A stretch of 59,837 nt of DNA from Bacillota bacterium (lineage in GTDB: Bacteria > Bacillota > Clostridia > Peptostreptococcales > Anaerovoracaceae). A program made the translations under genes and the position numbers. The stretch lies in the NCBI GenBank assembly GCA_017445315.1, contig JAFSUI010000011.1, forward strand, positions 1-59,837, written 5' to 3'. Positions 1 to 59,837 of the stretch are shown here, in pieces. Position 1 is the stretch's first letter. Every line of letters begins with the position of its first letter. The notes beneath the pieces are model-generated. The model was given only the letters and a program-made list of their open reading frames with translations. It had not been told where the DNA came from and did no database searches.

Positions 1-149
1 ATAATCGCAAATGAAAAAATCGCATAAATCACTATCTCGACAAGCGTCCTCAATTTATATTGGGCTTTTTCTTGTTTCATCAGGGCTCTCCCTTCAAATA
101 ACCTTTTACCTCCAAGCCTCTGATATTTACGTATATTTTACCAAAATGC

Positions 150-752
150 GTGGGGTATCACAATTACTATTTCCCCATAGAAGACGAATCAGATCTCCGT
201 TTATTTGAAGAAATATATATGAACTATCGAAAACGGATGTTTCTTGTGGCAAAAACGGTACTCAGAAGCGACTCATCTGCCGAGGATATTGTCCATGATG
301 TTTTCTTGAAAATCGCAAAGAAACACATGGCGACAATAAGCAAGATTAGGAACGATACGGATTTAAGGAACTATCTGTTGAAAGCAACCAAAAATACAGT
401 TCTAGACTATTTGCATAAACATAGAAACGAGCAGATTAGTTCTGACATTGAAATTGAATCGGATATCTCCAGTTCAGTTTCTTTGACAGATGATGATTTT
501 GTTGAAAGAATATGTAATACTATTGAGTATGAGCGGATTCTATCGGCAATGGAACAACTAAAGGATATTTACAGAGAAGTTATGTATTATCATTTTGTGA
601 TGGGTTTATCTATTCCGCAAACAGCAAAATTGATATATTGTAAGATTTCCACTGTAAAACAAAGGCTTGTGCGTGGAAAGAAAATCTTATGCGAACAGCT
701 GATGTGCTTCTTGAAATTCCAAGCAAAGCAGAGATTATTGGCTCCATATTAG
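150..752 (+). CDS. ECF-type sigma-70 family RNA polymerase sigma factor
   Basis: A 200-residue protein with the two-domain layout of an ECF sigma factor. Region 2 lies at about residues 18-60 (RLFEEIYMNYRKRM, then EDIVHDVFLKI), and region 4, the -35-binding helix-turn-helix, at about 135-180 (LKDIYREVMYYHFVMGLSI, then STVKQRLVRGKK). It would direct RNA polymerase to a small set of promoters. The GTG at 150 has no clear ribosome-binding site and the frame is open back to 102, so the true start is uncertain and the 5' end may be altered. A short reading frame overlaps its 3' end. In Clostridia such factors often sit on mobile elements or beside membrane anti-sigma genes; no complete anti-sigma gene is visible here. 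The family is clear, the target genes unknown. Confidence 0.8.
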   Translation: MGYHNYYFPIEDESDLRLFEEIYMNYRKRMFLVAKTVLRSDSSAEDIVHDVFLKIAKKHMATISKIRNDTDLRNYLLKATKNTVLDYLHKHRNEQISSDIEIESDISSSVSLTDDDFVERICNTIEYERILSAMEQLKDIYREVMYYHFVMGLSIPQTAKLIYCKISTVKQRLVRGKKILCEQLMCFLKFQAKQRLLAPY

Positions 753-922
753 AGAAGGTGTCTCAGAATAAGCCCATGGTAAACGAAAACTTTTACTCAA
801 ACTGTCTCCCTGTAGGGAGTGCAATCTATTACGATAAAGACGCTCCAGATATAATATATGCCAAAATTGATTCGGACGGAACCACAAAGTACTCTGTTTA
901 TGAGAAAGCAATCGATAACTAG
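689..922 (+). CDS. Short hypothetical protein overlapping the sigma factor gene
   Basis: A 77-codon frame that begins inside the last 64 bases of the sigma gene. Overlapping starts of this kind are common for the partner gene of an ECF sigma factor, so this may be a short regulator or the front end of a lost anti-sigma protein. No membrane segment or recognised domain is visible. The first residues (MRTADVLLEI) may only be read-through of the sigma frame, with translation starting further in. The function is unknown and the gene may be a remnant. Confidence 0.35.
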   Translation: MRTADVLLEIPSKAEIIGSILEKVSQNKPMVNENFYSNCLPVGSAIYYDKDAPDIIYAKIDSDGTTKYSVYEKAIDN

Positions 923-1413
923 TTGGCGGACATAATGTCACAAACTATCCCAATAGTGGGGCGGGTCCAAAATAAAGCCCTCCCTGTTTTATCTGTGCTA
1001 AAGTAAATCGGTCAATGAATCTGTATCTCGATTCTTTATTGTAACGAAAAAAGAATGCGTCATAGCCTTCTCTAAATAAACGGATCTATAGTAAATGTTG
1101 TGGTTTCGGACGAGGCTCCAACGTTTTTATTGCATAAGAACTGATCGTAGGCTGAAACCCCCATTACAATGAAGCTGCGACACTCAGTCGTAAGGAAAGT
1201 ACCTTTGGCTTTTGGAAATGTCTGTAAGCGGATGCATTCTAATTATGTGCGACCAAAGCAGAGTGTATATGAAAAAACCCCATGAAACTTCTCTTAGAAA
1301 GACAACAGAATCTGGCTAATAGGATTATAAGGAGAACGGGTTAAGGCTGAAGTAACTTTGAGATATTGAGGAATATAATATTGCATATCTCAAGCGCTTT
1401 ATTGGCAATACAA
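923..1413. other. Gene-poor stretch, no supported gene
   Basis: About 490 bases between the short frame after the sigma gene and the end of the CptN-like toxin gene. All six frames are broken by stops, and I see no RNA structure or repeat that I can defend. It reads like decayed coding sequence, matching the broken genes on the rest of this island. Confidence 0.5.
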
Positions 1414-1887
1414 TCAGGAATTAAGAAAACTTATTATTTGTGTTAAATCTGTTAAAGGCATGTTTATCCCTTGTGCGTGCAGTCTTATCACCTTCAGCAA
1501 AAGCTTATTGAGTTCTTCTGACAGTTTTGCATCCGCAACGACAGGAATTGTTTTGGCGTTGATTTTATATTCTTCATCTATATATTTTGCAGTTACAGGG
1601 AAACAGTTTTGTATTAAAAAAGCCCTCTTCTTGCCGTTGACATACCCAAAACGAATAGTGTCACAATATCCTCTCTTCTCAACTTTACGATTATATATAT
1701 TTTCAAACTTTTCGATCTTAGATGAAATTGGCACCATCCAATAATACCCTTTATGTTCAAAACAATAATGACAGGGGCGGCCATGCTCCCCGCGATTGAA
1801 AACCTCACCTTTATTGGTCATTAGATTGCAATTTGGAAGTGCATCATAGAATGCATCGGTAATGAAATAGAAGTGTCCAGTTGTCAT
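1414..1887 (-). CDS. cptN: Type III toxin-antitoxin system toxin, CptN/ToxN-like endoribonuclease
   Basis: A 157-residue protein with the pattern of CptN-type toxins: HFYFITDAFYDAL at the start, RPCHYCFEHKGYYWMVPISSK near residues 37-56, then CDTIRFG and KRAFLIQNCFPVTAKYI near 75-105. Family members are endoribonucleases held inactive by a repeat RNA encoded just upstream. That context is present: a terminator (1907-1928) and about 2.1 tandem pseudoknot repeats (1929-2031) precede the gene on the same strand. The ATG at 1887 has a strong ribosome-binding site (GTAAGGAGAC). The terminator between RNA and toxin is the usual arrangement, letting antitoxin RNA outnumber toxin mRNA. The family call rests on remembered motifs and on the locus architecture; the length fits (about 150-170 aa). 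It appears intact, in contrast to its decayed neighbours. Confidence 0.82.
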   Translation of the reverse strand: MTTGHFYFITDAFYDALPNCNLMTNKGEVFNRGEHGRPCHYCFEHKGYYWMVPISSKIEKFENIYNRKVEKRGYCDTIRFGYVNGKKRAFLIQNCFPVTAKYIDEEYKINAKTIPVVADAKLSEELNKLLLKVIRLHAQGINMPLTDLTQIISFLNS

Positions 1888-1903
1888 ATTGTCTCCTTAC
1901 ATA

Positions 1904-1930
1904 AAATTGCCCCGCAAAAGCGAGGCAAAA
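1904..1930 (-). terminator. Intrinsic terminator between CptI-like RNA and toxin gene
   Basis: On the minus strand a perfect 9-bp stem, TTGCCTCGC / GCGGGGCAA (one G-T pair), closes a TTTT loop and is followed by ATTTT. It begins inside the partial third antitoxin repeat and ends about 17 bases before the toxin ATG, the position where type III systems place a leaky terminator. Confidence 0.85.
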
Positions 1931-2031
1931 CATTTGCGCCCCAGCCTTTTATATACCGCATACTGGGTGGCGGTCAACATTTGGATACGTACCTTTTATA
2001 TTATGCCGATATACGTTCCCGGCAGAACATT
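1929..2031 (-). ncRNA. cptI: CptI-like type III antitoxin RNA, about 2.1 tandem pseudoknot repeats
   Basis: Reading leftward there are repeats at 2031-1982 (50 nt) and 1981-1935 (47 nt), plus a six-base partial third copy (AATGTT, 1934-1929) that runs into the terminator. Both full copies share AATGTT at the start and TATAAAAGG near the 3' end, but their paired parts differ while keeping complementarity. Copy 1 has stem TGCCG/CGGCA and loop-tail pairing GGA-ACGT with ACGT-A-TCC; copy 2 has stem ACCGC/GCGGT and loop-tail pairing CCCAG with CTGGG. This covariation between copies is strong evidence for an H-type pseudoknot in each repeat. It fits the known antitoxin mode, in which the toxin cuts the precursor into single repeats and is bound by them. 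A TTGACA hexamer lies upstream at 2096-2101, but I could not fix a matching -10. Confidence 0.85.
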
Positions 2032-2200
2032 CATCTTTTATTGTGATATATATTAGAGCATAGTACAATACTAGTTTCCCATAAAGTTGTCCTCTTGTCA
2101 ATTAGGAAAACGTGTTCTTTTTTGGTTCTTTTTTAATGGACATGCGCTTCCTGACTACTTTCACTATACCCAAGAACCACATATTCTACACGGCTCTACC

Positions 2201-2278
2201 TCAACATTTGATGCGGAGCCAATTTAAAATGATGCCACATATTGTAGCGGCTCCAATGTTTTCAATTATCATGTTCAT
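2201..2278 (-). CDS. Possible small membrane peptide (25 aa)
   Basis: A frame too short for usual gene calling, starting ATG at 2278 after a fair ribosome-binding site (GAGGG, six bases away). It encodes MNMIIENIGAATICGIIL followed by NWLRIKC: a short hydrophobic stretch with a basic end, the general shape of small type I toxin or membrane peptides. It sits just upstream of the CptIN locus. No antisense RNA was identified. It could equally be a chance frame in decayed DNA; nothing else is seen in 2112-2440. Confidence 0.2.
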   Translation of the reverse strand: MNMIIENIGAATICGIILNWLRIKC

Positions 2279-2440
2279 TGTATCCCTCAAACTCAAGAAT
2301 GATCAAGACTGCAAAAACACCACGACGCCTCGTTGTTCAGTGGTTTAATCATTTGACCCCCCTTCCCTAGCAAAGTCATCAGTTCGACAATATCTATCCT
2401 AACCAGTCAAACGTATGCAAACCTTAGAGTTTACGCAAAA

Positions 2441-2887
2441 TCATGCGTTTCTATCCTCTGTTTGTGTGAACCCAAAGCAGAGCACGTTTTCTGTTGCCTG
2501 CACCTCACTCGGCTCATAGCATTCCCGATTTCTGGAGACATGCATACATACAACGCCTTCTCTGCCTATTATCTGCGGTACAAGAGATATTGCCATAATT
2601 AATGGTTTCGGTCCATCAGGAACAAGAATCACGTCTCCAAGCGGTAAGTATTCATTTGCCATTTCACATAACCTTGCCACAAGAAATGAAAAATCATCGG
2701 TAAAAAAACTAGCGCTTGAAACAGCACGCTCCAGAACTTTTCTATTTTTCACATGAACTCTCTGTTCCATTTCACTATCCTGTGAATAGTGCGCACTACA
2801 GACTGTATACATATCTGGATCAAGAATTGATAATAATGCCTCTGTTCTTACCGAATCATAGCCAATACCTATTATGTGTAACCGCTT
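2441..2887 (-). pseudogene. 5'-truncated unknown protein gene
   Basis: The frame ends at 2441 and is open back to a stop at 2888-2890. No ATG start with a ribosome-binding site fits the conserved-looking part: the first ATG (2812) falls in the middle of apparently protein-like sequence (LHIIGIGYDSVRTEALLSIL precedes it). Directly upstream another frame reads FDWLSITERLKAVTH, suggesting the same gene continues across a frameshift near 2890. The C-terminal part has VPDGPKPLIMAISLVP and GVVCMHVSRN, the look of a Rossmann-like sensor or effector domain, but I cannot name the family. It sits between a toxin-antitoxin locus and a TIR gene, so a lost defence gene is plausible. No function is assigned. 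Confidence 0.5.
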
Positions 2888-3073
2888 TTAATCTCTCAGT
2901 GATGGACAACCAATCAAAGAATAAGAATCGATACCTGCACTTGGATAAGCCTTATAGTCAATTGAATAATCACCCACCCCCTATAAGAAATCTACTTTTG
3001 ACGATAATCTTTGACTAATTGTAATATCACAAATCGAAGTTTATCTAGAATAGCTACTCCTAAATTCGTAGAT

Positions 3074-3125
3074 ATTTTGGCCAAAATGTGATAAAATACC
3101 AATGATAATCAGTAATTATCGTTGG
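3074..3125. promoter_or_regulatory. Palindromic control region before the TIR gene
   Basis: Two inverted repeats precede the TIR gene. ATTTTGGCCAAAAT (3074-3087) is a perfect 14-bp palindrome. CCAATGATAAT / ATTATCGTTGG (3099-3109 and 3115-3125) has 10 of 11 bases matched around CAGTA. A -10-like TAAAAT (3092-3097) lies between them. The positions suit repressor operators overlapping the promoter; no cognate regulator is identified. Confidence 0.45.
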
Positions 3126-3141
3126 TAAACAGGTGATATGT

Positions 3142-3885
3142 ATGCAGGTCTTTCTATCATTCTCAGGAGCTAAACGTGAAGAGTATGCAATTCATTTTCT
3201 TAATTACTTTTCTAAGGTTGGGCTAAAGTGTTGGTACGACCATGAAGAATTGTTCATTGGAGATCAATTATATGCAACTATTATATCCGAAGGAATAAAT
3301 AAATCTAATTATGGAATTATTTTAATAGATAAAAGTTTTCTAGAACGACATTGGCCTATGGAAGAGGCAGAACTATTGATAAGAAAACTAGAATACAATG
3401 CGCTTTTTCCATTGCTCTTAAATGTTACGAAGGATGAGGTTGCGAAAAGCAAAATAAAGAAGATTTTAGAGTATAAATACCAGTTTATTTTTAAAAAAGA
3501 GGATATAGAACATGTATGCGACCAAATACTTAATAGGATTCTTCATGACGTGGTCTTATCGGAATGTACGATAAAATCAATAGAAGAAGCAATCCGTTTT
3601 TTTGATACATCGCACGCATTTCGATGTATTGATTATAGAAATGCACTACATATGATTAATAGTTTTGATACCACACAATATACAAACAAAACTATAGCGA
3701 TTATATGTCTATTAAACACATTTACCGAAATAGAATACAGTGGAGTTTTACGATACATTTCATATAAAGTATTCGAAAAACAGGTTATTGGGTTTGATTT
3801 GTATAAAGCAGCAGAATCTATTTTTCTTATTAATCTTCAAAGAAAATGGTCGATTAGTGATTGTAATTATAGTACGCTTGATTGA
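3142..3885 (+). CDS. thsB: TIR-domain protein, Thoeris ThsB-like
   Basis: TIR domain in the first 130 residues: QVFLSFSGAKREEYAIHFL, then GLKCWYDHEEL, then SNYGIILIDKSFLERHWPMEE, where the Glu after the Trp fits the TIR catalytic glutamate. About 110 further residues form a C-terminal part I do not recognise. Known ThsB proteins sense phage and make a cyclic ADP-ribose isomer from NAD that switches on ThsA. Here a ThsA-like gene follows on the opposite strand, overlapping the 3' end by 32 bp; normally the two genes run the same way. I place the start at ATG 3142, five bases after AGGTGA; a GTG at 3133 would add three residues. The gene looks intact, but its partner is truncated, so the pair is unlikely to work as a complete Thoeris system. 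Confidence 0.75.
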   Translation: MQVFLSFSGAKREEYAIHFLNYFSKVGLKCWYDHEELFIGDQLYATIISEGINKSNYGIILIDKSFLERHWPMEEAELLIRKLEYNALFPLLLNVTKDEVAKSKIKKILEYKYQFIFKKEDIEHVCDQILNRILHDVVLSECTIKSIEEAIRFFDTSHAFRCIDYRNALHMINSFDTTQYTNKTIAIICLLNTFTEIEYSGVLRYISYKVFEKQVIGFDLYKAAESIFLINLQRKWSISDCNYSTLD

Positions 3886-4972
3886 TGAGTTCTTCATATT
3901 TTTTTGTTGAGTAAGCATATAGTTGACAAATTAAAGATTCCAAACTGTCACGGATATCCGTGTTTTTTGTAAAAGATTTAAGTAAGCGCTCATGTCTTGA
4001 ACAAAAAGATTTATCATCTGTTAGTTCATTTGCAAAAATAGTATTAGAAATACTCGGGTATGATGTTGGTATAGCGATTATTATATTTTTTTGCTCTTTC
4101 GATATTAAATACTCAGACCACATTCCGGTTCTTTCATAATCATCTCGATAATCCCCATATATGAATATAGAGATGCCGCTCATACTTATCATAGATTTCC
4201 TATGTATATAATGCTCTTTGTATGTCGAAAAAGGAAATGGATTTATAGAGATAAACCTATCAACATTTTCGTTTTTTTCATGAGCACGTTTAATAATTGG
4301 TCCTACAACAAAATTACCTATACTCATTCCCATGCCAGAAATAACTTTGTAACGACGTTCTTTTAACATCAAGGATAATTGTCTACAGAAGTTTTTAGCA
4401 TCCAGTTCTTGGGATTCAGAAGAAAACGATTTCGCACCAGATATAAAAACTGATTCACTACGCACTTTTGATGAGAGAATCTCCGCAATAATAAATGATT
4501 TTTTAGGGTTTGAAACAGCCAGACATGATATGTTATATTTACTAGACAGATCACTTACAACATATTCCAATAATTGATTATTCGATTCAGCAATTATAGC
4601 AAAGTGCTCATTATTATAATTTGCATCATTAAGGATACTGGTACAACGGATTATATCTTTTATACATTTTCTTAAAATATCGTCATTAAAAGAACACCCT
4701 ACAAAGAGCATATTATTACAAAGTAGCTCTCTTTTTAATAAAATTCTAAAACCTTCATGTAAGTACTCGAACTCCAAAAAATCATCCTTATCTATGACGA
4801 TTGAATCCGGATTTCTACATGATCCATTCATTTTATATAGAAATAATCTGTTATTAGAGAGATGATTGAAGTCTTTATATGTTGCTATTTCCTTATAACT
4901 AACCCCTTTATTATCCAAAACCCGCTCGATGACATTATCGTAATTTGTGGTCCATATACTTTTATAACACTT
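3854..4972 (-). pseudogene. thsA: Truncated Thoeris ThsA (partial SIR2 plus SLOG/STALD domain)
   Basis: The frame is open from 4972 to 3854. It starts with IWTTNYDNVIERVL (the SIR2 WTTNYD motif), continues with FLYKMNGSCRNPDSIVIDKDD and LFVGCSFND (end of the SIR2 fold), then ESVFISGAK, YKVISGMGMSIGNFVVGP and INPFPF, the SLOG domain that binds the cyclic nucleotide in ThsA. Family members are about 470-490 aa; this keeps about 370 codons and lacks the first ~100-120 residues, including the GAGxS NAD-binding motif. No ATG start exists before WTTNYD; the only in-frame start-like codon (TTG 4918) would cut off still more of the SIR2 domain. Upstream the DNA switches to a parB remnant, so the gene was probably cut by a rearrangement. 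NADase activity is very unlikely; the sensor half may persist. Confidence 0.8.
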
Positions 4973-4975
4973 TCA

Positions 4976-5217
4976 ATTACTTCATCATTACAAATGCTTA
5001 TTACACGCTCTTTCCTACCCTTTGTCAGATGATGTATACTCTTGCCCTCTGCTTTACAACACTTCTTAGGCCTTACGATACAGGGCATCAGAACCCCCTT
5101 TGATCGGATGCTTTCAATCAGATTGTCCATATCTTCATCATCCTGTACCTTAAAGGGATGGTCCGGAAAAGGATCAATCATATAGATTGGAATCTCTTCT
5201 AATCTTCTTTCTGACAT
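4976..5217 (-). pseudogene. Broken ParB-like partition protein gene
   Basis: A good start (ATG 5217 after AGGAGGTGAC) leads into a ParB N-terminal domain: RLEEIPIYMIDPFPDHPFKV, then DEDMDNLIESIRSKGVLMPCI and VRPK. Normal ParB continues with an SGHRR...RAC motif. Here that region is frameshifted, with a trace of it (ERACNKHL) visible in another frame near 5000 followed by stops. The open frame then runs into the truncated thsA in a different frame. Such ParB proteins are typical of conjugative elements and plasmids, so this is a scar of an integrated element next to tRNA-Gly. It is not functional as ParB. Confidence 0.7.
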
Positions 5218-5321
5218 ATAGTCACCTCCTCTTTCTACAAACAAAAAACCCGCCGGCCGGCATGTAGCACCAAAACAAATGTGTGAAAAGTTCGCTCCGA
5301 TCCCTTGGACCAGAACCGCAA

Positions 5322-5347
5322 ACTTCCCAAGTTTTTTATTGGGAAGT
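5322..5347. other. Inverted repeat beside the tRNA-Gly locus
   Basis: ACTTCCCA (5322-5329) and TGGGAAGT (5340-5347) form a perfect 8-bp stem around a T-rich loop. There is no T-tract outside the stem on either strand, so it is not a normal terminator. It lies between the broken parB and the tRNA-Gly terminator, where an integrase site could be expected. The role is unknown. Confidence 0.4.
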
Positions 5348-5444
5348 GGGGTCTTGTATGCACTTGTACGACTCTTATGTGCACCTACAAAAAAATGGCT
5401 GAAGCTGTTGATACTACTTGCTTCAAGCCATATTTGTTGAAATT

Positions 5445-5477
5445 AAAAGGCCTAACCGTTTTTCAACGTTTTAGGCC
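5445..5477 (-). terminator. Intrinsic terminator of tRNA-Gly
   Basis: On the minus strand GGCCTAA (5477-5471) pairs with TTAGGCC (5455-5449) and is followed by TTTTAATTT. It begins seven bases after the tRNA 3' end, so it terminates the tRNA transcript. Confidence 0.75.
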
Positions 5478-5483
5478 CTGGCG

Positions 5484-5557
5484 TGGAGCGGGCGAAGGGA
5501 GTCGAACCCTCCTTTCAAGCTTGGGAAGCTCGTGTTCTACCGATGAACTACGCCCGC
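5484..5557 (-). tRNA. tRNA-Gly (anticodon CCC)
   Basis: A 74-nt cloverleaf on the minus strand with an encoded 3' CCA. Acceptor GCGGGCG pairs with CGCCCGC before discriminator T and CCA. The anticodon stem CGAGC/GCTTG (one G-T pair) holds loop TTCCCAA, giving anticodon CCC for GGG codons. The T arm has GGTTCGACT within AGGGTTCGACTCCCT. A perfect -10 (TATAAT, 5596-5591) lies upstream and a terminator follows. The left flank carries remnants of mobile DNA, in line with tRNA genes acting as integration targets; no duplicated 3' end was found in this window. Confidence 0.93.
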
Positions 5558-5590
5558 GTGTAAGGCGCCCCATATAGAGGCGCCTTTACT

Positions 5591-5596
5591 ATTATA
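5591..5596 (-). promoter_or_regulatory. -10 element for tRNA-Gly
   Basis: TATAAT on the minus strand, 34 bases before the tRNA 5' end. No good -35 is visible at 17 bp. A GGCGCC inverted repeat (about 5564-5583) lies between it and the tRNA. Confidence 0.5.
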
Positions 5597-5653
5597 ATGT
5601 TTTTGGTATTTATGCGTTTGCTGCTTCGCCTGAAGCTTCAGCAGTAGCTATAG

Positions 5654-6490
5654 CTACAGCCGTGCAGCTTTCTCTGCAGCAGCTTTTTCTTTTAGCTTGG
5701 CGAGCTGCTTCAGATTGATGATTGCTCCTGTCGGACAAACCTTGGCGCACATGCCACAGTTCTTACATGTCTCAGGATCTATCTTTGCAAGATTGTTCTC
5801 CACGTGAACCGAATCAAACTTGCAAGCCTTTTCGCACTGTTTGCAGCCGATACATCCTACCGAGCAAACCTTGCGTGTCTTTGCTCCCGCGTCGCTGTTG
5901 TTGCAGAATACTACAACCTGATTGGATTCAGGTGCGATTCTGATAAGTCCCTTCGGGCAAGCCTTTGCGCAAGCTCCGCATGCAACGCATGCGTTTCTGT
6001 CAACCTTGGCTACGCCGTTGACGACTTTGATTGCTCCGAACTCGCATGCTGCTACGCAGTCGCCGAGTCCCATGCATCCAAATGCGCAAGCCTTGAGTCC
6101 GCCAAAGAGCTGGCTGGCAGCCTTACATGTGCTCATGCCTTCGTATTCCATAAGTGTTCCTGCAACTTCGCAGTTACCGTTACACTGAACGACAGCTACT
6201 TCTTTTTCTGCAGAACCTGCTTCTACTCCAAGAATCTCAGCGAGCTTTGCGGCGACAGTCGGTCCTCCTACCGGACATTTGTTGCAAGGTGTGTCGTGAT
6301 TTGCTGCGAGCTGATTTGCGTAATCGTCGCATCCTGCAAATCCGCAACCACCGCAGTTTGCTCCCGGAAGAACTTCTCTTAAGGCAGCTGCTGTTTCGTC
6401 AACAGGTACGTAGAAAACTTTGGAGGCTATGGTCAGCATGACAGCGCATACGAGACCAACCGCTACTACCAATATAATAGGTATTCCCAT
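5654..6490 (-). CDS. rnfB: Rnf complex subunit RnfB, polyferredoxin
   Basis: 278 residues. One N-terminal membrane helix (IPIILVVAVGLVCAVMLTIA) anchors it; then comes the RnfB cluster motif CGGCGFAGCDDY...CNKC, and further Cys-rich segments including CVACGACAKACP, CIGCKQCEKAC and CKNCGMCAKVCP. It brings electrons from reduced ferredoxin into the Rnf complex, which couples ferredoxin oxidation and NAD reduction to Na+ or H+ export. With more than two ferredoxin repeats it is of the longer clostridial RnfB type. It is the last gene of rnfCDGEAB, 15 bases after rnfA, in a leftward operon. The C-terminus is Ala/Lys-rich (KLKEKAAAEKAARL), as is common in this group. Confidence 0.95.
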   Translation of the reverse strand: MGIPIILVVAVGLVCAVMLTIASKVFYVPVDETAAALREVLPGANCGGCGFAGCDDYANQLAANHDTPCNKCPVGGPTVAAKLAEILGVEAGSAEKEVAVVQCNGNCEVAGTLMEYEGMSTCKAASQLFGGLKACAFGCMGLGDCVAACEFGAIKVVNGVAKVDRNACVACGACAKACPKGLIRIAPESNQVVVFCNNSDAGAKTRKVCSVGCIGCKQCEKACKFDSVHVENNLAKIDPETCKNCGMCAKVCPTGAIINLKQLAKLKEKAAAEKAARL

Positions 6491-6505
6491 GGTTACGCCT
6501 CCCTT

Positions 6506-7084
6506 CTACTGGAACAGTCCGCTGAATCCCATGAATCCAAGGGACAGAATTGCGGACGACAGGAGAACTAACGGAACACCGCGGAAGGCCTGAGGAACGC
6601 CCTCTTCGTTTACGAGCTTTCCACTTCTTACACCGGCAAAGAGCACAAGTGCAAGTGTAAATCCTACAGCCGCACCAAATGAATTGGCGAGCGACTCAAT
6701 GAATCCATATCCTTCATCGATGTTTGCGATACATACACCGAGTACTGCGCAGTTTGTAGTGATGAGCGGAAGATATACGCCGAGTGCGCTGTATAGCGAT
6801 GGCATAAACTTTTTAAGCATCATTTCTACGAGCTGTACAAGAGCGGCTATAACCAAGATGAATACAACCGTCTGCATGTATCCGATTTCAAATTTGTTAA
6901 GTATCTGCTGGATTGGCCATGTAACTGCTGTTGCAAGTACCATTACAAAGATTACAGCGCCACCCATACCTACTGCAGAATCAAGCTTCTTGGATACGCC
7001 CAGGAACGGACAGATTCCAAGGAACTGTGCAAGTACGTAGTTATCTACCAGGATCATACTTATGATTATTGCTATTATCTTCAT
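6506..7084 (-). CDS. rnfA: Rnf complex subunit RnfA
   Basis: 192 residues, almost wholly membrane-embedded with about six helices. It begins MKIIAIIISMILVDNYVLAQ and carries the family segment LGICPFLGVSKKLDSAVGMG. RnfA and RnfE are paralogous membrane subunits that form the core electron and ion path of the Rnf complex. The length matches the family norm (about 190). It lies two bases after rnfE and 15 before rnfB, so it is co-transcribed. Confidence 0.96.
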   Translation of the reverse strand: MKIIAIIISMILVDNYVLAQFLGICPFLGVSKKLDSAVGMGGAVIFVMVLATAVTWPIQQILNKFEIGYMQTVVFILVIAALVQLVEMMLKKFMPSLYSALGVYLPLITTNCAVLGVCIANIDEGYGFIESLANSFGAAVGFTLALVLFAGVRSGKLVNEEGVPQAFRGVPLVLLSSAILSLGFMGFSGLFQ

Positions 7085-7086
7085 AA

Positions 7087-7818
7087 TTATGCTCCTTTCT
7101 CTTCACTTGCTGCGGCCTTTGCGGCTTCAGCCTTTGCCTGAGCCGCTGCCTTTTCTGCAGCCTTTGCACTAGCGATTATTGCAGCGTCCTCTTCACCAAA
7201 GTCTCTAACCTTTACGGATTTGTCTCTTGTGAAATAGTTTACTAACGCAACTAGGATTGCGAAGGTGAAGAATCCGCCCGGAGGAAGATTCATGATTCCT
7301 ACACCCGGGATGGATTCAGGAATGACTCTCATTGTGAAGAGTGTTCCTTTGCCGATGAATTCTCTGATGAGACCCATGGCTACGAGTACAACTGTATAAC
7401 CGATACTCATTCCAATTCCGTCTAGGAGTGAATCAAAGATTCCGTTCTTGCTTGCGAACATCTCCGCACGCCCAAGGATGATACAGTTAACAACGATGAG
7501 CGGTATAAAGAGTCCGAGTGACTGGTAAAGCGATGGGGCAAATGCCTGAACCATCATCTGAACCACTGTTACGAATCCTGCGATTACTACTATGAAGCAA
7601 GGGATACGTACGTTATCCGGAATGATCTTTCTGATTGCGGAAATAACTATGTTGGACATAATCATTACTGCTGAGAATGCCACACTCATACCGAGCGCGT
7701 TTACGGCATCAGAGCTTGTTGCGAGTACCGAACAGCAACCAAGAAGAAGTACCAATACCGGGTTTTCTTTAATTATTCCGTTGGTCAGAATAGAAAGCTT
7801 GCTTTTCTTTTCTTCCAT
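7087..7818 (-). CDS. rnfE: Rnf complex subunit RnfE
   Basis: 243 residues with about six membrane helices; family segments include NPVLVLLLGCCSVLATSS, VVNCIILGRAEMFASKNG and MNLPPGGFF. It is homologous to RnfA and forms the inverted membrane pair with it. The C-terminal ~35 residues are an Ala/Lys/Glu-rich cytoplasmic tail, longer than in many RnfE proteins. The start codon shares a base with the rnfG stop, which indicates translational coupling. Confidence 0.95.
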   Translation of the reverse strand: MEEKKSKLSILTNGIIKENPVLVLLLGCCSVLATSSDAVNALGMSVAFSAVMIMSNIVISAIRKIIPDNVRIPCFIVVIAGFVTVVQMMVQAFAPSLYQSLGLFIPLIVVNCIILGRAEMFASKNGIFDSLLDGIGMSIGYTVVLVAMGLIREFIGKGTLFTMRVIPESIPGVGIMNLPPGGFFTFAILVALVNYFTRDKSVKVRDFGEEDAAIIASAKAAEKAAAQAKAEAAKAAASEEKGA

Positions 7819-8402
7819 TATTGAGCACCTCCCATCTGATTAAACTGTTGGAGTGCAGCGTAGATTCCGTAGTGAATCGCGTCTGAAGAAACAGATGCGC
7901 CTGTTACGTGGTCAACTGCAGGCTCAGACTTTGCTGCTGTTGATGTAAGTTCCGCAACTCCGATGTACTGAGCAAGATGAGCTTCTGTCATTGCGTTTGT
8001 ACCAACACCCGGTGTGTCAGCGTGTGAGCTAATCTTTACGCCGGTGATGGCACCGTCAGAACCGACACCTACCATCTCTATAAGCGCTCCACCAAAGGAA
8101 CCTGTCGATACTGTAACTACGATTCCGCTTCCGTTATCCGCAACATAGACTTCCTGAACGGAAACCTTGTTGTCGTCTGATTTCCAAAGTGCACCATCAT
8201 ATGCTGTGAACGATTCTGCTGCAGGAAGAATTTCCTGTCTTGCAGCGTCGGCATCAGCCTTTGCTCTAGCCTCAATGATTGGATTTGTTATGCCGTATGT
8301 CGCAGCGAGTGCAGCGGATACAACAAGACAAATTCCAACGAGTACTACGATAGGTGCAATGTATTGTTTGAAAGCACTGTTATTATTCATCTTTCTTTGC
8401 AC
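7818..8402 (-). CDS. rnfG: Rnf complex subunit RnfG, covalent FMN carrier
   Basis: 194 residues: one N-terminal membrane helix (IVVLVGICLVVSAALAATY) and an extracytoplasmic FMN-binding domain. The motif VTGASVSS near residue 168 contains the Thr that carries covalently bound FMN (family pattern S/TGAT/S). It moves electrons between RnfD and the rest of the Rnf complex. The 5' end overlaps rnfD by 20 bp. Confidence 0.94.
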   Translation of the reverse strand: MQRKMNNNSAFKQYIAPIVVLVGICLVVSAALAATYGITNPIIEARAKADADAARQEILPAAESFTAYDGALWKSDDNKVSVQEVYVADNGSGIVVTVSTGSFGGALIEMVGVGSDGAITGVKISSHADTPGVGTNAMTEAHLAQYIGVAELTSTAAKSEPAVDHVTGASVSSDAIHYGIYAALQQFNQMGGAQ

Positions 8403-9378
8403 CTCCTCCGTAAGCTAGCTTGATGCATAGCATGTCAATAAGCGGTGTCATGATGTTCATGAGAAGGATTGAGAACGAAACGCCTTCCGGATAACCGGCA
8501 AAGAACCTGATTATCATCGTGAAGAGTCCGCATCCTACGCCCATGATGATTTTGCCAAGTGGCATTATCGGGCTTGTAACATAGTCTGTTGCCATAAATA
8601 CCGCACCGAGCATTACGCCACCTGCCATCACGTGGAAGAGTCCCATGTGAGCAGCAGATACACCCTTGATTGGGTTAAATGTGTAATACAGGAATGCGAA
8701 TACGAATACTGTCAGAACAAAGGCAACAGTCGTATGCGGCACGATTATCTTCTTCCAAAGGAGGATTCCAAATCCGATGAGAAGAGCGAGTGTGCTTACT
8801 TCACCGATTGATCCGCCGATTGTTCCTATGAAGAGATTCATAAGGCTTGGAAGACCTCTTGCTACTCTTACAGTTCCAACAACAGCAAGTGGTGTTGCTC
8901 CTGTTACTGCATCAGCTGTCTGCTGAGCAATAGGAAGCGGCCATGTTGTCATCTGTGTTGCAAAGGAAACAAGAAGAACTATTCTTGCAACGATTGCAGG
9001 GTTAGCAAAGTTTCTTCCGAGTCCACCGTAGAGCTGCTTAACAAGAATGATTGCTACAAAGCATCCGATAACAGCCATCCAAATTGGAAGTGTTGACGGA
9101 ACGTTGAATGCGATAAGAGTTCCTGTTACTACAGCCGAAAGATCCTTAACCGTATTCGGTTTCTTCATGATCTTCTCATACGCCCATTCAAAGAATACAC
9201 ATGCTGCGATACATACTACAGTCATGATGAGTGCGTTTATACCAAATACATAAACGCCTACTGCAAGAGCAGGAGCAAGTGCTATGAGCACCCACATCAT
9301 GGTCTTCTGAGTATCCAGCGATGTGACTAGATGCGGCGCAGCGGATACTGTTAAATTACTGCGATATGTGTTTTCCAT
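8383..9378 (-). CDS. rnfD: Rnf complex subunit RnfD, membrane flavoprotein
   Basis: 331 residues with about nine or ten membrane helices. DAVTGATPLAVVG near residue 160 matches the covalent-FMN motif of RnfD/NqrB. Also visible are YGGLGRNFANPAIVARI and MATDYVTSPIMPLG, typical of the family. It is a main membrane subunit of the ion-translocating core. The start is one base from the rnfC stop and the end overlaps rnfG. Confidence 0.95.
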   Translation of the reverse strand: MENTYRSNLTVSAAPHLVTSLDTQKTMMWVLIALAPALAVGVYVFGINALIMTVVCIAACVFFEWAYEKIMKKPNTVKDLSAVVTGTLIAFNVPSTLPIWMAVIGCFVAIILVKQLYGGLGRNFANPAIVARIVLLVSFATQMTTWPLPIAQQTADAVTGATPLAVVGTVRVARGLPSLMNLFIGTIGGSIGEVSTLALLIGFGILLWKKIIVPHTTVAFVLTVFVFAFLYYTFNPIKGVSAAHMGLFHVMAGGVMLGAVFMATDYVTSPIMPLGKIIMGVGCGLFTMIIRFFAGYPEGVSFSILLMNIMTPLIDMLCIKLAYGGGAKKDE

Positions 9379-10691
9379 TAAAGACCAGCCTCCTTTACTA
9401 CGCCCTTTGAGAGCTTATTTATAAAGGCTAGAGGCCTTCTTGCAGGACAAACGAACGAGCAGCTTCCGCACTCCATGCACTGCATGATCTTGAGGTACGA
9501 TAGTCTTTCTGCGTCCTTTGCCTGATATGCATCAGCAAATGCAGTAGGAAGAAGCTTGAACGGGCAAGCCTTATGGCATCTTCCGCAGTTGATGCAAGCT
9601 GTTTCCTCAGGGATAAGTGCCTGCTGTTTGCTGAATGCCAGGATTGCGTTGTTGTTCTTTACGATCGGCATTGAATCCGAAGGTATTGCTCTTCCCATCA
9701 TCGGTCCGCCCATGAGGATCTTCTTTGGTTCCTCTTTGTAGCCGCCGCAGAAAGCGATTACGTCGCTAACGAGGCTTCCGATCGGCGCAACGATGTTCTT
9801 TGGTTCTGCAACTGCATCTCCATCAACTGTCATGCGCTTGTTTATTAGCGGTACGCCTGTGCGGAAGTACTGACCGACAAATGCAACCGACGTAACGTTG
9901 GAGAGGATTACTCCAAGCTCTGCAGGAAGAACTCCTGCGTCCATGGTCTTTCCTGTGATCTCGTAAACGAGTACACGCTCTGCACCCTTTGGATATCTCG
10001 CCTGGAGCGGGAATGTGTGCAGGTTTGTTAGACCTTGCTTGGCAAACTCTTCGTTAAGCTTTGCAATTGCGTCTTGCTTGTTGTCCTCGATTCCGATGAA
10101 GCCTTCGTCAAGATTAAGGTACTTCATGATGAGGAGCATTCCGTCGATAATGTCTTGTGTGTCCTCAAGCATAGTACGATGGTCCGAAGTAATAAAAGGC
10201 TCGCACTCTGCGCCGTTTACGATCAGAGTGTGTACCTCGTCGATGTTCTTCGGGTTGTACTTAATATGCGTCGGGAACGATGCGCCGCCCAGTCCAACAA
10301 GTCCACTGGTTCTTACGGCTTTGACAAACTCTTCAAGATTGTTTACTTCAGGAACCTTGATACTTGGATCCATTTCTTGAAGCTTGTCTGTTTCTATCAC
10401 TACGAGCGTGTCCTGTCCACCCATTGCGTTACGCTGGGTTTCTATATCCTTGACTGTTCCGGATACGCTGGAGTGAATTGGTGCGCTTACAAAAGCATCG
10501 GTGTCTCCTATAAGCTGACCCACTAGCACCCTGTCGCCCTTCTCTACGAGAGGTTTACATGGTGCACCGATATGCTGCGACATGGAAATCTTAACCACGT
10601 CCGGAATCGGCATAGTTTGTGTAGCAGAGGATGCGGTGTTCTTATAGTGGCCCGCGTCAATGCTTGGCAAGTGCTTGGCACTTGAACTCAT
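9378..10691 (-). CDS. rnfC: Rnf complex subunit RnfC, NADH/ferredoxin-interacting
   Basis: From ATG 10691 (after AAGGAAGG) the protein has 437 residues, near the family size; an upstream in-frame ATG at 10763 would add 24 unlikely residues. Glycine-rich nucleotide and FMN loops (GLGGASFPTHIKY, NGAECEPFITSDHR) form the flavin/NADH module, and two 4Fe-4S motifs follow at the C-terminus (CINCGRCHKACP and CMECGSCSFVCP). RnfC is the peripheral subunit that reduces NAD. It is the first gene of rnfCDGEAB and is preceded by a TATAAT at 10735-10740. Confidence 0.95.
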   Translation of the reverse strand: MSSSAKHLPSIDAGHYKNTASSATQTMPIPDVVKISMSQHIGAPCKPLVEKGDRVLVGQLIGDTDAFVSAPIHSSVSGTVKDIETQRNAMGGQDTLVVIETDKLQEMDPSIKVPEVNNLEEFVKAVRTSGLVGLGGASFPTHIKYNPKNIDEVHTLIVNGAECEPFITSDHRTMLEDTQDIIDGMLLIMKYLNLDEGFIGIEDNKQDAIAKLNEEFAKQGLTNLHTFPLQARYPKGAERVLVYEITGKTMDAGVLPAELGVILSNVTSVAFVGQYFRTGVPLINKRMTVDGDAVAEPKNIVAPIGSLVSDVIAFCGGYKEEPKKILMGGPMMGRAIPSDSMPIVKNNNAILAFSKQQALIPEETACINCGRCHKACPFKLLPTAFADAYQAKDAERLSYLKIMQCMECGSCSFVCPARRPLAFINKLSKGVVKEAGL

Positions 10692-10734
10692 ACCAAAAAC
10701 CTTCCTTTCATTGTAGTCATAATCATACTGATAT

Positions 10735-10740
10735 ATTATA
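10735..10740 (-). promoter_or_regulatory. -10 element of the rnf operon
   Basis: TATAAT on the minus strand, 43 bases before the rnfC start. The -35 region is poor by sequence, so the promoter may depend on an activator or on the T/A-rich upstream DNA. Confidence 0.55.
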
Positions 10741-10880
10741 CAACAACAGTTGCAAAAATTCATTAAAAAATTAACAAAGTCAGCGGTTTCTCAAGGTTTC
10801 CCCGGCCGCGCCGACATCGGTTCAACATTGACAAAGTGTAAAGTCAAAAGCGCGCTAGAAAAACGACTAGGAAAAGCATC

Positions 10881-10918
10881 AAAAAAGAGCTATAGCACCC
10901 GCTGAGCGAATGCTATAA
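10881..10918 (-). terminator. Intrinsic terminator of the decarboxylase-end operon
   Basis: On the minus strand TATAGCA pairs with TGCTATA (10917-10911 and 10897-10891), followed by CTCTTTTTT. It lies 124 bases after the decarboxylase stop and before the rnf promoter. A second small hairpin, GGGAGA/TCTCCC (10952-10967), lies between. Nothing else is seen in 10741-11041. Confidence 0.7.
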
Positions 10919-11041
10919 CCCTTCCTAATGCCTTAGTATAGATACCCTTTGGGGAGATCTATCTCCCTAGTATTGTCCTATATTCAGTGTGCTAATTGTG
11001 TTACAGGGTGTTTTTATTGATATTTCAATGTTTCTACGCCG

Positions 11042-12514
11042 CTAGGCCTTCTCTTTTCTGGCTTTTACAAGGAAGTCCTCGGTCATTCCAAAGACCTTTT
11101 CCCCGCCTTTTCTGAAGGCTATGGCCCACTCAAGGCTCTCTTTGTCCATGACTTCTCCCGTTGCAATTAGCGGAATTCCGGGTGGATACGGGATGATGCT
11201 CTCCGCACAAACCCTGCCTTCCGCCTCGCTCGCAGATATTAGCTCCCAAGAATCGCCGGTCTTTACTCTGTCCCTCGGTTTATTCATGAGAGAAAAGAGT
11301 TCGCTCACAATGCTCTGCTTCTGCCCTTGGGATGAAGCCTTTTCTCCCCGGCTTTTCTTTATATCCTCAAGTGCAATCAGGAGCCTCTCGTAATCAGGCT
11401 TTCCATTTCCGATTCCGGTCATGCACATGGAGAATCTTCCGCTATCCAGTTCAGTTATAACTCCCCTTTCAAAGAGTTCTCTGCTAAGCTGCTCTCCACC
11501 AAGACCATAATCGCTCATGTCTATAAGAATCTTACTCATATCATGCGCCGGGTGAGTAAAGAAGTCTATGTCCAGCTCGCGAAGAGCCTTATATGTATTC
11601 TCAAGATTCAACTTCCAAGACTCAAAGAGTTCCTTTCCGTACTTCTCCATCAGCTCGGCATTCATGTCCAAGGACTTCATGAGAATATATGACGGGCTCG
11701 TCGATTGAAGAAGCTTAACCTTCTCCTCCATCGTAGAAACAAGATTCTTGTTATATACATTTGCAATCGCCGTCTGCGTAAAAGACGCAAGCGTCTTATG
11801 CGTGCTCTCTATAACTATATCCGCATTCTTATTGTCGCCGGAAAGCTCCGGATACATAAATCTAAGATGCGCACCGTGCGCCTGATCTACGATCAAAATT
11901 GAGTCATGCGCGTGAACGATTTTTGCAATCTCTTCTATGTCGCTGCAGACGCCGTAGTAGTTTGGATTTGGAATGACCACTGCGGAAATCGCAGCTCCGT
12001 TTGATTCTGCTTCCGTAAATACCCTCTGAACTTCCTCGGGCTTTATCTCTCCGACGAGGCCCGATTCATGAATCTCAGGATAGAGATAACTCTGCTCTGA
12101 GCCGGAAAGCGTAACGCCGTTAAATATTGATTTATGGCTGTTTCTGGCGATCGCAACGAAGCTTTCGCGGCAGCTTTCGCTCGCCTGGCGCGCGTTGCTA
12201 TTTGCGCGCGCATCGCTATACTCAGAGGCGCAGAGTATCGCAGCCATTAGTCCGAGCGTGCTTCCGCCGAGCGATATAAAACTCTCTTCGCTTTCATAGA
12301 GAGCCTTATATCTATCCATCACGTTTCTTATTATTCCCTGCGGCTGCGAAAGATTATCTGACCCGGGAATCTCCGTGATATCTCCCTCTACAAAATCGTT
12401 TAGCAGATCGCCCATTCCGTGCACATCAAAAATACGCCTTCCTTTATGTCCCGGCATATGGAAGGACACCATGCCCTTTGATATATGGTTTTCTATAAAT
12501 TCAGTATAGTTCAT
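11042..12514 (-). CDS. Orn/Lys/Arg decarboxylase family PLP enzyme
   Basis: 490 residues. The N-terminal part has FHMPGHKGRRIF and DITEIPGSDNL, hallmarks of the small Firmicutes lysine/ornithine/arginine decarboxylases. The PLP lysine lies in ESTHKTLASFTQTA near residue 240, and the C-terminal domain has YPPGIPLIATGE. The likely reaction is decarboxylation of a basic amino acid to a polyamine or agmatine, but the substrate cannot be told from sequence. It is the last gene of a close-packed leftward run (16 bases after the cardiolipin synthase stop) and is followed by a terminator. Confidence 0.9.
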   Translation of the reverse strand: MNYTEFIENHISKGMVSFHMPGHKGRRIFDVHGMGDLLNDFVEGDITEIPGSDNLSQPQGIIRNVMDRYKALYESEESFISLGGSTLGLMAAILCASEYSDARANSNARQASESCRESFVAIARNSHKSIFNGVTLSGSEQSYLYPEIHESGLVGEIKPEEVQRVFTEAESNGAAISAVVIPNPNYYGVCSDIEEIAKIVHAHDSILIVDQAHGAHLRFMYPELSGDNKNADIVIESTHKTLASFTQTAIANVYNKNLVSTMEEKVKLLQSTSPSYILMKSLDMNAELMEKYGKELFESWKLNLENTYKALRELDIDFFTHPAHDMSKILIDMSDYGLGGEQLSRELFERGVITELDSGRFSMCMTGIGNGKPDYERLLIALEDIKKSRGEKASSQGQKQSIVSELFSLMNKPRDRVKTGDSWELISASEAEGRVCAESIIPYPPGIPLIATGEVMDKESLEWAIAFRKGGEKVFGMTEDFLVKARKEKA

Positions 12515-12530
12515 AACCGACTAAATCCAA

Positions 12531-14060
12531 CTATAACAGCGGACTCAAAACACGCAGGAAGCTATCTATTAAAACACCGATGAACCCCGGCCTGATTTCG
12601 TTGAGTGCAATCTGGTCGGAAACCTTAAATGTTTCTTCGCAGTCCTCCTTTAGTCCATCCAGCGCCTTTGATCCAACAAGAAGCGTTCCGCACTCAAAGT
12701 GGAGATACAAACTTCTATAATCAAGGTTTATCGTTCCGACGACGCCGATCTTTCCGTCAGCGATAAAATTCTTTGAATGTATAAATCCCGGCGTGTATTC
12801 ATAAACCTTTACACCGTCCTCTATTAACGGACGATAATATGAACGCGTTACACGGAATACTATTTTCTTATCCGGAATCTTTGGAGCGACTATCCTTACG
12901 TCAACACCACGCTTTGCGGCGAGCCTTAGGCAAGACATCATCTCGTTGTTCAAAATCAAATATGGCGTAAAGATATAAACATAGTCCTCTGCCTGATTTA
13001 TTATTTCAAGATAAATATTTTCGCCGAGCGATTCATCGTCTAGTGGTGAATCGGAGAACGGCTGAACTATTCCGTCAGAGTTAAACTCTGCTTCATGGAA
13101 TACCTCGGGAGCAAACTGTGCGTAGTTTGCTTCGGTAGGTCTGAACGCATTCCACATATCAAGGAACATGACGGTAAAATTCCAAACGGCCCTACCCTCG
13201 ATTCTAATTCCGCTGTCCTTCCAATGTCCGAACCGTTCGTATTCGTTTATATATTCGTCCGCGAGATTGTATCCGCCGGAATGCGCAATATATCCATCTA
13301 TTACGCAGATTTTTCTGTGGTCTCTATTGTTATATACAAGAGAAAGAATCGGTCTTAAAGGATTGAAAACTACGGTCTTTATTCCTTCGGATTCAAGCTT
13401 TGCAGGAAATCCCATCGGAACTCTTCCCATGCTTCCGACGTCGTCATAGATGAGACGCACATCAACTCCGGCCTTTGCTTTCTCCACAAGAATCTCATGG
13501 ATCGCATCCCACATCTTGCCGCGACCGACTATAAAGTACTCCAGAAAAACAAAATGTTCTGCCCTTTTCAAATCCTCAAGTAGTTCCGGGAACGCGTCGT
13601 CGCCGAGCTTATAATATTTTGTTTCTGTTTTGTCCCACGCAGGGAACGGTCCCTTCTTTAAGATATAATCTACAGTCCTCTTGAGCCTGCTTCCGATTCC
13701 GTCAATTTCATAAATCTGTTTTAAGTCCTCTTTATGCGCATCAACCACGGGATTCAGTTTTTCTCTGATTCGCCTTGATGGCCGCTTGTTTCCAAAGAAT
13801 AGATACATGAGCGCACCAAAAATCGGGATGAGTAGTATAAGCAGTATCCATCCCAATTTATAGGCACTTGTATCGTTTCTGTAAATTACAAATAAAACAA
13901 GAAAAAGCGATAGAACGGTAAAAGTAATTTCTAGAAACTCAGCATAGTCTCTGAGCCTCAGAATGAGCAAAGCAAACCAAGCCGCCTGCACCAAGATGAT
14001 GACGGCAGTGATTGTGAATCGCCCAAATAGTTTTCCAAAGATATGCTTGATTGACTTCAT
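12531..14060 (-). CDS. cls: Cardiolipin synthase (phospholipase D family)
   Basis: 509 residues. Three N-terminal hydrophobic segments (AVIILVQAAWFALLIL; FTVLSLFLVLFVIY; ILLILLIPIFGALMYLFFG) anchor it in the membrane. Two HxKxxxxD catalytic motifs follow: HRKICVIDGYIAHSGG near residue 247 and HSKNFIADGKIGVVGT near 427. It joins phosphatidylglycerol molecules into cardiolipin. The length is typical of the family. It sits 16 bases after serS and 16 before the decarboxylase gene, within the leftward operon. The ribosome-binding site is weak, so coupling to upstream translation is likely. Confidence 0.95.
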   Translation of the reverse strand: MKSIKHIFGKLFGRFTITAVIILVQAAWFALLILRLRDYAEFLEITFTVLSLFLVLFVIYRNDTSAYKLGWILLILLIPIFGALMYLFFGNKRPSRRIREKLNPVVDAHKEDLKQIYEIDGIGSRLKRTVDYILKKGPFPAWDKTETKYYKLGDDAFPELLEDLKRAEHFVFLEYFIVGRGKMWDAIHEILVEKAKAGVDVRLIYDDVGSMGRVPMGFPAKLESEGIKTVVFNPLRPILSLVYNNRDHRKICVIDGYIAHSGGYNLADEYINEYERFGHWKDSGIRIEGRAVWNFTVMFLDMWNAFRPTEANYAQFAPEVFHEAEFNSDGIVQPFSDSPLDDESLGENIYLEIINQAEDYVYIFTPYLILNNEMMSCLRLAAKRGVDVRIVAPKIPDKKIVFRVTRSYYRPLIEDGVKVYEYTPGFIHSKNFIADGKIGVVGTINLDYRSLYLHFECGTLLVGSKALDGLKEDCEETFKVSDQIALNEIRPGFIGVLIDSFLRVLSPLL

Positions 14061-14076
14061 AGCCGTTTTGACTCTA

Positions 14077-17278
<3,202 letters not shown>

Positions 17279-17306
17279 AAGCTTCCTCCTTCACAAGCTT
17301 GCGTTA

Positions 17307-20165
17307 TTAATTCATATTTTCAAGTGCCTTAAGTAGTTTCTCCAGGTCTTCCATATGTCTTCCGTAGGCTGCCCAGTCGCCGCTCTTAAGAGCTTCCTGA
17401 GCCCTGTCGTATGCGGCTACAGCCTTTGATATGAGTTCTTCCTGGGTTGTTTCTCCGGAGATTTCCGATCCCTGTTCAGCGCTTCCGCCCTGGGCTGTAC
17501 CTTCTGTGAATCCCGGGATATCTCCAAAGAGACTTCTAAGCGCCTCTGTAAGCGTTGCCTCGTAAGCTATCTTGTCGCCATAAGCAACTATTACCCTCTT
17601 TACCTCAGGTATCGCTGAGTTTGATGCCTCAAGATAAATCGGTTCAACATAGAGGAGCGAATTTTCTATAGGAACAACAAAGAGATTTCCTCTGCTATAT
17701 CTTGAACCAGCCTGGCTCCACAGCGAGAAGTCCTGCGAGATCTTTGTGTTCTGGTCTATCTGCGCTTCTATCTGCATTGGACCATAGATGGTCTTGCTCT
17801 TTGGGAAACGATAGAGAACGAGTTCGCCATAATGCTCTCCGTCACTTCTACTGATTAACTGCGCAGTCATATTCTGCTTTCCTCTCGGCGTGAACGGAAG
17901 CGAACTTACAAACTCTGCGCTGGACTCGCCCGGAAGCTTGAGAACAAAGAAGTTAGATGTCATCTTCTTTTCTTCTGTTCCGTACAACTCGTGTGCAACC
18001 GACCAGATGTCCTCTTCCTGATAGAAAACATTTACGTCGTTCATATGATATCTTCCATATACGTCCGCCTGAATCTGGAAGAGCGCATGCGGATATCTCA
18101 TATGATTTCTAAGTTCCTCCGGCATATCTTCAAAATTCTTAAAGAGGTCCGGATAAATCTTTTGATATGTAAGCGCAATCGGATCTTCTTTATCTACGAT
18201 GTAGTAATCAATAGATCCGTTATATGCATCAACTATAATCTTGATTGAGTTTCTGAGATAGTTGGTGGATCCAATCTGTCCCGTATATGGCTCGGAATAC
18301 GGATAGTATGAGCTCGTGGTATATGTATCTATTACCCAATAGATTTTTCCATCAACGAGTACTGCGTATGGGTCGTCCTCATAAGATAGATAAGGCATGA
18401 TAAGCCGCACTCTGTCGTTGATGTTTCTGTTTATGATGATGCGCGAATTGCTGTTTACGTTGGTGCTTACGAGAAGCTTCATGCTTCCTTCTCTTATCGC
18501 AAACATGAGTCTATTAAGGAAGTTAAGCTTGATTCCTGCGGTTCCTTCGTAAGAAGTATATTTATTCTCCTGTCCATCAGGATAGTCAAACTCTGTCTCG
18601 TTTGTTCCAACGATTATATAGTCCGAGCTAAGCTCACCAAAGTAAATCTCAGGTCTCGTAACACTAAGCTCCGCATGCGTTGTCTGCGGCGGAATATTCT
18701 TTACGATTACGCTCGGCTGTCCGTTTGCGGTAATTGTATCAACTCTGGAAACAGCAACGCCGTATCCGTGAGTATATTTAATATGTCTATTGAGCCAGGT
18801 GTCATTTACTTTGTTCTCGTCTATTTCTCTGACAGAAAGATATGTCTGCGTATATTCGCCATCCAAGATATATCTATCTACGTCAACATCGTTAAACGCA
18901 TAATACTGTCTTATGCTCTGCGTCTGATTGTAGAATGTGTTAACCGGTGGATAGTCGTTGATTCTTATATTGGTGAGCGTCTCAAGATTGTTTCCAAGAA
19001 GCTCAGCATTAAGCGACTGATCCGCAACAAAATCTCTAACATCTACATCATCTATATCGTAGGCATACTGCGTGAACTTGATATTGTTTGCAAGATACTC
19101 GGACTCTTTGTTTATCTCGTCCGGAGAAACAATCATATTCTGAACGAGCTGTGCAACTGCGCCGCTTGCGATGAAAACGATTGCCATGAGTGCCGGTATA
19201 ACGAGCATTCTCTTATACTTCTTTTGTTTAATGCATATGGCTGTAAAGATTGCTCCGATAACAGAAAGTCCAATCAGAATTCTGTATGCCCAGAGCGTAA
19301 TATTTACATCCGTAAATCCCGCACCATAGACAACTCCCGTATGCGCATGAAGAAGGTCAAACTGACGCAAGAAGAAATGCACTCCCAGCATCAAGAAAAA
19401 TACAACTGCTAATAGTATGAGTTGTCCGCTTGCCATTTTGGCGAGCTCCGAAAGGTTCTGCTTTGAGACTCCTTTTTCTCTTATCGGTCTTCCGTTTTCG
19501 TCTAGCGGAATTGCCTCGTCCTTATCAAACATGTCCGGACTATGCATCACAAGAAGCACGGAATAATAGAGAACCGTTGCGATAACAAAGAGAACTATTA
19601 CCCCGAGAAGAAGCTGGGTTAATTCATTAAGGAATTCAAATTTGAAAATATAGAATGATACATCCATATTGAACAGCGGATCTTTGATACCAAAGTCCGT
19701 GCTGTTCACAAACTGAAGAAGCTGGAACCATAGATTGCTTACAAAATAAATCGCAATCACTATACCAAATGCGATAGAAATAAGCGCGGTAAATCTATTC
19801 AGCTTTTTTAAGTCCGTCTCTTCCTTTGATTCTATTTTTTTGAAGTAGTTTTTCTTTAATGCCGCAAGATAAAGCCACATTAAAACGGAAAGCACCGCTG
19901 CTAGCGGTACTCCGAATTTAAGTCTGGTAAATAGACGCTTAAAGAAAACGTCTACATATCCTACTTCCTTGAACCAAAGCCAGTCGGTCAGAAAATTGAC
20001 CGCCAAAAGAAAGCCGAGGACAACTACAACCAGTATGAGAATTAGTAGGGACAATCCCTTACGCTTCTTGTCGCTGACCTCCTTCTTTTCCTTCTTTACA
20101 TTCTTTGCATTCTTCATATTCTTGCTCTTGGCAAGAATATCGTTAAGATTAATCGTTTTAATCAA
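17307..20165 (-). CDS. UPF0182 family large membrane protein
   Basis: 952 residues. The basic N-terminus is followed by about seven membrane helices (about residues 35-350), then a large outer-surface domain and an acidic C-terminal tail. Segments such as NLWFQLLQFVNSTDFGIKDP and ATELYGTEEKK-like stretches fit the UPF0182 (COG1615) family, whose role is unknown. I take TTG 20165 as start because AGGAG lies six bases before it and it sits 9 bases from the zinc-ribbon gene stop. It is part of the leftward six-gene run, upstream of the glutamine synthetase gene. Confidence 0.88.
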   Translation of the reverse strand: MIKTINLNDILAKSKNMKNAKNVKKEKKEVSDKKRKGLSLLILILVVVVLGFLLAVNFLTDWLWFKEVGYVDVFFKRLFTRLKFGVPLAAVLSVLMWLYLAALKKNYFKKIESKEETDLKKLNRFTALISIAFGIVIAIYFVSNLWFQLLQFVNSTDFGIKDPLFNMDVSFYIFKFEFLNELTQLLLGVIVLFVIATVLYYSVLLVMHSPDMFDKDEAIPLDENGRPIREKGVSKQNLSELAKMASGQLILLAVVFFLMLGVHFFLRQFDLLHAHTGVVYGAGFTDVNITLWAYRILIGLSVIGAIFTAICIKQKKYKRMLVIPALMAIVFIASGAVAQLVQNMIVSPDEINKESEYLANNIKFTQYAYDIDDVDVRDFVADQSLNAELLGNNLETLTNIRINDYPPVNTFYNQTQSIRQYYAFNDVDVDRYILDGEYTQTYLSVREIDENKVNDTWLNRHIKYTHGYGVAVSRVDTITANGQPSVIVKNIPPQTTHAELSVTRPEIYFGELSSDYIIVGTNETEFDYPDGQENKYTSYEGTAGIKLNFLNRLMFAIREGSMKLLVSTNVNSNSRIIINRNINDRVRLIMPYLSYEDDPYAVLVDGKIYWVIDTYTTSSYYPYSEPYTGQIGSTNYLRNSIKIIVDAYNGSIDYYIVDKEDPIALTYQKIYPDLFKNFEDMPEELRNHMRYPHALFQIQADVYGRYHMNDVNVFYQEEDIWSVAHELYGTEEKKMTSNFFVLKLPGESSAEFVSSLPFTPRGKQNMTAQLISRSDGEHYGELVLYRFPKSKTIYGPMQIEAQIDQNTKISQDFSLWSQAGSRYSRGNLFVVPIENSLLYVEPIYLEASNSAIPEVKRVIVAYGDKIAYEATLTEALRSLFGDIPGFTEGTAQGGSAEQGSEISGETTQEELISKAVAAYDRAQEALKSGDWAAYGRHMEDLEKLLKALENMN

Positions 20166-20174
20166 TTGACGCTC

Positions 20175-22691
20175 CTATTGAATATGAACAACATCCATTA
20201 TTTTCATTGTATTTGCGCCATCTGCCTGCATATGTACTAGCTCTGTTCTAACTTCCGGCGCATCTTCTGTACTGAGTTTTTCCGTAACTCTTACCAGAAC
20301 ATAGAAGTCAGATTCACTTGATCTTATTTCACCAATCTTGAGATCCTCTATTGAATAGACGATATCAGGATTTGCGGAAATCGCACTGAGCGATCCATAG
20401 AGCTGCGAGTCTTCAGAGATGAGTTCCATTACTGCGGAGTCATCCTCGTTCAGCTTGCCCATGAGCTTTGAATAATAGGACAAAACTGTATCTACCGCTG
20501 CATCTACATATGTCACTTCGGTTCCGTCCTCTGCAGAATACCAAGCACTGTTTGTGAATGGCGCTGCCTGCTCGATTCCTTCAATACCGTAGTCGGTTCC
20601 CGATGTAAAGAGAATTGACTGATCCTCTGAAACGGCTCCAAGATTTGTTATGCCTGCGCTATACTTGTTAATTGCTGCAGCCGTATCCGAAATCTGTGGT
20701 TCCGATTCAGGTTCAGGCTGTGGATCTTCATCAACCGGAGTCTCAGGTGCAGGATCAACTTGCTCAATTGCACTCTGGTTAAAGAACGGAATATAGCTCT
20801 TTATCTTTTTTGAGATCGCATGATCCGGAAGGAAGATAAGTAGGCAAGAAATTCCTACGATGATGAGAAGGATAACGATTATGATATCAAGAAGCAGAGT
20901 CTTGCATCCGCCGCGTTTTTCGTAATCATAATCATCGTCATCTTCGTCATCAAAGATGTCTTCGTACTTCTTCTTTCTATCTACTTCTACCGCCTGCTCT
21001 TCTTCAACTTCTTCATCTTCTTCATCTTCCGCCGCGAGCATTCCTGCTTCTAGTCTTGCGGCCTCAACCTCAAGTGCGCGGTGCGATGCATTAAGCTTTT
21101 CGAGTTCGGCGTCTATTGCTGCCTCTTCCTGGGCAAGTCTCTCGGCTTGCTCTGCAAGTGCAGTCTTAAGTCTAAGGTCTTCACTAACCTCAGCATATCT
21201 TTCGGAAGTGATTTCAGGCGCAGATGTTTCTGCGACAGGTGTTTCTTCGACAGGTGTTTCTGCGACAGGCGGTTCCTTCGGTGTAAGCGTTGCTGCGGCT
21301 GCTGCGATTGCTGCAGCTTCTGCGGCGAGCCTTGCTTCTTCTGCTGCCTGAGCTTCATCGGCGAGTCTTGCTTCCTCTGCTGCCTGGGCTTCTGCGGCGA
21401 GTCTTGCTTCTTCTGCAGCCTGGGCTTCAGCTGCAAGCCTTGCTTCCTCTGCAGCCTGGGCTTCTGCCTCTGCTGCTACTCTAGCTTCTTCCTCTCGAGC
21501 AATTCTAGCAGCTTCCTCTGCAAGTCTAGCCTGCTCGGCTGCTCTAGCTTCTTCCTCTGCTGCGAGTCTTGCAGCCTCTTCTGCAGCTTTTGCTTCTTCC
21601 TCTTCTAAAGCCTTGAGCGCTTCCTCTGCTGCCTGGGCTTCAGCTGCAGCCTTTGCTGCCGCTTCTTCTGCGGCTCTTGCCTTTGCCGCTGCTTCCTCTG
21701 CGAGACGCTCAGCTTCTTCAGCGAGTCTCTCTGCTTCGTCGGCCTCAGCCTCTGCGGATGCCTTGGCAACCTCTCCTCTCGTCAACGGAGCAGGTTCTGC
21801 TATAACTTCTTCGGCCTGAACTTCGGCGTCAATAGCGCCTTCAGCTTCAGCCGCATCTACTCCCTTTTCAAACGCATGCTCAACAGCAGCCTTAAGTTCT
21901 TCTTTTTCGGTCTGCTCCTGAACCTTCTTTCTGATGCGCTCGTACTCTTCGTCAAGCAGCGCCTGGAACTCTTCGTTCTTGCGGTTAAAAGTATAGAATT
22001 TTTCTATCTTTCTTCCTGCAGGACGAGAAGATGTCTTGGGTGCCGAAGCATCAGTATTAATTCCAAGAGCGGCGTAGTCTCTCTCTTTGATTCCTGCGGC
22101 CTCGCTTGCTGCAGCCTCAATTCCACTCTTGTCAATTTTGTCTATTACAATCGTTCCCTTTGATGGAGAAGGTGCAGGTGCAGGCTTCTCTTCAGGAACC
22201 ATATTTTCATAACTATCTGCGGTATTTAGCGGCGGTATAAAGTCAACCGAGAAAAGTTCCTCGTCATCGTCGTGGAACAAAGAAAGGTCCGAGCGACCAT
22301 GTCTATCAAGTCTCATTGTATGAACAAGATTCCAATCAAACTCATCATGATGCCTGTCTGACTGAATGCGCTCATAAATATCTTCTTCCGTCATTGTGAT
22401 TGCGCGCCTACGCTCCTCGGCAGCCTTCTTTTCTTTTCCCTCAAGAACGGAAGCCCAATCAAAATCTACTCTGTCGGTCTTTTTCTCGTCAGTCGGGTAA
22501 CCCTCAAGATCCCAGTCCATTCCGTCCATGTGGAAGGAGGACTTACTGAACGTAAATCCGTCATTCTTGGAAGATTTTGATGGCGCATCATTTGGCGTAA
22601 CAGAAATGTCCGAATAGTCGATTGGATTACCGCAATCGCTGCAGAACTTCTCGGTACCTTCTAGTTTTTTGCCGCAAACTTTACAATACAT
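20175..22691 (-). CDS. Zinc-ribbon membrane protein with Ala/Glu repeat coiled coil
   Basis: About 838 residues from ATG 22691 (after GGGGAGG). It opens with a zinc ribbon (CKVCGKKLEGTEKFCSDCG). A long charged region follows, then some 200 residues of Ala/Glu/Arg-rich coiled coil including a 12-residue tandem unit (EARLAAEAQAAE, about four copies, 21315-21470). A Pro/Glu/Thr repeat (PVEETPVAET) comes next, then a basic-flanked membrane helix (LLLDIIIVILLIIVGISCLL) and an outer domain of about 170 residues. The domain order matches clostridial zinc-ribbon envelope proteins of unknown function. It is the first gene of the six-gene run. The DNA repeats make it prone to length change. Confidence 0.85.
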   Translation of the reverse strand: MYCKVCGKKLEGTEKFCSDCGNPIDYSDISVTPNDAPSKSSKNDGFTFSKSSFHMDGMDWDLEGYPTDEKKTDRVDFDWASVLEGKEKKAAEERRRAITMTEEDIYERIQSDRHHDEFDWNLVHTMRLDRHGRSDLSLFHDDDEELFSVDFIPPLNTADSYENMVPEEKPAPAPSPSKGTIVIDKIDKSGIEAAASEAAGIKERDYAALGINTDASAPKTSSRPAGRKIEKFYTFNRKNEEFQALLDEEYERIRKKVQEQTEKEELKAAVEHAFEKGVDAAEAEGAIDAEVQAEEVIAEPAPLTRGEVAKASAEAEADEAERLAEEAERLAEEAAAKARAAEEAAAKAAAEAQAAEEALKALEEEEAKAAEEAARLAAEEEARAAEQARLAEEAARIAREEEARVAAEAEAQAAEEARLAAEAQAAEEARLAAEAQAAEEARLADEAQAAEEARLAAEAAAIAAAAATLTPKEPPVAETPVEETPVAETSAPEITSERYAEVSEDLRLKTALAEQAERLAQEEAAIDAELEKLNASHRALEVEAARLEAGMLAAEDEEDEEVEEEQAVEVDRKKKYEDIFDDEDDDDYDYEKRGGCKTLLLDIIIVILLIIVGISCLLIFLPDHAISKKIKSYIPFFNQSAIEQVDPAPETPVDEDPQPEPESEPQISDTAAAINKYSAGITNLGAVSEDQSILFTSGTDYGIEGIEQAAPFTNSAWYSAEDGTEVTYVDAAVDTVLSYYSKLMGKLNEDDSAVMELISEDSQLYGSLSAISANPDIVYSIEDLKIGEIRSSESDFYVLVRVTEKLSTEDAPEVRTELVHMQADGANTMKIMDVVHIQ

Positions 22692-22761
22692 ATATACCTC
22701 CCCTGCGCAGTTCATAAGCGCAAGTAAATTCCCTGGATGAATTATTACAATAGTCCGTAAT

Positions 22762-22790
22762 ATTATACAATATATGTAGAAATATAACAA
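22762..22790 (-). promoter_or_regulatory. Sigma-A promoter of the six-gene operon
   Basis: On the minus strand TTGTTA (22790-22785), a 17-bp spacer and TATAAT (22767-22762), placed about 70 bases before the zinc-ribbon protein start. No comparable promoter is seen in the short gaps between the following five genes. Confidence 0.75.
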
Positions 22791-22830
22791 CGGGATATGT
22801 ATTTTTACTTTATTGTGCTAAAGCAAGAAC

Positions 22831-22864
22831 TTGCTATCACCTTCTCTAATAAATATGATATAAT
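22831..22864 (+). promoter_or_regulatory. Promoter of the histidine kinase gene, giving a near-leaderless mRNA
   Basis: TTGCTA (22831-22836), a 17-bp spacer and TATGAT (22854-22859), overlapping a perfect TATAAT (22859-22864). With either -10, transcription would begin about 0-5 bases from the ATG at 22871, leaving no room for a ribosome-binding site. Confidence 0.55.
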
Positions 22865-22870
22865 CACGAT

Positions 22871-24799
22871 ATGAACGACAAAAATATGAACGACAATAAT
22901 AATAAGAAGAAGAACAGCAGAGGTGCATCCATAACAACAAGGGATATGTTAGGGGTCACGGCCATTATCCTGGTCCTTTTTTTGACCTTTCTTTTCATTG
23001 CTCTTAATCTACAATCAGAAGATAGCACCATGGCTATCCAGGATAGATACCAGTCCTTTAGTAACGGCTGGACGCTTACCCACGGCGATTCCACGGAGGT
23101 CGTAACCCTCCCCGTCCACGTTGAGGTCGGCGCCAACGAGACCATCACGATTTCTAAGGAACTTCCCACCATTTCGCAGTTCTATGCGACAGCAAGCAGA
23201 AACTACCACCAAAAGATGTTCGCATATGTAGATGACGAGCTAATCTATGAATTTCCAAAGGATAGCAGGATTTTTAGCCGCGCCGCAATAACCGACGACT
23301 GGAACCTAATCCGCCTAAACGAGGATATGTCCGGAAAACTCCTAAAAATAGAGTTCCAAACCGGAGCCTACGGCTTCTCCGGAAACATCAACCCCGTCTA
23401 TCTCGGAGAGGATAACACCATAGTCCAATATATCAGAGCAGAAACCGCAATCCCTTACGCCATGAGCATCAGCGTAATCGCGCTCGGCATAACCCTTATA
23501 GTTCTCGGAATCATCTATTCAAAATATAACAAAGACCGCACCCAAATCATCTCCGGTCTCATGCTTGTAACGATAGGAATTTGGATCACAAATAGATCCA
23601 AAATGCCGCTCCTCCTAACCGGAAGCAGCATAAAATATTTCCTTGCGTTCATAAGCCTTCTCTTGGAGACGGTGCTCATACTTCTCTATGTCTGGGAAAA
23701 ATTCAAAGATAAAAAACAGCCTCTAACAGGCCGGCTCATAATAATCGCAAGCGTTTATCTTGCCGCAATTTTAATATTCTCTCTCACCATGGGCTACCCG
23801 CTCGATCAGATGGTCAAATACGTCTATGAGTCTATTTTCCTTGCGTCTTTATATATGCTGATTATGCTTTGGCCGGTGGCCTTCGGAAAAGAAAGTAAGC
23901 GCCTGAGCCAGCGCCAGCGGACCACCAACAGAATGGAATTCTTCGCCGCCAATATAATGACCTTTGGTGTTGTCATAGGAATCATCTTTGATTTCTTCAT
24001 GAACAATAACAGGCTCTGGACGGATATCGGCGCAATCTCCAAAATTGTTTTGAACATCTACGCAATCACGCAGATTTCTATTCACATCTACAGAAGCTAT
24101 AACAACGTAATCGAAAGTGAAGAGATCAAAGGCCAGCTGCACAATAGCCAGCTAGAACTAATGATGGGCCAGATTCAGCCGCATTTTATATTTAATACGC
24201 TGAGTTCAATAAGAACCCTCGTAAAAGTTGAGCCCGATCTCGCCTACAATATGATCTACGATTTTTCCAACTATCTGAGAGCCAATGTAGATAATATGAC
24301 CAATATGAACGGCATCAATTTTTCTTCGGAGCTTGAGCATATAAAAAGCTATGTAAACATTGAAAAAGTAAGGTTTGGAGAGAGGCTCACGGTTGAGTAC
24401 GATCCCCAGTTTACAGATTTTAACGTGCCGCCACTCTCCATTCAGCCCATAGTAGAAAACGCCATCAAGCACGGCGTCTGCAAACGGCCTGAGGGCGGAA
24501 CCGTCTGGCTCAGAAGCTATGTAGAAGGAAATCACTATGTCGTAGAGGTAGAGGATAACGGCATCGGATTCTCTCCTGAATTCCTTGAAAGTCTAAATGA
24601 AAAAGGCTCTCTCTCCGAGGAAGACTCCACAAGACATAAATTTACCGGAAACGGTTCCAAAACCCACAAATCTACAGGAATGAGAAATATCATCCTCCGT
24701 CTAAAAGAAATGGCAAACGCCGATCTAAAAATAGAAAGCACTCAAGGCGTCGGAACAAAGATAAGAGTATTCTTCCCTATAGAAACATCCGGCCATTAA
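22871..24799 (+). CDS. Sensor histidine kinase, LytS/YesM-type
   Basis: 642 residues. A polar, Asn-rich start is followed by one membrane helix (about residues 27-46), an outer domain to about 190, and seven or so further helices to about 400 (7TM sensor layout). The His_kinase domain comes next (MGQIQPHFIFNTLSSIRTLV, phosphoacceptor His) and then a HATPase domain with PLSIQPIVENAIKHG and VEDNGIGFSPEF. It would pass phosphate to a LytTR or AraC-type response regulator, but none is adjacent. ATG 22871 lacks a ribosome-binding site; ATG at residue 26 (after AAGGGAT) is a possible alternative start directly before the first helix. Confidence 0.9.
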   Translation: MNDKNMNDNNNKKKNSRGASITTRDMLGVTAIILVLFLTFLFIALNLQSEDSTMAIQDRYQSFSNGWTLTHGDSTEVVTLPVHVEVGANETITISKELPTISQFYATASRNYHQKMFAYVDDELIYEFPKDSRIFSRAAITDDWNLIRLNEDMSGKLLKIEFQTGAYGFSGNINPVYLGEDNTIVQYIRAETAIPYAMSISVIALGITLIVLGIIYSKYNKDRTQIISGLMLVTIGIWITNRSKMPLLLTGSSIKYFLAFISLLLETVLILLYVWEKFKDKKQPLTGRLIIIASVYLAAILIFSLTMGYPLDQMVKYVYESIFLASLYMLIMLWPVAFGKESKRLSQRQRTTNRMEFFAANIMTFGVVIGIIFDFFMNNNRLWTDIGAISKIVLNIYAITQISIHIYRSYNNVIESEEIKGQLHNSQLELMMGQIQPHFIFNTLSSIRTLVKVEPDLAYNMIYDFSNYLRANVDNMTNMNGINFSSELEHIKSYVNIEKVRFGERLTVEYDPQFTDFNVPPLSIQPIVENAIKHGVCKRPEGGTVWLRSYVEGNHYVVEVEDNGIGFSPEFLESLNEKGSLSEEDSTRHKFTGNGSKTHKSTGMRNIILRLKEMANADLKIESTQGVGTKIRVFFPIETSGH

Positions 24800-24811
24800 A
24801 CCAATAGCAAG

Positions 24812-24842
24812 AAGAAAGGGCGACCTGTGATCGCCCTTTCTT
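24812..24842. terminator. Bidirectional terminator between kinase and M3 genes
   Basis: AAGAAAGGGCGA and TCGCCCTTTCTT form a perfect 12-bp stem around CCTGTGA. A/T-rich ends on both sides serve the converging kinase gene (+) and M3-like gene (-). Confidence 0.88.
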
Positions 24843-24850
24843 AATTTATT

Positions 24851-26566
24851 TTATGCTTTTTCTATATAATCCTCTAGCACGCTCTTTCCGTAGCTTATCG
24901 CTCTTGCAACAGCGCCATCTTCGTATGGCGGCGTCAGTTTTGCTATCCTAAGAGTCTCAAGATATCCATTGCTTCCACCCATATCTGCAAGCGCAAGATA
25001 GTCGCGCCACGCCTTTCCCGGATGCTCAATAAATTTCTTATACATCTCCATAGCGTTAACAGACGCAAGCGGATACTCTATGTAATAGAACGGATAGAGG
25101 AAGCAGTGATGCTTGTGATACCAATATCCGCCGCACTCCATAAACGTATCGTCCTCATCGTATTTACGCCAAGGCATATACTTTTTCTCAAGCTCTCTCC
25201 ACGCGAGATTTCTTTCCTTTGGTGTCATCTCAGGCCTTGAATAGCAAATATGCTGGAACTCATCGTACGCAACACCAAATGGTATAAACGTTAAAATCTC
25301 ATGCAAGTTATAGCTTTCGTATTTTGATGCATCGTCTCCAAAGAAATTCTTTGCATACATATTGGAGAACTGGTTCATGGACATTACGTGAATCTCCATG
25401 ATGTCCGCAGACGATGTGTAATACTCCTCTATAGGCTGCTTTCGGGACGATCTATAGGTTGCAAATGCATGCCCAAGGCTTCCGCAAATATTCTTTAGGC
25501 TCTTGGCCGAGCCATCAAAGAAAGAAAATACAAAAGGTGCCTTCTTTGATGCAAGCATGGTCGCATATTCACGAGCTGCTTTTCCCGGTCTATTGGCATC
25601 AGCATCAATCAAGCCGTGCATCAGCATAAAGCTGATAAACTCGTCGGTCTCGGGACTGAAGTCTCGGAACATCTCCACGAGCTTTTCTTTCATGCTCTCC
25701 ATATCGCCAACCGGCTTTGCATTTCCATCCGGGAACACGATAGCTTCGTCGTATGCCATAACCTCGTCTATTCCGAGTCTCTTGGCCTGCGCCTCAAACA
25801 GCTTATTGCAGAAAGGAACTATCTCCTCAAGAACCTGCTTTCTAAAGTTCTCAACTTCTTCCTGACCGTAATCCACACGCCAGCGCTTTAGATATCCAAC
25901 AGGAATATAGTTTTCGTATCCAAGGTTTTTGGCCATCTCTGTACGGATCTTTACGAGCTCGTCCCAGATTTCTTCAAGTCTTTCCGAGATGCCGTTAAGA
26001 AAACCAGAAAACGCTTTGAACGCTTCTTTTCTCAGATTTCTATCCTCGTGCGCAAACATACGCTGGAGCGCCAGGAAGTTTTTCTCTTCGCCATCTATCG
26101 TCACATTGCATGTTGCAATAAGGCGCTGGTACTCTGACATAAGCTCAGACTCGCGCTTTGCAAGAGGAATATTTTCCTCGCAGAAAAGTTTCTTTCTCGT
26201 ATCAAGATTAACAAAGTACATGGGCCCGAGTTTTTCCTCTATATAGTCCTTGAAACGGCTGTTGTAGAGCGCTTCATTAAACTCAACCCTCGCCTTGTCA
26301 AACAGCGGCGCGTTCTCAGTCGCAATGCGATGTTCCTCCGCATAGAACTCGTCCGTTGTGTCCTGCGTCTGTCTAATAAAAGTAACCTCAAGAAGATCGT
26401 TAATCATCCTAAGGAACTGATTATGCTCAAATATAATCTCAAGGACAGTTTCGCCGTCTTCGGCCTCTTCTACCCTTCTTATGGCATCCTGATTCATATC
26501 CACAAATGCCCTTAAGTCAGGCTTTGGAAATTTTAAATCTTTAAATGTCCAAGTGTCCTTATCCAT
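24851..26566 (-). CDS. M3-family oligoendopeptidase-like protein lacking HEXXH (paralogue 1)
   Basis: 571 residues with the M3B oligoendopeptidase fold along its length. Aligned by eye on the family landmark FNGT...HExGHAF, the zinc site reads FDGSAKSLKNICGSLGHAF: the first His and the catalytic Glu of HEXXH are replaced by Gly and Ser, and only the second His remains. The downstream Glu ligand region (SSADIMEIHVMSM) and the substrate tyrosines (YPFYYIEYPLA) are kept. The gene is intact, so it is probably a maintained pseudo-enzyme, perhaps a peptide-binding protein. It diverges from murE and has a paralogue on the other side of murE. The conclusion depends on my manual alignment. Confidence 0.85.
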   Translation of the reverse strand: MDKDTWTFKDLKFPKPDLRAFVDMNQDAIRRVEEAEDGETVLEIIFEHNQFLRMINDLLEVTFIRQTQDTTDEFYAEEHRIATENAPLFDKARVEFNEALYNSRFKDYIEEKLGPMYFVNLDTRKKLFCEENIPLAKRESELMSEYQRLIATCNVTIDGEEKNFLALQRMFAHEDRNLRKEAFKAFSGFLNGISERLEEIWDELVKIRTEMAKNLGYENYIPVGYLKRWRVDYGQEEVENFRKQVLEEIVPFCNKLFEAQAKRLGIDEVMAYDEAIVFPDGNAKPVGDMESMKEKLVEMFRDFSPETDEFISFMLMHGLIDADANRPGKAAREYATMLASKKAPFVFSFFDGSAKSLKNICGSLGHAFATYRSSRKQPIEEYYTSSADIMEIHVMSMNQFSNMYAKNFFGDDASKYESYNLHEILTFIPFGVAYDEFQHICYSRPEMTPKERNLAWRELEKKYMPWRKYDEDDTFMECGGYWYHKHHCFLYPFYYIEYPLASVNAMEMYKKFIEHPGKAWRDYLALADMGGSNGYLETLRIAKLTPPYEDGAVARAISYGKSVLEDYIEKA

Positions 26567-26682
26567 CCGTTTTTCCTTTAATCAAAAAACAATACACATA
26601 GTTATTTTACCACATTTTGCAGCAGAAATAAAGATATGATAAAATACCCATAAATTAGGATAAAAATGTTTAGGAGAAAGCC

Positions 26683-28110
26683 ATGAACCTAAGAATAGAT
26701 TCAAGAAAAGTTGAAAAAGGAGATATCTTTTTCTGCATCAAAGGTACTGCCCAGGACGGACACGACTATGCCTCAAGTGCCGCAGAAAAAGGAGCTTCCG
26801 TAATAGTATATAGCCACGATATTCCCTTTTCCGATACCGAAGAAACCGTATATATCAAGGTCGATGACACAGTAAAGGCCCTTAACGAAGCCGCAGACAG
26901 CTTCTACGGATTCCCGAGTAAAAAACTAAAAATGTTTGGTGTCACCGGAACCAACGGAAAAACGACCATCGCATATATGCTGGCAGATATCTATTCCAAG
27001 CTCGCAGGCCCAACCGGCTATGTCGGAACCGTAGGAAGCCAGGTTTCATATGACGGCGAAAAGAAAAACGTCTCACACGTAGATCTCACAACGCCGGATC
27101 CTATCTCCATGAACTCAACGCTCGCAGAAATGAGAAAAGAAGGCGCAGTAGCCGCCGCAATAGAAGCAAGCGCACACGGACTCGCCCAGGGCCGAGTAGA
27201 TAGCGTGGATTTTGATTATGCTATTTATACCAATCTCACGAGAGAGCATCTTGACTATTTTGGCGATATGGAAAGTTATTTCCAGGGAAAAGCCCTCTTC
27301 TTCAAAATGCTTAAGCCCGAGGCCGTTGCAATTATAAACATCGACGACGAATACGGCGAGAGGATGAAGTACCTCTGCACCGGAAAGGTCTTTACCTACG
27401 GAATAGAAGGAGTATCCAAGACCCCTGCTGACTATATGGCAACAAATGTTGAATACTCTTTTGACGGCATGGAATTTGATATCAAATACTCAGGTTCCAC
27501 CTGCCACGTAAAGACCGATATGCACGTGACATATAATCTATATAATCTTCTTGCGATATTTGCGACGCTCCACAAGGCCGGACTTCCGGCTGAAAAGATA
27601 GCCGCTGAATTCCTTCATATTCCAACGATTCCGGGCCGCATGACGAGTGTCAACGAGGGCCAAGACTTTAAGGTAATTGTGGATTACGCCCACACCGACG
27701 ACAGCTACGAGCAGCTCCTCCGCTATGTCAAAGAAGACATCCCCGGAGTTAACCGCATAATCACAGTTAACGGCGCACCCGGAAAAAGAGATAAGCTAAA
27801 CCGAGAGTCCTACGCCAAATGGATTGGAATGTATGGGGATTTTGCCGTACTGACAGAAGAAGACCCTCGCGACGAAAAACCGGAGGATATCGCTAGAGAA
27901 ATCGCATCCTTCCTCCCAGATGGTTTCCCGCATGAGATCATAACCGACAGATACGAGGCCATTAAATATGCGATAGATAATGCCCAGAAAAACGACGTAA
28001 TCCTCATCCTCGGAAAAGGCGCAGAGACATATCAGGACCGAGCAAACGGAAAAGAGTTTTGGATGGGAGACGACAACGCAGCCTGCGAGATTCTTAAGGC
28101 AAAATTCTAA
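26683..28110 (+). CDS. murE: UDP-MurNAc-tripeptide synthetase, MurE
   Basis: 475 residues: N-terminal UDP-binding domain (MNLRIDSRKVEKGDIFFCIKG has the SRxVxxGxxF motif), central ATPase with the P-loop GVTGTNGKTT near residue 88, DLTTPDP and EASAHGL, and a C-terminal domain containing VDYAHTDDSYE and EEDPRDEKPEDI. It adds the third residue to the peptidoglycan stem peptide; the DPR motif resembles DNPR of the meso-diaminopimelate enzymes. GGAGAAAGCC precedes ATG 26683. The gene lies apart from a dcw cluster, between two M3-like genes. Free-standing murE homologues with other roles exist, but the motifs are those of a true ligase. Confidence 0.92.
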   Translation: MNLRIDSRKVEKGDIFFCIKGTAQDGHDYASSAAEKGASVIVYSHDIPFSDTEETVYIKVDDTVKALNEAADSFYGFPSKKLKMFGVTGTNGKTTIAYMLADIYSKLAGPTGYVGTVGSQVSYDGEKKNVSHVDLTTPDPISMNSTLAEMRKEGAVAAAIEASAHGLAQGRVDSVDFDYAIYTNLTREHLDYFGDMESYFQGKALFFKMLKPEAVAIINIDDEYGERMKYLCTGKVFTYGIEGVSKTPADYMATNVEYSFDGMEFDIKYSGSTCHVKTDMHVTYNLYNLLAIFATLHKAGLPAEKIAAEFLHIPTIPGRMTSVNEGQDFKVIVDYAHTDDSYEQLLRYVKEDIPGVNRIITVNGAPGKRDKLNRESYAKWIGMYGDFAVLTEEDPRDEKPEDIAREIASFLPDGFPHEIITDRYEAIKYAIDNAQKNDVILILGKGAETYQDRANGKEFWMGDDNAACEILKAKF

Positions 28111-28141
28111 TAAAATCTACTTAAAAACGTTGAAAAATCAT

Positions 28142-28171
28142 TTGTAAAAAGTGTTACCGATGTGGTAGAAT
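28142..28171 (+). promoter_or_regulatory. Promoter of the second M3-like gene
   Basis: TTGTAA (28142-28147), an 18-bp spacer and TAGAAT (28166-28171), 66 bases before the ATG at 28237. It suggests transcription separate from murE; AGAGGTAATT precedes the start codon. Confidence 0.6.
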
Positions 28172-28236
28172 ATTCTTTGGTATGTGCCCGGTAGTTAATG
28201 TAGCTATTTAGGCTTTTTTCAAAGCCAGAGGTAATT

Positions 28237-29946
28237 ATGAGCGAAAATTCCTGGACTTTAAAGGAACTGAAGTTTCCAAGACCGGATCTCAACGTTTTTA
28301 CACATCTTTATAAGGACGCGATAGATAGAATCCAACAGGCCACAGACGGAGATGACATCATAGAAGTCCTATACGAAGTCGATGGCCTCTCCAGAAAAAT
28401 CACAGATCTTTTAACAGTCACAATGATTCGTCATACATTGGACACCACCGATGAACGTTATGAGCAGGACCAGCGCTGGTACGAAGAAAACCAGCCCCTA
28501 TTCGTAAAGTCCCTCTTGGATTTCAATGACGCAATCTATAACAGCCCATATAAGGACTATATCCGCGAGAAAATCGGCCCAATGTTCTTTGTTAAGTCCG
28601 ATGTCAAGAAAAAAACATTCTGCGAGGAGAACCTCCCTCTTCAACAAAAAGAGTCCGAGCTTCTCGGTGAATATGATGCGCTCATAGACTCCTGCCAAAA
28701 GGAAGTTCTCGGAGAGCCAACATCTTTCATCGGACTGCAGGAGCTTTTCGGTCACGAGGACAGAAACGTAAGACAGGCTGCCTTCAAAGCCTTCTCTGAA
28801 TTCCTCGCAGAGAACGAAGAAAAGCTAGAAGAAATCTGGGACGAACTTCTAAAAGTCAGAGACCAGATGGGAAAGAACCTCGGATATGATAACTATATTC
28901 CACTTGCATACCTAGAAAGACTCCGCCTTGAATATGGCGAGGAAGAAGTCGCTGCCTTCAGACAGCAGGTAGTTGATGAAATCGTTCCGCTTTGTGCCAA
29001 GATCTATGAGTTCCAGGCCAAGAATCTTGGAATCGACGAGGTCAAAGCTTATGACGAGAGAGTTCTCTTTAACGACGGAAACGCAAAGCCCATCGGCGAC
29101 AGAGACTATATGTTCAACAAAACCGTCAGCATGCTCCGCGACATGAGTCCAGAAACCGACGAATTCATAAGCTTCATGCTTGATCACGAGCTCATCGATT
29201 ACGAGACAAGACCGGAAAAATCCATGAGAGAGTATGCAACAATCCTGCCATCTCGTAAGGCGCCGTTTGCCTTTTATCATTTTGACGGAACACCCGCAAG
29301 CCTCCGCCGTCTTCACGAGGGCCTCGGCTATGCGTTTGCCGCATACAAGGCATCCCGCCGTCAGCACCTTGAAGAATACTACGCATCATCATCCGACATC
29401 ATGGAAATCCACGCGATGTCCATGGTTCTCTTTGCGAATAAATACGCAGAGAAGTTCTTTGGTGAAGATGCACAGAAATATATTTTCTCGCTCTTGCATA
29501 ACTACGTAACGTTCATTCCATTCAGCGTCGCTGTTGATGAGTTCCAGCATATCTGCTACGCAAATATTGACATGACGCCAAAGGAAAGAGTCCAGGCCTG
29601 GCACGACCTTGAGAAAAAATATATGCCATGGCGTAAATACGATGACGAAGATGAGTTTATGAATAGAGGTGGATACTGGTATCACAAGGCACATTTCTTC
29701 TTCCACCCCTTCTACTATATTGAATACACGTTCGCGACAATCAACGCTCTTGAGATGTATCAAAAATACGAGGAGCGTCCGGGCACCGCATGGAAAGAGT
29801 ATCTTGAGCTTACGGACATCGGAGGAAGCAAAGGCTACCTAGAGTCACTTAAGCTATCCAAACTCACCCCGGCATTTGAACCCGGTGCAGTCGCAAACTC
29901 AATCAAATACGTCAAAGAACTGCTAGAAAACTATATGAATAATTAA
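28237..29946 (+). CDS. M3-family oligoendopeptidase-like protein lacking HEXXH (paralogue 2)
   Basis: 569 residues, a clear paralogue of the protein at 24851-26566 (WTLKELKFPRPDL, HEDRNVRQAAFKAFSEFL and KKYMPWRKYDDED correspond). Its zinc site reads FDGTPASLRRLHEGLGYAF: in register the HExGH positions are E, G, L, G, Y. An HE pair is present one residue out of place but the second His is Tyr, so HEXXH is absent. The SSDIMEIHAMSM segment and the HPFYYIEYTFA tyrosines are kept. Together with paralogue 1 this suggests a duplicated, non-catalytic or altered M3 scaffold flanking murE. It is followed 35 bases later by the malic enzyme gene. Confidence 0.85.
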   Translation: MSENSWTLKELKFPRPDLNVFTHLYKDAIDRIQQATDGDDIIEVLYEVDGLSRKITDLLTVTMIRHTLDTTDERYEQDQRWYEENQPLFVKSLLDFNDAIYNSPYKDYIREKIGPMFFVKSDVKKKTFCEENLPLQQKESELLGEYDALIDSCQKEVLGEPTSFIGLQELFGHEDRNVRQAAFKAFSEFLAENEEKLEEIWDELLKVRDQMGKNLGYDNYIPLAYLERLRLEYGEEEVAAFRQQVVDEIVPLCAKIYEFQAKNLGIDEVKAYDERVLFNDGNAKPIGDRDYMFNKTVSMLRDMSPETDEFISFMLDHELIDYETRPEKSMREYATILPSRKAPFAFYHFDGTPASLRRLHEGLGYAFAAYKASRRQHLEEYYASSSDIMEIHAMSMVLFANKYAEKFFGEDAQKYIFSLLHNYVTFIPFSVAVDEFQHICYANIDMTPKERVQAWHDLEKKYMPWRKYDDEDEFMNRGGYWYHKAHFFFHPFYYIEYTFATINALEMYQKYEERPGTAWKEYLELTDIGGSKGYLESLKLSKLTPAFEPGAVANSIKYVKELLENYMNN

Positions 29947-29981
29947 TCATACCCCTCGCCTCTTAGGCAGAAAGGAAAAGT

Positions 29982-31154
29982 ATGGACTACGCAAAAGAAT
30001 CCCTTAGACTCCATGGCGAGTGGAAGGGAAAAATTGAAGTTGTCGCAACCGTCCCCGTAGAAAATAGAGAAGACCTAAGCCTTGCCTATACCCCCGGCGT
30101 TGCACAGCCCTGCCTTGAAATTCAAAAGGACATAAATAAATCCTACGAGTTAACTCGTCGCCACAATCTCTGCGCCGTAATAACTGACGGTAGCGCAGTT
30201 CTCGGACTCGGTGACATCGGTCCCGAGGCCGGAATGCCCGTCATGGAAGGTAAATGCGTTTTGTTTAAATCCTTTGGCGACGTAGATGCAATTCCGCTCT
30301 GCGTAAAAACAAAAGACGTAGATGAATTTGTAGAGACCGTATATAACATCTCCGGAAGTTTTGGCGGAATTAATTTGGAGGACATCTCCGCACCGCGCTG
30401 CTTTGAGATAGAAAGAAAGCTAAAAGAAAAATGCGATATCCCAATCTTCCACGACGACCAGCACGGAACCGCAGTCATCACACTCGCAGGTCTAACCAAC
30501 GCCCTAAAAGTCGTAGGTAAAAATAAGGAAGACGTAAAGATTGTAACATCAGGAGCCGGAGCTGCCGCAATCGCAATCGTAAAGCTCCTACTCTCCGCGG
30601 GATTTAATAATATCGTGATGACAGATAGATCCGGAATCATCTACGAAGGACGAGAAGGCCTAAACTGGATCAAAGAAGAAATGTCTCGCGTGACGAACCG
30701 TAATAAAGAAACAGGAACATTAGAAGACGCCATCAAAGGCGCCGACGTTTTCATCGGAGTTTCCGCACCCGGAACACTCACTAAAGAAATGGTAGAGACC
30801 ATGGCGCGCGATGCAATCATATTTGCATGCGCAAACCCGACACCGGAAATCTTTCCTGAAGATGCAAAAGCAGGCGGAGCCGCCGTCATCGCAACAGGAA
30901 GAAGCGATTATCCAAACCAGATCAATAACGTACTCGCATTCCCCGGAATCTTTAGAGGTGCATTTGACGTAAGAGCATCAGACATAAACGAAGAAATGAA
31001 AATGGCCGCCGCAAAAGCATTGGCCGACCTAGTATCAGACGAAGAACTCTCCGCCGATTATATAATCCCCGCCGCATTCGATAAGCGCGTCGGCCCCGCA
31101 GTAGCAAAGGCAGTCGCAGAAGCCGCAAGGATGAGCGGAGTTGCAAGGGTGTAG
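29982..31154 (+). CDS. NAD(P)-dependent malic enzyme
   Basis: 390 residues. The catalytic region has VPVENREDLSLAYTPGVAQPC and ITDGSAVLGLGDIGPEAGMPVMEGK; FHDDQHGTAVI is the metal/malate site; the Rossmann domain has SGAGAAAIAI near residue 190. It converts malate to pyruvate and CO2, producing NAD(P)H. This is the short bacterial form without the C-terminal phosphotransacetylase domain. AAAGGAAAAGT precedes the ATG. The cofactor choice is not resolved. Confidence 0.94.
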   Translation: MDYAKESLRLHGEWKGKIEVVATVPVENREDLSLAYTPGVAQPCLEIQKDINKSYELTRRHNLCAVITDGSAVLGLGDIGPEAGMPVMEGKCVLFKSFGDVDAIPLCVKTKDVDEFVETVYNISGSFGGINLEDISAPRCFEIERKLKEKCDIPIFHDDQHGTAVITLAGLTNALKVVGKNKEDVKIVTSGAGAAAIAIVKLLLSAGFNNIVMTDRSGIIYEGREGLNWIKEEMSRVTNRNKETGTLEDAIKGADVFIGVSAPGTLTKEMVETMARDAIIFACANPTPEIFPEDAKAGGAAVIATGRSDYPNQINNVLAFPGIFRGAFDVRASDINEEMKMAAAKALADLVSDEELSADYIIPAAFDKRVGPAVAKAVAEAARMSGVARV

Positions 31155-31173
31155 AAAACGAATTTCCCTTCCC

Positions 31174-31953
31174 TTACCCAAGTGCAACATCCAGCACCAT
31201 CATCACGGAGAATCCGAGCGCAAAAGATAAAACACCGATATGTGAATGCTCTCCCACCGACATTTCCGGAAGAAGTTCCTCCACGACTACGTAGAGCATG
31301 GCTCCCGCTGCAAAGCTTAGTAGATACGGCATAAATGGAATAAATAATCCCGCCGCAAGTACCGTAAGGAGACCTCCTATCGGCTCAACCAAGCCAGACA
31401 GCGCGCCCCCCATGAATGCCCGGCCTTTGCTCGTTCCTTCCGCGTGAAGCGGCATTGAGATGATCGCTCCCTCGGGGAAGTTCTGTATCGCAATTCCTAT
31501 CGCAAGCGCGAGCGCTCCGCCGATGCTTATCTCTGTGGATCCAGCGCGATACCCCGCATAGACCACGCCAACCGCCATACCCTCAGGTATATTGTGCAGC
31601 GTAACCGCAAGAACCATCATGGTCGTCTTGGCGAGCTTTGTTCTAGGGCCCTCGGCCTCATCAATCGCAACGTGAAAGTGCGGGATGACATTGTCCAGAA
31701 CCAGAAGGAACAACACGCCTATCCAGAACCCAACAAAAGCAGGAAGAAACGCCATCTTACCCATGCCCTGAGACTGCTCAATCGCAGGAATAATCAGGCT
31801 CCATATAGATGCCGCAACCATCACGCCGGCAGCGAACCCCGTGAGAGCCTTTTGGACGCGATTATTCATTTCGCCCTTCATAAAGAACACGCAGGCAGCG
31901 CCGCCCACAGTTCCAATGAAAGGAATTATCAATCCTAATATTACTTCGTTCAT
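31174..31953 (-). CDS. ZIP-family metal transporter
   Basis: About 259 residues from ATG 31953 (MNEVILGLIIPFIG); an upstream ATG at 31980 would add nine residues. Eight or so membrane helices. The metal path is marked by TLHNIPEGMAVGV in one helix and IQNFPEGAIISMPL in the next, with VVEELLPE near the end, the GufA-type ZIP signature. It likely imports zinc or another divalent metal. It converges with the malic enzyme gene, with 19 bases between the stops. Confidence 0.92.
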   Translation of the reverse strand: MNEVILGLIIPFIGTVGGAACVFFMKGEMNNRVQKALTGFAAGVMVAASIWSLIIPAIEQSQGMGKMAFLPAFVGFWIGVLFLLVLDNVIPHFHVAIDEAEGPRTKLAKTTMMVLAVTLHNIPEGMAVGVVYAGYRAGSTEISIGGALALAIGIAIQNFPEGAIISMPLHAEGTSKGRAFMGGALSGLVEPIGGLLTVLAAGLFIPFMPYLLSFAAGAMLYVVVEELLPEMSVGEHSHIGVLSFALGFSVMMVLDVALG

Positions 31954-31986
31954 ATTTGAATAATACCACTCCGCCAACATGCCTAA

Positions 31987-32014
31987 ACAAAAAAGGACGC
32001 GTCTCCGCGTCCTT
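31987..32014 (-). terminator. Terminator of the glutathione peroxidase gene
   Basis: On the minus strand AAGGACGCG pairs with CGCGTCCTT around GAGA, followed by a T-run. Confidence 0.85.
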
Positions 32015-32034
32015 GGTTTCTAAAGTGTAGTTCA

Positions 32035-32580
32035 TTACAACGCTGCCACGACAGCCGCCTTAACCTCCGCCATATCTACAGTCGGCTCAAAGCGAGCGAC
32101 AACCTTTCCCTCTCTATCAACAAGGAACTTTGTGAAGTTCCAGCCGATGTATGTCTTGTCGCCGTATGCTTTGTTGTTTGCGTCGGCAAACTTCTTGAGG
32201 GCGGCATTCTTGAGGCCCTTACCAAAGCCAACAAACGGCTTCTCCGTCCCAAGATAAGCAAATAGCGGATCAGCCGTCTCGCCGTTCACATCAATCTTGG
32301 CAAACTGCGGAAACTCAGTTCCAAACTTGAGCGTGCAGAACTCGTGGATCTCTTCGTCGGATTCCGGCGCCTGATTGGCAAACTGATTGCAAGGGAAGTC
32401 AAGAATCTCAAAGCCCTGATCCCTTAGTTCCTTATACATCGCTTCAAGCGGCTCATAGTGCGGAGTGAACCCGCAGCCAGTAGCCGTATTCACAATCAAA
32501 AGTACCTTACCCTTATATTCTGCCAAGCTAACATCATTTCCCGCTCTGTCCTTTACCGTAAAATCATAAACTGTATTCAT
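32035..32580 (-). CDS. Glutathione peroxidase family thiol peroxidase
   Basis: 181 residues. NTATGCGFTPHYEPLEAMY carries the peroxidatic Cys (Cys in place of selenocysteine), followed by LDFPCNQFANQAP and WNFTKFLVD, the conserved Gln and Trp/Asn sites. In Firmicutes these enzymes usually take electrons from thioredoxin. It reduces hydroperoxides, which suits an anaerobe exposed to oxygen. The next gene upstream is a flavodoxin-rubredoxin fusion on the same strand, a likely redox neighbour. Confidence 0.93.
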   Translation of the reverse strand: MNTVYDFTVKDRAGNDVSLAEYKGKVLLIVNTATGCGFTPHYEPLEAMYKELRDQGFEILDFPCNQFANQAPESDEEIHEFCTLKFGTEFPQFAKIDVNGETADPLFAYLGTEKPFVGFGKGLKNAALKKFADANNKAYGDKTYIGWNFTKFLVDREGKVVARFEPTVDMAEVKAAVVAAL

Positions 32581-32609
32581 TTTTTCTCTCCCTTATTAAA
32601 TTTTTTTAT

Positions 32610-33239
32610 TTACATCTTCTTAAACACGCTCGCGGGCTGTCCGCATACCGGACATTTTTCAGGTGGTTCATCACCCGTGTGAACACATCCGCAAACCGTG
32701 CAGATCCACCTGGTCTTTCCGGCATTTGGATCCTCCGGAACAGGAAGCTCCGAAAGAAGCTTTGATATGTCGTCCGCGATTTTTCTTGCATCATCTTCGC
32801 TGAACTCACCCATGTCCGTAATCGTCATGCCCGTAAGCTCACTGAACTTTCCAAGAAGCGCCTGCTCCTCAGGTGTGAGAGTCGCAACCCTTAGCTGCCC
32901 TTTCATAAAGAAAGAATTGAAGCTTGCAGGCTCCGCAAGATTCTTGAGTCCCTCAGCTACAGACGGAAACTCCTTCTCGGAGAACAGTCCTTCGCCAACA
33001 ACAACGAGGTTCTTATAGTTCAGCTTGCCCTTCATCTTTTCAACAAAGAGCTTTGTAAGCTGCGCAGTATATGGCCCACGGAAACCGAAGACCAAAATTA
33101 AATTATCGTATGTAGTTTCATCCTCAGCCTGAAAAGGCGTATCAACATTTATACAAAGAGCACCGAGCTTCTCAGCAATAATCGTCGCCAGCCTCTTGGC
33201 GCTTCCGTGCTGTGTCTCATAAGTAACAATATTTCTCAT
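32610..33239 (-). CDS. Flavodoxin-rubredoxin fusion protein
   Basis: 209 residues. The N-terminal flavodoxin-like domain begins MRNIVTYETQHGSAKRLATI (FMN phosphate loop). The C-terminal domain is a rubrerythrin-type rubredoxin, WICTVCGCVHTGDEPPEKCP followed by VCG, with two CxxC iron-binding knuckles. Such proteins carry electrons to peroxide or oxygen reductases. It lies 29 bases upstream of the glutathione peroxidase gene on the same strand and is probably co-transcribed with it. Confidence 0.88.
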   Translation of the reverse strand: MRNIVTYETQHGSAKRLATIIAEKLGALCINVDTPFQAEDETTYDNLILVFGFRGPYTAQLTKLFVEKMKGKLNYKNLVVVGEGLFSEKEFPSVAEGLKNLAEPASFNSFFMKGQLRVATLTPEEQALLGKFSELTGMTITDMGEFSEDDARKIADDISKLLSELPVPEDPNAGKTRWICTVCGCVHTGDEPPEKCPVCGQPASVFKKM

Positions 33240-33296
33240 AATTCTACCTCCGTTAGAAGAAATATACCTCTTTTGGGTGGGATGTAAACAAAGGGT

Positions 33297-33569
33297 TCAG
33301 ATTTCTCCGATCTTATAAAGCTCCCACCTAATATCTCTTCCCACGTATTTGAGGTCGTACTGAATCTGCCGCCTCCCAACAATGCTCCGGCAAGTATAGG
33401 TGATGTCCTTAGGCGTATTGCGATTGTTTATAGAAAGATCGGTAACCTTATCCACCTTGATTACCGTTTCCTTCCCCGTGTTATCTCTAAATCTAAACCT
33501 AATAGGCTCCGGAATCTCGCCAGCCCTAAATACCGCAATCATATCCACAGTCGTTCTAAGCGCCTTCAT
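33297..33569 (-). CDS. Small conserved-looking protein, unknown function
   Basis: 90 residues from ATG 33569, chosen because AGGAGGTG lies eight bases before it. MKALRTTVDMIAVFRAGEIP, then IRFRFRDNTGKETVIKVDKV and a hydrophilic end (YVGRDIRWELYKIGEI). It is all soluble and beta-rich in appearance. I do not recognise a family. It has its own intergenic space on both sides. Confidence 0.7.
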   Translation of the reverse strand: MKALRTTVDMIAVFRAGEIPEPIRFRFRDNTGKETVIKVDKVTDLSINNRNTPKDITYTCRSIVGRRQIQYDLKYVGRDIRWELYKIGEI

Positions 33570-33655
33570 CTTGCCCACCTCCTTGTTCGGTAGGGTTATT
33601 ATAAAACACGAACAAACGTTTGTAAAGGCGGAATGTTTTCCGGCCGTAACAAAGA

Positions 33656-33682
33656 GCAAAAAATCGGCCCTTTGGCCGATTT
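33656..33682 (-). terminator. Terminator after the NUDIX gene
   Basis: AAATCGGCC / GGCCGATTT, a 9-bp stem with a four-base loop, followed on the minus strand by TTTTTTG. It lies about 50 bases after the NUDIX stop. Confidence 0.85.
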
Positions 33683-33732
33683 ATGTTTGAGTTTCAGCGT
33701 TTTCTAAAGCGGACGGTCGCGTTAGTTCTCCT

Positions 33733-34143
33733 TTAAGCGCTATAAGTCATCCTCTCTCTTATTTCTTCAACAACTTCTATATCCGCTGGTAACCAATTAA
33801 CACTGTCAAGATTCTCAGCAGATAGCCACTTGGCCGCTTCGTGCTCAAGTAATACTATTTCTCCATCTTCTAAGTGACAAAAGAAGCAATCCATTGAAAG
33901 ATGGAACTCCGGATAATCATACTCCACGGTGCACAGGAAATCATCAACAGATACAGTGGCATCCAGTTCTTCTTCTATTTCCCTAACAAGAGCGTCCTCG
34001 GGTAGTTCCCCTTCTTCTATCTTCCCTCCGGGAAACTCCCACCAATCTTTGTACTCGCCATATCCTCGCTGCGTGGCAAAGATTTCTGTCTGTCCTTCTT
34101 TTTCTCTTGTTATTATTGCTGCAACAACTCTTATGTTTTTCAT
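33733..34143 (-). CDS. NUDIX hydrolase, MutT-like (deoxy)nucleoside triphosphatase
   Basis: 136 residues. The Nudix box is GGKIEEGELPEDALVREIEEEL (split here as GGKIEEGE, then REIEEEL), complete with catalytic Glu residues; WWEFPGGK precedes it. It likely hydrolyses damaged or unusual nucleoside triphosphates such as 8-oxo-dGTP. The start overlaps the stop of the upstream DUF2075 helicase gene by four bases, so the two are translationally coupled and probably act in one process. Confidence 0.92.
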   Translation of the reverse strand: MKNIRVVAAIITREKEGQTEIFATQRGYGEYKDWWEFPGGKIEEGELPEDALVREIEEELDATVSVDDFLCTVEYDYPEFHLSMDCFFCHLEDGEIVLLEHEAAKWLSAENLDSVNWLPADIEVVEEIRERMTYSA

Positions 34144-36281
34144 TCCAATACTTCTATGCCTAGGCTCTTCAAATAGTTAAATGTACCATCATAGAATTCC
34201 GGAAGCCTTGTGCTGTCCTCAGGGAATCCACTCGAGGTTCTATTACTATTACCTTCAGGCACACATATAACCATACCTGCTCTTGCACGTGTAAGTAAAA
34301 CACGATATGCGTTAAGCATATACTTCAGTCTATCAGCCTTGCTTTCCGAATTAGCTATAAGTTCGTTCCACTCTGTTTTTCCATTAAAGGTATAGAAATG
34401 CCACTCGCCATTCTCATATCTCATATCAGCATCCCAAAGAAGACATGTATAATCCAACTCCAGTCCTTGAACTTGAATTTCTGTGGCTGCGTCCTCCAAA
34501 TAATTTGATGACCTTGTATCAATTTTGTCCTCTAGGAACCAATGTACAGCGTCTTTATCACCTGCAGGCAATACATGTATCCCAAGCGGTTTATATCTTG
34601 CAGACTCTTTGGTTATCAAGACTCCTGTTCGCTCAGAACCTCTAACTCTATCGTGTAGCCACGCCTTTGCCTTTTCCATGTCACGAGTTAAAACTATCGG
34701 ATATTTTTCTTTAATATCCTCGTATATATTTCTCGCACTTCCGTCTATAGCAAGAAGCGAATGAACAAAGGCAGAAACTTTTTCGGCTCTGTACGATCTA
34801 AGAGAAACCCCAAGGTGGAGGCTTTCAGAATATGTTACATTTTTGTTGTTCGCCAAGAGTTCATTGACTTTGCCTTCTGCATATTCTGGCTCTGTAAGCT
34901 GCGGAGAAATGTAAACTTTCCAATGAGTATATATTTCATTAAGCGCCTTAATCCATTCAGCAATTCCTGCTTCACCTGTATGGATTTCCTGACCACCGCC
35001 TACGAGACATACTATTGTCGCCCAATCTTCTCTTTGGTCCAGAGACCATATAAGAAATGCGGCTTCAGAAACAGGGAAGTTTGGAACCTTGAGCTTATTG
35101 CCGTATGTCCCACCTCTCTTCAGATAATCTGCGAGTCTCTTGTGTGTCCACGAGCGCTGCGCTTCATCAAAAATCGCAACATGCTCTACCTCTCCATAAC
35201 CGGCATCCTGCAGCTTAACCGCTTTATCAGGATCAATTTCAAGAATGCCATTCTCAACAGGGTTCTTTATCTTTGCTAGCATGTTGTCACGATAGCGATG
35301 GATTATTTGTATAAACTTTCCTACTTCACGTTCGGAGTCTGACTTATTTTTCTTTTCGCCTCTTTCTTTGCACTTTGCATAATTATCTCTTGCCAAAGCT
35401 TCAGTAAGAACAGCAACCAGCGGGCCATTTCCAGATAGATATACTGCACCCTCATCCTCAACAGGCTCATCAAAGCCTTGATAAGTCTGCCTAACCGCAA
35501 CATCAAGGCCGACAAGTGTTTTGCCTGCTCCGGGTACACCGGTCACAAAGCAAATACTCTTTTCTCTGTTTTCTTTGCTCCTACGAATAACGTCCAGAAT
35601 ATATGCAATCGTAGCATCCGTTGATACATCGTCTGCTTCGTGCCTGACAATGTCTTCAACAGAGTGACTCTCATAAAGAGTTCTAGCCGCCTCTATTATC
35701 GTAGGTGTCGGTGCATATGGGCTTATAATCCAATCAGTGTTTACTGGCGATTCATTCGGATATTTGTTCAATACAAGATGTATTAGATTCTGAAGTCCAT
35801 CCTCCCCTGTCATCAGCGGGTTAATAACTCCGTCGTCATAAACAGACTCTTGAACTACTGTAGATGAATCATTGTATTTTGTTGCAACAAGAATTGGTGC
35901 AATCTTTCTGTCCTCGCTGAACTTGTGGAAATTCTTTAGATCCAACGCATAGTCAAGCACTTGGTCTATATCGCTCTCAAGCACTTTTGTTTGTCCCGCT
36001 TTGAACTCGAGACAGAAGATGATGCCATGTAGAAGTAGGACTACGTCTATCCTCTTACCAAGTCGCGGAATATCATACTCAAACACAATGCGTCCATCAG
36101 ATTTATCCCTTGGAGCAAGTACCTTCTTAAGTATTTCAATCTCTTGCATCCATGCTTCTCTGGTGTTCGTTCCCGCGTCTCCATGATAGTTATCGCAAAG
36201 CACGCCAAAAATAGCTTCCTTCTCCTTTGCAAGAAAAGCATCTATTTTGCTATCGTATAGGCATCTCGGATTTTTCCGCAT
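34140..36281 (-). CDS. DUF2075-type nuclease-helicase
   Basis: 713 residues. The N-terminal ~170 residues look like a restriction-endonuclease fold (RIDVVLLLHGIIFCLEFKAG has the D...ExK pattern). Then comes a Superfamily 1-like helicase of the DUF2075 group: Walker A FVTGVPGAGKTLVGLDVA near residue 245, Walker B AIFDEAQRSW, and LLTRARAG near the C-terminus. AGGTGG lies four bases before the ATG. The nuclease part plus helicase plus a coupled NUDIX gene resembles a nucleic-acid processing or defence module; the actual role is unknown. An A/T-rich gap separates it from the gene to the right. Confidence 0.85.
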   Translation of the reverse strand: MRKNPRCLYDSKIDAFLAKEKEAIFGVLCDNYHGDAGTNTREAWMQEIEILKKVLAPRDKSDGRIVFEYDIPRLGKRIDVVLLLHGIIFCLEFKAGQTKVLESDIDQVLDYALDLKNFHKFSEDRKIAPILVATKYNDSSTVVQESVYDDGVINPLMTGEDGLQNLIHLVLNKYPNESPVNTDWIISPYAPTPTIIEAARTLYESHSVEDIVRHEADDVSTDATIAYILDVIRRSKENREKSICFVTGVPGAGKTLVGLDVAVRQTYQGFDEPVEDEGAVYLSGNGPLVAVLTEALARDNYAKCKERGEKKNKSDSEREVGKFIQIIHRYRDNMLAKIKNPVENGILEIDPDKAVKLQDAGYGEVEHVAIFDEAQRSWTHKRLADYLKRGGTYGNKLKVPNFPVSEAAFLIWSLDQREDWATIVCLVGGGQEIHTGEAGIAEWIKALNEIYTHWKVYISPQLTEPEYAEGKVNELLANNKNVTYSESLHLGVSLRSYRAEKVSAFVHSLLAIDGSARNIYEDIKEKYPIVLTRDMEKAKAWLHDRVRGSERTGVLITKESARYKPLGIHVLPAGDKDAVHWFLEDKIDTRSSNYLEDAATEIQVQGLELDYTCLLWDADMRYENGEWHFYTFNGKTEWNELIANSESKADRLKYMLNAYRVLLTRARAGMVICVPEGNSNRTSSGFPEDSTRLPEFYDGTFNYLKSLGIEVLE

Positions 36282-36399
36282 AAGGCCACCTATTCTTACA
36301 TTAAAGTTTCATGTCTTATTATACCATCCGCCCTATTTTCAGACAATTCCCCATACAACCAAGCGCCCATTTTTTGCCCCTTTACGGGCTTTCTGCATC

Positions 36400-36429
36400 A
36401 AAAAACCTCCCGCGATCACTCGCGAGAGG
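36400..36429 (-). terminator. Terminator of the VWA / ADP-ribosylglycohydrolase operon
   Basis: On the minus strand CCTCTCGCG pairs with CGCGGGAGG (one T-G pair) and is followed by TTTTTT. The same stem sequence is reused at 48687-48713 and 59458-59488. Confidence 0.85.
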
Positions 36430-36471
36430 CACAGCCACAGTTGCGTACAGTCTACATTAACAAACACCCAC

Positions 36472-37284
36472 TCAATAATCCACCAAATATATCCCTATCG
36501 CAACATAAAACCTTCCTACAACATCCTTCAAATCTGATGGGATTAATAGATCCGCCTCGTTAATTAAACTAACCGGTATCCCATAAAACGCCTCCGCAAT
36601 CGATCCTGCAATCGCAGCTTGGGTGTCGGCATCGCCGCCAAGGGAAACAGCTTCTCGCACAACGCTTTCGTACGAGTCTCCATCCAGGAATGCGATTATT
36701 GATTCTGGCACTGAACCCTGGCATGTTTCATCAAACCTATATCCCGGGCGGATATCGGCGCAGGTGCGATTAAGATCATACCCAAACTCACTTTCGATGT
36801 ATTCCTTTATCTCCTCTTTTGATGAGCCGTTCCTTGCCATATATATTGCGGTAGTTACCGACTCTGCTCCTTTAATTCCTTCCGGATGATTATGTGTCAC
36901 TTCCGCAGAGAGACGCGCCATCTTTCTTGTGGTCTCCATGTTGTCATATAACCAGCCACATGGGGACGCTCTCATAGCAGATCCGTTGCCATAACTATTG
37001 TACGGCTCCATGCTTGACGAGCGTAACCAACCATTAAACCTGCCGCCATATCCGGCGCTGGGATATTTATTCCCCCAGCGCCTCATGGACTCAATAAACA
37101 TATCTTTAATTTCCTCATCCGATTCCGTTCCATTTAACCCGATCAAAACCTCTGCAACGGCAACCGTCATTACCGAATCATCTGTCGGCGCACTATGAGG
37201 GGCCATCCAAACAAAATCTTTTTTCTTTGTTGGATGGAATTCATAAACACTCCCAACCATGTCCCCGATTATCGCACCATACAT
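36472..37284 (-). CDS. ADP-ribosylglycohydrolase (DraG-like)
   Basis: 270 residues from ATG 37284, which overlaps the VWA gene end and follows AAGGGGG; ten more upstream residues are possible but unlikely. It begins MYGAIIGDMVGSVYEF. Metal and ADP-ribose sites are visible in APTDDSVMTVAVAEV and LGGDADTQAAIAGSIAEAFYG, the two halves of the dinuclear Mg site. It removes ADP-ribose from proteins or small molecules. It is coupled to a VWA protein, and a macrodomain protein lies just upstream on the same strand, making this an ADP-ribose-oriented neighbourhood. Confidence 0.92.
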   Translation of the reverse strand: MYGAIIGDMVGSVYEFHPTKKKDFVWMAPHSAPTDDSVMTVAVAEVLIGLNGTESDEEIKDMFIESMRRWGNKYPSAGYGGRFNGWLRSSSMEPYNSYGNGSAMRASPCGWLYDNMETTRKMARLSAEVTHNHPEGIKGAESVTTAIYMARNGSSKEEIKEYIESEFGYDLNRTCADIRPGYRFDETCQGSVPESIIAFLDGDSYESVVREAVSLGGDADTQAAIAGSIAEAFYGIPVSLINEADLLIPSDLKDVVGRFYVAIGIYLVDY

Positions 37285-37285
37285 A

Positions 37286-37969
37286 TTATTTCGCCCCCTT
37301 GCTTCTCTTCGCAAAGTCCTTCTTTACGCTCTTTAAAATATCTCCGCTGATTGAACCACATTCTCTAAGTTCTGTGATTGCCTCGGTTACTGCCATATAA
37401 TTGGTTTCAATTCCCACACTGTCGTTATGATAGCTCGCTGATCTTTCTGCGCTTATACCAAGTCTTCCAGCTTCGCTTACGGCGTCCATATTTGCACCGA
37501 GGAAGAGAAATTCCCAACCGTACTTCTCTTGCTGACGGCCGATCATTTGCTTAATGCCTCTATACGTGTATTCTCTGCTAGCGTTTTCCATGCCATCGGT
37601 GGTGATGATAAACAAAGTCTTTGATGGAACATCCTCTTCTCTGGCATACTTGTGAACATTACCTATGTGATGTATCGCCCTACCAATTGCATCAAGAAGC
37701 GCTGTGCATCCTCTGACATAGTATTCGTCCTCCGTGAGTTTCTCCACTTTCTGGATAGGAACTCTGTCGTGTATCACTTCGTGCTCGTTATCAAAGAGCA
37801 CAGTTGACCAATACACTTCGCCCTTTTCTTTCTTTTGCTTTTCAAGGGTTGAGTTGAAGCCGCCGATTGTGTCAGCTTCGAGGCCTCCCATTGATCCACT
37901 TCTGTCCAGGATAAAAACGACTTCTACCAATTCATTCTTCTTAACTTCTTTTACACTTTTCTTTGCCAT
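37286..37969 (-). CDS. VWA domain protein, TerY-like
   Basis: 227 residues from ATG 37969 (GGGAGG eight bases before). A single von Willebrand A domain with the metal-ion site DRSGSMGG at the start, a Thr (GCTALLDAIG) in the middle and TTDGMENAS. It resembles the VWA proteins found with tellurite-resistance and metal-dependent enzyme clusters, which bind partner proteins through Mg. It is coupled to the ADP-ribosylglycohydrolase gene, so it may act as its adaptor. Confidence 0.88.
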   Translation of the reverse strand: MAKKSVKEVKKNELVEVVFILDRSGSMGGLEADTIGGFNSTLEKQKKEKGEVYWSTVLFDNEHEVIHDRVPIQKVEKLTEDEYYVRGCTALLDAIGRAIHHIGNVHKYAREEDVPSKTLFIITTDGMENASREYTYRGIKQMIGRQQEKYGWEFLFLGANMDAVSEAGRLGISAERSASYHNDSVGIETNYMAVTEAITELRECGSISGDILKSVKKDFAKRSKGAK

Positions 37970-38032
37970 GTCCATTACCTCCCTGTGAACTACATTTTTT
38001 ATCTTGAGGTAATGATAGCAATCTCAAAAACT

Positions 38033-38055
38033 AAAAAGGTCGCCCATAAAGCGAC
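38033..38055 (-). terminator. Weak terminator after the macrodomain gene
   Basis: On the minus strand GTCGC pairs with GCGAC around TTTATGG, followed by CTTTTTAG. The stem is only five pairs, but the placement 17 bases after the macrodomain stop fits. Confidence 0.45.
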
Positions 38056-38071
38056 AATTTTAGGCTCTTGT

Positions 38072-39226
38072 TTAGGCACCCAGCAAAGGCTGGTCGTGGT
38101 CAAACAAAATACAATTTATATCCATGATATTTGTAATCCGATTATCTATGCAGTATTCCATAATGATATCGAACTCACTACTTTTAGAAAGAGTCATGCC
38201 CGCTCTACCAAGAAGATCCAGAGTCTCATCCAGATTTAGCTCAAGCGCAATCGCAAACGCAAGCACGGTCTGCTTGGATGGCTTATAATCAACATTGCTC
38301 TTAATCTTTGAAAAGAGCCGTCTATCTATATTTGCCTTCTTGTAAACAACCGAGTCTTTCAGTCCTTTACGATCAATGATGCGAAACAGGCTTTCTTGGA
38401 ACGTGGCCCCTTTGTTCTTAAGGCGCTCATCGATACCGATCGCATCTGCGCTTGCATCCACGATTGCACCTGCGCTTGCATCCACACTCATATTTATCGG
38501 AGATGAAAGCTCTTGGTAATCATCAAGCTCACTTAACAAAAGGTCCGGACTCATAGATTCCGAAAGCGCATCAAAAACAGTTTGCTCTAGGCGCGGTTCT
38601 CTCTCTCGCACGTTCGCTGCAGCATCTAGAAGCCTCCGCCTCCGTTTTGCAAACGGATACGAGGATTCAGTTGGATACTCGCGTTCTTGGCGCTGCAGAA
38701 TTTCATTTTCTTTTATGTACTCCGTCACATCGCTGAACAGTTTACCGGAGAGAACAAAGGCCTCCTTGTCATAAACAACCATGTAAACGGTCATATCATT
38801 CTCAAACAAGAACGAACTGATTTCCGCGATAGCAATCTTAAGAGCCAGGTCTTTTGGAAAGCCGTACGTCCCGGTTGCTATAAGCGGAAACGCAATCGAT
38901 TCACAGTCATTTTCTTTCGCAAGGTTGAGAGCGTTGCGATAGCATGATGCGACCGTTTCCGCCTCGCCATGGTCACCGCCCTGCCAAACAGGCCCGACAG
39001 TATGAATGATATATTTTGCAGAAAGCTTAAATGCAGGAGTTACAGCAGCGGCGCCAGGCACCATCCGTCCTATCTTGGCACGCTCAGCAAGAAGCTCCTC
39101 TGCACCCGCCGCAGCATAAATAGCGCTATCCACACCCGCACCGTAGGCGACCTCCGGATTAGCCGTATTAACGATAGCGTCCGCCTCAACTTTTGTTATG
39201 TCATTTCTTATTATTTCTAAAGGCAT
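38072..39226 (-). CDS. Macrodomain protein with C-terminal helical regulatory-like domain
   Basis: 384 residues. Macrodomain at about 1-175: IVNTANPEVAYGAGVDSAI, YIIHTVGPVW and FPLIATGTYGFP are the ADP-ribose-binding loops. A charged linker follows (about 190-275), with a short duplication VDASAGAIVDASADAI, then a helical C-terminal domain (FQESLFRIIDRKGL, RRLFSKIKSN, KQTVLAFAIALELNLDETLD) that looks like an XRE-type fold. The likely role is binding or removal of ADP-ribose, possibly tied to DNA binding. It has its own transcript, upstream of the VWA/ADP-ribosylglycohydrolase pair on the same strand. Confidence 0.85.
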   Translation of the reverse strand: MPLEIIRNDITKVEADAIVNTANPEVAYGAGVDSAIYAAAGAEELLAERAKIGRMVPGAAAVTPAFKLSAKYIIHTVGPVWQGGDHGEAETVASCYRNALNLAKENDCESIAFPLIATGTYGFPKDLALKIAIAEISSFLFENDMTVYMVVYDKEAFVLSGKLFSDVTEYIKENEILQRQEREYPTESSYPFAKRRRRLLDAAANVREREPRLEQTVFDALSESMSPDLLLSELDDYQELSSPINMSVDASAGAIVDASADAIGIDERLKNKGATFQESLFRIIDRKGLKDSVVYKKANIDRRLFSKIKSNVDYKPSKQTVLAFAIALELNLDETLDLLGRAGMTLSKSSEFDIIMEYCIDNRITNIMDINCILFDHDQPLLGA

Positions 39227-39253
39227 GGGTCCTCCTTAGATAAAACACTATTC

Positions 39254-39658
39254 CTACTCACATATAACTGCTCGCGCAAGCAAGGCATCCGAAAGCACCT
39301 TGGAAAAGTTCAGATGGTTCTTTTCACCATAAGTATTTAGCCACGCAGGAATAGTTATATTCTTTCGGACGGCTTTGTTGCCATACTTCTCTGCATACGC
39401 ATCAATATCTAAAAGGAGAAGATTCACAAATGCGCCTTTTCTCTTCACCACGATTTCTTGTTGTTTGCTCGGCGCCGGAAAATCGTTGCCCTCTTCAAGC
39501 TCCGAAAGAATCCATCCCGAAGCCGCATCAATTCCCATTTCAATAGCTTCCGCAAGTGTCTCACCTTCCGTCACGCACCCTGGAAGATCCGGCACCTCAA
39601 CCGTATAACCCTCACCTTTTCTATCCGGTATAAAAATTGCTGGATATATAAGTTTCAT
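39254..39658 (-). CDS. hicB: HicB-family antitoxin-like protein, solitary
   Basis: 134 residues from ATG 39658 (AAAGGAG nine bases before). The HicB partial RNase-H-like fold is seen in YTVEVPDLPGCVTEGETLAE and the C-terminal ribbon-helix-helix-like part in RKNITIPAWLNTYGEK. Normally it would neutralise HicA, a small mRNA interferase. No HicA-sized double-stranded-RNA-binding frame lies next to it in either direction, so this is an orphan antitoxin or regulator. Confidence 0.85.
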   Translation of the reverse strand: MKLIYPAIFIPDRKGEGYTVEVPDLPGCVTEGETLAEAIEMGIDAASGWILSELEEGNDFPAPSKQQEIVVKRKGAFVNLLLLDIDAYAEKYGNKAVRKNITIPAWLNTYGEKNHLNFSKVLSDALLARAVICE

Positions 39659-39803
39659 AAGACATATCTCCTTTAATCTTTTATGCCTGCTTGATTTAAT
39701 TATACGTATAATGCGCATAATGTCAAAGAACGTTTTTTGTGCTCCTATCTTCCTATCCTTCTATGGGGAAGTCAATAGCGTTCTAGGGGAATTATTTAGA
39801 CAA

Positions 39804-39840
39804 TTAAAAATACCGGCCCTCTTCACACGAAGACCGGTAT
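39804..39840 (-). terminator. Terminator directly after repeat array A (minus strand)
   Basis: ATACCGG and CCGGTAT form the outer stem (39810-39816 and 39834-39840), TCTTC/GAAGA the inner stem around ACAC, and TTTTTAATT follows on the minus strand. It begins eight bases beyond the end of repeat array A. Confidence 0.8.
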
Positions 39841-39848
39841 GTAAACCA

Positions 39849-40134
39849 GGTTTTGCTCTGCCAAACTTGGTTTTCTGTGGCAAAGGCGCTCTTTTGCTCA
39901 ATTTCCCGTGGCAAAGGCATACTTTTGCCCGTTTGCCACAGGTTTTGCTCTGCCGCGCTTGATTTTCTGTGGCAGACGCGCTCCTTTGCTCAATTTCCCG
40001 TGGCAACGGCACGCTTTTTCCCGTTTGCCACAGGTTTTGCTCTGCCAAACTTGATTTTCTGTGGCAAACGCACTCTTTTGCTTAATTTCCCGTGGCAAAG
40101 GCACTCTTTTGCCCGTTTGCCACAGGTTTTGCTC
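39849..40134 (-). repeat. 92-bp tandem repeat array A (three units plus a partial)
   Basis: Units begin at 39871, 39963 and 40055, exactly 92 bp apart; a 22-bp partial copy occupies 39849-39870. On the plus strand each unit has CTGTGGCAAA near its start, CCGTGGCAAA in the middle and the inverse TTTGCCACAG after it. On the minus strand the first arm (CCTGTGGCAAA) can therefore pair with either TTTGCCACGGG (near) or TTTGCCACAG (far). The array lies between the abrB stop (40255) and a terminator, so it would be the 3' untranslated region of the relBE-abrB transcript. Short reading frames across it are a by-product: 92 is not divisible by three. The rest of 39719-40254 holds nothing else that I can identify. 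Confidence 0.9.
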
Positions 40135-40254
40135 GAAAAGCGGCCTTGTGCTGTTTGAGATAAAGTAGGTTGCACCATTTACTATAATTCCAGAAATTCT
40201 ACAACCGATATTATGCGCGGTGTTATAGCTATATATTGGTGTCGATCATTACCT

Positions 40255-40530
40255 TCATTTACGCTTGCTCTTGCGCCTGCTCTCAGTGATCCAGTCGGCG
40301 ATTTCCTCTTCAGTAGCAAATCCAGCTTTTTTGGCTTTGCCCTTCATCTGCTTCTGGAATTGCTCCAGGGCATAAACCGCCGAGCTAATAACCTTAACAT
40401 TATTTCCTTCAACAATAAACGTGACTCTATCGCCTTCATCTATGCCGAGGACTTCTCTCACCTTTTTAGGAATTGTGACTTGTCCTTTTGACATAACTCT
40501 TACGTCTTTAATAAATGTAACTCGCGCCAT
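40255..40530 (-). CDS. AbrB/MazE/SpoVT-type DNA-binding protein
   Basis: 91 residues. A swapped-hairpin AbrB domain, VMSKGQVTIPKKVREVLGI then GDRVTFIVEGNNVKVI, is followed by a basic helical tail (KMKGKAKKAG-like, ending RRKSKRK). Proteins of this size are transcription factors or MazE/VapB-like antitoxins. It lies 14 bases after a RelE-like toxin gene, forming a three-gene leftward set with relB and relE; no PIN or MazF toxin follows. It may help to repress the operon. Confidence 0.88.
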   Translation of the reverse strand: MARVTFIKDVRVMSKGQVTIPKKVREVLGIDEGDRVTFIVEGNNVKVISSAVYALEQFQKQMKGKAKKAGFATEEEIADWITESRRKSKRK

Positions 40531-40544
40531 ATTTATTACCCCAC

Positions 40545-40913
40545 TTACGGTCTATACTTCGCTCTTGCTTTCTCATTCAATACGCCATACATCTTCACTA
40601 GTTCTTTTTCTTGATCTTTCTTTACGTATATTACAGCGATGATTTGCACTACATCAGTTTTATCATTCACCCAGAAATAGATGTAATAGTTTTTCACTTT
40701 TATCTTGCGAATGCCGTAGTCACCCCACGGTTTTTCTTCTATTGTTTTAATTCTCTTGGGCATTGTAGAAAGGGACCGAATTGCGTCAAAGATACTGTCA
40801 ATCGTGTTTTTAGCAGCAATTGGCGACATGAGAAAAAGCTCTATATACTGACGTATAGAGAATAATTGCAATCTAGCTTGTTCAGTTATTTTGATGGAAT
40901 ATGTTTTCATCAA
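40545..40913 (-). CDS. RelE/ParE-family toxin
   Basis: 122 residues: YSIKITEQARLQLFSIRQYI at the start, PKRIKTIEEKPWGDYGIRKI and then KNYYIYFWVNDKTDVVQIIA, the RelE/ParE fold. It is either a ribosome-dependent mRNA interferase or a gyrase inhibitor; sequence alone does not decide. The start overlaps the antitoxin stop (ATGATGAAA region at 40910-40913), as is usual for type II pairs. Confidence 0.88.
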   Translation of the reverse strand: MMKTYSIKITEQARLQLFSIRQYIELFLMSPIAAKNTIDSIFDAIRSLSTMPKRIKTIEEKPWGDYGIRKIKVKNYYIYFWVNDKTDVVQIIAVIYVKKDQEKELVKMYGVLNEKARAKYRP

Positions 40914-41212
40914 AGTCCCTTCTTCAGTTCCTCAAAAACATCCTCTGCGGCATACGAAATGTCTTCAACTGCCTGCTTGTATCCTGTGGCCATCATCATA
41001 TTGAATTCTTCATCTGTCATGCTGTCGCGCGCCGGCACCGGCTGCTGAAGCGTTGCGGGAAACGGAAGCCCGTTATGCATAATGATCTGCCTGTAGAACA
41101 TATCTATCGCAACTGAACGAGGAATGCCGATTGCATCCAAAATGGCCTCCGCATTTTCTTTGACCTCGCTATTTATCTTGGCATGTATGTTTGCATCCTT
41201 TATTGCTGCCAT
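40910..41212 (-). CDS. RelB/DinJ-family antitoxin
   Basis: 100 residues. An N-terminal ribbon-helix-helix (DANIHAKINSEVKENAEAIL, DAIGIPRSVAIDMFYRQI) typical of RelB/DinJ for DNA binding and dimerisation, then a flexible C-terminus (NMMMATGYKQAVEDI) that would wrap the toxin. It is the first gene of the relB-relE-abrB set and probably represses its own promoter. AAGGAAG precedes the ATG. Confidence 0.9.
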   Translation of the reverse strand: MAAIKDANIHAKINSEVKENAEAILDAIGIPRSVAIDMFYRQIIMHNGLPFPATLQQPVPARDSMTDEEFNMMMATGYKQAVEDISYAAEDVFEELKKGL

Positions 41213-41300
41213 AACAATACTCTTCCTTTCTATGATTCTTTTACTATATTATAAACAAAAGTGTTGCGATTCGCAACACTTTTATAGATATTACAAAGAC

Positions 41301-41332
41301 AAAATGCCGACCCCCTTTCACAGGAGTCGGCA
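41301..41332 (-). terminator. Terminator directly after repeat array B (minus strand)
   Basis: TGCCGAC and GTCGGCA form the stem (41305-41311 and 41326-41332), extended by CCT/AGG; TTTTGTC follows on the minus strand. It begins 12 bases beyond array B and also lies upstream of the relB start. Confidence 0.75.
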
Positions 41333-41344
41333 CTTGAACCTTGG

Positions 41345-41544
41345 TTTTCTGTGGCAAAGGCGCTCTTTTGTTCAATTTCCCGTGGCAAAGGCACTCTTTT
41401 GCCCGTTTGCCACAGGTTTTGCTCTGCCAAACATATTTTTCTGTGGCAAAGGCACTCTTTTGCTCAATTTCCCGTGGCAAAGGCATGCTTTTGCCCGTTT
41501 GCCACAGGTTTTGCTCTGCCAAACTTGATTTTCTGTGGCAAAGG
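41345..41544 (-). repeat. 92-bp tandem repeat array B (two units plus a partial)
   Basis: Units begin at 41345 and 41437, with a 16-bp partial at 41529. Sequence and arm arrangement match array A (CTGTGGCAAA, CCGTGGCAAA, TTTGCCACAG). It lies between the heavy-metal protein gene stop (41607) and a terminator on the minus strand, the same placement as array A. Confidence 0.9.
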
Positions 41545-41606
41545 AGGAGATGAAAAACGATTAGCTGGGTTTCTCCGGCAACGGAATATCAAGGTCTCTT
41601 TAAGAC

Positions 41607-41942
41607 CTATGTAGTTTGACTTATTTCAGTCACTTTGTATCCCGTATTATCCAGAAGGTTTTTTAGGGTATCATCGCTTTTCTTCACTTTGGATAGAACC
41701 TCTGCTCTCGCTTCACTAAGGTTAACTCTCGCCCAAATATCGTCATCACTATTTAATGCATTTTCTACACGGGCAGCGCAATTGCTACAGCTCATTCCTT
41801 CAATACCTAAATGATATTTGAATGGATAATGTTCCTCATTTCTATCTTTAATCTTATTTGATTTCACAGGTGCGGATGAACCACAACAGGTTGACTTTGC
41901 CTTACCTTTTTTCAACACTTTGATATACACTTTGATATACAC
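41607..41942 (-). CDS. Heavy-metal-associated (HMA) domain protein, CopZ-like
   Basis: About 105-111 residues. A Cys-containing N-terminal tail (KAKSTCCGSSAP) is followed by an HMA domain with the metal motif GMSCSNCAARVENALN near residue 50 and NLSEARAEVLSKVKKSD. It binds and passes copper or a similar soft metal. The start is unclear: the first codons come from a tandem 12-bp duplication (TGTATATCAAAG twice) offering GTG starts at 41942, 41930 and 41918. It resembles the detached N-terminus of a copper ATPase, but no ATPase gene is adjacent. Confidence 0.82.
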   Translation of the reverse strand: MYIKVYIKVLKKGKAKSTCCGSSAPVKSNKIKDRNEEHYPFKYHLGIEGMSCSNCAARVENALNSDDDIWARVNLSEARAEVLSKVKKSDDTLKNLLDNTGYKVTEISQTT

Positions 41943-41973
41943 CCATTCATAACATCTCTATATTTCATTTCAC

Positions 41974-42004
41974 AAAAATGCCCCACTCGGTAAGTGGGGC
42001 ATTT
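41974..42004. terminator. Terminator after the choloylglycine hydrolase gene
   Basis: AAATGCCCCACT / AGTGGGGCATTT, a perfect 12-bp stem around CGGTA, with T-rich flanks (TTTTTG on the minus strand). It lies 16 bases after the hydrolase stop. Confidence 0.88.
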
Positions 42005-42019
42005 GCTCAAGATACAAAA

Positions 42020-43021
42020 TCACAAATTATTTTTAATGCTTCTTTTGCTTCCGGCATCAGGAGAAAAAAGAACTACGCCGTCGACTTGCTCTCTTCCGTC
42101 CGGTTCGAATTCCTTAAGGCTAACCCCTTTGATCTCAGGGTCCTCATAAGTGTTATAGTAATATGTCTGAGTCGCAGATGAAAAGCCACCTGTGTAGATG
42201 GTTTTCTCGTATTCTCCATCCGCCATTCTGGCTGCACCATCTATCATTGCCACTCCGGAAAGTGTGTGAAAGAGCCTTGAAACGTTTTCCTCTTCTGTGG
42301 ACTTTGCCGGATAGTGAGTGTTTAAATATGCAGCGCGGACGAATCTCGATGTGGAATAATAATCACCCGGAAGCCCTCTCATCATCGCACCTGAACCAAA
42401 GGGCTTCATCTCAGCCTCCCGCCAGGTCACATTCTCAGGCATTTCACTCTCGAGATTCATATAATTGCGAAGGTTCTCCCTGTGCCATGCGAACCCGGGT
42501 TGATTGGTAAGTACATCAACATCATTATGAAATACTTCCAGCCCATTAGTGGTATACTCTACAACGATACTGCGCTTGGAATCTCCGATCATCCAATGCA
42601 GCATGGATACCGGATACTTGTCGTTGATGGGCTTTGCAACAATTGCCACATCCGCCAGGGCCCGTTCCACTTCATCTACACTTCCAAATTTCATTGCAAT
42701 CCACAACGGGAACTCATATGCGGCTATATTAACCTTACCCTCTACGGCTTCATTCTCATAATCCGTATAGCCCGGGAAATTGAGCCCTGCAATTGCGAGC
42801 CCAGCTTCATTACCGCAATCAAAATACAGCGGAACTCCCTCCTGAACTATGCCCATACCGATAAGTGCATATTCGGTCAGTATCTGTCCCATAAATGCAG
42901 AGTCAAGCCGGTACCCTCTCGGTGTTGCTATAACCTCCTGTCCGTACCCAACGGACCAATCAAGGTTTCTTCCAAAAAACATATTGTCGTTGTTATCGCT
43001 GAATCTAATACATGTACACAT
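42020..43021 (-). CDS. Choloylglycine hydrolase family protein (bile salt hydrolase / penicillin V acylase)
   Basis: 333 residues of the Ntn-hydrolase fold. Met1 is followed by the nucleophile Cys2 (MCTCIRFSDNN); Arg18 and Asp21 (GRNLDWS) match the catalytic Arg and Asp of bile salt hydrolases; VLTNQPGFAWH near 175 and STSRFVRAAY near 225 supply the Asn and Arg. It would cleave amide bonds of conjugated bile acids, penicillin V or acyl-homoserine lactones; the choice between them needs testing. No signal peptide, so it is cytoplasmic. It supports a gut habitat. GGGAGAG lies before the ATG. Confidence 0.93.
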   Translation of the reverse strand: MCTCIRFSDNNDNMFFGRNLDWSVGYGQEVIATPRGYRLDSAFMGQILTEYALIGMGIVQEGVPLYFDCGNEAGLAIAGLNFPGYTDYENEAVEGKVNIAAYEFPLWIAMKFGSVDEVERALADVAIVAKPINDKYPVSMLHWMIGDSKRSIVVEYTTNGLEVFHNDVDVLTNQPGFAWHRENLRNYMNLESEMPENVTWREAEMKPFGSGAMMRGLPGDYYSTSRFVRAAYLNTHYPAKSTEEENVSRLFHTLSGVAMIDGAARMADGEYEKTIYTGGFSSATQTYYYNTYEDPEIKGVSLKEFEPDGREQVDGVVLFSPDAGSKRSIKNNL

Positions 43022-43103
43022 AGACTCTCCCTCTTTTCTACGTATCAGGATTACAATTATACTATAGCAAACGTCCCTATATTAAGAAGCTAGTGACTTG
43101 TTC

Positions 43104-43481
43104 TTACTCCTTAATATTTTTGTGATGAAAAAGAATAATGTACTCTTTGCTATCCTTGGTCAGAAGCGCCGTTATGGATGAAGACGTCTCATGAGATTCA
43201 CCGAACAAAGAATAGCCTTGCAATTCAAAATACGATACCCCTTCATCAAAGTTGTTAACGTTTGCGCGCATACCCAGGAACCCATTCTGGAAGTTGTCTG
43301 CAGGAAAACGCGAGCATACCAAATCCAGTTTGTTTCCGTTGGCATTTTCTAAAACCGCATAATCTAGGAACTCAATCGGCGGTCTATGCTTCAGTTGAAA
43401 TCCAAGGTCTTCTGTGAATTTCTTAATTTCACCCTCTATGTCATCTGTATAGAAAACGGGATAAAAACTATTAACTATCAT
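43104..43481 (-). CDS. VOC/glyoxalase-fold protein
   Basis: 125 residues: NSFYPVFYTDDIEGEIKKF, VLENANGNKLDLVCSRFP and YFELQGYSLFGESHETSSS fit the paired beta-alpha-beta-beta-beta units of the vicinal oxygen chelate family. Members range from lyases to resistance proteins; metal ligands are not obvious here, so the function is open. AAGGAG lies before the ATG. Confidence 0.8.
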   Translation of the reverse strand: MIVNSFYPVFYTDDIEGEIKKFTEDLGFQLKHRPPIEFLDYAVLENANGNKLDLVCSRFPADNFQNGFLGMRANVNNFDEGVSYFELQGYSLFGESHETSSSITALLTKDSKEYIILFHHKNIKE

Positions 43482-43539
43482 TTTCTCTCCTTTCTAATAT
43501 CTTTTCTTCCGGTGCATTGCACAAGCTAAATGTCTCAAA

Positions 43540-44550
43540 TCACCTCTCCCTGCCAGAATACTTCGCTTCCAGCATCCTTACGTGAGAGAGGAACTCTTCA
43601 TCCTTAAATTCTCTTGCGCCAGCTGGGCATTTTCGGATGCAGGCTTGGCATTTAATGCAGATCCCGGGAGTTTCAAAAACTATTTTACCTCGGTGTTTTC
43701 CTTCGTCTAATCTGCTCTCCTCTATCATCGTCTTCTTTATCACGGTTTCTTCTAGCGTGGTCTCGTCTATCGCAACCTCCTCTATGCTTCCAACGGGACA
43801 GCTTGCTTTACAGATTCCGCAGCCGGTGCATTTTTCCGGATCGAGCACAGGCTTGGCCTTAAGAAAAGACGCCGGTGTTAGGTCTTCTTTTAAAGGTGTG
43901 TAATATGGAAGGAGGTCGCTTTCATCCCATGTTATTTCAATGGCCGCGCAGGATGCTGCATCGCCGGCTCCTGCTCCTGCACCATCTTCAGACTCAGTTC
44001 CAGTTCCATCGGCAACTCCGCCGCCCGCTCCTGCTCTTGCACCATCTCCTGCTCCGCACAGCTTCTCCGCTATTTCCGCCGCGAAGGCTTTGATGACCTT
44101 CTCGTCTTCCTCGTCCGGGCGGCCTTCTCCGACCTTGTCCGAAAAAGCGTGGCGAGAAACAAAGGCATTCATCCCGACCACCTTGAATCCGTTTTCTTTA
44201 AGCAAAAGCGCGAGCTCCCTCGGCGCGTCGCCCGGGCTTCTGTTTCCGAAGACGGCAATCGCCACCGCGATAGATGAGCCGTCGGATTTAATGAGCCTCT
44301 TTAGGTCAGGGAGGATCTTGTTGGGGAGCCGCCCCGCGTAGGTCGGCATTGCCACAACCACAAGATCGCGCGAGAAGCTTAACTCATCTTCCCGGGCTTG
44401 CGGACGGGTGATATCAAAATACTCTACTTCGCCTTCAGCATCGCCTCGCCCATTCATCATAGAAATGCTACGTGAAAGTTCCTGCGAAAATAATTTTGCT
44501 ATCTTCTCCGTTCCACCTGTTGGACTAAAATATACGGTTCTAATTTTCAT
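43540..44550 (-). CDS. EFR1-type flavodoxin-ferredoxin fusion protein
   Basis: 336 residues. The flavodoxin-like domain (VYFSPTGGTEKIAKLF at the start, VVVAMPTYAGRLP near 70) is joined to two 4Fe-4S motifs at about 240-310 (CTGCGICKASCPVGSI; CIKCQACIRKCPAGA). Between them lies a low-complexity Gly/Ala/Asp linker at about 170-205 (GAGDGARAGAGGG and similar), GC-rich and probably expandable. It moves electrons in anaerobic metabolism; partners are unknown. Confidence 0.88.
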   Translation of the reverse strand: MKIRTVYFSPTGGTEKIAKLFSQELSRSISMMNGRGDAEGEVEYFDITRPQAREDELSFSRDLVVVAMPTYAGRLPNKILPDLKRLIKSDGSSIAVAIAVFGNRSPGDAPRELALLLKENGFKVVGMNAFVSRHAFSDKVGEGRPDEEDEKVIKAFAAEIAEKLCGAGDGARAGAGGGVADGTGTESEDGAGAGAGDAASCAAIEITWDESDLLPYYTPLKEDLTPASFLKAKPVLDPEKCTGCGICKASCPVGSIEEVAIDETTLEETVIKKTMIEESRLDEGKHRGKIVFETPGICIKCQACIRKCPAGAREFKDEEFLSHVRMLEAKYSGRER

Positions 44551-44553
44551 TAT

Positions 44554-44706
44554 TTATTTTAACACCTTTTCAAATCTAAACATACCGTCAAGGTCGCCAT
44601 GCTCTTCCGGCAGTGCATCAGGGTCCTTTGGGTCGGGATGCATTTCGTTAAAGAACTCAACTATGCGGAAGCCGCATCGGTTCACATAGAAGTGAATATT
44701 CCGTTT
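44554..44706 (-). pseudogene. C-terminal fragment of a GNAT acetyltransferase
   Basis: Directly after the flavodoxin stop codon, another minus-strand frame reads [18 protein letters not shown], then [11 protein letters not shown] and FRFEKVLK, then a stop: the usual end of a GNAT acetyltransferase (FYxxxGF motif). About 50 codons remain and the first two thirds of the gene are missing. It sits in the gap between flavodoxin and the EFR1-type gene, a deletion scar. Confidence 0.7.
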
Positions 44707-45177
44707 CTACAGGCTCTCCACCCAGCTCTTCAGCTCCTCTTCCGAAGCGCCGACCGAGAACACTCTTGCATCCAGCACTTCCGGGTTTCCGGATAGATAC
44801 GGTCGGAGCTTCTCCACTGTCTTTCCCATCTCGCTTCCGCCGGACGTGGCAAAGAGCGCGACCTTCTTTCCGCCCCAATCGTAGCCCTTAACAAAAGTAT
44901 TGATGATGTTCGGCGCCGCAAAATACCAAATCGGGAAACCGATAAAGATTATGTCGTAGTCGTCCCAGCCTTCTACGCGGCCGACAACCGGAACATCCTT
45001 CTTGCCCATCTTTTCTTTGTTGCACCTGGACAAAGGATTCTTCCAATTGATTTCCTCTTTCGTGTACGGCTTCTCCGGCTTGATTTCAAAAGCGTCCGCC
45101 CCGATGGCCGCCGCAAACCTCTCCGCCAAAGCCTTGGTATTACCCTCAGCCGAAAAATATGTGACTAAAGTTTTCAT
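44707..45177 (-). CDS. Flavodoxin
   Basis: 156 residues with the FMN phosphate loop YFSAEGNTKALAERF, DYDIIFIGFPIWYFAAPNII and LFATSGGSEMGKTVEKLRP. It is a low-potential electron carrier or a flavodoxin-like quinone/thiol oxidoreductase. The segment YTKEEINWKNPLSRCNKE is typical of the Flavodoxin_4/NAD(P)H-oxidoreductase-like group. It ends exactly where the GNAT remnant begins. Confidence 0.92.
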   Translation of the reverse strand: MKTLVTYFSAEGNTKALAERFAAAIGADAFEIKPEKPYTKEEINWKNPLSRCNKEKMGKKDVPVVGRVEGWDDYDIIFIGFPIWYFAAPNIINTFVKGYDWGGKKVALFATSGGSEMGKTVEKLRPYLSGNPEVLDARVFSVGASEEELKSWVESL

Positions 45178-45192
45178 GTGTACCTCCGTGGT

Positions 45193-45390
45193 TTAGCTAT
45201 TTTCTTCCTCAGCATATTCGCTCAATTCAACATAATCATCATTTTCAACAAAGCCTCGCCTTAAGTAATCGAGACCGCCATCGACATGTACGCGCCCACA
45301 GGAGCATGCTTTAAGGTCGTGCGTATGTGTTGATTCAATCACATCGCCGCAGTGCTTGCATTGTATAGCGTTTCTTATTATTTTACGCAT
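45193..45390 (-). CDS. Small zinc-ribbon protein
   Basis: 65 residues. Two Cys pairs (IQCKHCGDVIE; KACSCGRVHVDGG) form a probable zinc ribbon, followed by a Tyr-rich acidic end (YVELSEYAEEENS). AAAGGGG lies before the ATG. It belongs to a small widespread group in Firmicutes; the function is unknown. Confidence 0.75.
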   Translation of the reverse strand: MRKIIRNAIQCKHCGDVIESTHTHDLKACSCGRVHVDGGLDYLRRGFVENDDYVELSEYAEEENS

Positions 45391-45465
45391 AATTCAGCCC
45401 CTTTCTCTCGAAACATTTATCTCTTATGCACCCAAGTTTCTGCTCCATTATATGTATCACTTCTA

Positions 45466-45499
45466 TTCCCCAAAATCACCTTTTTGCAGTTTTGGGGAA
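45466..45499. repeat. Perfect inverted repeat in an intergenic gap
   Basis: TTCCCCAAAA (45466-45475) and TTTTGGGGAA (45490-45499), perfect over 10 bp with a 14-base loop that contains a T-run. A smaller stem, CGGG/CCCG, follows. It lies about 50 bases after the stop of the large membrane protein gene. It could be a terminator without a clean T-tract or one copy of a dispersed palindrome. Confidence 0.6.
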
Positions 45500-45546
45500 C
45501 GGGCATCCCGCACTATCTGCCGCAGACTTTGCTCTCACCTTGGTCG

Positions 45547-47883
45547 CTAACTCATAAATATACAATTCTCGAAATCAATCGTAACTACCGCAGACTCACC
45601 TTGTTCAACAGAATACTTAATATCGATATTTAAAAATCTCACCGTCTCTTCAAGAATATGCATTAGTTCCTCTTCCTCCACAAAGACTCCCTCATATATA
45701 TATTGTCCATCTACTCTCTTATAGTTGTCTTTCGATGCTATTATTTCATCTCTTGCAGGGCTAGAAACTTCAACTCTATCTATTTGTATATCATAGCAAA
45801 AGGCTTTCTCGTCAATAAACGCTATTGGCGGAATAAGTCCACTATTCACTATGGTCATTTCTTCCATCAACTTATGGTAATCGTTCCTTTTTTCAGGATC
45901 ACTAATAACATAAGGCATTGTTTCCTTCGCATATGCCGTTACATACTTAATATCCCTTTCTCTTATAAGGTTGATAAGCTCGTCTATGGATTCAACTGCT
46001 GCTTCTTCAAACTTAAGCAAACTCTTAACGCGGTTCATGATACGTCTAGTTGTTGCTTCGACTAATATTTCTTTTAAATTATACGCATCAACCTTATGCA
46101 ATGGAATTCTCATATGTGCATCATTTTTCAACTCGCCTTGGAAATTCTTATAACCCCATTGCTCGCACAAGTAAGAATTAACCCCATTTAAGATGTCGTT
46201 AGATAATTCCTGATCGTCTATTCTATTTAAACCACTTATCTCTTGCTTCAGATTACTTTTTAATCTGCGATTCAAGAACTCAAACAAAGCATGTGTTTGG
46301 CCCTCCTCAATATCGAACCAATGCAAAGGGTGATTATTTGCGTTAAAAAACTCTAATATCCTATTCATGTATTCTGATCTGTGGAATTCTTTCTCCTCAT
46401 CAAAACACTCTCTATGCAACTTACGCAACTCGTGAAGCACTTTATTATCCTCTTCGTCAATCGTAGCTTCGTAATCTATTTTTTTCAGCCCCCTTCTGGC
46501 AATTATCCTTGTAATAAACCATTCGAACGCAATCGAATAGTCCATTATCACGAATTTCGCCTCTCCATCAAGCCTAAAATACTCCATGTGTCGCATACAC
46601 AATTTAAACAGTGAAAAAAATTCGGAAATCGGTTCTATAGGAGTTTCTAAATAGTGATGAAAAAAGTGAGTCCAACCGTATATGGTTTCGTAATTTGTGT
46701 TTGAATCGCTATTAATAACCTTCTGGACTTCTTCTTTCATATCTGCAGGAAAATAACCTTCCAAAACGCATAGATAGTAAAAATACAAACTAAGTAATCC
46801 ATACACTTTTGATGAAGGCAATCCGTCTTCAAAAACATAGCTGTAATCTCTATAGTAACGGCAAATAGATTTAATTATATTATAGCGAGATTCTTTAACA
46901 CTTGTCACCACAGCATAAACCAAAACCAAAATAAGTATCCGCTCTTTTTCCTTGGATCTCGTATTATAATCAAGATGCGACAGTACACTTGAGACGAAAC
47001 CATCTAGATGCCATTTAGATTCTTCATACCGGGATAATTGATTTATTAAAGCACCAAAATTAACCCATTCTTCCTCTGGTAGAACATCTACAAATTCATC
47101 ATCATGAAACAGTGCATTTTGCACATTGCCGAACAAAGCATCCACCGTCTTCACACGTTCCAGTTTCTCCGCGTAATACGGTATTTCACTTGCAACAGTC
47201 GCCTGTACATCAAGAATTTTCCTTACGATTCGAGCATTTACACCTTTATCTTCCGTTTTTAACTTCTCATATGTAGTCTTCAAGTTCTTCGCTGTAAGCA
47301 TATACGCTAGCGCTTTATCCTGTACTTCTTGTAAGAATTCGTCTTGCGAAATCGTATTTATAATGCTTTCTTTAATAATACCAATTCCCGCCGCGTCCAC
47401 TTTTGCAAGCAGTGGTATTTCCGTCCAACATACATGAATACAAAAGAGAATAATGGTCAACGATACTGAAATACAGACGTAATATAATTGTGACAAGAAA
47501 CAGATTAGGTTTATTAAGCTCAATACTAAAGGAATAATGATGATTAGGCGCAAACTGTATTGCCACCGTGCCCGCAATTTCCTTAGATCCCTTATAGCAA
47601 CTCCAATAAACCGAGTGTCTTGGGCTGTAAAGGAAACAGCAATAACGGCAATAAAAATGCCTACTAATGTGGTCGTAACCTGAAGCATTGTTCCTACCCG
47701 CGTATGATTACAAATCCGTTCTAAGAAACTAGGCGCCCCTAAATAGGACCACTTAATCCCTGCAGCAATGATTATTACCATGATGACGTTAAAAAGAATA
47801 AAGACAAGGTTTTTCTTAATCATAAGATACGCTCTTTTTGCCACCCGCCTTATCCAAGATACACATCCGACAAGTATTTTCAT
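45547..47883 (-). CDS. Large membrane-anchored protein of unknown function
   Basis: 778 residues from ATG 47883 (GGAGGG seven bases before; nine more upstream residues are possible). Four hydrophobic segments occupy the first ~170 residues (LVFILFNVIMVIIIAAGIKW; TTTLVGIFIAVIAVSFT; LIIIIPLVLSLINLICFL; ISVSLTIILFCIHV). The remaining ~600 residues are soluble, mainly helical and charged. I do not recognise the family. The gene is AT-rich relative to the core genes. It follows a repeat-helix protein gene on the same strand (71 bases), so the two may form a pair. Confidence 0.75.
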   Translation of the reverse strand: MKILVGCVSWIRRVAKRAYLMIKKNLVFILFNVIMVIIIAAGIKWSYLGAPSFLERICNHTRVGTMLQVTTTLVGIFIAVIAVSFTAQDTRFIGVAIRDLRKLRARWQYSLRLIIIIPLVLSLINLICFLSQLYYVCISVSLTIILFCIHVCWTEIPLLAKVDAAGIGIIKESIINTISQDEFLQEVQDKALAYMLTAKNLKTTYEKLKTEDKGVNARIVRKILDVQATVASEIPYYAEKLERVKTVDALFGNVQNALFHDDEFVDVLPEEEWVNFGALINQLSRYEESKWHLDGFVSSVLSHLDYNTRSKEKERILILVLVYAVVTSVKESRYNIIKSICRYYRDYSYVFEDGLPSSKVYGLLSLYFYYLCVLEGYFPADMKEEVQKVINSDSNTNYETIYGWTHFFHHYLETPIEPISEFFSLFKLCMRHMEYFRLDGEAKFVIMDYSIAFEWFITRIIARRGLKKIDYEATIDEEDNKVLHELRKLHRECFDEEKEFHRSEYMNRILEFFNANNHPLHWFDIEEGQTHALFEFLNRRLKSNLKQEISGLNRIDDQELSNDILNGVNSYLCEQWGYKNFQGELKNDAHMRIPLHKVDAYNLKEILVEATTRRIMNRVKSLLKFEEAAVESIDELINLIRERDIKYVTAYAKETMPYVISDPEKRNDYHKLMEEMTIVNSGLIPPIAFIDEKAFCYDIQIDRVEVSSPARDEIIASKDNYKRVDGQYIYEGVFVEEEELMHILEETVRFLNIDIKYSVEQGESAVVTIDFENCIFMS

Positions 47884-47954
47884 CAAATTTCCCTCCGGAT
47901 TATCTGTCAATATTGCTTAATTCACCCCTTTTTCTACTTAAAACGAATTTCTTC

Positions 47955-48602
47955 TTAATCAGACATTTCTGAACAAAACTTCTTGTATTCGTCAATCAAC
48001 GACCTTTCGCTATAATCTTTATTATCAACATGTCTTTTCACCATTTCTGATAACTGAAGCATTGTTCTATCGTCCCAACCAAGTTTACTTGCTAAGGGCT
48101 TAATGTCTCTTAAGAACATTTCCTCTTGGAAAGAATTGTTCCATTCTGACTTTGCTAAGTAACCTCTCATAAACATATCAATTGCATCTATCCATTTCTT
48201 CTCTGCTTTCAGAATCTTAGCTTGCGCGAACCTAATATCTTTCAGCGGAGCTTCTCGCTTCATTTGCAGGCGATTTAAGTATCCCCACGCCTTGTCTTTC
48301 AACCCCGCCTTTACATAATACTTGGCAAGATCAATGTTTTGAGAAGTTGTACATGGCGGGTCCGATTCAATAAAAGCAAATTCCAATTCCCTGATAACAG
48401 CTTCAATATCGCCATCCTGTTTATACTTTAGCTGTGCTTCATTAACCCGTTTAAGCAAGCTATCTTGATACTCTAGCGAATCCTTGAGGTCTCTGTATCC
48501 GTATAGGTTATTATCGTACATCTCTTTTTCTACATTTTTTCTTAATTGCTCTTTATTAGCCGACGCATGAACAGCCTTCTTTATGCGGTCAAACAAGCCC
48601 AT
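47955..48602 (-). CDS. Helical-repeat (TPR-like) protein of unknown function
   Basis: 215 residues. It begins MGLFDRIKKAVHASANKEQL; the middle (about 70-160) is built of helix pairs (YYVKAGLKDKAWGYLNRLQM; AKILKAEKKWIDAIDMFMRG) like tetratricopeptide repeats. Such proteins bind partners. The ATG follows AGGAGG. It is probably co-transcribed with the membrane protein downstream. Confidence 0.7.
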   Translation of the reverse strand: MGLFDRIKKAVHASANKEQLRKNVEKEMYDNNLYGYRDLKDSLEYQDSLLKRVNEAQLKYKQDGDIEAVIRELEFAFIESDPPCTTSQNIDLAKYYVKAGLKDKAWGYLNRLQMKREAPLKDIRFAQAKILKAEKKWIDAIDMFMRGYLAKSEWNNSFQEEMFLRDIKPLASKLGWDDRTMLQLSEMVKRHVDNKDYSERSLIDEYKKFCSEMSD

Positions 48603-48686
48603 CTTATTCCTCCTATGCAGCTTACAGGGTGTGCCGTTTGCCTCATTTTACCACACGCCCCATAAAGTGTCGAAATTACTACAAAC

Positions 48687-48713
48687 AAAAACCTCCCGAC
48701 ACACGCCGAGAGG
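48687..48713 (-). terminator. Terminator after the DUF6054-like gene
   Basis: On the minus strand CCTCTCG pairs with CGGGAGG, followed by TTTTTG. The stem sequence is shared with 36400-36429 and 59458-59488. Confidence 0.8.
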
Positions 48714-48724
48714 CCCCAATCAAC

Positions 48725-49060
48725 CTACTCCACCAGCTCCTCAAACTTCTCTAGGAATGTATCCTCACCCCAAGTATTAATCTTGAAGAATACCGCTTGA
48801 CTTCCTCCGGAAGTTATGGCCGAACACTGAATTGGTCCACCATCTGACTGGAACAAAGTGACACTTAAGCTCACCCTATTCTGTCCAATCATACTGTATC
48901 TTTCAAACACTCTTACGCTACATCTACTCCTACCATCAGGAGAAAGGAAATCGCTGGCATCCTCCAAGTCAGCGGAGGCGCTACCACTTATTATTCCTTC
49001 TTCAATTCTACGGAGCCATTCATCAAAGGATCCTGTTAGTGTTGTTTCTAGTTTGGCCAT
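48725..49060 (-). CDS. DUF6054-like small protein
   Basis: 111 residues: LTGSFDEWLRRIEEGIISGS, then CSVRVFERYSMIGQNRVSLS and AITSGGSQAVFFKINTWGE. These resemble the DUF6054 family, known from Clostridia without an assigned role. It is soluble and has no signal peptide. AGAGGTG lies before the ATG. It lies 84 bases after the hsdR stop on the same strand. Confidence 0.7.
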   Translation of the reverse strand: MAKLETTLTGSFDEWLRRIEEGIISGSASADLEDASDFLSPDGRSRCSVRVFERYSMIGQNRVSLSVTLFQSDGGPIQCSAITSGGSQAVFFKINTWGEDTFLEKFEELVE

Positions 49061-49144
49061 GTTTCACCTCTCGCTTAATTATTCTCCGATTTCTTCCCAA
49101 CCCTTACATACATCAGTAAAGCCATTCAATACCTCCGTTTTTAT

Positions 49145-52100
49145 CTATGCTGCCACTCTCGCATTCTGATTAATCTGATTAATTACTCCCATTATTCCAT
49201 TCCAGAGATTTAAGTCGGTAAACAGTTCTACTATGCTGCCGTGATCTGTGAATGGAGACTCCTGTAATACCGACAAGTCGTTCATTACACCGTTTTGCAT
49301 GATGTATTCTACTATCTGATTTACGAAGTATATCTGGTGCTCATTAAGATTAGCATCATCCAGATATTTAGAGAATGCCTCCTTGGCAGCCTTCATATCC
49401 ATGCCAACGATTTCGCGAACTAGCTCACCAAGTGGCTTGGCTCCGTACTCAGCCTCGTACTCTTGCTTGGTTCCGACTTCACTCCAGAGTATGTTCTCAA
49501 GTTCTGCAATGTCTTCCTTGGTTAGCGGGATGTTTGACTTGAGTTTTTCGATTACTCTATTATCCTGGTGCTTTCTTATATAGAACGCGGCTTTTTCTTT
49601 ATAGTTTCTTAGGTCATCGCTATCGAGGTCAGCCTCGTTCCAATTAATTTCAAGTATCTGATCCTCGAAGTTCGTATCATAGATTTCTTTTCCTGCCGGT
49701 ATGTACTTAATGAGATTTCTTAGTCTCTCTCTTATCTCTTCGAACTCATTTATGCCGGCACGCTCAAGATAATCCGTATTCATAAGTTTAGTTATGAAAT
49801 CTTTCTGAGCGGTTATAACCGGAATATTTGCGACGCTTGCAATACCGGCCACCTTCTTCATTAAGTCCTTTCTTGCTCTGTTATCTCTATGGCCTGCCAG
49901 ATACGCCAATTCAATTCTATACATAAGCGCATCAAACCTGAGTGCTTTCGGTTCATCACTTTCCGGAAGAATATATGGCGCAACCTCTTCCCTAATAGCC
50001 AGAGTGTCCGGATATGTTAATGTCTGATAGCTTTCTTTATGTGAATACTTATCGACATATTCTATGTGCTGTCTAACCGCATAATTATCACGGTCGAGTT
50101 TCTGCACTTTGCCGGACATATCATCAACAAGTTCTTCTCTAAATGACCTTAGTTCATCTGTCTGGTAATTTATATCCTGTAGCTTATACGCAATATCAAA
50201 CTTAAGACCAAAGAGCGCCCCTTGAAGCGCGATAAGGTTCGCTGACGGCTTACCCTTATTCATTCTGAAGAACTCGAAGTTTCCACAGAAGTCAAATATA
50301 TAGAACTTGTCTTTGTCCTTACCATCAAGAAGCCCTGGGCATAGCCTGGTTCCTCTTCCTATCATCTGCCAGAACTTAGCTTTACTCATAACTTTTTTGA
50401 AGAACACAAGGTTAAGAACTTCAGGAACGTCAATTCCTGTATCCAGCATATCTACAGAAATTGCAATCTGAGGAAGTCTCTTCGGATCCGAGAACTGGTC
50501 TATTGCATTCTGAACATACGATGTTCTGTTATCTATAACCATTGCATAGTCAATAAGGTGCGGAAACTCTTTATAGAATATCTCGTGTATCTTCTCCGCA
50601 TGCCTATGATTCTTTGCAAATATAATTGTCTTTCCGAGTTTTTGACCATAGTCAATCTTTATGCCGTCCTTCATCACCGTGCGCAAAACCTTGCGAATGG
50701 TGTCTTCGTTAAAGACCCAATCATTAAGAGCTCCTGACTCAATCTTTTCGGGAAGAGTTCCATCTTCCGTAACAAAGGTCTGCTCATACTCATACTTTTC
50801 TTCCTCGGTTAGTTCATCATAGACTATACCCTGCTCTATGAACTTAGTTTCCGTCTCTACAGAAAGGAAGTCCACTAGGAATCCATCATTTACAGCCTGC
50901 GCCAAATCATACCCGTATGTCGGAACACCTTGACCATTCTCATATTCCAGTTCAAATACTTCGTAGGTGTTTTTATCTATGTCGTCTTTTGGTGTTGCGG
51001 TTAGTCCAACCAGCGGAGCATCAAAGTAATTGAAGATATCTTTATACTTGTTATAAATCGATCTATGTGCTTCATCACAAATCAGAAGATCAAAATGTCC
51101 ACATGTGTAAACCTTCTCATCATCCACCTTGGCGGTGTCTATAAGATTGGCCATTGTCTGATAAGTAGAAAATACACAATGGGCGCTAAAGTCCCTGTCT
51201 GATTCCGTTAGATTGGTTACGGATAAATCCGGAAGAAAATTTACAAAACTTCTCTTGGCTTGAGTAACAAGAGAATTTCTGTCAGCCAAGAAAAGAACAT
51301 CCCTAACCCAGCCCTTCTTCAGAAGAACATCAACGAGTCCAATTACAGTTCTTGTTTTTCCTGATCCAGTAGCCATTACAAGAAGTGCTTTTCTGCGGTT
51401 CCTCTTATCCATGCTTTCGCAAACCGCTTTAATGGCACCTTCTTGGTAGTATCTACCCGCGATATTCTTATTTATATGAACATGATTAAGATCCTCTTTC
51501 ATAACCCTAAGGTTAAAGATCTTCTCTAAATCTCTCTTGGAATAGAATGCAGCAACAGGTCTTTCCGGATACTGTCCGTCTATTATCTTCGTCTCATATC
51601 CATTGGAAAGGAATATTATTGGCCTGCGACCAAACTTTTCTTCCAGGAGGTCTGCGTAGAGCTTGGCTTGATGTCTTCCCTGCACCGGATCAACACAAGT
51701 TCTCTTCGCTTCTATAACCGCAATTGCCTTACCATCCGCACCAAACAAAACATAATCTGCATATCCAACGCCAGCTTTGTTCGGCATTCCTTGGAGTTCA
51801 TATTCATTTATCCAATCAACGCCTTCCGTCCAGCCGGCATCCATCAAAAGAGTGTCTATATATATTTTACGAGTCTCGTACTCGCTTGGATTTCTCTTAT
51901 ACGAATAGGTCTTTTGTCTGTTCTTTCTTCTGGAAGTAAATGCATCCTTATTCCCTTGATTATCTTGAACCAGCTTTTCAAAATCGATCTCGCTATCAAA
52001 GACATATGACTGATCCATCTTAATAGCTGAGTCTGCTAATAGCTTGCTATCAAATTCCTGCTCAACATATCCTTCTTCATAGCAATATGCAACAAAGTCT

Positions 52101-52453
52101 ATGAAATCAAACAGATACGACAGACAAAGCTCAGCCCTGTCCCTCGTAACCTTCTTAGGATGTTCTTCCGCAAGTCTCCCCATCTTACGAATGAGATTTA
52201 TCTCATTCCAAAGATCCGTATCGACTATCTTACGGAACTCGTCCGTATTGATAAGCGTAACCAGTTTATCTTGGTACGGCATTGTCAGTTCATCGTCCGC
52301 AGAATACATCCACTTAACCGCAGCCTCAAGAGCCTTTCTGCAATTCAGCACACACTCCGCAGAATCATTAGGTAAAACCTGCTCCGCAGCAATTGCAATC
52401 TCAGAAAAGCTTCCGAATTGCGGATATTGTTTTAGGAAATCGAAATTTGACAT
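49145..52453 (-). CDS. hsdR: Type I restriction enzyme subunit HsdR
   Basis: 1102 residues. The N-terminal ~130 residues are a DUF4145-like helical domain; the HsdR nuclease follows (YADYVLFGADGKAIAVIEAK, D...ExK motif, about 235-255). Then comes an SF2 helicase motor: Walker A MATGSGKTRTVIGL, DEAHRS, TATP, and motif VI MIGRGTRLCPG. The C-terminal ~250 residues bind the methylase core. It cuts unmodified DNA after ATP-driven translocation. It is the last hsd gene in the leftward operon, nine bases after the PD-(D/E)XK-like gene. No break is seen. Confidence 0.96.
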   Translation of the reverse strand: MSNFDFLKQYPQFGSFSEIAIAAEQVLPNDSAECVLNCRKALEAAVKWMYSADDELTMPYQDKLVTLINTDEFRKIVDTDLWNEINLIRKMGRLAEEHPKKVTRDRAELCLSYLFDFIDFVAYCYEEGYVEQEFDSKLLADSAIKMDQSYVFDSEIDFEKLVQDNQGNKDAFTSRRKNRQKTYSYKRNPSEYETRKIYIDTLLMDAGWTEGVDWINEYELQGMPNKAGVGYADYVLFGADGKAIAVIEAKRTCVDPVQGRHQAKLYADLLEEKFGRRPIIFLSNGYETKIIDGQYPERPVAAFYSKRDLEKIFNLRVMKEDLNHVHINKNIAGRYYQEGAIKAVCESMDKRNRRKALLVMATGSGKTRTVIGLVDVLLKKGWVRDVLFLADRNSLVTQAKRSFVNFLPDLSVTNLTESDRDFSAHCVFSTYQTMANLIDTAKVDDEKVYTCGHFDLLICDEAHRSIYNKYKDIFNYFDAPLVGLTATPKDDIDKNTYEVFELEYENGQGVPTYGYDLAQAVNDGFLVDFLSVETETKFIEQGIVYDELTEEEKYEYEQTFVTEDGTLPEKIESGALNDWVFNEDTIRKVLRTVMKDGIKIDYGQKLGKTIIFAKNHRHAEKIHEIFYKEFPHLIDYAMVIDNRTSYVQNAIDQFSDPKRLPQIAISVDMLDTGIDVPEVLNLVFFKKVMSKAKFWQMIGRGTRLCPGLLDGKDKDKFYIFDFCGNFEFFRMNKGKPSANLIALQGALFGLKFDIAYKLQDINYQTDELRSFREELVDDMSGKVQKLDRDNYAVRQHIEYVDKYSHKESYQTLTYPDTLAIREEVAPYILPESDEPKALRFDALMYRIELAYLAGHRDNRARKDLMKKVAGIASVANIPVITAQKDFITKLMNTDYLERAGINEFEEIRERLRNLIKYIPAGKEIYDTNFEDQILEINWNEADLDSDDLRNYKEKAAFYIRKHQDNRVIEKLKSNIPLTKEDIAELENILWSEVGTKQEYEAEYGAKPLGELVREIVGMDMKAAKEAFSKYLDDANLNEHQIYFVNQIVEYIMQNGVMNDLSVLQESPFTDHGSIVELFTDLNLWNGIMGVINQINQNARVAA

Positions 52454-52462
52454 TACAACTCC

Positions 52463-53710
52463 TTACTCAAAATGCAATAAACCTTTATTGTTAAGCAATA
52501 AATCAACGCTCTCCTCGATCGACAATTCACCTTGCCTATACTTTTCATACATTCTTAAAAGTGTTTTCGTTTCAACAATTAAACAATTATTTCTTTTTGC
52601 CGTGGAAACCACCTCTTCATTAACAGGATCTCTTGCCTCCAGTGGACGCGTTCTTTGAGGATTAATAATCAGCAACTGCTTCACATTGTTTTCATTAATC
52701 CCCTCTTCTTCAAGTTTGTCTAAATAATCTTGATAGTGCCTCTCTATCTGCCCTACATTTCCTCTTTTTACATTATCCGATACGCCCTTTATCTCCCCAA
52801 TAAAAGTATAGTCCTCTCCTCGTATAAGAAAGTCTTGTTTTTTATTATCTTTATAATCATTAAGACTTACCCCAGTAATCTGACACATTATATCTCGGAC
52901 TATATCAGCCAACTCTTCCCCACTCGTATACAAAATAGACTTGTATCTGGCGTTTTCCTCTAGCACCTTATCAGCTTCATGGATCCTTCTTTTTGCTTCG
53001 CCAATGATGGCATTGTTCTCATTTATAATATTTTTTTGTTTTTCATCATCAGCAAAAACAACGCTATCAACCCATTCAGGTGCGCTTGTTTTTTCATTGC
53101 CATTTATTATCTCCTCCACAAAGAGCAAAACATCGCTTTCCTGTTTTACAATATTTACGGTTGTCAAATAAATGCGGTCACAAAGTTTAATCGTTGTCGT
53201 CTTTTCGCTCGCCCTTGATACTGTAACTGGCGCCTTGATAAGTTCTATGAAATGAAAGGCCGCTTTATACCTTTTACCACATATAATGGTCTCAGTGTTT
53301 TCATAACTCAAAAAACGCACTTTGCTATTTATTGGCACTGCCAACGGAATAATATCAACACATAACTCATTTAAAATGTCTTTAAGGAACACTTTATCTT
53401 TATAATCTTGATGTACACCACGCCCAACATAATTATAGTGGTAGTTCAGGCTAACATTCTGAGGAAGAACGTAAACAACCGTAGAGGTTTTCATTCCTTC
53501 AACCATTTCACGTATACTTTTGAGGTCAGATTTACAATTAACGCTTTTATAGCTGTTCTGTTTATTCTTCCAAATACCATCGTATGCTATATCCACCACA
53601 TTTACATCAAACTCATCTAAGGATTTGGGTGTGGATAATGGTGAAACTATTATAGTTCCTTCTTCACTTTTAATCTGCATATTATTTGTTATTATTTGTA
53701 TTTTCTTCAT
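52463..53710 (-). CDS. Predicted PD-(D/E)XK-fold protein inside the hsd operon
   Basis: 415 residues from ATG 53710 (AGGTG before it). The first ~220 residues are beta-rich with no recognised family. After a helical linker (NIINENNAIIGEAKRRIHEA) a C-terminal nuclease-like domain follows: GEELADIVRDIM, DFLIRGEDYTFIGEIKG (D then ExK), a Gln-containing helix (GNVGQIERHYQDYLDKL) and LLIINPQRTRPL. This order fits a restriction-endonuclease fold. Its position between hsdS and hsdR suggests extra nuclease or partner function in the same defence island. It is not a standard hsd subunit. Confidence 0.72.
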   Translation of the reverse strand: MKKIQIITNNMQIKSEEGTIIVSPLSTPKSLDEFDVNVVDIAYDGIWKNKQNSYKSVNCKSDLKSIREMVEGMKTSTVVYVLPQNVSLNYHYNYVGRGVHQDYKDKVFLKDILNELCVDIIPLAVPINSKVRFLSYENTETIICGKRYKAAFHFIELIKAPVTVSRASEKTTTIKLCDRIYLTTVNIVKQESDVLLFVEEIINGNEKTSAPEWVDSVVFADDEKQKNIINENNAIIGEAKRRIHEADKVLEENARYKSILYTSGEELADIVRDIMCQITGVSLNDYKDNKKQDFLIRGEDYTFIGEIKGVSDNVKRGNVGQIERHYQDYLDKLEEEGINENNVKQLLIINPQRTRPLEARDPVNEEVVSTAKRNNCLIVETKTLLRMYEKYRQGELSIEESVDLLLNNKGLLHFE

Positions 53711-53751
53711 TCTCACACCTATCAAAGTCTCAAACCTTCTCATCCATTACG

Positions 53752-54855
53752 TTATTGAAAATAAATCTGCATTAAGCTATCATAAACCAACCGCATTTCG
53801 TCAAGCGATTTCTGTACGTCGGCTTTTGATTTGTCGACTTGATTAACAAACGACACAAAGTCTTTTTGAAGGCCCTTGGGTGGAACAATAAGTTTCAATG
53901 ACTTAATTGCCTCAAAATTCAAACCGGCTTTTACTCCCGTCTGATTTCTGGCGGCAAATTGTTCTTTCCCTGCTTCACTTTCCATATAATAAGCCACATA
54001 CAGTGGTTCTAAGACGTCTTTACTTAACCTGATGCATGTTAAATGCTGATTGATATAAGCACCATAATCTGCTATTTCTTTTGTAACAACACCCGTTCTT
54101 CCCAAATCCGCAGTAATACTTATTAAGAGATCTCCTTCTTCAACTCGCGTCCTCTTTGCTTCCATACTATTCGGTGCATTGATAGGTTGAATACTATCTA
54201 ATAAGATATGGCAATCCTTGACATTCTTTATTGTAATAAACCACTCAGCTCCATCTTCCACACAGTACCTTGCCCATCCTCTAGATCCAGAAGTAAGGAA
54301 CTCTATATGCTCTCCCATCTGACAAGTTCGAAATCCTTTAGGATTTAGTTTCGGATCACCAAACATCTCGACAAATCGGGATTTGATTAGTTCGTCAAAC
54401 TTTTTTAGCATCTCTTGACGTGAAGTAATCATAGACGACACTTTATCTAAAACCCGTACTATGCTTTCCTGCTCAGAACTACCGGGATATCGAATGGAAG
54501 CCTCTTTTAGCCACTTGAAATGCCTATTATATCCCGTATTAGGTATCCTTACATTCTTTAAGGCGTAATACAAATACTTATAGTTCGCATCCTCTAATTT
54601 GCTAGAAAGCACTTTTACACCATCTGCGCCAAGAAAGAATGGCTCGTCAACATATTTTATTATCCGCGTATGATCGCCAAACACTATTGCCGGGACATCT
54701 ACAAATAGCCCCTCTTCCATATCAGTATACCCAGCAATTTGGTCCTGCCCTTGATCTATTATAATATGCAATCCACTATCACAATACTCATCTGTTTTAA
54801 TCTTGCAGCCATTCTTGGTTCTATCTTCAAAAATATCGTCAAAAGACTTGATCAT
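53752..54855 (-). CDS. hsdS: Type I restriction specificity subunit HsdS
   Basis: About 367 residues; ATG 54855 has GGAG six bases before it. Two target-recognition domains are each followed by a conserved helix: first half ends SSEQESIVRVLDKVSSMITS and ELIKSRFVEMFGDPKLNPKG, second half ends VPPKGLQKDFVSFVNQVDKS. It determines the bipartite DNA site for methylation and cutting. The first domain begins without the usual HsdS lead-in, so the N-terminus is somewhat short. One hsdS gene only is seen, with no inverted spare copy for phase variation. Confidence 0.93.
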   Translation of the reverse strand: MIKSFDDIFEDRTKNGCKIKTDEYCDSGLHIIIDQGQDQIAGYTDMEEGLFVDVPAIVFGDHTRIIKYVDEPFFLGADGVKVLSSKLEDANYKYLYYALKNVRIPNTGYNRHFKWLKEASIRYPGSSEQESIVRVLDKVSSMITSRQEMLKKFDELIKSRFVEMFGDPKLNPKGFRTCQMGEHIEFLTSGSRGWARYCVEDGAEWFITIKNVKDCHILLDSIQPINAPNSMEAKRTRVEEGDLLISITADLGRTGVVTKEIADYGAYINQHLTCIRLSKDVLEPLYVAYYMESEAGKEQFAARNQTGVKAGLNFEAIKSLKLIVPPKGLQKDFVSFVNQVDKSKADVQKSLDEMRLVYDSLMQIYFQ

Positions 54856-54926
54856 ACTCATCTCCACAAATTACAAGTTACGTAACTTCCTTACCCTTCT
54901 TAATTATCACATTTGTGCTTCTTTGG

Positions 54927-55766
54927 TTAATCCATACATCCAACATCCGCTCGTATTTGCTCGATAAAAGAGTACACTACTTCAGCGCTCAAATGTTTCA
55001 TATGGATCTCCTTCCCACCCATTATAATTCGGGTGCGCATACTCTCCTCTTCTAAGCGCTTACGAATTGTATACTCATTACACAACGTACAATCAAAAGC
55101 CACCAGATTGTCGCTCCAGTTATGAATCCCACTCGCAACAATATCTCCCGTCGTGTTGTTCGTGAGGGTGTAATGCAGAGCTGTTCCTTCCAACTCGTCG
55201 AGATGCATCCTCGAATAATATCTAATGGTTGCGTCTCCATTATTATCGTACAACACCAACGCAAATTGTATTTGTTTATTTTTGTTGTATTCATCCATCA
55301 TTTCTTCAAGATTTACAGTAAAACTATTTCCTTTTCGCCCCTCCAAATTGATGATTCTATATTCTATGTTTTCTTCAACAATCATTGCATAATACCCTTT
55401 TGCAATATTGCCTTGAGATACTGAAAAATGAAAAATCAAAGGGTTTTCTTCTACACGCATTTCCGCCTCATCAAAATTCACTATCGCTGTGTAATTTTTT
55501 CTTTCCATTGAAAAAGCACTACACGAAACAATTAATGCTACAATCGCCACAACGAGTGTGGTTAATGATACTACCCATTTTAATATGGATGAGCGGTTTT
55601 CCTTATTAAGATGCATCTCCACGCTACGCAAACTCTCTTTTGTCTCTTTTGTCTCACTAATTAATTTAACTACTGATGCATTCACCTTTTCTATTCTGCC
55701 GCCTATGTATCTCTTGTTTTCCGTAGCTTCAGTTTGTTGTTTTTTACTATTCCTGTTTTTTCCCAT
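54927..55766 (-). CDS. Single-pass membrane protein of unknown function in the hsd operon
   Basis: 279 residues. A polar N-terminus with a coiled-coil-like stretch (KVNASVVKLISETKETKE) leads to one membrane helix (ILKWVVSLTTLVVAIVALIV), then about 190 residues predicted outside the membrane with beta-rich character (IQFALVLYDNNGDATIRYYS). AGGGGAAG lies before the ATG. It is not a standard restriction-modification subunit. No family recognised. Confidence 0.72.
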   Translation of the reverse strand: MGKNRNSKKQQTEATENKRYIGGRIEKVNASVVKLISETKETKESLRSVEMHLNKENRSSILKWVVSLTTLVVAIVALIVSCSAFSMERKNYTAIVNFDEAEMRVEENPLIFHFSVSQGNIAKGYYAMIVEENIEYRIINLEGRKGNSFTVNLEEMMDEYNKNKQIQFALVLYDNNGDATIRYYSRMHLDELEGTALHYTLTNNTTGDIVASGIHNWSDNLVAFDCTLCNEYTIRKRLEEESMRTRIIMGGKEIHMKHLSAEVVYSFIEQIRADVGCMD

Positions 55767-56150
55767 CGTTTTCTTCCCCTACTCTCTTTATAATACGAGC
55801 ACTCTTCTCGTATTATATTATTACACTGCCGAATCGCCATCCTGGCCAAACCTCGCCAATCTCGTCTATCAATCAGTTGAGTATTCTTCCCGAATTCAAT
55901 CATTGAGTCTTTAGATGGGTACACTTTATACCCATCTGACCGCCTCTCAGAAAACCCCTCACCATTATGTTTCTTCTTTCGTGTCACCCTGACGCCTCGC
56001 ATTGTAATCGACTACTCATCACCGTTATAATCTTTGATAATCATATCTTTGCCAATTGCCGACATTTAGTCACTAGTTCATCACAATGATCCTCCTGTAA
56101 ATATTGATTTTTTTATTGACATTTCAAATATATATATATTAGAATTAAGC
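55767..56150. other. Gap with decayed reading frames
   Basis: Between the membrane protein start and the small RNA. A strong AGGAGG near 56090 (minus strand) leads only to GTG-ATG-AAC-stop. A 99-codon minus frame at 55703-56002 contains protein-like text (MIEFGKNTQLIDRRDWRGLA) but has no ribosome-binding site and overlaps the next gene. It reads like a gene lost from the operon. Confidence 0.45.
56116..56145 (+). promoter_or_regulatory. Strong sigma-A promoter for the predicted small RNA
   Basis: TTGACA (56116-56121), an 18-bp A/T-rich spacer and TAGAAT (56140-56145). It faces right, against all protein genes in the area, and no coding frame follows it. Confidence 0.7.
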
Positions 56151-56151
56151 T

Positions 56152-56233
56152 ATAGGCAGTTATATCCAACTACGTTTCGGACGTAACCTGGGGGTCTTAA
56201 GACATCTAACAGGGATTGGATGGCTGCTTTTTT
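56152..56233 (+). ncRNA. Predicted structured small RNA with terminal terminator stem
   Basis: About 80 nt from the predicted start to a T-run at 56228-56233. The ends pair: GCAG with CTGC and ATCCAA with TTGGAT (56156-56169 with 56216-56227). Inside, TACGT/ACGTA forms a hairpin (56171-56185), and CCTG/CAGG encloses the palindrome TCTTAAGA. Promoter, compact fold and U-tail together indicate an independent RNA. It runs against, and ends at, the 3' end of the PBECR-like gene. It matches no RNA class that I know. Confidence 0.6.
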
Positions 56234-56724
56234 CATGCTTTCGTAATATAAGCCGAGACTATGTAGCTTCTTTTATTTGCAACAGAACCTGTTGCGGTAA
56301 TTATATAATAGGTTCCATTTATTCGCTTTTTTATCGTCATCATAGGAGATGCTTGTTGGTTTTCATCTACGTAGCCCGTTGATGCTCGTCCATCAAATAA
56401 AACCTGATCATAATTCCTAATAACATATCCCATTCTGGCAATATCGCGAATATCAGCCATTGATTGATCCTGGGCGCCGTCAATACCATGACGCTTCACA
56501 ATATGCTTAATCGCATTTGAATCAAGGATAACTAAATTCTCCTTTATCTGCTTGCCTGTCAACTCGAAGATATCACTTGCTAGGCGGTCTGATATTTCTG
56601 CAACTCTTACATACTTCTTCGCTGCTTTCCCCTCTATAACACTATTAATAAATTCTACAATTTCTGTGTCAACGCTCTCTATGTATTCTTCAACAATTGA
56701 TTTGTTCGTATCACTATTATCCAT
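56233..56724 (-). CDS. PBECR-type nuclease-domain protein (putative toxin) in the hsd operon
   Basis: 163 residues. An acidic helical N-terminus (VEEYIESVDTEIVEFINSVI) precedes a domain with LVILDSNAIKHIVKRHGIDG, ADIRDIARMGYVIRNYDQVL and NGTYYIITATGS. This pattern matches the phage-Barnase-EndoU-ColicinE5/D-RelE-like (PBECR) nuclease folds, with a conserved His/Arg/His set (HIVKRH). Such domains occur in phage heads and polymorphic toxins. It lies 12 bases after hsdM, with AAGGGG before the ATG, so it is part of the operon. No immunity gene is obvious; the adjacent small RNA on the other strand is of interest. Confidence 0.68.
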   Translation of the reverse strand: MDNSDTNKSIVEEYIESVDTEIVEFINSVIEGKAAKKYVRVAEISDRLASDIFELTGKQIKENLVILDSNAIKHIVKRHGIDGAQDQSMADIRDIARMGYVIRNYDQVLFDGRASTGYVDENQQASPMMTIKKRINGTYYIITATGSVANKRSYIVSAYITKA

Positions 56725-56736
56725 GCTAATCCCCTT

Positions 56737-58263
56737 TTATTCCTTTAGCATCTTCTCCAGTTCTTTCAAATTCTTCTGGATTTCCTTTTCCAACTCATTG
56801 ATATTCGCCAATATCTCTGATGTCGGTGGATATTCTACAGGAACATATTCCGTTTCTTTGTACTTGTTGATTGATAGGTCATAGCCATTATCAATTATCT
56901 CTTGTACCGGAACCATAAAGCTTTGTTCGGTGCGTTTGCGGTCTTTCTCTTCATCAAGCTTTTTGAAGCGTCTGATGATGTCCGGAATATCATTTTCTTT
57001 TACTTCAGAGCGCTTGTCATCCAGGCTATATCCGTCTGCTTTCATGTCATAGAACCAGACATTGTCCGTTCCGCCGTGGCCTATTTTGGTAAACACCAGA
57101 ACAGCCGTTGACACTCCCGCGTATGGCTTAAACACTCCCGATGGCATTGATATGACGGCTTCCAAGCGGTTATCATCTATGATGGCCTTCCTGATCGCAT
57201 GATGAGCGTTGGACGAACCGAACAGAACACCGTCGGGAACTATGCAAGCGCAGCGACCGCCAACTTGCAGCATTCTAAGGAAGAGCGCGAGGAATAGCAG
57301 CTCCGTCTTCTTGGTCTTGCACACCTTAAGAAGATCGGTGGACACTATGTCGTAATCCAAACTGCCCTTGAACGGCGGATTGGCAAGTATCAAAGAATAC
57401 TTGTTGCTGTCCGGATTTTGATCAGAGAGACTATCTCTATACTCTATAAACGGATTATCCACTCCATGAGTCATCATGTTCATGGCGCCGATTCTAAGCA
57501 TGGTACGGTCGGTATCATAGCCATAGAACATGCGGTTCATGTAATGGTCTTTCTTATCTTTATCGAAGAAGATCTTGTCCTTATAGTTTTCTTTTAGGTA
57601 CTCACCGGCAGTGATAAGGAAGCCCGAGGTTCCGCAAGCCGGATCACATATTACTTCATCGGGCTGTGGATCCATCATCTCAACCATCATACGGATAATA
57701 TGCCTCGGTGTTCTGAACTGACCATTACGGCCGGACTGAGAAATCTTTGATAGCAGGTACTCATATACATCTCCACGGATATCTGGCTTACTATCGTCTG
57801 CTTTTTCTGCGGACTTCGCTTTAGATATCATGGTGAAGATGTCATCAAGCTTGTTTACCACCTTGTCTAGAAGAAGAGGTGTTGGAATCTTAAAGATGGC
57901 ATCATCCATATACTTGGAATATGCGCTGTTCTTATCAGAGTGCAGATTCTTGATAAATGGGAAAACTGATTCTTGAACGGTTGAATACATTTCTCCTGCC
58001 GGGAGATCTCTGAAGACTGACCATTTCAGTTTTCTTCCATCTACCTTACGGCTACCTATCTCAACCTCATCAGCAAAGATGCTCTTATACTTGAGACCGA
58101 GCATGGCGCTTTCCTTTGCTCTAAGGTCATCGGATTCATCCAGGTCATGAATGAACATTAAATATGTAACCTGTTCTATTACATCAAGAGGATTTACTAG
58201 ACCGCCTGCCGCAAAGTCATCCCATAGGCTGTCGATTTTGTTTTTGATTTCTCCAGTTACCAT
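56737..58263 (-). CDS. hsdM: Type I restriction-modification methylase subunit HsdM
   Basis: 508 residues. The helical N-terminal domain (LWDDFAAGGLVNPLDVIEQV) is followed by an N6-adenine methylase core: GQFRTPRHIIRMMVEMMDP, ICDPACGTSGFL (SAM motif I) and LILANPPF (catalytic motif IV). The C-terminal coiled tail (ELEKEIQKNLKELEKMLKE) contacts HsdS. AAGGAG lies before the ATG, which is three bases from the fic stop. It methylates the site set by HsdS. Confidence 0.96.
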   Translation of the reverse strand: MVTGEIKNKIDSLWDDFAAGGLVNPLDVIEQVTYLMFIHDLDESDDLRAKESAMLGLKYKSIFADEVEIGSRKVDGRKLKWSVFRDLPAGEMYSTVQESVFPFIKNLHSDKNSAYSKYMDDAIFKIPTPLLLDKVVNKLDDIFTMISKAKSAEKADDSKPDIRGDVYEYLLSKISQSGRNGQFRTPRHIIRMMVEMMDPQPDEVICDPACGTSGFLITAGEYLKENYKDKIFFDKDKKDHYMNRMFYGYDTDRTMLRIGAMNMMTHGVDNPFIEYRDSLSDQNPDSNKYSLILANPPFKGSLDYDIVSTDLLKVCKTKKTELLFLALFLRMLQVGGRCACIVPDGVLFGSSNAHHAIRKAIIDDNRLEAVISMPSGVFKPYAGVSTAVLVFTKIGHGGTDNVWFYDMKADGYSLDDKRSEVKENDIPDIIRRFKKLDEEKDRKRTEQSFMVPVQEIIDNGYDLSINKYKETEYVPVEYPPTSEILANINELEKEIQKNLKELEKMLKE

Positions 58264-58266
58264 GTT

Positions 58267-59325
58267 TTACTCCTTATCTTGGTTCCATGCGTATTTGGTA
58301 TATCTACCGCCGCTGATTTTTATTATCTCGTTCTTGTCTAACATATCCGCAAGTGCGCGCTGAATTGTCACTTGGCTGATTCCCGGGCACCTCTCCATTA
58401 GCTCGGTTTTGGTGATTGTGCCCAGGTTGTTTTTAATCACTTCTCTAACTTGGCCTGGCTTGGAAAGCTCTTTGTTTTCTATTAATGCCGTTCTTGACTT
58501 AAGCTCTCTATATGCTGCTATTACTGTTCCGAGAAGATATCTTGCAAATGGGAGATAGTCGTTGCTTCCTTCGTGCCAATTAAAAGAGCTATCCTGTAAG
58601 ACCTCGTAATATGTTTCCTTACTATCTGCAATTATCTTCTCAATACTGATATATTTTCCAACATCGTATCCGCTGCGATATAGAAGAAGTAATGTGAGCA
58701 GCCTACTCATTCTGCCATTTCCGTCGTTAAATGGATGGATGCATAGGAAGTCCAGAATGAAGATTGGGATAAGAAGAAGATCATCAAGCTCTGACTCCCT
58801 GGATGCCCTTTGATATGCATCACATAAATTTGAAATCGCCTCGGGAGTCTCCCATGCAGAAAGCGGTGCAAATCTTACGGTCTCCGTTCCGTCCGGGTGC
58901 TCCTCCGCTATGACATTGTCCGAGCTCTTGAATACCCCGCCTTCTTCTCCAAACCTAAACTTATATAGATCCCTATGTAGTTGTAGAATCATTGACGGTG
59001 TAAGCGGGATGTATTCATAGCTTTCATGAATGGTTGCCAGAACATCTCTGTATCCTGCAATCTCTTCCTCACTTCTATTCTTAGGAGCAGTCTTATCCAT
59101 AACGAGTTTCTTGATTCGCTCTCTAGTTGTAACTATGCCTTCAATTCTGTTGGAAGCATCCGTACTTTGGATCTTGGCAATCTCAATTAAGTGTTCCAAA
59201 ACATCTGACTTCATCGATGTAACAACATTCTGTTCACCTTTAAGCTCATGGATGTCTGTAAGCAACGCTACAATCTCCGGTGTCAGTAATTTATTATATG
59301 TTTCCTTAAAATTAAACTCTCTCAT
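58267..59325 (-). CDS. fic: Fic-domain protein (probable AMP transferase) with C-terminal winged helix
   Basis: 352 residues. The Fic motif HPFNDGNGRMSRLLT is complete at about 214-228. An N-terminal SNRIEG (about 59-64) matches the autoinhibitory (S/T)xxxE(G/N) motif, marking a self-inhibited Fic. A winged-helix domain ends the protein (MERCPGISQVTIQRALADML). Fic enzymes attach AMP to target proteins. It is the first gene of the hsd operon and could regulate it through its DNA-binding end. A promoter and two direct repeats precede it. Confidence 0.92.
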   Translation of the reverse strand: MREFNFKETYNKLLTPEIVALLTDIHELKGEQNVVTSMKSDVLEHLIEIAKIQSTDASNRIEGIVTTRERIKKLVMDKTAPKNRSEEEIAGYRDVLATIHESYEYIPLTPSMILQLHRDLYKFRFGEEGGVFKSSDNVIAEEHPDGTETVRFAPLSAWETPEAISNLCDAYQRASRESELDDLLLIPIFILDFLCIHPFNDGNGRMSRLLTLLLLYRSGYDVGKYISIEKIIADSKETYYEVLQDSSFNWHEGSNDYLPFARYLLGTVIAAYRELKSRTALIENKELSKPGQVREVIKNNLGTITKTELMERCPGISQVTIQRALADMLDKNEIIKISGGRYTKYAWNQDKE

Positions 59326-59354
59326 ATCTCAATCCTTATTTAGTCATTATGTGC

Positions 59355-59440
59355 TTAAATGATTAAATTGATTATACCATGATAAAAATAATCAAGCAAG
59401 CATTCAATTTACTCATTTTACTATAAATGATTAAATTAAA
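59355..59440 (-). promoter_or_regulatory. Promoter and direct-repeat operators of the fic-hsd operon
   Basis: On the minus strand TTGCTT (59399-59394), a 17-bp spacer and TATAAT (59376-59371). A 13-bp direct repeat, AAATGATTAAATT on the plus strand, occurs at about 59357-59369 and 59425-59437, bracketing the promoter. The arrangement suggests operators, perhaps bound by the Fic protein's winged helix. Confidence 0.6.
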
Positions 59441-59457
59441 TTTATTTTGATGTAATT

Positions 59458-59488
59458 AAAAACCTCCCGCTAATACATAACGAGAGGT
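59458..59488 (-). terminator. Terminator directly after repeat array C (minus strand)
   Basis: ACCTCTCG pairs with CGGGAGGT on the minus strand, followed by TTTTT. It begins 23 bases beyond array C. The stem sequence matches the terminators at 36400 and 48687. Confidence 0.75.
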
Positions 59489-59510
59489 AATCAACCATAA
59501 TGGTGCTTGC

Positions 59511-59690
59511 TTTTCTGTGGCAAAGGCACTCTTTTGCTTAATTTCCCGTGGCAAAGGCATGCTTTTGCCCGTTTGCCACAGGTTTTGCTTTGCCAAGCTT
59601 GATTATCTGTGGCAGACGCGCTCTTTTGTTCAATTTCCCGTGGCAGCGGCATGCTTTCGCCCGTTTGCCACAGGTTTTGCTCAGCCAAAC
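59511..59690 (-). repeat. 92-bp tandem repeat array C (two units)
   Basis: Units begin at 59511 and 59603, 92 bp apart, of the same family as arrays A and B. The second unit is more diverged (TTATCTGTGGCAGACG, GCAGCGGCATG), yet its GTGGCA/TGCCAC arms stay intact. As before, an intrinsic terminator follows on the minus strand; here no minus-strand gene is visible before the array within the window. Confidence 0.88.
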
Positions 59691-59725
59691 ATACTTTTGA
59701 CCCGTACCCCGTTTCGTAGAGTCGT

Positions 59726-59745
59726 GTAGCAGTGTATGCTACAAT
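59726..59745 (+). promoter_or_regulatory. Extended -10 promoter within a palindrome
   Basis: GTAGCA / TGCTAC form an inverted repeat around GTGTA, and TGC-TACAAT (59737-59745) is an extended -10 overlapping its right arm. It precedes the partial gene at 59770; binding of a regulator to the palindrome would block it. Confidence 0.45.
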
Positions 59746-59769
59746 GCACTCAAGAAACGGAGGTATGCA

Positions 59770-59837
59770 ATGTATGATGTTCCTTTCAAGCTCCATATCT
59801 GCAAGATGAAGGAAGAACATCCCGAAAAAACATTCAA
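59770..59837 (+). CDS. Start of a gene cut by the window edge
   Basis: ATG 59770 lies six bases after CGGAGG and opens MYDVPFKLHICKMKEEHPEK before the window ends. Too little remains to name the product. The ribosome-binding site and promoter support a real gene. Confidence 0.55.
   Translation, partial: MYDVPFKLHICKMKEEHPEKTF

Follow-up and report, generated by a model that had tools for sequence, protein, structure and literature searches.

A regular array of palindromic repeats lies just behind an antitoxin gene in a genome of the Anaerovoracaceae, and the question is whether it works as RNA, as a binding site on DNA, or is there because it moves. The surrounding 59,837 nucleotides (contig JAFSUI010000011.1 of assembly GCA_017445315.1) were analysed as a whole and are called the window in the following. 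We use the term A-strand for the strand that carries the A-runs of a unit, which is the minus strand for the following features of the window:

39847..40134, minus (strand with A-runs): array A, three 67-bp double-palindrome elements with a 92-bp period (TRF, pattern, model R1)
39875..39941, minus: element A1, 67 bp (pattern, model R1)
39942..39966, no strand: 25-bp linker of array A
39967..40033, minus: element A2, 67 bp (pattern, model R1)
40034..40058, no strand: 25-bp linker of array A
40059..40125, minus: element A3, 67 bp (pattern, model R1)
39804..39842 (about), minus: terminator-like hairpin with T-run, after array A
40255..40530, minus: AbrB/MazE-like antitoxin gene whose stop precedes array A (Pfam MazE_antitoxin)
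41349..41540, minus: array B, full elements at 41349-41415 and 41441-41507 plus the beginning of a third (TRF 41345-41544)
41299..41334, minus: terminator-like hairpin after array B
41607..41942, minus: heavy-metal-associated domain gene upstream of array B (Pfam HMA)
59515..59673, minus: array C, two full elements (59515-59581, 59607-59673; TRF 59505-59688)
59454..59491, minus: terminator-like hairpin after array C

TRF delimits array A at 39847-40134 with a period of 92, 3.1 copies, 89% matches and a score of 478, and the element starts (39875, 39967 and 40059) are 92 bp apart. A sequence-only reading of this DNA had described three exact 92-bp units plus a partial one. TRF and the pattern search bear this out, the elements being 67 bp and the linkers 25 bp long, and the 'partial' unit corresponds to a linker plus three bases on the left side (39847-39874). 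The array had also been placed between the abrB stop and a terminator, where a toxin-antitoxin mRNA would have its 3' end, and this position was confirmed on the minus strand, between the MazE-like gene (40255-40530) and the hairpin (~39804-39842). The order on this strand is RelB, ParE-type toxin, MazE-like antitoxin, array A, hairpin and HicB-like gene. The three arrays of the window contain 3 + 2 + 2 full units, and all of them precede a terminator-like hairpin on the minus strand. A coding origin was rejected: eight ORFs (62-134 aa) that run into array A or array B have no convincing Pfam match, and the sub-cut-off match of one array-overlapping ORF (CD20-like, E 0.0013) falls into the part outside the repeat. 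Fic-domain genes adjoin both array C (window 58267-59325) and a single unit in the related genome G008 (L121:3331-4431), which may be coincidence. Elsewhere in the window (20998-21737), short-period repeats (9-72 bp) are dense and may represent a repetitive coding region.

Array A belongs to a dispersed family. A BLAST search returned 16 places on six contigs of this genome (G000), and model R1 adds a two-unit array on a seventh contig (C15). Using a pattern with an internal GTGGCA, 21 units were detected in G000; the pattern allowed 65 to 101 bp, yet every match is 67 bp long (CTGTGGCA...TGCCACAG), and the linkers are mostly 25 bp. Because the backwards-read control pattern yielded 0 units as compared to 21, chance is excluded for the family. 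The earlier reading is right in that the array is not a one-off: it is part of a structured multicopy family in which single units, tandem arrays and half units are all present. Several arrays are located at a contig end or no more than ~1 kb from one (C9 and C6 in G000; C2, C4, C36 and C46 in G003; C14 and C19 in G007), and copy numbers are thus probably underestimates. As a separate observation, the CbiB protein of G000 (L021:2820-3881, contig C33) carries a tandem insert similar to NGDGSTCKKGEGFY; matches to its peptide at three other places of this genome (C15, C7 and C20) give it the look of a dispersed repeat that is coding.

A search of 13 genomes of the genus with model R1, a model of 36 units, gave 32 matches in G000, 31 in G003 and one in G008, some pairs being one unit matched on both strands. 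Weak matches appeared in G001 (two, unconfirmed as members) and G007 (one), and weak matches of this model led to arrays that have other arms and the same layout. G003 has arrays with arms such as CTGTGGAATTGCCG, CTGTGGACAA and others, and G007 harbours three families with TRF periods of 91-93, namely A (CGTTCGGCAT), B (GAGGTGCAG) and C (CGTGGGCATCG), which are distinct from arrays A to C of the window. Among nine genus genomes searched, a query of A and B matched 21 places in G007 and three in G002 (family A), and query C matched 10 places in G007 and, weakly, one in G003 (E 7e-5). This last match, the weak R1 match in G007 and an apparent C/A hybrid unit suggest that the families with different arms share ancestry, and 'different arms' is therefore a safer wording than 'unrelated'. 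The hybrid is seen at L244 (G007 contig C183), where family C and family A units stand side by side. For seven of the 13 genus genomes, the queries applied returned nothing, though units with other arm sequences would escape them.

In wider searches, array A had BLAST matches in 3 of 149 relatives; among family-level genomes, 3 of 296 were hit by a looser window-type pattern and 2 of 349 by that of family A, and all of these genomes belong to the genus. By these searches, the repeats are found only within one genus. TRF revealed no 91-93-bp array in 400-kb samples of G009 and G012. A scan for the architecture itself (10-bp outer arms, A- or T-runs in both halves) was compared with shuffled sequence and gave 15 versus 1 in 75.5 kb of G003 and 1 versus 1 in 6 kb of G008 (in both genomes stretches chosen for holding units), 8 versus 2 in 171.6 kb of G007, 5 versus 2 in the window, 3 versus 3 in 400 kb of G009 and 0 versus 0 in 71 kb of G001. 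Over the contigs of named genomes, the strict pattern had 0 matches and the looser pattern matched five stretches, four of which agree by eye with sequences of G003 or G008; the L054 stretch looks like a chance match in a fabG-like gene (named by eye) and was discarded. Beside array C78a of G003 (L112 / L051), several copies of a 19-bp mini-tandem, CTGTGGCAAAGGTCAAAAC, adjoin full units.

The layout is common to the families: units of 64-68 bp, mostly 66 or 67, with a tandem period of 91-93 bp, consist of an outer inverted repeat and a central palindrome with A-runs between them. Followed along the A-strand, several families have the order arm, A-run, arm', arm, A-run, arm'. When folded, T3, C2 and family B form two hairpins, and an outer stem enclosing a central hairpin is the preferred form of family A; in this fold set, the ends of a few units (C15, C57, T3, C78b and a family A unit) are off by one to several bases. 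GTGG in the left arm and CCACAG in the right arm are invariant in 36 aligned window-type units from three genomes (40 script matches less three overlapping mini-repeats and one half element). Arms and A-runs are the most conserved columns in this alignment as well as in those of family B (23 units used of 32 matches), family C (13 of 42 mostly overlapping matches) and family A (14 of 17), which suits recognition of the sequence.

Does the unit act as an RNA switch? The sequence-only reading had proposed that one arm is shared by two exclusive hairpins, and this holds: on the minus strand, CCTGTGGCAAA has two possible partners, a near one, TTTGCCACGGG (one G-U pair), and a far one, TTTGCCACAG, and both pairings are seen in folds. 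In sampled ensembles of the seven window units, the shares of the near form are 1.00, 0.59, 0.85, 0.99, 1.00, 1.00 and 0.19, that is, the near form dominates in five (0.85-1.00), one is mixed (0.59 near, 0.41 far) and the far form dominates in one (0.81). With such variation, no tuned balance is conserved. The two-state element proposed on this basis found no support in the covariation check that the same reading had named: 0 of 7 predicted pairs show a compensatory change in the 36 units, the arms barely vary within the window's family, and the alignments of families A, B and C do not support a two-state element either. In family B, 2 of 18 pairs of the near hairpins have a double change (2 cells), and 5 to 16 of 500 shuffles reach the five observed measures, while the far arrangement is no better than shuffles; double changes occur in 2 of 14 predicted pairs in family C and in 2 of 15 in family A. 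Covariation thus lends faint support to the near hairpins in B and to stems in A and C. A known RNA family was also considered and rejected, the sole Rfam match at gathering score in the window being a tRNA; two sub-threshold matches near arrays (E 0.87 and 0.25) were judged to be chance. Window units are without the second inner arm that several families carry, which leaves their shared arm ambiguous. Judging from this comparison, the two alternative hairpins are most likely a relic of a longer two-hairpin unit (arm-loop-arm'-arm-loop-arm') as present in sister species, rather than a switch.

The placement of the repeats was assessed at 52 loci, 44 of which have an upstream gene call. Thirty of these genes are co-directed with the A-strand and 14 are opposite (p 0.011), or 31 of 44 are co-directed when C29b is read with a 248-aa gene instead of the 85-aa call; in this count, the window genes were set by hand. 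For genes ending at most 80 bp away, co-direction rises to 19 of 23 (p 0.0013), a figure counted by eye and including gene calls at C9, C41 and, on the other side, C6 that are without Pfam support, as well as one (C1) that was set by hand from the end of a HIT-like gene. Downstream genes display no clear orientation bias (26 to 21). G is enriched on the A-strand at 27 of 31 sense loci and at 2 of 13 antisense loci; the orientation of the A-strand follows GC skew equally well, so that the directions of transcription and replication are inseparable here. A terminator-like hairpin lies at most 90 bp downstream in A-strand sense at 11 of 45 loci as compared to 5.4% of random segments (102/1899). 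In the other three directions the counts are 5, 7 and 8 of 45, and arrays therefore lie near terminators in general, not strictly before them; some (C33a, C57 and C5a) lie behind a terminator-like hairpin. A link to defence islands was dismissed: many flanking genes are ordinary, although the window's own neighbours are toxin-antitoxin genes.

Strong predicted curvature of the window's family is the most unexpected property of these repeats. In the window arrays, A-runs of at least four are all on one strand, spaced ~20, 31, 21 and 20 bp. This rule is not general, as T-runs of at least four on the A-strand, none of which occur in 11 of 23 arrays, number one to four in the other 12. The A-runs are phased with the helix in the window's family, but mostly not in families A and B. 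For a helical repeat of 10.25 bp, 56 A-run spacings in 28 units have a mean cosine of 0.65 (the units share ancestry, so that the spacings are not independent events), versus 0.05 in the remainder of the window and -0.04 in a sample of G009. By an A-run model, the curvature maximum predicted for an array is above the 99th percentile of 140-bp window segments for 21 of 23 arrays, and by a Bolshoy-type model for 16 of 23, a somewhat flattering comparison which sets the array maximum against single segments. Compared with shuffles of the tiled unit that preserve composition and A-runs, predicted curvature is significant at p<0.05 for 15 of 23 units under the A-run model and for 12 under the Bolshoy-type model. 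Among G000 units these numbers are 6/6 and 5/6, whereas predicted curvature is not significant in either model for 2 of 3 family A and 3 of 3 family B units. In the two window units examined with altered linkers, a period shorter or longer than the natural 92 bp lowers predicted curvature; some other units peak one or more bases off their natural period. Both models use assumed bending parameters.

These observations bear on several explanations. In one of them, near and far hairpins sharing an arm would form a two-state element controlling stability or termination of the toxin-antitoxin mRNA. The occurrence of both folds in window units, the place of arrays A, B and C ahead of terminator-like hairpins and the mostly co-directed genes ending nearby speak for it. 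However, with zero compensatory changes in 36 units, near shares from 0.19 to 1.00, a far form of ~0 in three of seven window units and no Rfam family at gathering score over the arrays, we regard such a switch as very improbable, all the more as upstream genes elsewhere are unrelated (DHFR, UvrC, CbiB, peptidase S41) and the same elements also occur antisense or between divergent genes. The repeats might instead stabilise mRNA 3' ends as simple constitutive hairpins whose loops are A-rich, with selection acting once they had inserted at the ends of genes. Stable A-strand hairpins in many units and the 19 of 23 co-directed genes near gene ends speak for this role, but the orientation may equally reflect a leading-strand bias, as the GC skew indicates, and arrays behind a terminator-like hairpin do not fit; we consider it rather unlikely.

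A DNA-level alternative is an array of curved binding sites for a nucleoid-associated or segregation protein, which would meet the same face of the helix in each unit, 92 bp being about nine helical turns, and would wrap the DNA. The phased A-runs, the extreme predicted curvature in both models and its drop on either side of the natural linker in two window units argue for it. Yet families A and B hold the 91-93-bp period mostly without significant curvature, a single protein would not suit the three different arm sequences of G007, congeners do without the known families, and the curvature itself is a prediction from assumed parameters, which makes this explanation improbable. A related proposal, which we hold to be similarly improbable, is a genus-specific system under selection for geometry, not sequence, in which double palindromes of ~66-67 bp at a pitch of 91-93 bp (about nine helical turns) would be spread by a putative enzyme and be read through DNA shape, while several families with different arms would evolve side by side in one genome.

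That array A is a mobile repeat akin to REP/BIME elements, probably non-autonomous and particular to one bacterial genus, has in our view slightly better than an even chance. The units have a defined layout, are scattered between genes, in many cases directly 3' of one, and occur singly or, with a fixed period, in tandem. An enzyme or DNA-binding protein might recognise the near-invariant arms, possibly as extruded or single-stranded hairpins; spread would be brought about by an arm-recognising enzyme, and recombination or slippage would lengthen the tandem arrays. At its site, an array could then act via stable hairpins with A-rich loops at mRNA 3' ends or, in the window's family, via the predicted bending by in-phase A-runs.

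Several results weigh against the mobile-repeat reading. A search for the transposase family Y1_Tnp (PF01797) identified no mobilising enzyme, with 0 matches in G000, G002, G003, G007 and G008; these five carriers are 75-90% complete, so that absence is not proof. The domain is present in G001, G005, G009 and G010 (4 of 13 genus genomes), of which G001 has only the weak, unconfirmed unit-like matches; a RAYT/IS200 origin was set aside, as it was not found in the carriers. No clean empty site was detected and no target-site duplication could be defined. The single comparable site is the C21b half element, which directly follows a terminator common to G012; G012 is without an element there, and the synteny of G000 ends at this point, which would suit insertion or rearrangement at the element, not a clean empty site. 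At the cbiB site, gene order differs between the genomes compared and no empty site is readable. Curvature is not general, given families A and B, 7 of 13 genus genomes are without a match to the queries used, and the orientation is equally explained by replication strand. A phage or plasmid origin was rejected, array A having no blastn match in plasmids or phages. Likewise, window-type and family B patterns matched no viral contig, and the family A pattern matched four, all without A-runs and in coding-looking sequence.

If the layout persists as arms are replaced, the repeats provide a natural experiment among close relatives, with families that do or do not have predicted curvature or the two-hairpin form. 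One could then test why palindromic repeats are maintained in bacterial genomes, and the mobiliser they suggest is one that differs from the usual RAYT enzyme. Literature searches, judged from their search records, found no description of these repeats.

Known systems share some of their traits. Like CRISPR loci, the arrays are regular series of repeats and spacers, but the linkers of one array are nearly the same as each other and each repeat contains two palindromes. They resemble MITEs in being non-coding, dispersed and bounded by terminal inverted repeats, but form tandem arrays of fixed period, and a non-exhaustive search revealed neither a parent element nor a target-site duplication. 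CGTC-tagged REPs without a dedicated transposase have been described for Proteobacteria and four other phyla, with stems of 8-9 bp and loops of 4-5 bp, in a paper whose main text mentions neither Firmicutes nor Clostridi (PMC3733652). They are likewise palindromic repeats with no transposase gene attached (PMC3733652), but the units described here have neither the CGTC tag nor such stems and loops.

REP, BIME and REPIN sequences are GTAG-tagged palindromes associated with RAYT transposases. In contrast to REPs and REPINs, units here end in CTGTGG, CGTTCGG, GAGGTG or CGTGGG instead of carrying a GTAG or CGTC tag, no Y1/RAYT gene was detected in confirmed carriers, and the double unit is mostly 66-67 bp long with a period of 91-93 bp. 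Common to both are short extragenic palindromes in many copies, several families per genome and regularly spaced clusters, and many dispersed extragenic palindromes, some of them in regular clusters, are what we found. The repeats are a real class of palindromic tandem repeats which, without the tags or a detected transposase of REP and BIME sequences, stand near them in kind.
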